Virus record (IMG/VR): IMGVR_UViG_3300023184_002554
Location: 1-33,542 of that record
DNA: 33,542 nucleotides
Strand: one strand, 5' to 3'
DNA from: a virus
The notes below the pieces were generated by a model. It worked only from the letters and a program-made list of their open reading frames with translations. It searched no databases and had not been told where the DNA came from. Below are positions 1 to 33,542 of the stretch, in pieces (positions within the stretch are counted from its first letter, which is position 1; every line of letters starts with the position of its first letter). A program made the translations under genes and the position numbers.

Positions 1-1152
1 CTTGAAGATTCTCTTGACTATGAATATTTTAATTATTACTTGCAAGAGGGATATGATAAAATTGCTATTGATGGTAACAACCGTACACAAACAATTTACA
101 AATACTTGAATGGTGAAGTTGCCATTCAAAATGGGCAGTATGATTTGCCTGATTTGCCTGTTATAATTAACTCTAGTAACAATACATTTAAAACACATCC
201 TAAGGCATTGAAAGACCATATTTTTGCTAATGTGGTAATTACAATTTGCGAATACATTATTGCAACACGGGAAGATTTGTCTCGTTTGTTTATTAATATC
301 AATGATGGTTTTTCATTGAATGACCAAGAACGCCGTAATGCAATTCTTGTTCCTTTTGCTGAATATGTACGTCAAACAGCCGAAAAATATGCAGGTGCAT
401 TTAAGTATATTTTCCGTAATGCTAATCTTCGTTTGAAGATTGATGAACAGATTGTTAACTTAGCAGTATGTTCTGCTTATGGTCCTGCTCACGGCATTTC
501 CAAGAAAGATAAGTTTGAGGCATATGAAGATAACTCTACAGTATGGTCACACATCACAAAAAAAGGTGGACAGAAAAATATTTCTGATACTTTGACATTG
601 GTGGAAAAGTATACAGATAAAGGTTTTAAAGACCCATCTACACTTACTAATTTGTTCATGTTGATTTGTCATATCAATAAAGAGAAAATTAAAATCTTAA
701 ATGATAAAGATTTTATCAAATGGTTTATGGCAACAGAAAACAAACGTGTGGCTAATATTGACCGCAAGATTGTTACCTTGAAAAATGGTACTGAACTAAG
801 TTACAATGCAACAGGTTCTGCCGCTTCATCAAACTTTTTGCCTGCTCGTTTAGATACTATCTTGGAAGATTTTGCAATGATACCAAAAGGTATTGTTACT
901 GATGTTGACCCCGAAAGATTGTTCACACCTGTTCAAAGATATCAAGCATGGGTAAAACAAGATGGTGTTTGCCCACGAACAGGTAAAGTGATTTCTGAGG
1001 ATGAAATTAACAACCATGATTTGTGGGCTGCTGACCATGTGATACCTTATTCTAAAGGTGGCAAAACTACCTTAGACAACCTTGAATTGGTTTGCCGTAA
1101 ATACAATGAGTCTAAAGGCAATAGACCTGCAAAAGAGTTGATTGCCGCATAA
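1..1152 (+). CDS. DUF262-HNH nuclease, 5' partial (GmrSD-like)
   Basis: The frame is open from base 1, so the true start lies outside the window; the first in-frame start codon here (TTG at 40) is probably not the real one. The N-terminal part has the DUF262-type signature IDGNNRTQTI, the counterpart of the DGQQRLTTL nucleotide-binding loop of GmrS/ParB-like proteins. The C-terminus carries an HNH nuclease: a CPRTGK stretch, then AADHVIPYSKGG, then DNLELVC and NESKGNRP. DUF262 joined to HNH is the architecture of type IV restriction enzymes of the GmrSD/BrxU type, which cut modified DNA. In a phage it may act in mobility, host takeover or exclusion of other phages. The family call is firm; the role is inferred. 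Confidence 0.85.
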   Translation, partial: LEDSLDYEYFNYYLQEGYDKIAIDGNNRTQTIYKYLNGEVAIQNGQYDLPDLPVIINSSNNTFKTHPKALKDHIFANVVITICEYIIATREDLSRLFININDGFSLNDQERRNAILVPFAEYVRQTAEKYAGAFKYIFRNANLRLKIDEQIVNLAVCSAYGPAHGISKKDKFEAYEDNSTVWSHITKKGGQKNISDTLTLVEKYTDKGFKDPSTLTNLFMLICHINKEKIKILNDKDFIKWFMATENKRVANIDRKIVTLKNGTELSYNATGSAASSNFLPARLDTILEDFAMIPKGIVTDVDPERLFTPVQRYQAWVKQDGVCPRTGKVISEDEINNHDLWAADHVIPYSKGGKTTLDNLELVCRKYNESKGNRPAKELIAA

Positions 1153-1156
1153 ACGC

Positions 1157-1179
1157 TTGACACCCTGTCAAAAGGGTGT
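1157..1179. repeat. Two overlapping inverted repeats in promoter spacer (candidate operator)
   Basis: The -35 box forms the left half of a perfect palindrome, TTGACA-CCC-TGTCAA (1157-1171). A second inverted repeat, ACACCC (1160-1165) with GGGTGT (1174-1179), overlaps it and ends next to the -10. The two pairings are mutually exclusive. The position across the RNA polymerase contact region suggests an operator, possibly for the HTH protein encoded just downstream. Binding is inferred only. Confidence 0.55.
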
Positions 1180-1185
1180 TATACT
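1157..1185 (+). promoter_or_regulatory. Strong sigma70-type promoter, extended -10
   Basis: A perfect -35 hexamer TTGACA (1157-1162), a 17-bp spacer and a -10 TATACT (1180-1185) preceded by TGT, the extended -10 element. Transcription would begin near 1192 and run into the small HTH gene at 1260 through a leader of about 68 nt. It is the best host-type promoter in the window and starts 5 bp after the stop codon of the upstream nuclease. Confidence 0.85.
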
Positions 1186-1196
1186 TACACATCATT

Positions 1197-1229
1197 TGAG
1201 AGATTGAGTCGCCTCTCAGATATTTTTTT
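1197..1229 (+). terminator. Terminator-like hairpin in leader (possible attenuator)
   Basis: TGAGAG (1197-1202) pairs with CTCTCA (1213-1218) around a 10-nt loop, followed after GATA by seven T (1223-1229). The stem is weak, with three G-C pairs, but the layout is that of an intrinsic terminator. It sits downstream of the 1157 promoter and upstream of the 1260 gene, so it could attenuate that gene or end a very short RNA. It could also be a leftover terminator of the upstream nuclease gene. Confidence 0.4.
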
Positions 1230-1259
1230 CTTGCGATTCGTTTTTATCATGGAGATATT

Positions 1260-1532
1260 ATGTCTACAAAATCTAAAGTCCTTGCCTATCTTTCTAAAGA
1301 AGGTTCTTACAACACTTTGACCGCAAACAAAATGCAGTCAGTTTTCGGTGTTGCAAACCCATCCGCAACTATCAATGAGTTGCGTAATGAAGGTCATGCA
1401 ATCTACTTGAACACCCGTTACAATACAAGCGGAGAGAAAGTTGCTTTCTACCGTTTGGGTACACCAACTAAGCGCATTGTCGCTGCAGGTATTGCTGCAA
1501 TTCGTTCACAAGGTGAACGTGCTTTTGCCTAA
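1260..1532 (+). CDS. Small helix-turn-helix protein
   Basis: A 90 aa protein with a good ribosome binding site (GGAG at 1251-1254, 5 nt before ATG). Residues about 6-50 read as a winged-helix/HTH fold: a first helix KVLAYLSKEG, then LTANKMQSVFGVANPSATINELRNEGH, which has the helix-turn-recognition-helix pattern, and a beta wing (AIYLNTRYN, KVAFYRLG). The C-terminal tail is Ala/Arg-rich. Similar small HTH proteins are common in T4-like phages of aquatic bacteria; the exact function is unknown. It has its own strong promoter with overlapping inverted repeats and its own terminator, so it is a single-gene unit, as expected for an abundant or self-regulated DNA-binding protein. Confidence 0.75.
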   Translation: MSTKSKVLAYLSKEGSYNTLTANKMQSVFGVANPSATINELRNEGHAIYLNTRYNTSGEKVAFYRLGTPTKRIVAAGIAAIRSQGERAFA

Positions 1533-1550
1533 GATTTCTTAGCAAAACCT

Positions 1551-1589
1551 AAGAGGACAGGATATATAATGTATCCTCTCCTCTTTTTT
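1551..1589 (+). terminator. Strong intrinsic terminator
   Basis: A long stem: AAGAGGA (1551-1557) pairs with TCCTCTT (1579-1585), and AGGATA (1559-1564) pairs with TATCCT (1572-1577), with one C/C mismatch between the two helices and a 7-nt loop. T residues continue to 1589. It ends the HTH transcription unit. The loop itself reads TATAATG, so a -10 for the next gene could hide in it, but no -35 supports that. Confidence 0.85.
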
Positions 1590-1605
1590 ATTTTATGGAT
1601 ACATT

Positions 1606-2421
1606 ATGGAAATACAAGTTAAACTAGAAGAATTAAAGCAACATAAGTTATTTGTTGCAACTCCAATGTATGGCGGTATGAACCACGGACTCTATATGAA
1701 GTCCTGTTTAGACTTACAAACAACAATGCATCGTTATGGTATTGAAATTAAGTTTTCTTTCCTGTTCAACGAATCATTGATTACAAGGGCTCGCAACTAT
1801 TTGGTTGATGAATTCCTACGCACAGACTACACACACATGCTGTTCATCGACAGCGACATTCACTTCAATGCACAAGACGTAATTGCTTTGTTAGCACTTG
1901 ATAAAGATGTTATCGGTGGTCCTTATCCTAAGAAGTCAATGAACTGGGGTAATATCGCACAAGCAGCTCGTAACCATCCTGATATGGAACCAAGAGAACT
2001 TGAAGCACTTGTTGGTGAATATGTTTTTAACGTAGTTAAAGGCACACAACAATTTCAAGTAACAGAACCTTTAGAAGTTATGGAAATTGGTACTGGTTAC
2101 ATGATGGTTAAACGTGAAGTGTTTGATAAAATGAAAGATGAATATCCATCTATTCGTTACAAACCAGACCATGTTGGTCAAGCCAACTTTGATGGTTCAC
2201 GTTACATTCACGCATACTTTGATACTGTAATCGACACCAAAGAATCAATCGTTGGTGGTGGTTCAGACCGTTACTTGTCAGAAGATTATATGTTCTGTCA
2301 AATGTGGCGCAAAATGGGTGGTCAGATTTTCTTGTGTCCATGGATGAAAACACAACACATTGGTACATACGCCTTTACTGGTAATATGCCTGCTGTTGCA
2401 CAATACACAGGAAAACTATAA
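1606..2421 (+). CDS. Glycosyltransferase-like protein (GT-A fold)
   Basis: A 271 aa protein with the GT-A pattern: an N-terminal strand LFVATPMYGG, then RARNYLVDEFL before HMLFIDSDIHF. The DSD at residues 82-84 fits the metal/nucleotide-sugar binding DxD motif. The later GGPYPKK and the C-terminal SEDYMFCQMWRKMGG segment, with its acidic ED, also fit this class. Such proteins are frequent in T4-like aquatic phages and may glycosylate virion proteins, DNA or the host surface; the acceptor is unknown. It follows a strong terminator with no clear promoter or Shine-Dalgarno. Its stop codon overlaps the next start (TAATG), so it is coupled to the diphosphohydrolase gene. Confidence 0.75.
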   Translation: MEIQVKLEELKQHKLFVATPMYGGMNHGLYMKSCLDLQTTMHRYGIEIKFSFLFNESLITRARNYLVDEFLRTDYTHMLFIDSDIHFNAQDVIALLALDKDVIGGPYPKKSMNWGNIAQAARNHPDMEPRELEALVGEYVFNVVKGTQQFQVTEPLEVMEIGTGYMMVKREVFDKMKDEYPSIRYKPDHVGQANFDGSRYIHAYFDTVIDTKESIVGGGSDRYLSEDYMFCQMWRKMGGQIFLCPWMKTQHIGTYAFTGNMPAVAQYTGKL

Positions 2422-2753
2422 TGAACGATGATGTTGTTAAAGCCTCACAAACTGCAACAACAGGTGGTCGTAAATTTGATGGTAACAAACTAGAATTTGG
2501 TTTGTTACCACCTCTTGCACTTGAAGCTACTGTTGATGTACTGACGTTTGGTGCTCAGAAGTATGAAAGAGATAATTGGAAAAGAGTACCTGATTCTAAA
2601 CGTAGGTATTATGATGCACTTCAACGGCATCTTTGGGCATGGAAAAAAGGTGAGATTCTCGACCCTGAGTCCGGCAAACATCACTTAGCACACGCTATGT
2701 GTTGCCTCATGTTTCTATATGAACATGATACAATGTATTCTTTGGATACATAA
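2421..2753 (+). CDS. dATP/dGTP diphosphohydrolase N-terminal family (DUF5664)
   Basis: A 110 aa protein with the hallmarks of the phage DUF5664 / dATP-dGTP diphosphohydrolase family: GRKFDGNKLEFGLLPPLALE, then FGAQKYERDNWKR, a DALQRHLWAW helix, and the C-terminal HHLAHAMCCLMFLYEH. Conserved acidic and His residues in these helices would bind metal and nucleotide. The predicted role is trimming the dNTP pool during phage replication. The family is best known from phages with modified purine pools, but no PurZ-like gene is seen here and many ordinary phages carry it. It directly precedes the clamp gene. The family assignment is firm; the substrate is inferred. Confidence 0.8.
   Translation: MNDDVVKASQTATTGGRKFDGNKLEFGLLPPLALEATVDVLTFGAQKYERDNWKRVPDSKRRYYDALQRHLWAWKKGEILDPESGKHHLAHAMCCLMFLYEHDTMYSLDT
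2726..2734 (+). promoter_or_regulatory. Putative extended -10 promoter for gene 45
   Basis: TGA followed by TACAAT (2729-2734) forms an extended -10 inside the end of the upstream gene. Start of transcription would be near 2741, giving a leader of about 31 nt that includes the TTGGAG ribosome binding site before ATG 2772. There is no convincing -35 at 17 bp. The same TGA-TAyAAT form occurs at 8640 and 9318. Confidence 0.4.
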
Positions 2754-2771
2754 ATTTTTTGGAGTTATATT

Positions 2772-3455
2772 ATGAAATTATCAACTGAAACAATCTCCGT
2801 CTTAAAGAACTTCGGTGCCATCAATCAAGGCATCATGTTCAAAAAAGGCAAAACACTTAAAACAGTTTCTTCACACAAGAACATTCTTGCTGAAGTTACA
2901 ATCAAAGAAGATATCCCCGCAGAGTTTGGTGTCTATGACCTGAACAACTTTCTGTCGGTTGTATCTCTACACAAAGATGACCCATCATTTGAATTTGATG
3001 AGAAACATGTTGTTATTTGTGGCAACAAAGGTCGTTCTAAAATCAAGTATCGCTTCTGCGAACCTACTATGATTGTTACACCACCAGAGAAAGCAATTGC
3101 AATGCCTGACCCTGAGATTAGTTTTGGCTTAACTGCTGAAGACTTTGATTGGGTGCTTCGTGCTGCTTCTGTTCTTTCTTCACCACAAATTGCAATCGAA
3201 TCTGATGGTAAGAAAGTTTCAATCGTAACATTGGACCTGCAAAACGATTCTGCACATACCGATTCTCTTGACTTAGTTGATGGTAATGGTAGTAAGTATC
3301 GTATGGTTTTCAAAACAGAAAACTTGACCAAGATTTTACCTGGCGCATATGATGTGAAGATTTCTTCTAAAGGTGTCTCACACTTCCAACACAAAACTAC
3401 ACCACTTCAATACTGGATTACAACTGAGTCTGGTTCTAAATTTGAAAAGGCTTAA
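2772..3455 (+). CDS. 45: Sliding clamp, DNA polymerase processivity factor (gp45)
   Basis: At 227 aa it matches T4 gp45 (228 aa). The N-terminus MKLSTETISVLKNFGAINQG, the IMFKKGKTL and HKNILAEVTI strands and the FGVYDLNNFLSVVSLH segment are typical of the gp45 clamp, a trimeric ring that tethers the polymerase to DNA. In T4 the clamp also acts as a mobile activator of late transcription with gp33 and gp55, which fits the late promoters further along. TTGGAG lies just upstream of the start. It is followed after 2 bp by a small coiled-coil gene and then by the clamp loader genes, the canonical order for this group. Confidence 0.93.
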   Translation: MKLSTETISVLKNFGAINQGIMFKKGKTLKTVSSHKNILAEVTIKEDIPAEFGVYDLNNFLSVVSLHKDDPSFEFDEKHVVICGNKGRSKIKYRFCEPTMIVTPPEKAIAMPDPEISFGLTAEDFDWVLRAASVLSSPQIAIESDGKKVSIVTLDLQNDSAHTDSLDLVDGNGSKYRMVFKTENLTKILPGAYDVKISSKGVSHFQHKTTPLQYWITTESGSKFEKA

Positions 3456-3457
3456 TC

Positions 3458-3649
3458 ATGGGTGAGATAAGAACTTGGACAGATAGAGAAGTATACTTGA
3501 CTGTATTGAGAAAAGAAATTTCTGTATTGCAAACCAAATACAGACCACATGAAGAAGGTACGGGGCATTTCAATACAGCAATTTCTGTATTAGAATCTCG
3601 TATCAAAGAGATTGAATCTGAACTGAATTGGCCTTTTCCAAATGAATGA
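3458..3649 (+). CDS. Small conserved coiled-coil protein, unknown function
   Basis: A 63 aa protein starting 2 bp after the clamp stop codon. The second half (HFNTAISVLESRIKEIESEL) has regular hydrophobic spacing and should form a helix or short coiled coil. The N-terminal half contains VYLTVLRKEISVLQTKY, a second amphipathic helix. No family is recognised. Its end overlaps the start of the next gene by 8 bp, so it is cotranslated between the clamp and the exported-type protein. Confidence 0.6.
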   Translation: MGEIRTWTDREVYLTVLRKEISVLQTKYRPHEEGTGHFNTAISVLESRIKEIESELNWPFPNE

Positions 3650-3971
3650 CAGACGTAACTTCATAAGAGGTGCAGGCATCATCGGTGCCTTTGCTGTTGG
3701 TGTTGCATCTTATAAACAGGTGAAAGAAATGGCTAATGAACACAAAGACATTAGTCATCTCGCACCTCCAAAAGAAGCAACAACTATTCAGTTTACTGGT
3801 GCATATGGTGAGAAACCTAAAGCACCAGACCCAACACCAGGACAAAGTATGTTTTATGTCAATGGTTGGAACCAAGAAGTTACTCACCGTGTTTCTATGA
3901 CTGTCGGTAAAGACAATCGTTTGTGGATGAAAATCGGTGATGAATGGCACAGAGTTGCTATTGAATCTTAA
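3642..3971 (+). CDS. Small protein with twin-arginine-type signal/anchor
   Basis: A 109 aa protein starting MNDRRNFIRGAG, close to the Tat consensus (S/T)RRxFLK, followed by a hydrophobic stretch of about 15 residues (IIGAFAVGVAS). The mature part is polar, with a proline-rich stretch EKPKAPDPTPGQ and C-terminal strands ending in DNRLWMKIGDEWHRVAIES. This suggests a protein anchored in or exported across the inner membrane by the Tat system. No function is recognised. It sits between the clamp and clamp-loader genes, an odd place for an exported protein. The reading frame is clear; export is inferred from the N-terminus only. Confidence 0.6.
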   Translation: MNDRRNFIRGAGIIGAFAVGVASYKQVKEMANEHKDISHLAPPKEATTIQFTGAYGEKPKAPDPTPGQSMFYVNGWNQEVTHRVSMTVGKDNRLWMKIGDEWHRVAIES

Positions 3972-4000
3972 TGTGAATTTTTTTATTATGAAAGTGGTGT

Positions 4001-4933
4001 ATGGAACATTTATTATGGACAGAAAAATATAGACCACAAACAATTGCGGATTGTATTCTACCTGACCGGTTGAAACAACCATTTCAGGAATATGTTAATC
4101 AACATAACATTCCTAATCTATTGTTAAGTGGTGGTGCAGGCGTTGGTAAGACTACAGTCGCCAAGGCTATGTGCAATGAAATCGGATGTGACTTCATGGT
4201 CATTAACGGTTCTGACGAATCTGGTATTGATACATTTCGTACCAAGATTAAAAACTATGCTTCATCTATGTCATTGTCTGGTGGTCGTAAGGTCATCATT
4301 ATTGATGAGGCTGATTATCTAAATCCAAACTCAACACAACCTGCTTTGCGTAATGCAATTGAAGAATTTGCAGTCAACTGCTCATTCATCTTTACTTGTA
4401 ATTACAAAACTCGTATCATTGAACCATTGCACTCTCGCTGTGCTGTGATTGACTTCACACTAAAGAACAATGAGAAGTCGCAGATGGCTGGTGGATTCTT
4501 TAAGAGAATTCAGTCGATTTTGCAAAGTGAAAAAGTTGAGTATGATGACAAGGTAATTGCAGAATTAATTAAGAAACATTTTCCCGATAATCGCCGTATT
4601 CTAAATGAGTTGCAAAGATATTCACAGTTTGGAAAGATTGATACTGGTGTTCTTGCACAGATTGGTAATGTCCAACTGACAGAGATTACAAAGCATATCA
4701 AAGACAAAGACTTCACCGCAATTCGTAAGTGGGTCGCATCTACTGATTTGGATACTAACACAATGTTCCGTCAATTATATGATGCATTGTATGATGTAAT
4801 GAAACCACAATCAATACCACAAGCAGTGGTGATTATTGCTGACTATCAATACAAGAACGCATTTGTTGCTGATACTGAAATCAACCTTGTCGCATGTCTT
4901 ACCGAACTAATGGTAGAATGTGAGTTTCTATGA
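4001..4933 (+). CDS. 44: Clamp loader large subunit, AAA+ ATPase (gp44)
   Basis: A 310 aa protein close to T4 gp44 (319 aa). It starts with the RFC-type WTEKYRPQTIADC box. Walker A is GGAGVGKT (44-51), Walker B IIDEAD (about 100-105), and the SRC arginine-finger motif is at 145-147. With gp62 it forms the complex that opens and loads the gp45 clamp using ATP. A weak promoter-like pair TTGAAT (3961-3966) and TATTAT (3984-3989) lies just upstream at 17 bp spacing. Its stop codon overlaps the next start by 4 bp. Confidence 0.95.
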   Translation: MEHLLWTEKYRPQTIADCILPDRLKQPFQEYVNQHNIPNLLLSGGAGVGKTTVAKAMCNEIGCDFMVINGSDESGIDTFRTKIKNYASSMSLSGGRKVIIIDEADYLNPNSTQPALRNAIEEFAVNCSFIFTCNYKTRIIEPLHSRCAVIDFTLKNNEKSQMAGGFFKRIQSILQSEKVEYDDKVIAELIKKHFPDNRRILNELQRYSQFGKIDTGVLAQIGNVQLTEITKHIKDKDFTAIRKWVASTDLDTNTMFRQLYDALYDVMKPQSIPQAVVIIADYQYKNAFVADTEINLVACLTELMVECEFL

Positions 4934-5217
4934 TTGAATTGTTTAGACCTACTTTAGAATGGATTCGTAATGATTGGTTTAGTAATCGCCCTCGTTTTAT
5001 TGTTGAGCTCTTGGCTTGGGCTATTAGTATTGGTTGCTCAATTACCATGGCACTCACCGTCCCAAATCCACCTCTTCTTTACATGTATCCTGTTTGGATC
5101 GGTGGTTGTGCCATGTATGCTTGGGCTGCTTTTACTAGAAAAAGTTTTGGCATGCTTGCCAATTATGTACTCTTAACCACAATTGATTCAATTGGTTTGA
5201 TTAGGATGTTGACATGA
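4930..5217 (+). CDS. Small integral membrane protein
   Basis: A 95 aa protein with two clear membrane segments, about 25-46 (IVELLAWAISIGCSITMALTV) and 49-69 (the stretch containing YPVWIGGCAMYAWAAF), and a third likely one at 75-92 (LANYVLLTTIDSIGLI). Both ends overlap neighbours by 4 bp (ATGA), placing it between the two clamp-loader subunits. T4 has no counterpart at this position. It could be a membrane anchor for replication or a superinfection factor; no family is recognised. Confidence 0.65.
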   Translation: MIELFRPTLEWIRNDWFSNRPRFIVELLAWAISIGCSITMALTVPNPPLLYMYPVWIGGCAMYAWAAFTRKSFGMLANYVLLTTIDSIGLIRMLT

Positions 5218-5600
5218 GTAACCCATTTGACTATGTAAACTCAATTCTTCAGAATAAGAAAAACCTGATTGTTGACGAATTGACAGAAAAGGACTATCAA
5301 GCATTCCTTGTAAATCGTACACTATCCTACCACAAAGACTGTATCATGTATGCAAACGAAATGAATCGTAGGCATCTGGCTGATAAAAAGTTGCAATATG
5401 ACTTTTTACTAAATACGATAAGGTCACAGAAAAGACCTTTTGCTAAGTGGGTTAAGGCTGAAAAAAGTGAAGATTTAGAATGTATCAAGCAAGTATTCGG
5501 ACTCTCTGACCAAAAAGCTCGTGAAGCCAAGCGCCTCCTTAGTAATGAACAAATCCAAAAATTAAAAGAACAAACCGATACAGGTGGATTAAGGAAATGA
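5214..5600 (+). CDS. 62: Clamp loader small subunit (gp62)
   Basis: A 128 aa protein beginning MSNPFDYVNSILQNKKNL, which matches the N-terminus of gp62-type clamp loader subunits of T4-like aquatic phages. It is shorter than T4 gp62 (187 aa), as usual in that group. It is rich in charged helices (DYQAFLVNRTLSYHKDCIMYANEMN, RPFAKWVKAEKSE) and has no ATPase motif, as expected for the non-catalytic subunit that joins four gp44 subunits. The position between gene 44 and regA is the canonical one and strongly supports the call. Confidence 0.88.
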   Translation: MSNPFDYVNSILQNKKNLIVDELTEKDYQAFLVNRTLSYHKDCIMYANEMNRRHLADKKLQYDFLLNTIRSQKRPFAKWVKAEKSEDLECIKQVFGLSDQKAREAKRLLSNEQIQKLKEQTDTGGLRK

Positions 5601-5601
5601 T

Positions 5602-6003
5602 ATGGTTGATTTGGCCAAATTCATTGAGGTCACTCTCAATGAACAAGATGATTTTTTAAAGGTTCGTGAAACTCTAACACGAATCGGTGTTTCGTCACGC
5701 AAAGAAAAAGTTTTATACCAGTCTTGTCACATTTTACATAAACAAGGTAAGTACTACATTGTACATTTTAAAGAACTGTTTGCACTAGATGGAAAACCAT
5801 CAAACATTTCTGAGAATGATATTCAAAGACGTAATGCAATTGCTAATTTGTTAGAAGAATGGGGTCTCGTTAAGATTTTAAATCCTAAATTAATGGAAGA
5901 TAATATTGCACCACTACACCAAGTGAAGATTATTTCTTTCAAGGAAAAAGATGAATGGGACTTGATTACGAAATATAATATTGGCAAGAAGTCACAGGAC
6001 TAA
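5602..6003 (+). CDS. regA: RegA translational repressor of early genes
   Basis: A 133 aa protein (T4 RegA is 122 aa). The N-terminus contains DDFLKVRETLTRIGVSSRKEKVLYQSCHILHKQGKYYIVHFKELFALDG, a typical RegA core, followed by the DIQRRNAIANLLEEWGLV helix. RegA binds the start regions of many early phage mRNAs and blocks translation, including its own and that of neighbouring replication genes in T4. The start follows the gp62 stop by 1 bp (TGATATG), so the two are coupled. Confidence 0.92.
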   Translation: MVDLAKFIEVTLNEQDDFLKVRETLTRIGVSSRKEKVLYQSCHILHKQGKYYIVHFKELFALDGKPSNISENDIQRRNAIANLLEEWGLVKILNPKLMEDNIAPLHQVKIISFKEKDEWDLITKYNIGKKSQD

Positions 6004-6018
6004 TGATGAGAATTTGTT

Positions 6019-6192
6019 ATGAAAGAAATTACGAAATTGAAAAACCGATACACGGGAGAGATTGTATTCTGCCGTGATATCAAAAAAGTAATTCAGGATA
6101 ATTCTTATACGTTTGTACAAGTATACAGGGAAGAATTACCTGGTAGAATTTATTTGGTCAACTTGGATGCTTACATCATTTTGACTAAATAA
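6019..6192 (+). CDS. Small conserved protein, 57 aa
   Basis: The ORF starts MKEITKLKNRYTGEIVFCRD and ends with stop TAA at 6190-6192. Its pattern of short strands (TGEIVFC, YTFVQVYRE, GRIYLVNLDAYIIL) suggests a small beta-rich fold. It lies 15 bp after regA and shares the AT-ending codons of its neighbours. Small proteins of this kind between regA and the next gene occur in related phages, but no function is known to me. A competing start at 6003 in another frame gives only 24 residues. Confidence 0.6.
   Translation: MKEITKLKNRYTGEIVFCRDIKKVIQDNSYTFVQVYREELPGRIYLVNLDAYIILTK
6185..6192 (+). promoter_or_regulatory. Late-promoter-like octamer CTAAATAA
   Basis: CTAAATAA overlaps the stop codon of the 57 aa gene. 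It differs from the T4 late consensus TATAAATA at the first base pair and the last base. It stands about 55 bp before hsp20, and a transcript from it would carry the leader hairpin at 6197-6215 near its 5' end. This is a weak match on its own in an AT-rich genome. Confidence 0.3.
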
Positions 6193-6196
6193 TATC

Positions 6197-6215
6197 GTGG
6201 CGCCTTCGGGGTCAC
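6197..6215 (+). other. Leader hairpin with cUUCGg tetraloop upstream of hsp20
   Basis: The sequence GTGGCGCC-TTCG-GGGTCAC folds into a short stem closed by C-G around a UUCG tetraloop, with one bulged G and one G-U pair. It is unusually GC-rich for this genome. No T run follows, so it is not a standard terminator. It lies in the 54-bp gap before hsp20 and may stabilise the 5' end or control translation of that mRNA. Confidence 0.55.
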
Positions 6216-6246
6216 ATTTCATTAACTCGCTTAATAGGAGAAAACT

Positions 6247-6708
6247 ATGACACGCTTTACAACATTATATCCACAATTTGTTGGTTTTGATAATCTTTTC
6301 AATGAGCTCGAAAGACTTGTTGAAGGTACTACACCACAAAGAAACACATCTTTCCCTCCACATAACATTATCAAAGTAGATGAAAACAAGTATGTCGTTG
6401 AAATGGCTGTTGCTGGTTTTGGGCAAGATGAGGTCGATGTTGAAATCCAAGACGGTACATTAATCGTCAAGGGTGAAAAGAAAGACCAAACTGAAGTGGA
6501 CTATTTGTATCGTGGCATTGCAACTCGTTCTTTCACCAAGTCGATTAGATTGAGTGAAACAATTGAGGTTCGTGGTGCCCAATTCAAAGATGGTATTCTT
6601 AAAATTGGTTTAGAGAATGTAATTCCTGACCATAAGAAACCACGCAAGATTGAATTTAGCAAAGAACTAAACTTCAGTAAACCAACACTGCTTCAAGAAG
6701 CAGCGTAA
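6247..6708 (+). CDS. hsp20: Small heat shock protein, Hsp20/alpha-crystallin family
   Basis: A 153 aa protein. The N-terminal part contains GFDNLFNELERLVEG. The alpha-crystallin domain spans about 35-130 (NIIKVDENKYVVEMAVAGFG, then VDVEIQDGTLIVKGEKK, LYRGIATRSFTKSIRLSETI and the GILKIGLENVIPD end, the last being the usual A-x-x-x-n-GvL motif region). It acts as an ATP-independent holdase. Hsp20 is a near-core gene of T4-like cyanophages and relatives, where it is thought to aid capsid or scaffold folding. AGGAG (6236-6240) lies 6 nt before the start. It has a leader hairpin upstream and a strong terminator downstream, so it is a single-gene unit. Confidence 0.93.
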   Translation: MTRFTTLYPQFVGFDNLFNELERLVEGTTPQRNTSFPPHNIIKVDENKYVVEMAVAGFGQDEVDVEIQDGTLIVKGEKKDQTEVDYLYRGIATRSFTKSIRLSETIEVRGAQFKDGILKIGLENVIPDHKKPRKIEFSKELNFSKPTLLQEAA

Positions 6709-6710
6709 TG

Positions 6711-6736
6711 AATGGGGTCGCAATGACCCCATTTTT
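6711..6736 (+). terminator. Strong intrinsic terminator after hsp20
   Basis: AATGGGGTC (6711-6719) pairs perfectly with GACCCCATT (6725-6733) around a 5-nt loop GCAAT, and the T run continues to 6736. It begins right after the hsp20 stop codon. Confidence 0.92.
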
Positions 6737-6761
6737 GCCTCACAACTTTATTATTTTGGTG

Positions 6762-6767
6762 TATAAT
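6762..6767 (+). promoter_or_regulatory. -10 box TATAAT placed for a leaderless transcript
   Basis: A perfect TATAAT in the gap after the hsp20 terminator, exactly 12 bp before the ATG at 6774, so the usual start of transcription (+1) falls on the A of that ATG. There is no Shine-Dalgarno before the ATG and no clear -35 at 17 bp. The spacing equals that of the gene 43 promoter. Confidence 0.5.
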
Positions 6768-6773
6768 TAAATC

Positions 6774-6950
6774 ATGTTAAAAAAAGATAAAAACTTCCGC
6801 ATTTCTAAACAAGTCAAACGAACAATGGCAACTTTTATTGACCCTGTTGCTCGGCATGCTTACAAGAATTCAATGATTGAAGCTCAAATTTTTGGGTCAC
6901 AAATTTTTGAAAAGAAAAAGAAACGTGCGAATGAAACAGAAACTACTTAA
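6774..6950 (+). CDS. Small basic protein, 58 aa, unknown function
   Basis: The ORF starts MLKKDKNFRISKQVKRTMA and runs through DPVARHAYKNSMIEAQ to a Lys-rich tail EKKKKRANETETT. It is the first gene after the hsp20 terminator and behind a TATAAT box. Its end overlaps the dCMP deaminase start by 20 bp, consistent with coupling. The high Lys/Arg content and two helices suggest nucleic acid or protein binding. Reading this frame through to the stop at 6948-6950 explains a stretch that would otherwise look intergenic. Confidence 0.6.
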   Translation: MLKKDKNFRISKQVKRTMATFIDPVARHAYKNSMIEAQIFGSQIFEKKKKRANETETT

Positions 6951-7437
6951 TGCATATATGAAGACTGCGGAGACATTTGCTGAATGTTCTACCGCAGTAA
7001 GACTTCATGTTGGTGCAATTGTTGTTAAAGAAGACCGAATAATTTCCATTGGTTACAATGGCATGCCTTCAGGTTGGGATAACAACTGTGAAATCAAAGA
7101 GTACATGAGTGGTGATGCTGGTGGTTGGTTGGATGCCGATGAGATTGAAGAACGATGGCCATATAAAGATCCAAAAGAAGATAATCGTTGGACACGATAT
7201 AATCTGAAAACTAAACCTGAGGTGTTACATGCTGAAACAAATGCGATTGCAAAACTTGCTAAGTCTAACGAATCTGGTTTGGGTGCTACTATGTTTATTA
7301 CCCATGCTCCATGTTTGGACTGTGCCAAACTTATATACCAAAGTGGTATTAGTAGTGTTCTATATCGGAACTCTTATCGGTCTGATGATGGTGTCTCGTT
7401 TCTACAAAAAGCAGGAGTAACAGTTGAAAAAATATAG
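6931..7437 (+). CDS. cd: Deoxycytidylate (dCMP) deaminase
   Basis: A 168 aa protein with the zinc-binding deaminase motifs HAE (100-102) and PCLDC (127-131), the N-terminal TFAECSTAVRLHVGAIVVKEDRI and the substrate loop GYNGMPSGWDN. It converts dCMP to dUMP, feeding dTMP synthesis. The long insert between GYNG and HAE (residues about 48-98) is typical of the phage enzyme. I chose the ATG at 6931 because it begins with MKQKLLNAYMKTAETFAE, the usual N-terminus of the family; an upstream in-frame TTG at 6877 would add 18 unrelated basic residues and lie deep in the previous gene. Confidence 0.9.
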   Translation: MKQKLLNAYMKTAETFAECSTAVRLHVGAIVVKEDRIISIGYNGMPSGWDNNCEIKEYMSGDAGGWLDADEIEERWPYKDPKEDNRWTRYNLKTKPEVLHAETNAIAKLAKSNESGLGATMFITHAPCLDCAKLIYQSGISSVLYRNSYRSDDGVSFLQKAGVTVEKI

Positions 7438-7606
7438 TGCAGATGTTGTTGAAATTTGTGAGAATGGTGATGCAATATTACAGTTCTCGGATGAAATGAT
7501 TGAAGACCTTGGTTGGAAACCAGGTGATGTACTAAGTATAACCATGGTAGATGGTGCAGTACATTTGAAAAATATTACCAAACATCCAGATTTATTTAAG
7601 GAATAA
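7424..7606 (+). CDS. AbrB/MazE-like small DNA-binding domain protein
   Basis: A 60 aa protein with the swapped-hairpin pattern GDAILQFSDEMIEDLGWKPGDVLSI of SpoVT-AbrB domains, followed by VDGAVHLKNI. Proteins of this size are transcription regulators or antitoxins. No toxin gene lies next to it, so a regulator is more likely. The start is TTG at 7424, chosen because AGGAG (7413-7417) sits 6 nt upstream; no ATG fits. It overlaps the dCMP deaminase gene by 14 bp. Confidence 0.7.
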   Translation: MKKYSADVVEICENGDAILQFSDEMIEDLGWKPGDVLSITMVDGAVHLKNITKHPDLFKE

Positions 7607-7608
7607 TC

Positions 7609-7782
7609 ATGGTTAAGAAAAAAGTAAAAATAGAATTATATGAACAAGCGCCTTACATACAAGGATATAATTCTGCAATAGCTAAAGAAGAATTTTATAA
7701 TCCATATGATGATGTGGAAAATGCAGAAGCAGATGCAGAAGATTATGCTCGTGGTTATGAAAACGCATTAGAGGTGGAATGA
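7609..7782 (+). CDS. Small acidic protein, 57 aa, unknown function
   Basis: The ORF begins MVKKKVKIELYEQAPYIQG 2 bp after the AbrB-like gene and ends with an acidic, Ala-rich helix (VENAEADAEDYARGYENALEVE). The stop overlaps the start region of the next gene (TGATATG). Codon use matches neighbours. AAGGAA lies just upstream of the start. No family is recognised. Confidence 0.6.
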   Translation: MVKKKVKIELYEQAPYIQGYNSAIAKEEFYNPYDDVENAEADAEDYARGYENALEVE

Positions 7783-7783
7783 T

Positions 7784-8257
7784 ATGTTAGTTATGCCAGA
7801 TACTATGATAGGCAAACCAGTTGGTTTTACCTGTTCAACTTTTGATTTACTTCATGCAGGACATATTCTTATGTTGGCTGAATGTAAACAAATCTGTGAT
7901 TACTTAATTGTTGGTGTTCAAAGTGACCCAACAATTGATAGACCAGGAACTAAAAACAAACCAGTACAATCTATTGTTGAACGATATGTCCAACTCTCTG
8001 CGGTTAAATTTGTAGATGAAATAATTGTCTATAATACCGAAAAAGACCTTGAAGATATGTTAATGTTCTTGCCTATTAGTGTTCGTATTATTGGTGAAGA
8101 ATATAAAGACAAAGATTTTACAGGTAAACAAATCTGTGAAGACCGTGGTATCAAAGTGTGGTACAACTCCCGCTCACACCGATTCAGTTCTTCTGAATTG
8201 AGACAGAGAACATATCAATCCGAAATGAATAAACAAGTGAGTAAAAAAGATGAGTAA
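7784..8257 (+). CDS. Cytidylyltransferase-like nucleotidyltransferase (TagD/RfaE2 type)
   Basis: A 157 aa protein with the HxGH signature in GFTCSTFDLLHAGHILMLAECK and the C-terminal SSSELRQR, which corresponds to the second (RTxGISTT-like) motif. The middle YLIVGVQSDPTIDRPGTKNKP and QSIVERYVQLSAVKFVDEII segments are typical of glycerol-3-phosphate cytidylyltransferase-like enzymes. These transfer CMP or AMP to a phosphorylated small molecule. The acceptor here is unknown; it could feed sugar activation for the glycosyltransferases of the window. GAGGTGG precedes the start. It overlaps the MazG-like gene by 8 bp. Confidence 0.82.
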   Translation: MLVMPDTMIGKPVGFTCSTFDLLHAGHILMLAECKQICDYLIVGVQSDPTIDRPGTKNKPVQSIVERYVQLSAVKFVDEIIVYNTEKDLEDMLMFLPISVRIIGEEYKDKDFTGKQICEDRGIKVWYNSRSHRFSSSELRQRTYQSEMNKQVSKKDE

Positions 8258-8642
8258 AACTTTTACTGATGTTAAAATGTTTATGTTGGCTTCAGGTCAA
8301 ACATTAAACCGTGACAATGAAGAACAAGCACAATTATATCATCGTTTAATCAATGAAGAATATAATGAATTTATTGTTGCAAGAAATCAAAAAGATGATG
8401 TTGAGACTTTAGATGCTTGCTTCGATATGATGTGGGTTATTATTGGTTATATGTTATCAAAAGGTTATGATGTTGAGGGTGCATGGGATGAAGGTGCAAG
8501 AAGTAACCTTGCCAAGATTGATGAAGTTACAGGCAAAGTTATCAAACGTGCTGATGGTAAAGTTTTGAAGCCAGAAGGTTGGAAGAAACCAGACTTCAGC
8601 AAGTTTACCTGTAAAACTATTGCGCTCGACACCAAAATCTGA
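8250..8642 (+). CDS. MazG-like nucleotide pyrophosphohydrolase
   Basis: A 130 aa protein. The motif LINEEYNEFIVA fits the ExxE metal-binding helix of all-alpha NTP pyrophosphatases, and DACFDMMWVIIGYMLSKGYD fits the second acidic helix. The tail DEVTGKVIKRADGKVLKPEGWKKPDF is typical of the phosphoribosyl-ATP-pyrophosphohydrolase-like phage proteins. It should hydrolyse NTPs or dNTPs to the monophosphate, balancing the pool or lowering ppGpp-like signals. Its TGA stop forms part of a downstream extended -10 element. Confidence 0.8.
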   Translation: MSKTFTDVKMFMLASGQTLNRDNEEQAQLYHRLINEEYNEFIVARNQKDDVETLDACFDMMWVIIGYMLSKGYDVEGAWDEGARSNLAKIDEVTGKVIKRADGKVLKPEGWKKPDFSKFTCKTIALDTKI

Positions 8643-8648
8643 TATAAT
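8620..8648 (+). promoter_or_regulatory. Extended -10 promoter TGA-TATAAT, weak -35
   Basis: TATAAT (8643-8648) is directly preceded by TGA, which is both the stop codon of the MazG-like gene and the TGn of an extended -10. TTGCGC (8620-8625) stands 17 bp upstream as a partial -35. Transcription would start near 8655, upstream of the 74 aa gene. Confidence 0.65.
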
Positions 8649-8676
8649 ACAATTTGTTTTTAATATGAAAGAGAAT

Positions 8677-8901
8677 ATGAATATTCGTGAAATTGCCAAG
8701 AAACTTGCTATCGACAATCGTTTGCCTAGAGCAGACCGTTATGACCTCTACTTGAGGGACTTTGATGGCATGGTGGAGGTTCTTGGTTGGATGCAAGACC
8801 CAACTGCTGATATGAATGACTATCGTGGAAGGGAGATGCTCTTCCCTAAACGATGGGTTACTATCGGTGTTCTATCTGGAGATATGAAAGTAAATGTATA
8901 G
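8677..8901 (+). CDS. Small conserved protein, 74 aa, unknown function
   Basis: The protein starts MNIREIAKKLAIDNRLPRADRYDLY and continues through DGMVEVLGWMQDPTADMNDYRGREMLFPKRW. I prefer the ATG at 8677, which has AAAGAGA just before it and lies about 22 nt after the predicted transcription start; an ATG at 8665 would add four residues, and any start before 8655 would lie upstream of the promoter. The N-terminal helix could be DNA-binding, but no family is recognised. It is the first gene of the short unit that leads up to gene 43. Confidence 0.55.
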   Translation: MNIREIAKKLAIDNRLPRADRYDLYLRDFDGMVEVLGWMQDPTADMNDYRGREMLFPKRWVTIGVLSGDMKVNV

Positions 8902-9070
8902 AGTAACTTATTATTTCAACAATTCAAGTGCTGTTGCTTCTAAAGAGTTTGAAACTTTCACGGAAGCAACTGCATTTTCTATTAAACAACCCGACAAATC
9001 TATTATAGAAATTAAATACTATGACGATAAAACTAATAACTTTCAAAACGAACCAGACTTTAATCGGTGA
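8894..9070 (+). CDS. Small beta-rich protein, 58 aa, unknown function
   Basis: The ORF begins MYRVTYYFNNSSAVASKEFET and continues FTEATAFSIKQPDKSIIEIKYYDD, a strand-helix-strand pattern that often occurs in tiny phage proteins. It overlaps the previous gene by 8 bp and the next by 50 bp. GGAG at 8878-8881 lies 12 nt upstream, somewhat far. It fills the gap between two supported genes with codon use like theirs. Confidence 0.5.
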   Translation: MYRVTYYFNNSSAVASKEFETFTEATAFSIKQPDKSIIEIKYYDDKTNNFQNEPDFNR

Positions 9071-9320
9071 TGTTGTAAGTGAAACTCCTACACATATCAC
9101 ACTAAAACAACCAGTACAGGTTATCGTACAACCAACTAAAGAAGGACCGATGATGGGGTTTTCTCCTTTCTTGGAATTTGCAGAAGAATTTAAAACAGGT
9201 ATTACATTGCCTAAAGATAATATTCAATGCACTACAACACCAATGACTGAGTTGACTAATCAATACAATCAAGTCTTTGGCAGTGGTATTCAAATTGCCT
9301 CTTCTATTCCGAAATTCTGA
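9021..9320 (+). CDS. Conserved phage protein with Sm/SH3-like beta core
   Basis: A 99 aa protein beginning MTIKLITFKTNQTLIGDVV, then SETPTHITLKQPVQVIVQP, a pattern of short strands like Sm/SH3 barrels, followed by a GFSPFLEFAEEFKTGITLPKDNI segment. Proteins of this size and sequence style occur next to gene 43 in many T4-like aquatic phages without known function. Its TGA stop is reused as the TGn element of the gene 43 promoter. RNA binding is only a guess from the fold. Confidence 0.6.
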   Translation: MTIKLITFKTNQTLIGDVVSETPTHITLKQPVQVIVQPTKEGPMMGFSPFLEFAEEFKTGITLPKDNIQCTTTPMTELTNQYNQVFGSGIQIASSIPKF

Positions 9321-9326
9321 TATAAT
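9318..9326 (+). promoter_or_regulatory. Extended -10 promoter of gene 43, predicted leaderless
   Basis: TGA (9318-9320, the stop codon of the upstream gene) followed by TATAAT (9321-9326). With normal spacing transcription starts at 9333, the A of the gene 43 ATG. No Shine-Dalgarno precedes that ATG, which agrees with a leaderless mRNA. There is no good -35 at 17 bp. Confidence 0.6.
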
Positions 9327-9332
9327 GACTGA

Positions 9333-11882
9333 ATGAAATATTACACAAATGTTGCCTCTGTTGGCAACAATATTCTTTATCGTGGAGTAAAAGAAGGCCG
9401 GCGTGTTAAGTACAAGATTGCTTACACGCCGACTTTGTTTTTGCCTTCGAAAAAACAGACCAAGTTCACATCATTAGATGGTGAACATCTTGAACCAATG
9501 AAGTTTGAATCTATCCGTGAGGCTAGAGATTTTGTCAAGCGTTACGATGGTGTTGAGAATTTTAAAATCTATGGTAACAACAGTTATGCCTATGCGTTTA
9601 TCGCTGATGAACAAAAAAGTATGGTTGACTGGAAGATTGAAGATTTATCTATTGCAGTAATAGATATTGAGGTTGGTTCTGAGAATGGTTTCCCCGACCC
9701 ATATCTTGCGAATGAACCTATCACCGCAATTTGTATTAAGTATCTCAATGGTCAAACAGTTGTGTTTGCTTGTGGTGATTATGATAAGAACCTTGACAAA
9801 GAGAATGACACCACAAATATAACCTATGTTAAGTGTGATGATGAGTTCCAATTATGTAAAAAGTTTCTACGATTCTGGGAAGAGAATTGTCCCGATGTGA
9901 TTTCAGGTTGGAACATTAAGTTCTTTGATATTCCCTATCTTGTAAATCGTTTCAATAAAATTCTAGGTGAAGATGATACACGAAAACTATCACCGTGGAA
10001 CTTCATTAGTAGTCGCAAAGCTATCGTAAATAACCGAGAGTTGACTGCATATGAATTCGTTGGTGTATCTACACTAGATTATATTGAATTATACAGATGG
10101 TATGCGCCAGGTGGTAAGTCACAAGAGTCATATAGACTTGATGCTATTGCACAAGTAGAACTTGGTGAAGGTAAGATTTCATATGATGAATATGATAACT
10201 TACATGCATTGTACCGATTGAACCATCAAAAGTTTATTGAGTACAACATCAAAGACGTTGTATTGATTTTCAAACTTGAAGCAAAACTAAAACTGATTGA
10301 ACTTGGTTTGACTTTGGCATATGATACAAAGACCAACTATGAAGATATCTTTGCACAAACTCGTATGTGGGATGCTCTAATCTATAACTATCTGTTAGAG
10401 AAGAACATCATCATACCACCAAAGGAAGAAAAGCATAAGTCATCCGCATTTGAAGGTGCATATGTTAAAGTTCCACAGGTTGGACTACATAATTATGTGG
10501 CTAGTTTTGACTTGAACAGTCTGTACCCACACTTGATGATGCAATACAATATCTCACCAGAGACATTGGTTGAAACAACAGATTACACACCAGAAATGCG
10601 TGAAGTAATTATGAGTAGTGTTACTGTAGATAAAATGTTAGATAAAGAAGTTGATACTTCCAAACTATCAAACGTAACAATTACACCAAATGGTCAATTC
10701 TTCCGCACCGACAAACAAGGTTTCTTACCAAAGATGTTGGAAGAAATGTATGTTGACCGTTCTAAGTTTAAGAAGATGATGATTCAGGCCAAGAAAGACT
10801 ATGAAGTTGAAACTGACCTGAACAAAAAGAAAGAATTAAAAAACAAGATTGCTCGTTATGACAATCTACAATTAGCAAAGAAAGTTTCTTTGAATTCGGC
10901 ATATGGTGCATTAGGTTCACAATATTTCCGATTCTATGATTTGAGAATGGCGTTGGCAGTTACACTTGCAGGGCAGTTATCTATTCGGTGGATTGAAAAG
11001 AAACTTAATGACTATCTGAATAAATTATTAAAGACAGATGAAGATTATGTTATCGCCTCAGACACAGATTCGATTTATCTCCGTCTTGGTCCACTTGTTG
11101 ACAAGGTGTATTCTCAGAAGACGGATGTTAATCAGATTATCACCTTCATGGACCGTGTCTGTGAAGATAAGATACAACCGTACATTGACCAGAGTTATCA
11201 GGAGCTTGCTTCGTATGTTCATGCGTATGACCAGAAAATGCAAATGAAGCGTGAAGCATTGGCGAACAAAGGTATTTGGACTGCCAAAAAACGATACATT
11301 CTGAATGTGTATAACAATGAGGGTGTTGCGTATAAAGAACCGCAAATGAAAGTTATGGGTCTTGAAATGATTAAGTCATCTACACCTGCGGCTATCCGTG
11401 AGAAGATGAAACAATCAATTAAGATTATGATTAATGGCACAGAAGAAGACATTCATACTTTCATTGAAGACTTTAGACAAGAGTTTAAGAAGTTGCCACC
11501 AGAAGATATTTCATTTCCCCGTGGTCTGAATGGTCTGAAAGAATATTCTGATTCTGTTACTCTATATAAAAAAGGTACACCAATTCATGTGAAGGGTGCC
11601 ATTTTGTATAATCATTATTTGAAGCAGAAGAATTTAACAAAGACTTACCCTCTTATCCAAGAAGGTGAGAAACTTAAATTCACCTATCTCAAACAACCAA
11701 ACCCATTCAAAGATATGGTCATCTCTTTCCCAAGTAGATTACCAAAAGAATTTGAATTGCAGGATTATGTTGACTATGATATGCAGTTTGACAAGGCATT
11801 CCTTGAACCCATCAAAGTGATTTTAGACTGTATGAATTGGACAACTGAGAAACAAAATTCATTGGAGAGTTTCTTTGGATAA
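9333..11882 (+). CDS. 43: DNA polymerase, family B (gp43)
   Basis: At 849 aa it is a little shorter than T4 gp43 (898 aa). The 3'-5' exonuclease motif I is DIE at 111-113, with a second exonuclease motif ISGWNIKFFDIPYL. The polymerase motifs follow in order: A (DLNSLYP, Asp at 393), B (KKVSLNSAYGALGS, about 515-530) and C (SDTDS, Asp at 577). It ends with a clamp-binding-like tail ENSLESFFG (read as QNSLESFFG). It replicates the phage genome with the gp45 clamp. The gene is intact with no intron or split. Its end overlaps the next gene by 8 bp. Confidence 0.97.
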   Translation: MKYYTNVASVGNNILYRGVKEGRRVKYKIAYTPTLFLPSKKQTKFTSLDGEHLEPMKFESIREARDFVKRYDGVENFKIYGNNSYAYAFIADEQKSMVDWKIEDLSIAVIDIEVGSENGFPDPYLANEPITAICIKYLNGQTVVFACGDYDKNLDKENDTTNITYVKCDDEFQLCKKFLRFWEENCPDVISGWNIKFFDIPYLVNRFNKILGEDDTRKLSPWNFISSRKAIVNNRELTAYEFVGVSTLDYIELYRWYAPGGKSQESYRLDAIAQVELGEGKISYDEYDNLHALYRLNHQKFIEYNIKDVVLIFKLEAKLKLIELGLTLAYDTKTNYEDIFAQTRMWDALIYNYLLEKNIIIPPKEEKHKSSAFEGAYVKVPQVGLHNYVASFDLNSLYPHLMMQYNISPETLVETTDYTPEMREVIMSSVTVDKMLDKEVDTSKLSNVTITPNGQFFRTDKQGFLPKMLEEMYVDRSKFKKMMIQAKKDYEVETDLNKKKELKNKIARYDNLQLAKKVSLNSAYGALGSQYFRFYDLRMALAVTLAGQLSIRWIEKKLNDYLNKLLKTDEDYVIASDTDSIYLRLGPLVDKVYSQKTDVNQIITFMDRVCEDKIQPYIDQSYQELASYVHAYDQKMQMKREALANKGIWTAKKRYILNVYNNEGVAYKEPQMKVMGLEMIKSSTPAAIREKMKQSIKIMINGTEEDIHTFIEDFRQEFKKLPPEDISFPRGLNGLKEYSDSVTLYKKGTPIHVKGAILYNHYLKQKNLTKTYPLIQEGEKLKFTYLKQPNPFKDMVISFPSRLPKEFELQDYVDYDMQFDKAFLEPIKVILDCMNWTTEKQNSLESFFG

Positions 11883-12423
11883 TATTCGTATCATCAAAAC
11901 AGGAATCAATGTCTCAAAAATAATGAGACAGTTAGAAAAGTATCCTGACGATTGGGGTGCTCAGAATAAGATTGATGGTGTTGAATCTCTATTAGATAGA
12001 GGATTCATGGACTTGCCTGCTGGTGTTTTGCAATTAGTTATTGGTGCTGTTACTAACGCAAATGATTTTGTTGGTGATAGTGAGATTAACATTGCAACAC
12101 CAGCATATGATAGGCATACAGAAGTCATCGGATTTTTGAGAAGACACTTTCATAGTTTCTGTAGATGTGGTTTTCTATCACTGGAAAAAGGTGGTGAAGT
12201 CGGTCAACATATTGATATTGGTTCATACTATCAAACGAAAGACAGATATCATTTATCAATTCAAGGCCGTTATGAATACACAGTTGGTGGTGAAACAGTA
12301 ATAGTAGAACCAGGTACTTTACTTTGGTTCAATAATAAATTGATGCACGGAACAAAAAACATAGGAGATTGTACAAGAATTACTTTTGTGTTTGATGTTC
12401 CACATTCAAAGAGGAACCCATGA
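11875..12423 (+). CDS. 2OG-Fe(II) / aspartyl-asparaginyl hydroxylase-like protein
   Basis: A 182 aa protein with the iron-binding triad in its double-stranded beta helix: HID at 112-114 (GQHIDIG), a distal His at 158 (KLMHGTKN), and Arg168 for 2-oxoglutarate (CTRITFVFDV). The segment YHLSIQGRYEYTVGGE and EPGTLLWFNN are typical of the Asp/Arg hydroxylase family. It may hydroxylate a protein side chain or another small target. The start is TTG at 11875, supported by GGAG at 11864-11867, 7 nt upstream. It overlaps the polymerase gene and the next gene, so it is made with the replication proteins. Confidence 0.75.
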   Translation: MDNIRIIKTGINVSKIMRQLEKYPDDWGAQNKIDGVESLLDRGFMDLPAGVLQLVIGAVTNANDFVGDSEINIATPAYDRHTEVIGFLRRHFHSFCRCGFLSLEKGGEVGQHIDIGSYYQTKDRYHLSIQGRYEYTVGGETVIVEPGTLLWFNNKLMHGTKNIGDCTRITFVFDVPHSKRNP

Positions 12424-13241
12424 TACAAGTATTGTTACCATTTTTAACTGCGATTGGTCTATCAGCCATTGCAGCATATTATTCTGTTATTGGACTTGCA
12501 CAGATATTTCCAGGTTCATACTGGCCAATTATCATTATGGGTTCGGTACTTGAAGCATCAAAATTGGTAACAGTATCTTGGTTGTACAATAACTGGAATG
12601 ATACAGTAAAGATAATGCGATACTATTTCTTAGGTGCCATTATTCTTCTTATGTTAATTACATCAATGGGTATCTTTGGTTATCTTTCAAAGGCACACCT
12701 TGATACAAATATTGTTGTTGGTGCAAATAGTGTTCAATTAAAAACATTAGAGACACAAGAAAACATTGCAAAAGAAAGATTGAATTATCTATTACAAAGA
12801 GCAGGTGACCCAGCAACTGCATCACGGAAGATTGATGTACAAATCCAAGAAACACAGGCAGAACTGAAAAGAATTACAACTGAGAAGTTGCCTTTGTTAT
12901 CAGAAGAAAACAAACTAACAGCAGAGATTGGTCCTATCAAGTACATAGCCGAGTTATTCTATAGTAAGGATGACCCGAACTTCATAGATAAAGCAGTACG
13001 AAGTGTAATTCTAATTATCATTATCGTATTCGACCCACTTGCCGTTTTGTTATTGATTGCATCTAATCAGACATACCAAAGAATCAAACAACCAGTAGAG
13101 ATAGAGCCTGCAAAGAAGGCAAAGAAAAAGAAAACACTTGACAATAGTACAGCAAATAGTTTAGAATCATTCTTTACAGATGATAAGAACGAAGTTATAC
13201 CGAAGACAGACATTACCAAAATAGATGGAGATTTCAAATGA
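12420..13241 (+). CDS. Membrane protein with central coiled coil
   Basis: A 273 aa protein with four predicted membrane segments at about 4-26, 36-56, 66-90 and 195-222 (VILIIIIVFDPLAVLLLIAS), and a long charged helical region between the third and fourth (about 105-180) that should form a coiled coil (TLETQENIAKERLNYLLQRA, QIQETQAELKRITTEKLP). The C-terminal tail is Lys-rich (KKAKKKKTLDN). Its layout resembles DUF4407-like membrane proteins. The position between gene 43 and uvsX suggests a role in membrane attachment of replication or in host membrane takeover. Function is unknown. Confidence 0.7.
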   Translation: MIQVLLPFLTAIGLSAIAAYYSVIGLAQIFPGSYWPIIIMGSVLEASKLVTVSWLYNNWNDTVKIMRYYFLGAIILLMLITSMGIFGYLSKAHLDTNIVVGANSVQLKTLETQENIAKERLNYLLQRAGDPATASRKIDVQIQETQAELKRITTEKLPLLSEENKLTAEIGPIKYIAELFYSKDDPNFIDKAVRSVILIIIIVFDPLAVLLLIASNQTYQRIKQPVEIEPAKKAKKKKTLDNSTANSLESFFTDDKNEVIPKTDITKIDGDFK

Positions 13242-14296
13242 GTTTACTTGATAAAATTAAAAAGAATTCAACGATTAAAGATAGTGCGATTCTATCCAAA
13301 TCAAAATTCTTTAATGATAAAGATATGGTCACAACAGGTGTGCCAATGATTAATGTGGCACTATCTGGAAAACTAGATGGTGGTATTGTACCAGGCCTTA
13401 CAATGTGGGCAGGTCCATCTAAACACTTTAAGACTGCCTTCAGTTTGCTAATGGCAAAATCATACATGGACAAATACCCTGAGGCAGTCCTTTTATTCTA
13501 TGATTCAGAGTTTGGTACACCCATCAAATACTTTGAAACATTTGAGATAGATATGGACAGAGTATTGCATACACCTTTGACTGACATTGAACAGTTGAAG
13601 TTTGATATCATGCAACAATTACAAGAAGTGAATCGTGGTGATAAACTAATCATCGTACTTGATTCAATCGGTAATTTGGCATCCAAGAAAGAAGTTGAAG
13701 ATGCACTAGAAGGCAAATCAGTTGCTGATATGAGTCGTGCAAAACAAGTTAAGAGTTTGTTCCGTATGGTAACTCCACACTTGAATATCAAAGACATTCC
13801 AATGGTTGTTGTTAATCACACATACAAAGAGATTGGTATGTTCCCGAAAGATATCGTTGGTGGTGGTACAGGTTCTTACTACTCTGCTGACAACATTTAT
13901 ATTATTGGTCGTCAACAAGAAAAAGATGGAACTGAAATTGTCGGTTACAACTTCATTATCAATGTAGAGAAATCCCGTTATGTTAAAGAAAAGTCTAAAA
14001 TACCTATTTCTGTATCTTTTGATGGTGGTATTAGTAAGTATAGTGGTCTACTTGACCTTGCAATGGAATCCGGACATGTGGTTAAACCAACCAATGGGTG
14101 GTATGCAAAGGTAGACCAGACTACTGGTGAAATTGGTGATAAGAAACGTATTGCTGATACATCAACACCTGAGTTTATGGATTCTATTCTAAAGGATCCA
14201 AAATTCAAAGAATTCATTAAACAAAAATATGAGATTGCATATGGGAACATTATGGGAGAAACTCCTGTTTTGGAAGAAGCCGAAGAAGATGCTTGA
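13238..14296 (+). CDS. uvsX: RecA-like recombinase UvsX
   Basis: A 352 aa protein (T4 UvsX is 391 aa). Walker A is the UvsX-type GPSKHFKT at 59-66, Walker B LIIVLDS ends near Asp142, and the GGGTGSYYSADNIYIIGR stretch corresponds to the L2/DNA-binding region. It forms filaments on single-stranded DNA and drives strand exchange and recombination-dependent replication. The acidic C-terminus (LEEAEEDA) is typical. It overlaps the flanking genes by 4 and 8 bp. Confidence 0.95.
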   Translation: MSLLDKIKKNSTIKDSAILSKSKFFNDKDMVTTGVPMINVALSGKLDGGIVPGLTMWAGPSKHFKTAFSLLMAKSYMDKYPEAVLLFYDSEFGTPIKYFETFEIDMDRVLHTPLTDIEQLKFDIMQQLQEVNRGDKLIIVLDSIGNLASKKEVEDALEGKSVADMSRAKQVKSLFRMVTPHLNIKDIPMVVVNHTYKEIGMFPKDIVGGGTGSYYSADNIYIIGRQQEKDGTEIVGYNFIINVEKSRYVKEKSKIPISVSFDGGISKYSGLLDLAMESGHVVKPTNGWYAKVDQTTGEIGDKKRIADTSTPEFMDSILKDPKFKEFIKQKYEIAYGNIMGETPVLEEAEEDA

Positions 14297-14597
14297 AGAA
14301 GGTGTTGACTATCACTTCTTTGACTTCAAAGATACTGATATAAGTGGTATAGAACTCCTAATGGAAAAATACAAAGGAGTAATATACCACTATCAGAAAG
14401 CAAGAGTAGTTGAAGAAGAAGGATTTGCAAGGTTGCAATTCGGTTATACTATTGTCCATCCTGGTGAACACGACATTGATGACTTGACAAAAGACGATGA
14501 TTTGCATACAATCATGGGTGACATACTTACTACAATATTAGCGACACAGGCAAATGAACAGACTAGAACAAACGATAATCAAGAATTTGATTTATAA
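14289..14597 (+). CDS. Conserved protein between uvsX and 41, unknown function
   Basis: A 102 aa protein starting MLEEGVDYHFFDFKDTDISGIELLM. I chose the ATG at 14289 because a GAAGAAG stretch precedes it and because starts further up lie inside uvsX and add a basic, unrelated segment. The sequence VIYHYQKARVVEEEGFARLQFGYTIVHPGEHD reads as an alpha-beta fold, followed by an acidic DDLTKDDDL helix. It overlaps gene 41 by 44 bp. The site is that of small accessory replication or recombination proteins in related phages, but I do not recognise a family. Confidence 0.6.
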   Translation: MLEEGVDYHFFDFKDTDISGIELLMEKYKGVIYHYQKARVVEEEGFARLQFGYTIVHPGEHDIDDLTKDDDLHTIMGDILTTILATQANEQTRTNDNQEFDL

Positions 14598-15945
14598 TGA
14601 AGAATATATCCGCAAGGTATTGCCATTCATTCGACCAGATTATTTCTCAGACAACACCGAAAAGGTAGTATTCAAAGAGATATTTGAATTCATCAATCAA
14701 TACAAGAACCCTCCAACACATGAGGCACTTGTAATCAATTTCACAGAGAAGAAAAATCTAACTGAGCCTCAAGTACAAGAGGCAATTGAATTACTAAACA
14801 AAGTACATTCAGACAAAGATGAACCAACAGAAACACAATGGTTGATTGAACAAACTGAAAAGTTTTGCCAAGACAAGGCCATCTACAATGCCATTATGGA
14901 ATCTGTTTCTATTTTGGATAGTAAGGGTGATAAAAGAACTAAGGGTGAAATCCCACAACTTCTAAGTGATGCTCTTGGTGTTTCGTTTGATAACAACATT
15001 GGTCACGATTACACACAAGACTATGATTCTCGTTATGATTCATACCACAAAGTAGAATCTCGTATTCGTTTTGACCTTGACCTCTTTAACAAGATTACAA
15101 AAGGTGGTCTTCCAATTAAGACATTGAACATTGCACTTGCTGGCACTGGTGTTGGTAAGTCTTTGTTCATGTGTCACGTTGCTGCTGGTAATTTGTCGCA
15201 AGGACAAAATGTTCTCTATATCACAATGGAGATGGCAGAAGAAAAGATTGCAGAACGTATTGATGCTAATTTGCTAAATATTGATTTAGATGAATTGAGA
15301 ACAATTAGTAAAGAAGATTACACAAGAAAATTCTCTGCATTAAAATCTAAGACACAAGGTAAGTTAATCATTAAAGAATATCCAACTGCTGGTGCAAGTG
15401 TACTACACTTCCGTGCATTGCTGAATGACTTGGCTTTGAAAAAGAATTTTAGACCAGATATTATCTTTATTGATTATCTAAACATCTGTTGTTCTGCTAG
15501 AATTAAACCTGGCGCAAATGTAAACAGTTATTCCTACATCAAGGCGATTGCAGAAGAACTCCGTGGTCTTGCTGTTGAGTTTAGTGTACCAGTTGTATCT
15601 GCAACACAAACAACTCGTAGTGGTTTCAGTAACTCGGATCCAGGTCTTGAAGATACTTCAGAATCTTTTGGTCTGCCTGCGACTGCTGACTTTATGTTTG
15701 CATTGGTGAGTAATGAAGAACTTGAAGCATTGAATCAGATTCTTGTTAAACAATTGAAGAATCGTTATGGTGACCCTAACATGTATAAACGATTTGTTCT
15801 TGGTATTGATAGAGCAAAGATGAGACTGTATGATGTTGAAGAATCTGCACAACAAGATATTGCTGACGCAGGCATTCCCGATAAACCATTAAACACATTT
15901 GGTAACAGAGAACGAAGAAAAGACTTTGGTGGATTAAAAGTATGA
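14554..15945 (+). CDS. 41: Replicative DNA helicase, DnaB family (gp41)
   Basis: A 463 aa protein close to T4 gp41 (475 aa). The N-terminal helical domain (RLEQTIIKNLIYNEEYI onward) is followed by the RecA-type core: Walker A GTGVGKS at 197-203, Walker B IIFIDYLN around residue 305, and the SATQTTRSG motif. It forms a hexamer that unwinds the fork ahead of gp43. Its start is buried 44 bp inside the previous gene. The conserved downstream neighbour begins 4 bp before its stop. Confidence 0.95.
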   Translation: MNRLEQTIIKNLIYNEEYIRKVLPFIRPDYFSDNTEKVVFKEIFEFINQYKNPPTHEALVINFTEKKNLTEPQVQEAIELLNKVHSDKDEPTETQWLIEQTEKFCQDKAIYNAIMESVSILDSKGDKRTKGEIPQLLSDALGVSFDNNIGHDYTQDYDSRYDSYHKVESRIRFDLDLFNKITKGGLPIKTLNIALAGTGVGKSLFMCHVAAGNLSQGQNVLYITMEMAEEKIAERIDANLLNIDLDELRTISKEDYTRKFSALKSKTQGKLIIKEYPTAGASVLHFRALLNDLALKKNFRPDIIFIDYLNICCSARIKPGANVNSYSYIKAIAEELRGLAVEFSVPVVSATQTTRSGFSNSDPGLEDTSESFGLPATADFMFALVSNEELEALNQILVKQLKNRYGDPNMYKRFVLGIDRAKMRLYDVEESAQQDIADAGIPDKPLNTFGNRERRKDFGGLKV

Positions 15946-17057
15946 AGTTGACACACGAACAGGCAGTACATTGTGCAAATGTATTCTCAGACTACTTTGA
16001 TAAGTTTGGACGTATTGATGAATACATGCGTGAACAAAAACTGGCCTCTATGGCAGAAAGGTCACCTGTACTGTTTGGTATGGGACCAGAAGAAGACTTG
16101 TTCTCTGATTTTACAATGTCGCCTGCTGATATGGAGTTTGAGATTGTAGAACTGGCACAAGACAGATGGGAAATTTATTTGAGTATGATTTCTTCACATT
16201 CAAATATGACAAGTATTCCTGGTCGTTGTTTACGATTGGCAGTACTTGAAAAGAAAACTCAGAAGTGGGTTGGTTTCATTCGTCTTGGTTCTCCTGTTAT
16301 CAACTGCAAACCTCGTAATGAAATGTTGGGGAGAGTATTCACACAACATGAAGGTGGTGCTCAACGATTTAATCAATGTGCTGCGATGGGTTTTGCAATC
16401 GTGCCTGCACAACCATTTGGTTTTAATTACCTTGGTGGTAAGTTACTGGCTGCAATGTGTACTACACATGAGGTTCGTAAGATGTTAGATGACAAGTACA
16501 AGATGAATACTTGTTTGTTTGAAACCACCAGTTTGTATGGTTCTTCAAAGACAGTATCACAATATGATGGAATGAAACCTCTGATTCGTTTCAAAGGTCT
16601 AACTGATAGTGACTTCTTACCTATGTTACATGGTGATACCTACACCAATCTTAAAGACTATATTGAGAATATTACAGGTGAAGATTTGGCCCCACAAGAT
16701 GCATCAAGTCGTAAACTGAAAATCTCCAATGCAATGGTCAACCTCATCAAAGTATCTTTGAAAGGTACACCTGAGGCTGCCAAATTTACTGCAACTATTG
16801 AAAACGCCAAGAACCTGAATGAACAGAAACGATACTTCATTTCAGACTATGGATTTAAGAACATGATAGAGTTTGTCAATGGTGATGCAGACAAGTTAAT
16901 TCCTGGTGAAAACTATGAAAAACATCATCTATCCAATATCATAGAATGGTGGAGAAAGAAAGCCATCAATCGTTATGAGACATTGAATACAGAAGGTCGC
17001 ATCAGGACTGAACAGGAAGTTTGGACTAGTGGAAAAGTGCTTGACATAATTCGGTAA
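15942..17057 (+). CDS. DUF4338-like protein in the replication operon
   Basis: A 371 aa protein whose core resembles DUF4338, the domain of DruA-like proteins: CLRLAVLEKKTQKWVGFIRLGSPV, then a LGRVF-type stretch, FGFNYLGGKLLAAMCTTHEVR, and the characteristic TTSLYGSSKTVSQYDGM. The C-terminal third is helical and basic, with HHLSNIIEWWRKKAINRYE. DUF4338 is known from the Druantia defence system, but phages also carry it, and here it follows the helicase by a 4-bp overlap, which points to DNA replication or processing. The family call is from motif memory and moderately sure; the role is unknown. Confidence 0.6.
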   Translation: MKLTHEQAVHCANVFSDYFDKFGRIDEYMREQKLASMAERSPVLFGMGPEEDLFSDFTMSPADMEFEIVELAQDRWEIYLSMISSHSNMTSIPGRCLRLAVLEKKTQKWVGFIRLGSPVINCKPRNEMLGRVFTQHEGGAQRFNQCAAMGFAIVPAQPFGFNYLGGKLLAAMCTTHEVRKMLDDKYKMNTCLFETTSLYGSSKTVSQYDGMKPLIRFKGLTDSDFLPMLHGDTYTNLKDYIENITGEDLAPQDASSRKLKISNAMVNLIKVSLKGTPEAAKFTATIENAKNLNEQKRYFISDYGFKNMIEFVNGDADKLIPGENYEKHHLSNIIEWWRKKAINRYETLNTEGRIRTEQEVWTSGKVLDIIR

Positions 17058-17074
17058 CCGTGATAGTATAAATA
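17041..17074 (+). promoter_or_regulatory. Composite early/late promoter
   Basis: A perfect T4-type late box TATAAATA lies at 17067-17074. Overlapping it is a host-type promoter: TTGACA (17041-17046), 17 bp, then TAGTAT (17064-17069) preceded by TGA as an extended -10. The TTGACA falls in the last codons of the upstream gene. It stands about 27 bp before the 366 aa gene and marks the switch from replication genes to late genes. Confidence 0.6.
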
Positions 17075-17097
17075 CCTAATCAACAATTTAGGTATTT
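17070..17097 (+). repeat. Perfect 10-bp inverted repeat in leader
   Basis: AAATACCTAA (17070-17079) and TTAGGTATTT (17088-17097) are exact reverse complements around the 8-nt loop TCAACAAT. The left arm overlaps the late box; the right arm holds AGG, the only ribosome-binding-like bases before ATG 17101. It may be an operator or a hairpin that limits translation. Confidence 0.65.
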
Positions 17098-17100
17098 AAG

Positions 17101-18201
17101 ATGAAAATTCCAACGAAAGTTAATGTAGACACAGAAGGAAAGGTTTCAGGTGCAGGCTCTGAAATTACTGCACTTGCAGAAAGTTTGCAGGCCTATGCTT
17201 GTGCGACAAGACAACACCTTGGTAAAGAATTAACTGATGTTTCACAAATTACTGATAAAACAATTGGTGATGCGGATTGTGATAGGACATTAAAACAATG
17301 TATGGCTGGTTTAGATGAGAATTGGTTTAGAAGTGTTGTTTTAACTGCCAACTTAATTTTTGAAGAAGTTCCTGGTGCTAAGAGTGGTAAGAATTTTATA
17401 TTTTATCGTGGTGGTAAATTAGTTGATTCAATTTATAATGAATGGCGTAATCATAAAAAAGGTAGTGGAATTACAGGTGATGATAAGTGGAATCCTGCTG
17501 ACATTTGGATGATTAAAAAATCATTTAAATTAAAAACAGGTTGGAAAACTTTAACTGAGTTCAATCGTTATGTGTATGATGAATTTGCATACACTAACAT
17601 GATAGGCATTTCATTAAAGAAAATTGGACCAAAAGATTTCCCACATTCTAAAATTTTTAATAATGGTAAACCACTTGTTGCTCAATACACAGGTGTTAAA
17701 CTTGGTATGAATATGACCGATTCAAAAGACATTTACATACAGTATAAAGCTGAAGGTAATGCAGGTGAAGTTCAATTGAGAAATTTTTCAAGTCGACCAG
17801 TGCCATCATCATGGCAAGGTGAGATTAAAGGTAAAGCAGCTGCAGGTGGTAAAATTGGTGGTGGTATTATTTTTGAAGGTGCAATTGATGTTGGTGTGTC
17901 GAGAGCAAAGTTAACATTACCACAACAAACACCTATTGATAAACCATCAGATAATGATTTTAAAAAATTTGCAACCATGTTTAAAGATTTGTCTGGTTCA
18001 AAAGAGAAACTTGAAGTATTGATTGCTCAAGCAAAAGCTGGACACAGAAAAGATAAAACATGGTGGATGTCTAAGTATATTGGAATTGATTTAGTGTACA
18101 CAGTATTAAAAGAAAAAAGAATGGATAACTTGTGTGCATACATTTTTCAATATGCATCATCAGCAACCAAAAACAGTAGTATATTCATAAAGTATAGTTA
18201 A
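17101..18201 (+). CDS. Late protein of unknown function, 366 aa
   Basis: It is the first gene behind the late promoter. The N-terminal part has GSEITALAESLQAYACATRQHLG. A middle region GITGDDKWNPADIWMIKKSF, then FPHSKIFNNGKPLVAQYTGVKLGMN and DIYIQYKAEG, alternates acidic residues with strands in a way that recalls restriction-type nuclease folds, but I cannot identify a full active site. A Gly-rich stretch GKAAAGGKIGGGIIFEGAID lies near residue 245. It is 1 bp from the ligase-like gene and is probably cotranscribed with it. It may act on nucleic acids or be virion-associated. Confidence 0.6.
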   Translation: MKIPTKVNVDTEGKVSGAGSEITALAESLQAYACATRQHLGKELTDVSQITDKTIGDADCDRTLKQCMAGLDENWFRSVVLTANLIFEEVPGAKSGKNFIFYRGGKLVDSIYNEWRNHKKGSGITGDDKWNPADIWMIKKSFKLKTGWKTLTEFNRYVYDEFAYTNMIGISLKKIGPKDFPHSKIFNNGKPLVAQYTGVKLGMNMTDSKDIYIQYKAEGNAGEVQLRNFSSRPVPSSWQGEIKGKAAAGGKIGGGIIFEGAIDVGVSRAKLTLPQQTPIDKPSDNDFKKFATMFKDLSGSKEKLEVLIAQAKAGHRKDKTWWMSKYIGIDLVYTVLKEKRMDNLCAYIFQYASSATKNSSIFIKYS

Positions 18202-18202
18202 G

Positions 18203-19435
18203 ATGAAATTCACACAATTTTTAACCGAAGCAAAAAAAGAAGGTGCAAACCTTCACCTTGAACACCTTGAAGATGAAATTCTAAATCGTGGTGTGCAAGG
18301 TGGTCGTGATGCAATTAATTTTCTACAGGCATTGAGAGATATGCTTGCTGGCCACTCACAAACAAAAGTAAACACTACAACAAAGTGGGATGGTTCACCT
18401 GCAATTTTTTGTGGTATCAATCCAGACAATGGTAAATTCTTTGTTGGTACAAAAGGTGTATTCAATGCAAATGCAAAGTTAAACTATACAGATGATGACA
18501 TTGATAAGAACCATCCAGGTGAAGGTCTTAATGCAAAATTAAAAGTTGCATTACGTTATCTTCCAAAACTTGGCATCAAGGGTGTTCTGCAAGGTGATAT
18601 GATGTTTGCAAAAGGTGACCTATCAGAGAAGACACTTGATGGTGAAAGTTATATTACATTTCAACCAAACACATTAATCTATGCTGTGCCATCTGATTCT
18701 AAACTTGCAAAGACTATGCAGGCTGCACAGATGGGTGTTGTGTTTCATACTTCATACACAGGTAAAACATTTGCTGATATGAAGGCATCATTCAATATTG
18801 ACATTAAAAATTTGACACCAACTAAAGATGTTTGGTTCCGTGATGCATACTTCACCGATGCATCTGGTACTGCATCATTCACAGAAGATGAAACGAAACA
18901 GATAACATCTATTCTATCTACTATCGGTGCAACATTCAAACAAACAAACTCTATGTCTGTTGGTAGAATTTCTGGTAACGACACAATCAGAGAATACATT
19001 AAAACATTCAACAATACGAAAGTGCGTGAAGGCCAAAAGATTACAAACACTGCCGCACATACAAGAGAATTGCTAAAGTGGGTTGAGAATAAGTTGAATG
19101 AAAAAATTATTGATGCAAAGATGGAGAAGACAAAGAGAGAAAAGACCATGATTAAGAATGAAATCATGCGTACTCTCCGTGGTGCTGCAAATGATTTGAA
19201 ACACATATTTGATATGCAAAATGGCATGGTAGATGCTAAGAATATGATTATCAAAAAGTTGCAACAGATGAAACAAGTTACAAGTACATTCGTACAAACA
19301 GAAGACGGTTTCAAAGTGACAAATCCAGAAGGTTTCGTTGCAGTTGATAAACTAACAGGCAATGCAGTTAAGTTGGTTGACAGATTGGAATTCTCTCATT
19401 TGAATTTTACCGCTGCTAAAGCTTGGAGTAAGTGA
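18203..19435 (+). CDS. Ligase-type covalent nucleotidyltransferase with capsid-targeting-like tag
   Basis: A 410 aa protein. It has the motifs of the ATP-dependent ligase / capping enzyme superfamily: motif I KWDG at 61-64 (Lys61 would carry the nucleotide), a following strand FFVGTKGVFN (79-88), a motif III-like GVLQGD (127-132), motif IV EGFV (376-379) and motif V around VKL (389-391). A long helical insert (about 275-355) lies between them. The family seems to be the phage DUF6267 group. The N-terminus MKFTQFLTEA resembles the T4 capsid-targeting sequence. Predicted role: RNA or DNA end joining, possibly inside a newly infected cell. Superfamily is well supported; substrate and packaging are inferred. 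Confidence 0.75.
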   Translation: MKFTQFLTEAKKEGANLHLEHLEDEILNRGVQGGRDAINFLQALRDMLAGHSQTKVNTTTKWDGSPAIFCGINPDNGKFFVGTKGVFNANAKLNYTDDDIDKNHPGEGLNAKLKVALRYLPKLGIKGVLQGDMMFAKGDLSEKTLDGESYITFQPNTLIYAVPSDSKLAKTMQAAQMGVVFHTSYTGKTFADMKASFNIDIKNLTPTKDVWFRDAYFTDASGTASFTEDETKQITSILSTIGATFKQTNSMSVGRISGNDTIREYIKTFNNTKVREGQKITNTAAHTRELLKWVENKLNEKIIDAKMEKTKREKTMIKNEIMRTLRGAANDLKHIFDMQNGMVDAKNMIIKKLQQMKQVTSTFVQTEDGFKVTNPEGFVAVDKLTGNAVKLVDRLEFSHLNFTAAKAWSK

Positions 19436-19461
19436 TTTAATTGCGTTGAAGTTTGTTTTTT

Positions 19462-19469
19462 TATAAATA
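19462..19469 (+). promoter_or_regulatory. T4-type late promoter TATAAATA
   Basis: An exact late consensus octamer in the 51-bp gap before the homing endonuclease gene. It stands 25 bp before the ATG and is followed by the ribosome binding site AAGGAG (19475-19480), 6 nt from the start. A T-rich stretch precedes it. Confidence 0.75.
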
Positions 19470-19486
19470 GATATAAGGAGAAAAAA

Positions 19487-20122
19487 ATGCCATATGTCTA
19501 TAAAATAACAAACACAGAAAATAAAAAATCATATGTGGGATATACTAAGAGAGATGATGTTAAAGATAGGATTAAAGAACATTTTTTCAAATCTGTTTAT
19601 ACTAAGAAAGACACTCCTTTTTATAATGCCATAAAAAAATATGGAAAAGAATCTTTTGATTTTGAAATTTTATTTGAATGTTCTGATGAGAAAACGACCC
19701 TACTTAAAGAAATCGAATTTATAAAAATATATGGTGACTATAATTTACATGAAGGTGGAAATGTGCCACCCAATCAAAAAGGTAATCATTGGAATTTGAG
19801 TGATAAAACTAAACAAAAAATGTCAGAGTCTTCCAAGGGTAAAGCTAAAAGTGAGAACCATAAAAAATCTATGAGTGAAAGTCGTAAAGGTAGAAAACCT
19901 TGGAATAGAGGACTAACTGGTGCTCAAGAAAGTATTTGGAAAGGACAAAGAAATAGTCCAATGACAAGTAGTTGGAAAATTACCAAGAACAATACTACAT
20001 ATATTATACAGAATTTAGCTCTGTGGTGTGATGAAAATAATTACAATAAAAATACAGTAAAATATCATTATTATAAAAATTCTTGGCCGTATAAAGACAT
20101 ACAAAATATAGAAAAGGTGTAA
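19487..20122 (+). CDS. Free-standing GIY-YIG homing endonuclease
   Basis: A 211 aa protein with the GIY-YIG domain at 1-95: VYKITNTENKKSYVGYTKR holds the paired strands with Y-V-G-Y, followed by Arg in RIKEHF, and Glu in the ETL-type TTLLKEIEFIKIYG helix. Behind it are NUMOD3-like repeats (KTKQKMSESSKGK, NHKKSMSESRKGRKPWNRG) and a C-terminal DNA-binding part. It cuts DNA to spread its own gene, like T4 Seg proteins. Its codons are more A/T- and Lys-rich than those of its neighbours, a sign of recent arrival. It stands between a late promoter and the late gene at 20126, so it may have inserted into an existing unit. Confidence 0.9.
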   Translation: MPYVYKITNTENKKSYVGYTKRDDVKDRIKEHFFKSVYTKKDTPFYNAIKKYGKESFDFEILFECSDEKTTLLKEIEFIKIYGDYNLHEGGNVPPNQKGNHWNLSDKTKQKMSESSKGKAKSENHKKSMSESRKGRKPWNRGLTGAQESIWKGQRNSPMTSSWKITKNNTTYIIQNLALWCDENNYNKNTVKYHYYKNSWPYKDIQNIEKV

Positions 20123-20125
20123 ATA

Positions 20126-20401
20126 ATGCCTGCATACGATATAAATAAAATTCTAGCAGAGTATGGTGATAATGATTTTGGTTTCTCTGCGGTATCAGAA
20201 GAAGAATATAATGCTGTCATTGCAGAAAAAGATGAGACAGTAGAAGAATATAAGGCAAGATTGGCACAAGTAGAAAAGATTATTATGCCATTCTTAACTA
20301 ACTTATTGAAGACTGCTGACAAACCATATATCAATTGGCCCAATCGTAAACCAATACTTGAAGCACAGATACAAAAGATTCTTGCTTTGACCAGAGGATA
20401 A
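20126..20401 (+). CDS. Conserved small late protein, 91 aa
   Basis: The protein starts MPAYDINKILAEYGDNDFGFSAVSEEEY and continues as a helical, charged region (VEEYKARLAQVEKIIMPFLTNLL) ending WPNRKPILEAQIQKILAL. Close relatives are common in T4-like aquatic phages in the late region, without known function. Length and helical make-up would suit a virion or assembly cofactor. It starts 3 bp after the homing endonuclease stop and was probably once directly behind the late promoter. Confidence 0.6.
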   Translation: MPAYDINKILAEYGDNDFGFSAVSEEEYNAVIAEKDETVEEYKARLAQVEKIIMPFLTNLLKTADKPYINWPNRKPILEAQIQKILALTRG

Positions 20402-20402
20402 A

Positions 20403-20597
20403 ATGTTAGAAGCAGTTATTAGAGTTGTGTCAAATAGAAAAAGAAATTTGACCGAAGAAAAGAAAAGTCCTCATCCTGATATTCTTCCAGTTTCAGGTGC
20501 AGGTCAAGATGGAACAGATACATTAGTGAATACATATAAGAATGATACACCAGGTCAAGGTTTAAAATCATTTAAGGATTATCGCAAGAAAAAATAA
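20403..20597 (+). CDS. Small basic late protein, 64 aa
   Basis: It begins MLEAVIRVVSNRKRNLTEEKK and contains HPDILPVSGAGQDGTDTLVNTYKNDTPGQ, ending in a basic SFKDYRKKK. It starts 1 bp after the previous stop, with CAGAGG as the ribosome binding region. It is disordered-looking apart from the N-terminal helix. The FKDYRKKK and LTEEKK pieces resemble those of head-associated proteins of related phages. Function unknown. Confidence 0.55.
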   Translation: MLEAVIRVVSNRKRNLTEEKKSPHPDILPVSGAGQDGTDTLVNTYKNDTPGQGLKSFKDYRKKK

Positions 20598-20611
20598 TTA
20601 TTGGAGTTGTT

Positions 20612-21466
20612 ATGAAAGATATAGTGATTGGTTTTATTACAGGTTACAGTTTTGATAAGATTGAACCGTGGGTTAATTCATTAGACAGGTCAGGCTTTGA
20701 AGGCACGAAGGCCATGATTTGTTACAATATCAGTTATGATGTTGCAGATGAATTGACAAAGAGAGGTTATACAATCTTTGCTTTTAAGAAGAACGACAAA
20801 GAAAGTCGTTTTGAATACAGGGAAGACTTCTCAATTATGGTCGAAAGGTTTTTACACCTTTGGTACCTACTCAAAAAATTCAAAGGCCAATATCGTTACA
20901 TCATTACTACAGATGTTAAAGATGTTGTCTTTCAATCAAATCCTTCCATCTGGTTAGAAAATAATATTGGTGACAAGAAGATTAATGCTGCCTGTGAGTC
21001 TATGTATTATAAAGATGAAGATTGGGGCACACACAATCTGATGAAGTCATTTGGTCCTTTGATACATGATGCATACAATAACAATCTAATTTTCAATGCA
21101 GGTGTTATCTCTGGTGAGTTTGACACAATGCTCGATGTGTTTCTAAATATTTACATGTTATGTCAAGGCACTTCACATCATATTGAAGGTGGTGGTGGAC
21201 CTGACCAAGCGGCATGGAACATTCTATTGGGTATGAAAACATACCATGATGTTTCACGCAAAACAATGTCAGAAGATGGTTGGGCTGCACAACTAGGCAC
21301 AACTGGTCCACAAATTGCAGGTAAATATGGCAGCAGGCTGGTTGAAAAATCTCCAATTTTAGTAGATAATGTAGTATGTACAAGTGATGGTACACCTTTT
21401 GCAATTGTGCATCAATATGATAGAGTACCTGGATGGAAAGAATTGATTGAGAAAAAATATGCGTAA
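20612..21466 (+). CDS. Glycosyltransferase-like protein (GT-A fold), first of cassette
   Basis: A 284 aa protein. It opens with a strand IVIGFITGYSFDKIEPWVNSL, and carries YIITTDVKDVVFQSNP, where DVKD (101-104) replaces a classic DxD, then FNAGVISGEFDTM and GGGPDQAAWN, the acceptor/catalytic segment typical of nucleotide-sugar transferases. It should transfer a sugar to an unknown acceptor. TTGGAG precedes the start. It is coupled to the next gene by an 8-bp overlap. Confidence 0.7.
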   Translation: MKDIVIGFITGYSFDKIEPWVNSLDRSGFEGTKAMICYNISYDVADELTKRGYTIFAFKKNDKESRFEYREDFSIMVERFLHLWYLLKKFKGQYRYIITTDVKDVVFQSNPSIWLENNIGDKKINAACESMYYKDEDWGTHNLMKSFGPLIHDAYNNNLIFNAGVISGEFDTMLDVFLNIYMLCQGTSHHIEGGGGPDQAAWNILLGMKTYHDVSRKTMSEDGWAAQLGTTGPQIAGKYGSRLVEKSPILVDNVVCTSDGTPFAIVHQYDRVPGWKELIEKKYA

Positions 21467-22187
21467 TGTGATTTTCTGCCCTGTTGGCATCCCACTTAAC
21501 TACCATGATGCCTATGATAAAGAAAATCATTGGCGACTAACTAAACCTACTCGTAATTATGAAGTCATTGCTTATAACTACAATGACTTTCAACCTGAAA
21601 CTGGAACTTATGATACAATTATTCGTGACCAAGGTTTCAAGTGGGACTTAGCCAAACATTTCTTAGATACATTTGACTACAGAGATTTTGATTATATTGG
21701 TTTTTGGGATGATGACCTTGTAACAGATATTCAGAGTATCAATCGTGCATTAGAAATCGCAACGAAAAAAGATATTAAAATGTTTCAGTTGTCAACTATT
21801 GCAGGTTCAGAATCTACACATAGAATTTTACATCAAGTTCCAGGTTACAGTTACAGTCTAACAAACTTTAACGAAGGCATGGGTGGTTTCTTCCATTCAT
21901 CTCTAATACCTATTATAATGGACTTCTGGAAGTACCATGAAGTTAAGAGTGGTTGGGGTTTTGATATTATTCTTGCACCAATTCTAAAACAAAAGGCTGG
22001 TGTAATACATGAAGTATCAATGTATCATCCAGGCAAACCAAGTTACTATGATAAGTCTGCGGCATTTGCGGAGATGGACCATATATTGAGAGAAGTATAT
22101 CCAAAATTTATGAAGGATAGATATAATGAAGATGTTGGTCCTTACAGCGAACCACAAATTGAATACGAATTTACATTTAAGGTATAA
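21459..22187 (+). CDS. DUF707-like glycosyltransferase
   Basis: A 242 aa protein starting MRNVIFCPVGIPLNYHDAYD. The core YIGFWDDDLVTDIQSINRAL has an Asp cluster at 84-86 in the place of the DxD motif, followed by FQLSTIAGSESTHRIL and GMGGFFHSSLIP, which match DUF707-type glycosyltransferase-like proteins. GWGFDIILAPIL continues the catalytic half. I chose the ATG at 21459, which overlaps the previous stop; a TTG 12 bp upstream is in frame but less likely. It works presumably in series with the neighbouring transferase. Confidence 0.72.
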   Translation: MRNVIFCPVGIPLNYHDAYDKENHWRLTKPTRNYEVIAYNYNDFQPETGTYDTIIRDQGFKWDLAKHFLDTFDYRDFDYIGFWDDDLVTDIQSINRALEIATKKDIKMFQLSTIAGSESTHRILHQVPGYSYSLTNFNEGMGGFFHSSLIPIIMDFWKYHEVKSGWGFDIILAPILKQKAGVIHEVSMYHPGKPSYYDKSAAFAEMDHILREVYPKFMKDRYNEDVGPYSEPQIEYEFTFKV

Positions 22188-22189
22188 TT

Positions 22190-23305
22190 ATGGAAATTAT
22201 TAACGCAAGTGCGATATTGAAAAAGAAACAAACAATTCCCGAAGACAAGGTACAAGGTCGTAGTTATACCAGTAACCATGTGAAGTTATTGAAACACATG
22301 GACAGATTACAGTTGATTCAGAATGGTGAAAGACCAAAGCCTGTGATGTTTCATATGTCACCTGCAAACCCATGTAATCTAACATGTTCATTCTGTTGTT
22401 TTGCAAACAGAGCAATGAAAGAAATGTTGACACTAGACCAAATGAAATCTGCAATTGACCAGTTTGCAGACCTTGGTGTTCTAGGTATGGAGTTTACAGG
22501 TGGTGGCGAACCAACACTACATCCACAATTAGATGAAGCAATTGCTCATGCACATAGTCGTGGTCTAAAAATTGGTATCTGTACAAATGGTTCACGATTG
22601 AAGAAAGTTAAGAACTGGCATATGTTGTCATGGGTTCGTCTTGGCATGTATTCATGGGATGAAAAGAAGCCATACCCATATCACCTTGAAGTATTTGAAG
22701 GTTTAGATATTGAAATCTCAGCCGCATATGTTTGGGATGGTGCAACAGAGACTTCTACTAATCCAAATATTACTGGTGAGTGGACTGATACGAAGGCCAA
22801 GAAACTTGCATCTAATGAATATAAAGAAGAAAACTTTATGAAGATGTTGGCATGGGTTGAAGAAAAGAAAATACCATGTCGTATTGCTTTCAATGCAATT
22901 AAACCAGTTGAAGAAGTACAGAAAGATATTGTTAGGATTGGTGAGTTGATTGCTAAACACGAAGAACAACATGGCAAATTGAAATATGCTTTCTTATCAG
23001 ACTTTAATTTCAAGGGTGTTCGTAGAAACGACCATTGTTATATGCATATGGTAAAACCTTGTGTGTTTACAGATGGTAATGTATATGTTTGTCCTTCTGC
23101 TGAATTGGCACCAGAAAATAATTATGCAGTCAATGAAGAATTTAAGATTTGTGATATTGATGGCATTACAGACTTTTATAACTCACAAGTTGGTGGTGCA
23201 GGCGTAAGTCGTAGACACCATGGTTGTTCATTCTGCAAATATGCATATCAAAATGAATTGATTGATGATGTGGTAACGGAGACAAGACATAATGAATTCG
23301 CTTAA
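22190..23305 (+). CDS. Radical SAM enzyme with C-terminal cysteine cluster
   Basis: A 371 aa protein. The radical SAM motif is CNLTCSFC (Cys62, 66, 69), followed by GMEFTGGGEPTLHP, the GGE motif that binds SAM. The C-terminal part has several Cys (CYMHMVKPCVF, NVYVCPSAEL, HHGCSFCKYAY), arranged like a SPASM/Twitch-type auxiliary Fe-S site. Such enzymes modify sugars, peptides or nucleosides by radical chemistry. It begins 2 bp after the DUF707 gene, so its substrate may be a sugar or glycan made by the cassette. The class is certain; the reaction is unknown. Confidence 0.9.
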   Translation: MEIINASAILKKKQTIPEDKVQGRSYTSNHVKLLKHMDRLQLIQNGERPKPVMFHMSPANPCNLTCSFCCFANRAMKEMLTLDQMKSAIDQFADLGVLGMEFTGGGEPTLHPQLDEAIAHAHSRGLKIGICTNGSRLKKVKNWHMLSWVRLGMYSWDEKKPYPYHLEVFEGLDIEISAAYVWDGATETSTNPNITGEWTDTKAKKLASNEYKEENFMKMLAWVEEKKIPCRIAFNAIKPVEEVQKDIVRIGELIAKHEEQHGKLKYAFLSDFNFKGVRRNDHCYMHMVKPCVFTDGNVYVCPSAELAPENNYAVNEEFKICDIDGITDFYNSQVGGAGVSRRHHGCSFCKYAYQNELIDDVVTETRHNEFA

Positions 23306-23915
23306 AAATGTATTTGATGAAAAGTACTTTGAAGATGGTGTTCGCCATCGTGTAAGTGCCTATGAAAATTATCGTTGGATGCCTGAAAGAACAATTCGTG
23401 AGGCATCATCAATCATTAACAATATCAAGTTTGATACAGTATTAGACTATGGTTGTGCTAAAGGTTTCATGGTATATGCCTTGAGACTTTTAGGTAAAGA
23501 AGCATATGGTGCCGATGTATCAGAATATGCCGTTGAGAATTGTCACCCAAAAGTCAAAGAGTACCTACAAGTCATAGAAACTACCGAACAATTGAGTGGT
23601 GGCTGGGACCTAATCATTGCAAAGGATGTACTGGAGCACATACCTAAAGACTTAATTCCGTCCGTACTATCTGAGTTAAGACGCAGATGTAAAACTCTAT
23701 TTGTCGCTGTTCCTTTAGGTGACGGCAAACGATACCGAATCCGTGAATATGAAATGGATGTTACACATGTCGTAAGAGAACCCGAAGAATGGTGGTTAAC
23801 AACTATTGTTGATGCAGGTTTCAAAATCAAATATTTCGATTATGAATTTGGGCATCTAAAAGAAAATTGGACAGGGAATCATCCCCATGGCAACGCATTT
23901 ATAGTGGCAGAATAA
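23292..23915 (+). CDS. Class I SAM-dependent methyltransferase
   Basis: A 207 aa protein with Rossmann motif I TVLDYGCAKGFMVYAL (about 49-64), an acidic AYGADVSEYAVE at the end of strand 2, and WDLIIAKDVLEHIP as motif post-II/IV. The last part (DVTHVVREPEEWW, NWTGNHPHGNAF) would form the substrate pocket. The form is that of small-molecule or sugar O-methyltransferases rather than DNA methylases, as no target recognition domain or DPPY-type motif is present. It overlaps the radical SAM gene by 14 bp. Confidence 0.85.
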   Translation: MNSLKNVFDEKYFEDGVRHRVSAYENYRWMPERTIREASSIINNIKFDTVLDYGCAKGFMVYALRLLGKEAYGADVSEYAVENCHPKVKEYLQVIETTEQLSGGWDLIIAKDVLEHIPKDLIPSVLSELRRRCKTLFVAVPLGDGKRYRIREYEMDVTHVVREPEEWWLTTIVDAGFKIKYFDYEFGHLKENWTGNHPHGNAFIVAE

Positions 23916-24496
23916 TGGAACATTTTTATCAAAATGTACCTGGACATTTCAATTATGAAAATGTTTACAGACAACTAATCGCTTTTACACCACCAAATTC
24001 AAAAGAGAAATTCGTTGAGATTGGTGCATGGAAAGGTAAGTCTGTATGTTATGCCGCAGTAGAGATTATCAATTCAGATAAAGATATTCATTTTGATTCT
24101 ATTGATACATGGGAGGGTTCGCCTGGTGAACCCGTTCTTATGAATGATGAATCAGTTATCAATAAAACACTTTATGATGAGTTTATAACAAACATTCAAC
24201 CAGTTAGACATATTGTTACTCCAATAAGATTACCAAGTGTACAGGCTGCAAACATGTATGCAGACAATAGTATTTTCTTTGTTTTCATTGATGGTTCACA
24301 CCTCTATGAAGCAGTAAAAGAAGACATTCTTGCATGGTTGCCAAAGGTAAAATCGGGTGGATTTATTGGTGGCCACGATATTGACCAACCAGAAGAATTT
24401 AATGGTGTCCGTAGAGCAGTAGATGAGGTTATTGGTTCTAAAAACATCGCAATTTATAATAAAGGATGGGCGTCTTGGTTGCACCGTAAAGCATGA
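23915..24496 (+). CDS. Class I methyltransferase (Methyltransf_24/CmcI-like)
   Basis: A 193 aa protein, ATG overlapping the previous stop by 1 bp. Motif I is FVEIGAWKGKSVCYAAVE (33-50), motif II region HFDSIDTWEGSPGE, and FVFIDGSHLYEAVKEDI with DGSH, the hallmark of the Methyltransf_24 group, followed by KSGGFIGGHDID. These residues commonly bind a metal and a sugar or phenol hydroxyl. It ends the cassette; a late promoter for the next gene overlaps its stop codon region. An in-frame TTG at 23867 exists but would run 48 bp into the previous gene. Confidence 0.85.
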   Translation: MEHFYQNVPGHFNYENVYRQLIAFTPPNSKEKFVEIGAWKGKSVCYAAVEIINSDKDIHFDSIDTWEGSPGEPVLMNDESVINKTLYDEFITNIQPVRHIVTPIRLPSVQAANMYADNSIFFVFIDGSHLYEAVKEDILAWLPKVKSGGFIGGHDIDQPEEFNGVRRAVDEVIGSKNIAIYNKGWASWLHRKA

Positions 24497-24510
24497 TAAA
24501 TACTAAATAG
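24495..24510 (+). promoter_or_regulatory. Late promoter GATAAATA (with adjacent CTAAATAG)
   Basis: GATAAATA (24495-24502) matches the late consensus except for the first base, and CTAAATAG (24503-24510) follows at once. It lies 38 bp before the 808 aa gene; GAGG (24531-24534) and GGAG (24536-24539) serve as ribosome binding bases. Confidence 0.65.
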
Positions 24511-24540
24511 AACATTAACTAACTGCTGTAGAGGCGGAGA

Positions 24541-26967
24541 ATGAAATTTAGAGATTTTATCAACGAAAATAAAGAGGTTCACCATGTCATGGCATTTGGC
24601 CGCATGTCACCTCCCACTACAGGCCACGAAGTCTTAGTAAACAAAGTCAAAGATGTTGCTAAAGAACATGGTGCCAGTCACAGCGTAGTTCTATCCCACA
24701 CACAAGATAAAGAAAAGAATCCTTTATCTTCCGAAGATAAACTCAAACACGCAAAAAGATTCTTTCCAAAAACAAACCTCTCTACATCCAGTAAAGAGTC
24801 TCCTACATTCCTTTCTCATGCAGAAAAGTTACACAAACAAGGTGTAACACACTTACACATGGTGGCAGGTTCTGACCGTGTTCCAGAATACAAAAAGAAA
24901 CTTGCACAGTACAATGGTAAGGGTGAAGGTAAATTATTCAACTTCAAAAAGATAACAGTACACAGCGCAGGCGAAAGAGACCCTGATGCTGAAGGTACTA
25001 CAGGCATGTCTGCATCTAAAATGCGAGCACATGCTGCATCTGGTAATTTCAAAGAATTCAAAAAAGGCATACCTGCACATGTGCCTGAACATCATGCAAA
25101 AGAAATGTTCCATGATGTGCGTAAGGGTATGCAAGTCAAAGAGAGTATTAATGAAGAATTTCAAACTCTTTTGTTTGAAGGCGTACATGATAAGGCCATT
25201 TTCAAAGCAGTATTTTTAGCAGGTGGGCCAGGTTCTGGTAAAGACTATGTGTTAGATAACACACTTGCAGGTCATGGTATGACCGAAATGAATTCAGATA
25301 AAGCACTTGAGTTTTTGATGGACAAAGAAGGTCTTGATAAAACTATGCCTGCATCAGAAGAAGAAAAACGAAACCTCACAAGAGGAAAAGCAAAGAACAT
25401 TACAGAGTTGCGTCAACGCCTTGCAATTCTAGGTCGTAATGGTTTGATTATCAATGGCACTGGTGATGATGTAGAAAAGATTGCAAAGATTAAAAAGAAA
25501 CTAGAAGAAGTTGGTTACGAATCATCAATGGTTCTAGTTAATACTGCTGACGAAGTTTCTAAACAAAGAAACATTGAAAGAGGTCAGCGTGGTGGTCGTA
25601 CAGTACCAGAAAACATTCGCAAAGAAAAATGGGATGGCGTACAAGCAGGTCGTCCTGAGTTTGCAAAGATGTTTGGTGATAATTATATGGAGTTTGATAA
25701 CTCTGAAGATTTAAGACAAGCACCACCTGAAGTAGTCAAGGCTAAAAAAGACGAGATGCTTCAGATGTTCACAAAGATAAAAGAATTCGTGGCAAAACCA
25801 CCAGAGAATCCAGTTGCATCAGCATGGGTTGCAATGGAGTTGCAAAAGAAAGATACACTACCAGTACCAAAAGATGGTGCAGAACAAACACCACATGCAG
25901 ATTCAGGTGCGGCTGAAGAAGCTCGCAAGATGGGTCTGAAGTATTATGGTTTTGGTAGATATGGTAAAGATGGCATAGTAACACACAGAGTTGTGCATGA
26001 TAAACTTGTTGAGGTTGAAAAAGAACCACACAAAGAACCTAATGTTCCAACCTCAGGAAGTTCGATGAAGAAACCAGAACCTAAAAAAGTAAATGAAGAA
26101 TTTCAAAAGTTCTTATCTGAATCAGTAACAGTTTCAATCACTGGTGATACAGTTGAAGAAGTCCAAAGCATGATGAGTTCAATGCAAACTGGACATACAA
26201 CAGAACAAAATAATACATATTATGGCCTTTCAAATCATAGTGAGAGTTTGACACTTGGTAAAACAATGAATGTCATTGGTGAGAAACAATACTCACAAGA
26301 AGTAACAAATGATGATATCAATGCAATATTTGAAGAAAAGAAAGTCAAGTTATTGCGTGGTAAAGATGGCAAACCAAGAATCTTTTTGATTCGCCGTTCA
26401 GCTGCAAAAGAATCCCATCTGCGTGGTGGTGAAGTAATGAAACACCCGAAGGGTTATGTTGTAAAAATAAAAGAGGAGAACGACAATGTTGAGACTAGTA
26501 AAGAGCTTTTTGAGCAGAGCGAAACCACCAAAAGAAGAAGTACCAGCACCTTCCTTGCCGAAGGAAGAATTGCCAACAACGGACTTGAAAGTGGAAACTA
26601 CAACTTCACTCCAGCCGCAGCAAGTATCGGAATCAACAGTACAGAACAAGGACAAGGCGAAGCCAAGTCAACCAAAATCACCCTCAACCAAATCCGCGCC
26701 AAACAAAAAGAAGCAAGGCAGAACCAGCAAGAAAGCATCGACAAAGGCATAGAACCTGGTCTTTCAATGGCGACCTCAGGTGAAAACCTAGGTCGTGCAT
26801 CTGGTGAAAAGATTAGTTTTAAGAAGCGTGGTCGTGCAGGCATTACTGAAACAATTGGTGCAGGTGGTGAAGATGCAACATCAAATTCTGATGAAAGAGA
26901 ATTAGAATTAAAAAGAAAAGGCATCAACCTAAAATCATTCAAAGCAAATAGGTCTATCAGCTCATGA
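24541..26967 (+). CDS. Multidomain head-internal enzyme: nucleotidylyltransferase + P-loop kinase
   Basis: An 808 aa protein. Residues 1-10 (MKFRDFINEN) resemble a T4 capsid-targeting sequence. Domain 1 (about 12-170) has MSPPTTGHEVLV (TTGH as the HxGH-type motif, 26-29) and GMSASKMR (155-162), the second motif of NMN/pantetheine-phosphate adenylyltransferases. Domain 2 (about 215-430) has Walker A GGPGSGKD (228-235), MNSDKALEF with a catalytic-type Asp, and the ERGQRGGRTVPENI lid, as in zeta toxins and polynucleotide kinases. NEEFQTLLFE (204-213) and NEEFQKFLSE (518-527) are near-identical motifs separating the domains, and FLAE (671-674) is a third similar site. The rest is charged and probably disordered. 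Enzyme folds are well supported; substrates and cleavage are inferred. Confidence 0.75.
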   Translation: MKFRDFINENKEVHHVMAFGRMSPPTTGHEVLVNKVKDVAKEHGASHSVVLSHTQDKEKNPLSSEDKLKHAKRFFPKTNLSTSSKESPTFLSHAEKLHKQGVTHLHMVAGSDRVPEYKKKLAQYNGKGEGKLFNFKKITVHSAGERDPDAEGTTGMSASKMRAHAASGNFKEFKKGIPAHVPEHHAKEMFHDVRKGMQVKESINEEFQTLLFEGVHDKAIFKAVFLAGGPGSGKDYVLDNTLAGHGMTEMNSDKALEFLMDKEGLDKTMPASEEEKRNLTRGKAKNITELRQRLAILGRNGLIINGTGDDVEKIAKIKKKLEEVGYESSMVLVNTADEVSKQRNIERGQRGGRTVPENIRKEKWDGVQAGRPEFAKMFGDNYMEFDNSEDLRQAPPEVVKAKKDEMLQMFTKIKEFVAKPPENPVASAWVAMELQKKDTLPVPKDGAEQTPHADSGAAEEARKMGLKYYGFGRYGKDGIVTHRVVHDKLVEVEKEPHKEPNVPTSGSSMKKPEPKKVNEEFQKFLSESVTVSITGDTVEEVQSMMSSMQTGHTTEQNNTYYGLSNHSESLTLGKTMNVIGEKQYSQEVTNDDINAIFEEKKVKLLRGKDGKPRIFLIRRSAAKESHLRGGEVMKHPKGYVVKIKEENDNVETSKELFEQSETTKRRSTSTFLAEGRIANNGLESGNYNFTPAAASIGINSTEQGQGEAKSTKITLNQIRAKQKEARQNQQESIDKGIEPGLSMATSGENLGRASGEKISFKKRGRAGITETIGAGGEDATSNSDERELELKRKGINLKSFKANRSISS
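26486..26752 (+). CDS. Candidate nested ORF, Pro/Lys-rich, 88 aa
   Basis: An ORF in the +1 frame of the 808 aa gene. AGGAG (26474-26478) lies 7 nt before its ATG, the best placed ribosome binding site in this gene. It starts MLRLVKSFLSRAKPPKEEV and turns into a Pro, Lys, Ser and Thr-rich tail. Within this stretch the main frame uses many C-ending codons (ACC, GCC, ATC, AAC) unlike its usual A/T-ending ones, while the nested frame shows the more typical A-ending codons. That suggests the nested frame is under selection. It could also be chance or a local frame swap. No homologue is known to me. Confidence 0.4.
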   Translation: MLRLVKSFLSRAKPPKEEVPAPSLPKEELPTTDLKVETTTSLQPQQVSESTVQNKDKAKPSQPKSPSTKSAPNKKKQGRTSKKASTKA

Positions 26968-27941
26968 AGAAGTTAAAAGATTTTATTTCAGAAAGATGCT
27001 GGCCTGGTTATAAACCAAAACCAGGTAAAAAGGCATATTCCGATGGGTCATGTGTGAAAGAATCTTCTGCTGCAGCTATTGCCGCAGCAACAGCGATTGC
27101 AAAGAAGAAATCTGGAAATTATGATTCGGAGGGAATGAGAAAAACTCCTTATAAGAATCCTGACCATCCAAACCGCAAATCTAATGCTGAAAGAAAAGCA
27201 GAACTCAAAGAAGACTTGCGTAAGTGGTTCAGTAAAACGGATCCAGAAGGTGGTTGGAAAAGAATCAACAGTAAAGGTGAAGCAATTGGTCCTTGTGCAA
27301 GAGAGCCAGGTGAACCTAAACCTAAGTGTATGTCAAATGAAAAGAGAGCTCAACTAACTAAAAAAGAAAGAGCATCTGCTGTTCGTGCAAAGAGAAAACA
27401 TGACCCTAATCCCGAGAGAAAGGGTGAACCAATCAATGTGTCTAACTTTGGAAAAGGAAAGATAAGTGAATCTATGGAACAACTAGACGAAAAAAATGTA
27501 CCAACTAGTCCAGAGAAATGGGCACAGGCAAAAGCACAAGCAAAGGCCAAGTTTGATGTTTACCCATCAGCATATGCAAATGGTTGGGCAGCAAAGAAAT
27601 ATAAAGAAATGGGTGGTGGTTGGAAATCTGAATCTACTATTGTAGATGATGCAGCCAAATACTTACAAGAACAACAACTGAATGAAGATTGGCAATCAGT
27701 CAACAAACACGATAAGACAGATGGTCTTTCACAGAAGGCAGTTAATGCGTATCGTAGAGAACATCCAGGTTCTAAATTAAAGACTGCTGTCACAGAAAAG
27801 AACCCTACTGGTAAGAGAGCTTCAAGAAGAAAATCTTTTTGCAGTAGAATGGGTGGCATGAAAAAGAGATTGACTAATCCTGAAAATGCGAGAGACCCTG
27901 ATAGCCCAATCAACAAGGCTTTGCGCCGTTGGAATTGCTAA
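26964..27941 (+). CDS. Basic head-associated protein (DUF5872/DUF6321-like segments)
   Basis: A 325 aa, very basic protein. It begins MKKLKDFISERCWPGYKP; FISE fits the capsid-targeting cut site. Segment DLRKWFSKTDPEGGWKRINSKG with GPCAREPGEPKPKCMS is one conserved block; SPEKWAQAKAQAKAKF followed by YANGWAAKKYKEMGGGW is a second (DUF5872-like); the C-terminal RRKSFCSRMGGMKKRL ending NKALRRWNC is a third (DUF6321-like). These blocks occur in many large phages and in giant viruses with unknown function. High Lys/Arg content would suit DNA binding within the head. It overlaps the 808 aa gene by 4 bp. Confidence 0.65.
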   Translation: MKKLKDFISERCWPGYKPKPGKKAYSDGSCVKESSAAAIAAATAIAKKKSGNYDSEGMRKTPYKNPDHPNRKSNAERKAELKEDLRKWFSKTDPEGGWKRINSKGEAIGPCAREPGEPKPKCMSNEKRAQLTKKERASAVRAKRKHDPNPERKGEPINVSNFGKGKISESMEQLDEKNVPTSPEKWAQAKAQAKAKFDVYPSAYANGWAAKKYKEMGGGWKSESTIVDDAAKYLQEQQLNEDWQSVNKHDKTDGLSQKAVNAYRREHPGSKLKTAVTEKNPTGKRASRRKSFCSRMGGMKKRLTNPENARDPDSPINKALRRWNC

Positions 27942-29243
27942 ATGACACAGTTTAGTACCGCAACAAATGAGTATCTGAACAACAATAAGACCATCTATGA
28001 GGTGGTTATGTTGGCAGACAAATATGGTAACGTAGCAGGTGGTACCGGTGGTACCTCTACTGATGCTTTTGGTCGTTTGCGTGTATCTCAACCATATACA
28101 TTATTTGATTCAAGTCACAGATATAGAGACAACAATCTTTGGGCAACATCTAATACTTCGACTGCAAATGCCACTTTTAGTGCAAGTGAAGGTCTTGTAA
28201 ACTTAAATGTTGATACGACTGCAAATGCTGAAGTTATCAGAGAAACAACGAAAGTATTTTCATATCAACCTGGTAAATCATTACTAATTTTTACAACAGT
28301 TGTATTTGCACCCGCACAAACTAATCTTAGACAGAGAGTTGGTTATTATGGTGCAAACAATGGCATGTACTTAGAACAAACAGATTCAACAATCAATTTT
28401 GTTGAAAGAAGTTATGTTACTGGTACTATGAATGAAATTAGAGTTCCACAGTCTCAATGGAATGTTGATAAGATGGATGGCACAGGACCATCTGGTAAGA
28501 TTTTGGATTTGTCTAAGGCTCAAATTCTATGGATGGACATTGAATGGTTAGGTCTTGGCACTGTTCGTATTGGTTTTGTTATTGATGGTGAGTTTGTGTT
28601 ATGTCACAGATTCAATCACGCTAACATAGTAACCACTACATACATTACAACCGCATCACTGCCATTACGATACGAAATAAAAAACACTGGTTCTACTGCA
28701 AATAGTAGCACTATGAAACAAATTTGTTCTTCTGTAATATCAGAAGGTGGTTATGAATTAAATGGATTGCAACAAGCAATTGACACACCAATTACTTCAC
28801 CTGTAAGTTTGACAACAGCAGGTACATATTATCCAATTATTTCGATACGATTAAAAACATCACCAAATAGATTAGATGCAATTGTTATTTTAACTGCTCT
28901 ATCATTGCTTGGTATTACAAATAATGCATTTTATAATTGGCAAGTTAGAGCAACAGGAACAACTTCTGGTGGAACATGGACTTCTGCTGGAAATGACTCT
29001 GCTGTAGATTATAAAATTGGTGGTACTGGAATTACTGGTGGTAGAATATTAGCTTCTGGATTTACCGGTGCAACAAATCAAAGTGCATCACCAATCAACA
29101 TTCTAAAAGAAGCATTATTTCAATTTCAATTGGAAAGAGATGGGTTGGCAGGCACACCATACGAATTAACCTTATGTGCAACGACAAGTTCCAATGGCGC
29201 AAACATTTATGCTTCCATGGACTGGGAAGAAATTTCAAGATAA
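27942..29243 (+). CDS. Virion structural protein, beta-rich, 433 aa
   Basis: The sequence is rich in Thr, Ser, Asn and Gly, with repeated strand-turn units (GNVAGGTGGTSTDAFGRLRVSQPYT split over residues 30-54, then FDSSHRYRDNN). Such a composition, with ending ANIYASMDWEEISR, is typical of phage virion proteins; relatives occur in T4-like aquatic phages as structural proteins of unassigned place. It starts directly after the previous stop (TAAATG). It has no targeting tag, unlike its neighbours, so it is probably an outer part such as a fibre, neck or decoration protein. Confidence 0.65.
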   Translation: MTQFSTATNEYLNNNKTIYEVVMLADKYGNVAGGTGGTSTDAFGRLRVSQPYTLFDSSHRYRDNNLWATSNTSTANATFSASEGLVNLNVDTTANAEVIRETTKVFSYQPGKSLLIFTTVVFAPAQTNLRQRVGYYGANNGMYLEQTDSTINFVERSYVTGTMNEIRVPQSQWNVDKMDGTGPSGKILDLSKAQILWMDIEWLGLGTVRIGFVIDGEFVLCHRFNHANIVTTTYITTASLPLRYEIKNTGSTANSSTMKQICSSVISEGGYELNGLQQAIDTPITSPVSLTTAGTYYPIISIRLKTSPNRLDAIVILTALSLLGITNNAFYNWQVRATGTTSGGTWTSAGNDSAVDYKIGGTGITGGRILASGFTGATNQSASPINILKEALFQFQLERDGLAGTPYELTLCATTSSNGANIYASMDWEEISR

Positions 29244-29266
29244 TAAATTAAACTAGGAGAAACCTT

Positions 29267-29968
29267 ATGTACTCAGATACAAAAACCACACGCTCAGTTG
29301 CTGATGCGGTAAGCAAAATTCTAAACCCTCAACCAATCGCCGAAGAATTAAAAGGCGGTCAAGTTAAACTTGATAAGAACCACAATGGTAAAATTGATGG
29401 CCAAGATTTCAAAATTCTTAAAGGTCAAAAGAAAGCCAATGAAGAAGTTGAACAGATTGAAGAAGTTAAGATGGCAGATTTGCCAGTTACAAGAGTTCAA
29501 GGTCGTGCATATGGTGCTTCTAAACCAGAACCACATGCAGTAGATACTCTTAGAGGTCCTAAAGAGAAAGAATTGAAAGACATTGAAGCAGAGAAGAAAA
29601 AGAAAAAATTCTCTGAAATGGTAAATCTATACCAAGAAAAAGGTTTGAAAGCTTTATCTGAAATGTTGGTCAAAGAAGAACCAGACAACGAACAATTCAC
29701 AAAAGAATTAGAAGATGCAAAGGCAAAGTCTGAAGGTAAGAAACCTAATAAAGAAATTGCTAAAGGTAAAGTTGATGCAGTACAGTCTGAAGAAGTACAA
29801 ACTGAAGATGAAGTTATTCAAGAACGTGAAATGACTAGTGCTGAAATGGAAAAGCGTGAAGACATTGTTAAGTCAATGAAAAAAGGTATGCAAGGTTTCA
29901 AAGACCGTTATGGTGACCGTGCTAAGAATGTAATGTACGCAACTGCAACAAAACAGGCAATGAAATGA
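29267..29968 (+). CDS. Head-associated protein with EF-hand-like calcium loop
   Basis: A 233 aa charged protein. Residues 36-47 read DKNHNGKIDGQD, an exact EF-hand/dockerin loop (D1, N3, N5, G6, I8, D12). The rest is helical and Lys/Glu-rich (EKELKDIEAEKKKKKFSEM). The C-terminal block FKDRYGDRAKNVMYATATKQAMK is a segment seen in other head-internal proteins of T4-like aquatic phages. AGGAG (about 29254) precedes the start. It lacks a clear capsid-targeting tag. Likely a prohead or virion-internal protein; calcium binding is inferred from one loop only. Confidence 0.62.
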   Translation: MYSDTKTTRSVADAVSKILNPQPIAEELKGGQVKLDKNHNGKIDGQDFKILKGQKKANEEVEQIEEVKMADLPVTRVQGRAYGASKPEPHAVDTLRGPKEKELKDIEAEKKKKKFSEMVNLYQEKGLKALSEMLVKEEPDNEQFTKELEDAKAKSEGKKPNKEIAKGKVDAVQSEEVQTEDEVIQEREMTSAEMEKREDIVKSMKKGMQGFKDRYGDRAKNVMYATATKQAMK

Positions 29969-31488
29969 AAAAGTTTAGAGAATTATCAGAAGAACTAACA
30001 CCATCTTCAAAACCAGAACCTGGTCGTGAAGCAGTTGGTGGTAGATTTCAATCCTCTGCACCAAAGAGACCTACTAAACCTGCGCCAATCGTAACATCAG
30101 AAGAAATTGTTTCTGAAATTGTTATGCCTCAAGTTAAAAGTGATTTGGGCGCTCTTGATAAAACATCTTTTGTTAAAAAACATGGCGTTACAAAATCTGT
30201 GGCTAAACAAAGAGTTGCAGAAGCAAAAGATGAAGAAGAATATGGTTACGAAGGTGACATGGCAATGAATCAGTTAAAGACTATTATTCGTCATTCAGAA
30301 TATCTTATGGATATGATGAAGCCTGATACCGATTTGCCAGAGTGGGTTCAATCTAAAATTACTCTTGCAGCCGATTACATTCAAACTTCATGTGATTACA
30401 TGACTTCAGAAATGAATGAGGCAAAAGAAATGGGTGATGACCCAACTGGTGATGTTCCACCTCGAAACCTTACTGTTAAAAAAGGTAAGACTGTTGCTGC
30501 TGGTCCTGTAACAGAGGCAACATCTGCTGCTGTTCGTATGCAACGTGCATTGGATAGAATCAAACAAAGTCGTGAAGCATCTGAAAAAAGAGCACAAGAA
30601 TTGTTGAAACCAAAACAACCAACTCAACCAGTTCAAAAAGAAGAAGTTGATGAATCATACGATGGTCCAAGAGGTGACAAGTTAATGGCTCGTTCTCATG
30701 CAGCATACAAAGCTGGTGACAAAGAAACTTCTACTCGAGCACATCAATTGGCTAAAAAAGCTGGAGAAAAATACAGAAGTAATCCAGAAAACAGAGAAAA
30801 GGCAATCAGACACATAATGTCTGGCGCAAAAGCCGACTACAATAAACCAGGAAGAAATTGGACAGGTGATTCTGTTGAATATCCAGAAGATACAAATGTT
30901 ATGAGTGAAGGTCGTCCATCACAACGCCATCCACTAGAAGGACATGAGTATCACAAAAAGTCTGATGAAGCATTGATTCACATTGCCAAAGATGCACATG
31001 CGGCAGCTGAAGCAATGAAAGGTCACAACACTACTGCCGAAAACAAGTATCGTGACCAAGCAAATGATTCTGCAACAGTAAGACACTATCGTAAAACACA
31101 CGGTATGCAAGATTGGTACAAAAAGAAGTATGGTCATGTAAATGAATCATTCAGACCTATGGATGAACCAAATATGAATTTGTCGATTCAGGCTCGTCAA
31201 AAGAAAGCTGATGACAACAAACCACCATTTGATGGTCCATATAAAAAGACAACAGGTGTTGTAACAGATAAATCTGGTGCAAAACACGGTCCAATGTCAG
31301 TTGCAAGAAATCTTGCTAGACAAGCCTTGAAAAAACAAGCATCTAAAATGTCTGTCAAAGAAAGCCTTGAAGAATCTCGTAAAGCAGAAATTGTAAAAGA
31401 GATTATGAAAAAAGGCAAGAAGTCAGAAGAAAACAAATTTCAGGCCGAACCTGAACTAGGTACTACAGTTGTCAAGGCAGACAATTAA
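29965..31488 (+). CDS. Mosaic head-internal protein, 507 aa
   Basis: It starts MKKFRELSEELTPSSKPEPG, a tag-like N-terminus with a Glu-ended site. It is built from separate blocks joined by disordered linkers: YEGDMAMNQLKTIIRHSEYL with PEWVQSKITLAADYI (about 93-140), a block recurring in related phages; MARSHAAYKAGDKETSTRAH with NPENREKAIRHIMSG; HPLEGHEYHKKSDEALIHIAK with a His-rich helix; and a basic end. VKESLEESRK near the C-terminus repeats the tag pattern. This layout suggests a packaged protein assembled from shared modules. It overlaps the previous gene by 4 bp. Function unknown. Confidence 0.6.
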   Translation: MKKFRELSEELTPSSKPEPGREAVGGRFQSSAPKRPTKPAPIVTSEEIVSEIVMPQVKSDLGALDKTSFVKKHGVTKSVAKQRVAEAKDEEEYGYEGDMAMNQLKTIIRHSEYLMDMMKPDTDLPEWVQSKITLAADYIQTSCDYMTSEMNEAKEMGDDPTGDVPPRNLTVKKGKTVAAGPVTEATSAAVRMQRALDRIKQSREASEKRAQELLKPKQPTQPVQKEEVDESYDGPRGDKLMARSHAAYKAGDKETSTRAHQLAKKAGEKYRSNPENREKAIRHIMSGAKADYNKPGRNWTGDSVEYPEDTNVMSEGRPSQRHPLEGHEYHKKSDEALIHIAKDAHAAAEAMKGHNTTAENKYRDQANDSATVRHYRKTHGMQDWYKKKYGHVNESFRPMDEPNMNLSIQARQKKADDNKPPFDGPYKKTTGVVTDKSGAKHGPMSVARNLARQALKKQASKMSVKESLEESRKAEIVKEIMKKGKKSEENKFQAEPELGTTVVKADN

Positions 31489-31498
31489 TTCGTCATAA

Positions 31499-31506
31499 CA
31501 TAAATA
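31499..31506 (+). promoter_or_regulatory. Late promoter CATAAATA
   Basis: Matches the late consensus except for the first base. It lies 30 bp before the ATG at 31536, with AGGAG (31525-31529) 6 nt from the start. It stands in the only sizeable gap of this region (47 bp). Confidence 0.7.
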
Positions 31507-31535
31507 GATAACAAATTCACTTTTAGGAGAATAAA

Positions 31536-31892
31536 ATGGCTTTATGGTCAAATACAGACGCTAACACAAGTGCGCCAAAGTTCGGGCAAATTACCCCTGC
31601 TTACACAACTAGTGCTAACGGTCTAACAATGTATGCAAACACCGCAACTGGTGTATTCGTTGCTGGTGCTAACGTAGGTATTTTTGGTGTTGACACCAAT
31701 GAAATGGCAAACACAAGTCCTACTTCATTAGCAAGTCGTCCAGCACACGCTGGATGGGTATTACGCACCGCAGGTACAGGTGGTCGTGCAGGTCGTGTAA
31801 GAACCGAAGTTTTAGTTGCTATGGGTTCTATGACTGGTGACGGTTCTGCATCTGCAAACGATGATCCAATCTACGCAGATACAGCAGCATAA
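31536..31892 (+). CDS. Small virion structural protein, 118 aa
   Basis: It starts MALWSNTDANTSAPKFGQITP and carries GVFGVDTNE-like GIFGVDTNEMAN, AHAGWVLRTAGTGGRAGRV and EVLVAMGSMTGDG. This glycine-rich pattern is shared with a widespread small structural protein of T4-like aquatic phages. Codons here are noticeably richer in C than those of neighbouring genes (AAC, ACC, CGT, GCT), as expected for a highly expressed protein. It has its own late promoter and an excellent ribosome binding site. A capsid decoration or similar high-copy role is likely but not proven. Confidence 0.72.
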   Translation: MALWSNTDANTSAPKFGQITPAYTTSANGLTMYANTATGVFVAGANVGIFGVDTNEMANTSPTSLASRPAHAGWVLRTAGTGGRAGRVRTEVLVAMGSMTGDGSASANDDPIYADTAA

Positions 31893-32293
31893 TGAATTTC
31901 AAACAATATTTGGCCGAACTCAATACTGAGATGGGTCAAACAATTAAGGTGAACGATTCAGTCGATATTTCGGACCCACAAGTCCGTGATAAGATTAACG
32001 AACGCCTTAACCATGAGTTAACTGATTTGATTCTATCTCCAGAATCTGGTGTTCAGAAAATTCGTAAAGTGTTAATGTCTTTTGGTTTAGACATGCCAGC
32101 ACTTTACGATGCTGAACCAGAGGGTGATGAATTGGTTCTTGATGTAGAATCATTTGTCGGAGATGAACAGTTTTATCTTTATTTAATATATTACCTCGCT
32201 GATGATGGTCGTTATGATTTCTATGCTGAATTGACAGATGATGAAGGTCTAAACGAAATTATGTCTGACGAGGAGGAAGACGAAGAAGAATAA
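31892..32293 (+). CDS. Acidic protein with capsid-targeting-like start, 133 aa
   Basis: It begins MNFKQYLAELNTEMGQT, where YLAE fits the tag pattern. Middle VRDKINERLNHELTDLIL and GVQKIRKVLMSFGLDMPAL are amphipathic helices, followed by strands FYLYLIYYLADDGRYDFYAEL and an acidic tail DEEEDEEE. Acidic tails occur in prohead core and scaffold proteins. The start shares one base with the previous stop. Candidate core or assembly protein; no family known to me beyond conservation in related phages. Confidence 0.6.
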   Translation: MNFKQYLAELNTEMGQTIKVNDSVDISDPQVRDKINERLNHELTDLILSPESGVQKIRKVLMSFGLDMPALYDAEPEGDELVLDVESFVGDEQFYLYLIYYLADDGRYDFYAELTDDEGLNEIMSDEEEDEEE

Positions 32294-32295
32294 TA

Positions 32296-32685
32296 ATGTC
32301 CTTTGATGATTTGACCAATGACAACATACTGATTTATGCAGTTAAAGCTTATGATAAACCTAACTGCATAATGAGTGAGTTTAAAGAGGATATGAAAAGA
32401 TTCAACTATCTAAAACGACTATTCAAAAGATATCGTAAAGTGGGTGAATTGAGAGAACAATTAGTATTGAATCATTTAGTGGTAATATACAATGTTTTCG
32501 GTCCTGAGGTTGCTGCAAGATTATTGTTTTTCAAAATGGCGAAAGATGATTATCCTGCACTAAAAACTTACCTGTTGTTTTTGAGTTGTATGCCTGAAAG
32601 AGTAAAAGGCATCAAAGGGCAAGATATTATTTCTTCTGAGATTCCTGTTGATATGACTATTGCAGATGTACTGAGAACAAAATGA
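32296..32685 (+). CDS. Conserved late protein, 129 aa (DUF7207-like)
   Basis: It contains YAVKAYDKPNCIMSEFKEDMKRFNYLKRLFKRY, then ELREQLVLNHLVVIYNVFGPEVAARLLFFKM and LKTYLLFLSCMPERV, an all-helical protein conserved in T4-like aquatic phages next to head genes. The first block has the YDNP-type CxxxxF pattern of that family. It lies 2 bp after the acidic protein and overlaps the next gene by 4 bp. Function is unknown. Confidence 0.65.
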   Translation: MSFDDLTNDNILIYAVKAYDKPNCIMSEFKEDMKRFNYLKRLFKRYRKVGELREQLVLNHLVVIYNVFGPEVAARLLFFKMAKDDYPALKTYLLFLSCMPERVKGIKGQDIISSEIPVDMTIADVLRTK

Positions 32686-32891
32686 ACGAATTCAAAAAAG
32701 AATGTGGTGCAGGCTATTATTGGTGTTCAACCGATAAAGTCTGTAAACCTATACAAGAAGATGCACCAGCAATGTCTGCTGGTTCAGGCGCAGTCGCAGG
32801 TATCGGTATTGGTAAAGATGGTGAACCTGGTGTTAAAAGAAAAAAGGTTGCATCTTTTATCTCATACATGCGTAGAAAGGCACCAGTATAA
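32682..32891 (+). CDS. Small Cys-containing late protein, 69 aa
   Basis: The N-terminal CGAGYYWCSTDKVCKPI has three cysteines in 14 residues, then a Gly-rich GSGAVAGIGIGKDGEPGV, and a basic end KRKKVASFISYMRRKAPV. The Gly-rich motif GxVAGIGxGxxGEPGV recurs in head-associated proteins of related phages. The C-terminal FISYMRRK resembles the end of a packaged fragment. It shares 4 bp with the previous gene and 1 bp with the next. Function unknown. Confidence 0.6.
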   Translation: MNEFKKECGAGYYWCSTDKVCKPIQEDAPAMSAGSGAVAGIGIGKDGEPGVKRKKVASFISYMRRKAPV

Positions 32892-33337
32892 TGTGGATAT
32901 TGCAATGGTTACCTGATTGGATATTCTATGGGATTTTCTTTGCAGGTCTACTAGGTTTACTTGCAACATATGTAATGAAATTTATTCCGTTTGTATATGT
33001 GTATCGTACACCAATACAAGCGGTTTCTATATTGGCTATTGCAATCGGCACTTATATGTCAGGTGCAATATCCAATGAAGAAGCATGGCAGGCCAGAGTA
33101 AAAGAAATGGAAGCAAAAGTTGCTGCAGCAGAGGCAGAATCTCAAAAAGAGAATGTCAAAGTTGTAGAAAAAGTTGTGACCAAAACACAAATTGTTAGAA
33201 CCCGTGGTCAAGATATTGTTAAGTATGTTGACAGAGAAATTGTAAAGTATGACACAAAGTTTGCACCAGGCGGTGTATGTGAAATACCGAAAGAATTTAT
33301 CAAAGCATTAAATGATGCAGCCGAGGCACCAAAATGA
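32891..33337 (+). CDS. Inner-membrane spanin (Rz-like)
   Basis: A 148 aa protein. Residues about 10-30 (IFYGIFFAGLLGLLATYVM) and about 40-58 (TPIQAVSILAIAIGTYMSG) are hydrophobic, followed by a long coiled coil (EEAWQARVKEMEAKVAAAEAE, then VEKVVTKTQIVRTRG and IVKYVDREIVKYD) and the C-terminal VCEIPKEFIKALNDAA, a motif common at the end of Rz-like i-spanins. It would span the periplasm and pair with the lipoprotein encoded next to fuse the two membranes at lysis. Two membrane segments rather than one is less usual. Confidence 0.75.
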   Translation: MWILQWLPDWIFYGIFFAGLLGLLATYVMKFIPFVYVYRTPIQAVSILAIAIGTYMSGAISNEEAWQARVKEMEAKVAAAEAESQKENVKVVEKVVTKTQIVRTRGQDIVKYVDREIVKYDTKFAPGGVCEIPKEFIKALNDAAEAPK

Positions 33338-33542
33338 ATATGTTTAAATTACTTCTTCTGGTTGCATTTATTATTTTAGCATTTCTTGCAACTGGTTGTT
33401 CTACAACAGTACCAGTTACTGCTAAATTTCCTGATGTACCAGAAAGGTTGTTAGTAAAATGCCCTCAATTAGAAAAATTAGAAAACGAAGCAAAGTTATC
33501 AGACATAGGCAAAACGGTAACAAATAACTATACTACATACTA
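33334..33542 (+). CDS. Outer-membrane lipoprotein spanin (Rz1-like), 3' partial
   Basis: The ORF starts MNMFKLLLLVAFIILAFLATGC, a lipoprotein signal peptide with Cys22 in a lipobox-like ATGC, and continues STTVPVTAKFPDVPERLLVKC with a second Cys. The frame is still open at the window end (69 codons seen). It overlaps the Rz-like gene by 4 bp, with GAGG (33323-33326) 7 nt before the start. The arrangement and lipobox mark an o-spanin. It implies a Gram-negative host. Confidence 0.8.
   Translation, partial: MNMFKLLLLVAFIILAFLATGCSTTVPVTAKFPDVPERLLVKCPQLEKLENEAKLSDIGKTVTNNYTTY

Follow-up and report, generated by a model that had tools for sequence, protein, structure and literature searches.

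The window analysed here, a stretch of 33,542 nucleotides (IMGVR_UViG_3300023184_002554), derives from an environmental T4-like phage of the Kyanoviridae type, and at positions 20612-24496 it carries five abutting or overlapping genes for two glycosyltransferases, the second of them putative (GT1 and GT2), a radical SAM enzyme (rSAM) and two methyltransferases (MT1 and MT2), which raises the question of what such a set of enzymes would make and on which acceptor. The initial annotation had described these genes as a single cassette, and this description was confirmed by the gene calls, the family assignments, the conserved gene order and the dN/dS ratios. Because the order is kept among the IMG/VR relatives in dozens of contigs and all five genes are under purifying selection (dN/dS 0.08-0.18), the cassette is not a chance arrangement. 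Most likely, the five genes form an operon whose products attach and chemically edit sugars.

Enzymes predicted from the five genes

GT1 (20612-21466, plus strand, as are all features below) gave no Pfam match in the profile search and a weak match to a PHROG glycosyltransferase family (E 0.0018). When its AlphaFold model (pLDDT 94.6) was compared with the PDB by Foldseek, the top matches were all GT-A glycosyltransferases (E ~1e-8, TM ~0.5), including LARGE1, WbbM, a GT8 protein and alpha-1,3-galactosyltransferase, and Asp101 and Asp104 in the metal-site region were invariant. GT1 is thus predicted with high confidence to have a GT-A fold with an Asp-containing metal/nucleotide site. GT2 (~21459-22187) was assigned the ATG at 21459, which overlaps the end of GT1 by 8 nt, with the TTG at 21447 of the longest open reading frame as the alternative start. 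Its designation as a putative glycosyltransferase rests on a Pfam DUF707 match that barely passes the gathering score (25.2 bits against 24.1), the DDD motif at residues 88-90 is invariant, and its fold would be expected to be GT-A as well. Mutual homology of GT1 and GT2 was ruled out (hhalign probability 0.2%), and the PDB sequence search with the profiles of both gave no useful match.

The core of the cassette, rSAM (22190-23305), matched Pfam Radical_SAM at 2.5e-13. It contains a TGGGEP motif, and among 27 sequences both the CX3CX2C cysteines (Cys62, Cys66 and Cys69) and the SAM-binding GGE (G105-G106-E107) were invariant, as were four C-terminal cysteines (Cys283, Cys301, Cys346 and Cys349). 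Twitch domains have Cys residues on either side of a beta-hairpin near the C terminus and a further pair of Cys after the next helix, and these residues together hold one auxiliary cluster (PMC6231123). The structural model of rSAM, of moderate confidence (pLDDT 64), places a hairpin at 290-300 and a helix at 323-331, so that the four cysteines fit a fully ligated twitch cluster of this pattern, and rSAM is predicted to be a twitch-type enzyme.

Its structural neighbours were PqqE, DesII, SuiB, MoaA and BtrN. The twitch radical SAM dehydrogenases BtrN and SpeY have the CX3CX2C motif and the C-terminal auxiliary-cluster Cys residues in common with the phage enzyme, but their sequence identity to it is low (17%). 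SpeY acts on a substrate of the small cyclic polyol/sugar class. The substrate of BtrN, whose structure matched rSAM with a Z score of 12.8 over 210 residues, belongs to this class as well (PMC9012708). Among the nearest solved sequences were AbmM (7e-12) and BlsE (1e-8), which, like DesII among the top structural matches, are radical SAM enzymes from pathways for nucleosides and amino sugars, although these sequence matches are limited to the radical SAM core. Since the matches to solved enzymes span mainly this common core and the model is of moderate confidence, the substrate and the reaction that we assign to rSAM are inferred. In a non-exhaustive scan of 84,980 species genomes with two short peptide patterns, a cellular source of rSAM was not supported, the one close match being a MAG contig of 9.5 kb whose genes are ordered as in a phage.

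The remaining two genes are assigned to the class I SAM methyltransferases by matches over the Pfam cut-offs, MT1 (23292-23915) to Methyltransf_23 (2.8e-10) and MT2 (23915-24496) to Methyltransf_24 (2.8e-17). The start of MT1 overlaps the end of rSAM by 14 nt, and the ATG of MT2 at 23915 shares bases with the stop codon of MT1 in the sequence TAATG; in the open reading frame list MT2 starts at the TTG at 23867. MT2 is facultative, being missing from several relatives. Its nearest solved relative, albeit a distant one, was PDB 6g7d, entered as 'Methyltransferase domain protein' (8e-8), which we take to be MeT1, a mycobacterial enzyme that methylates sugars. The sugar O-methyltransferase MeT1 is encoded within a glycosyltransferase/methyltransferase gene cluster (PMC9883506).

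An exchangeable slot behind GT1

Scattering of the genes in relatives, with loss of co-occurrence, was looked for in reciprocal tests and was not seen. rSAM lay upstream of MT1 in all 76 testable MT1-centred loci and downstream of GT2 in 58 of the 60 testable GT2-centred ones. These loci and the slot loci described below are not independent, and they were gathered in part with rSAM as bait. The pairwise identities of rSAM and MT1 were correlated at 0.90, and the two genes are an obligate pair. These observations supported a real, selected and co-transferred sugar cassette.

On its left, the cassette is preceded by a DUF6267 gene (18203-19435, 2.6e-109) and two small genes (20126-20401 and 20403-20597); on its right lies a gene for a cytidyltransferase with a zeta-toxin-like kinase (24541-26967; phrog_3041 2.2e-65, Zeta_toxin 3.9e-12). 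In four isolated relatives the site is empty, the DUF6267 and cytidyltransferase genes lying close together without a cassette to separate them. GT1 itself has at least 584 relatives. Among 57 distinct slot loci, 38 contained rSAM and 18 an NDP-sugar dehydratase/epimerase, one had neither, and none had both within 3 kb. The locus L064 has rSAM plus an epimerase farther downstream. The rSAM-free alleles encode GDP-mannose-dehydratase-like, GT-B-like, Methyltransf_24, nucleotidyltransferase/mannose-6-P-isomerase and GHMP-kinase proteins. The cassette is thus one allele of a slot behind the conserved first gene GT1, in which the rSAM module replaces ordinary nucleotide-sugar enzymes, and this exchange is the best available evidence that rSAM edits a sugar. 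In other relatives, epimerases, a DegT aminotransferase, UDP-glucose dehydrogenase and enzymes of the GT2/GT17/GT25 families adjoin the rSAM-MT1 pair, so that glycosyltransferases and nucleotide-sugar enzymes are encoded together as in a surface-glycan cassette, whereas the five genes of the window include glycosyltransferases without an NDP-sugar enzyme.

A possible donor-activating enzyme is encoded 12.4 kb upstream of the cassette (7784-8257). It had been labelled TagD-like, but it proved closer to HldE (TIGR02199 3e-22, under the curated cut-off, against TIGR01518 2.8e-14), with CTP_transf_like over its cut-off. While the TagD identity was thus dropped, the proposed role in donor supply gained some support from homologues located inside the cassette in four relatives (L023, L039, L040 and L044). 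A full phage-encoded heptose route was rejected, as no SIS_2/GmhA match was found in 11 contigs.

Proposed reaction sequence and the acceptor

In the mechanism that we propose, GT1, common to the alleles, would use a nucleotide-sugar donor to place the first sugar on the acceptor, and GT2 would add a second. By analogy with BtrN and SpeY, rSAM would split SAM to give a 5'-deoxyadenosyl radical that removes hydrogen from one carbon of the sugar. The auxiliary Fe-S cluster of rSAM would accept the electron, and the sugar would be converted to a keto form, epimerised or changed in some other way. MT1 may then O-methylate this sugar, and MT2, where present, may add a further methyl group. The donors would be supplied by the host or by phage enzymes, for example the HldE-like one. 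We consider it reasonably probable that the cassette works in this manner, as one of several exchangeable alleles of a slot for glycan tailoring. As to the acceptor, we lean towards a host surface glycan, for which we see roughly an even chance, with a virion protein a somewhat less probable target and any other molecule an improbable one.

The time of expression bears on this choice. T4-type late-promoter-like motifs occur upstream of the cassette block (TATAAATA at 19462-19469, and another at 17067) and of the right-flank gene (GATAAATA/CTAAATA at 24495-24509). In the window such motifs are no more numerous than expected by chance, and only their positions are suggestive. NATAAATA lies within 80 nt of the right-flank gene start in 26 of 37 relatives, and CTAAATA within 80 nt before GT1 in 18 of 69 against ~0.7 expected. 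The operon is thus probably expressed late. Such timing would suit enzymes that decorate a protein of the capsid or tail while virions are assembled late in infection, a narrower form of our explanation, and so would the shortness of a two-glycosyltransferase cassette, the leader-like N-termini encoded by some flanking genes and the podovirus MW202801, where an rSAM-glycosyltransferase-methyltransferase cluster lies one small gene past the major capsid protein gene. The statement that the cassette stands between head-type genes held in part: the virion-protein family phrog_1645 begins 3.4 kb downstream, but the immediate flanks are the DUF6267 and cytidyltransferase/kinase genes. Closeness to structural genes shows no target, the acceptor protein is hypothetical, and the same rSAM-MT1 pair occurs in long LPS/O-chain-like clusters of cyanophages and a pelagiphage. 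A virion-protein target, as first suggested, is thus possible but unproven, and we regard this form as tentative and somewhat doubtful.

The other narrower form, modification of the host O-chain or LPS for superinfection exclusion or receptor masking, draws on these same clusters and is slightly more credible to us, though still short of probable. In SynMITS9220M01 and HTVC008M the rSAM-MT1 pair lies inside LPS-type sugar clusters; that of SynMITS9220M01 adjoins heptose genes and its proteins are 55% and 50% identical to those of the window. P-SSM2 likewise has phage-encoded surface-sugar genes (LPS clusters of 24 genes), but the clusters of these two cyanophages are far larger, with other glycosyltransferases and another genome position. 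Pelagimyophages, T4-like marine phages as well, carry rSAM gene cassettes amid glycosyltransferases and LPS-type genes in the host-recognition cluster, and such sugar genes of marine T4-like phages have been interpreted in print as modifying the O-chain of the host (PMC7029224), with a like reading for P-SSM2 (PMC2984593). These cassettes and that of MW202801 also make overstated the earlier remark that such an enzyme is rare next to phage glycosyltransferases. What distinguishes the window is the defined DUF6267-cytidyltransferase slot, the fixed GT1-GT2-rSAM-MT1 order and the exchange with NDP-sugar dehydratase alleles, an exchange that resembles serotype-type diversity. Against a role in the O-chain, the five genes include no membrane-bound flippase, polymerase or ligase, the expression motifs are of the late type, and the slot adjoins replication genes, outside the tail-fibre host-recognition cluster from which such genes are usually reported.

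Readings outside surface glycans fared less well. T4-like phages can glucosylate DNA and rSAM proteins occur in some base-modification systems, so that the cassette might act on a modified base, as with the glucosylated hydroxymethylcytosine of T4. The thymidylate-synthase-fold gene (dCMP/dUMP hydroxymethylase fold) by which T4-type base glycosylation would be recognised was found in none of 11 relatives' contigs, among them contigs of 196, 172, 146 and 133 kb (the window itself being a fragment), Tet/JBP matches stayed below cut-off and the replacement alleles are nucleotide-sugar genes; together with cyanomyoviruses giving no evidence of modified nucleotides (PMC2984593), this makes DNA hypermodification highly improbable. 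Equally remote is a RiPP-like role, in which rSAM would act on a peptide from one of the two small genes just upstream: many SPASM/twitch rSAM proteins do act on peptides (PMC6231123), but the 57 residues before the rSAM domain seem too short for the usual RRE domain, and the small genes are not tied to rSAM, both being kept in rSAM-free alleles and the first having a homologue in Pelagibacter phage Mosig, which gave no match to rSAM. Synthesis of a modified nucleotide as by viperin, suggested by the top NCBIfam and PADLOC core matches (1.3e-12 and 4e-16), was rejected as nearly negligible in probability: the score reached 47.5 bits where the curated cut-off is 180, the matches covered only residues ~51-160, and the four invariant C-terminal cysteines typical of twitch enzymes and the sugar-operon setting point elsewhere.

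Possible glycan switching in T4-like phages

Radical SAM enzymes perform chemistry at unactivated sugar carbons beyond the reach of ordinary sugar enzymes. More speculatively, these twitch rSAM enzymes may form a sugar-editing family almost confined to viruses, which with its obligate methyltransferase would make a sugar that known pathways do not yield, as one allele of a glycan-switching slot that alters the virion or host surface. The one-for-one exchange of the rSAM-MT1 pair with NDP-sugar dehydratase modules offers a testable case of phage glycan-chemistry switching at one locus, for which the cultured phages SynMITS9220M01 and HTVC008M, carrying relatives of the pair, could be used, and the cassette is relevant to the targets of the numerous glycosyltransferases that marine T4-like phages encode.

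The five-gene cassette and its products

The 33.5-kb virus record carries genes for a DNA polymerase, a UvsX-like protein and a DnaB-like helicase that matched T4-type families, and its source, as judged from sequence, is a T4-like phage; the polymerase's nearest phage relatives, all at approximately 50% identity, were mostly from cyanophages and marine viruses. On the plus strand, five abutting or overlapping genes (20612-24496) encode two putative glycosyltransferases, GT1 (20612-21466) and GT2 (approximately 21459-22187), a radical SAM protein (rSAM, 22190-23305), and two methyltransferases, MT1 (23292-23915) and MT2 (23915-24496). The GT1-GT2 (8 nt), rSAM-MT1 (14 nt) and MT1-MT2 (TAATG) overlaps suggested that the cassette may be a single transcription unit with coupled translation.

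While GT1 had no match in Pfam or NCBIfam, its confident AlphaFold model (20 sequences, pLDDT 94.6) matched GT-A glycosyltransferases in the PDB. GT2, in which DDD is invariant among relatives, exceeded the DUF707 cut-off by one bit and is presumed to be a glycosyltransferase; MT1 and MT2 were class I methyltransferases by family match. The rSAM possesses both a CX3CX2C and a GGE motif, together with four C-terminal Cys residues that are invariant (C283, C301, C346 and C349), between which a model of moderate confidence (pLDDT 64) placed a hairpin and a helix. As modeled, this pattern corresponds to the twitch arrangement described in PMC6231123, where the BtrN auxiliary cluster is ligated by four Cys residues. 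AbmM was the nearest solved sequence, with BlsE also ranking high, and PqqE, DesII, SuiB and MoaA were tied as structural neighbours (Z approximately 16; BtrN, 12.8).

A phrog_1574 protein (1606-2421), encoded just upstream of a gp45-like clamp gene, showed a weak Anp1 glycosyltransferase-like match (1.3e-5, below the cut-off) and is possibly a further glycosyltransferase.

Conservation and pairing

Relatives of rSAM were found in 104 IMG/VR stretches. Among the best 80 of these, 60 had GT2 no more than 100 nt upstream of rSAM and another 7 had it no more than 1.5 kb upstream; of the 65 with enough sequence on the downstream side, 59 had MT1 no more than 100 nt beyond rSAM and 5 had it no more than 1 kb beyond. 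Reciprocal scans centred on MT1, GT2 and GT1, which removed the rSAM bait bias, placed rSAM upstream of MT1 in 76/76 loci with sufficient flank and downstream of GT2 in 58/60; in the 41 GT1 loci where 2 kb or more was available, GT1 was accompanied by GT2 and rSAM in 21, by neither in 18 and by GT2 only in 2. Because many loci are near-duplicates, none of these counts is one of independent events. Median dN/dS values of 0.08-0.18 indicated purifying selection on all five genes, and pairwise identities were most strongly correlated between rSAM and MT1 (0.90; other genes, 0.61-0.79).

The rSAM-MT1 pair also occurs elsewhere in genomes, flanked by genes for NDP-sugar epimerases, a DegT aminotransferase, UDP-glucose dehydrogenase, an NAD-synthase-like protein and GT2-, GT17- and GT25-family enzymes. 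In SynMITS9220M01 it lies in a run with heptose kinase, phosphoheptose isomerase and epimerase genes (PMC7378029), and in HTVC008M carbamoyltransferase and UDP-glucose dehydrogenase genes neighbour a relative of MT1 (46% identity) and a distantly related rSAM (22%). A Saprospiraceae MAG contig (L085; rSAM 54% identical) carries the pair in much the gene order of virus contig L073 and is probably a phage contig binned with that genome. In a spring podovirus (MW202801), a cluster of rSAM, glycosyltransferase, methyltransferase and NodB-like genes starts one small gene after the major capsid protein gene.

A homologue of the HldE-like nucleotidyltransferase (7784-8257, +) lies inside the cassette in four relatives' loci (L023, L039, L040 and L044). 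In the window, HSP20-like chaperone, dCMP/cytidine-deaminase-like and MazG-like pyrophosphohydrolase genes (6247-6708, 6877-7437 and 8250-8642) surround this gene.

Expression, proposed reaction and acceptor

The T4-type late-promoter-like motif NATAAATA was found at -41 to -50 of the right-flank gene (24541-26967) in 26/37 relatives, and CTAAATA upstream of GT1, mostly at -21 to -30, in 18/69. Since both exceed the chance expectation of approximately 0.01-0.02 per gene start, the cassette is likely expressed late. In the window, TATAAATA occurs upstream of the cassette block at 17067 and 19462, the motif number there being not above chance.

Beyond what is directly supported, namely the gene set, families, GT1 fold model, Cys ligands, pairing and exchange, we propose that the 5'-deoxyadenosyl radical of rSAM would abstract hydrogen from a sugar carbon, that the auxiliary cluster would take up the electron, and that MT1 would methylate. 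If a glycan is made, the chances that its acceptor is the host surface are about even, as the LPS-like context of distant rSAM-MT1 relatives and published readings point there. The late motifs and structural neighbours speak for the virion, a conceivable but rather less probable acceptor, and any other acceptor appears unlikely. Hypermodification of DNA by the cassette is disfavoured, because none of eleven relatives' contigs (up to 196 kb) had a thymidylate-synthase-fold gene.

An exchangeable slot

The cassette occupies a slot between a DUF6267 gene (18203-19435) and a cytidyltransferase/kinase gene (24541-26967). In Methylophilales phage Melnitz, phage C48C1, Pelagibacter phage HTVC008M and Synechococcus phage S-8S53, the DUF6267 gene directly precedes the cytidyltransferase/kinase genes or is separated from them by no more than a single small, unrelated gene, and the cassette is absent. 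Environmental relatives with GT1 at the same place differ in the genes behind it, the alternative alleles encoding a Methyltransf_24 enzyme, a GDP-mannose-dehydratase-like enzyme, a GHMP kinase, a GT-B-like protein (weak match) and a nucleotidyltransferase fused to a mannose-6-phosphate-isomerase domain. Of 57 slot loci that differed in GT1 sequence and had enough room, 38 carried rSAM, 18 an NDP-sugar dehydratase/epimerase, one neither and none both within 3 kb; as the loci are related and bait-sampled, the Fisher value for this comparison is descriptive only.

The flank genes open with similar short leaders (MKFTQFLTEA and MKFRDFINEN, respectively), also seen in related genes of Melnitz and C48C1. 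Because they resemble the capsid-targeting leaders known on T4 internal head proteins, the flank proteins may be packaged. The right-flank product fuses a cytidyltransferase-like domain to a zeta-toxin-like P-loop kinase domain, which match separate adjacent genes in HTVC008M.

LPS-type clusters in phages (P-SSM2; PMC2984593) and rSAM cassettes in pelagimyophages (PMC7029224) were already known; in the open-licence papers searched, a scope that makes this a weak absence, we found no account of the obligate rSAM-MT1 pair, the slot, or its exchange with NDP-sugar dehydratase alleles. GIY-YIG homing-endonuclease-like genes, present at 19487-20122 in the window and between rSAM and MT1 in three relatives (L017, L020 and L021), are a possible agent of allele exchange. 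In three loci (L267, L268 and L344), a dehydratase follows GT1-GT2 at the place of rSAM-MT1, with a methyltransferase also there in L267. The simplest reading is that rSAM-MT1 performs the sugar-editing job done in other alleles by NDP-sugar enzymes.
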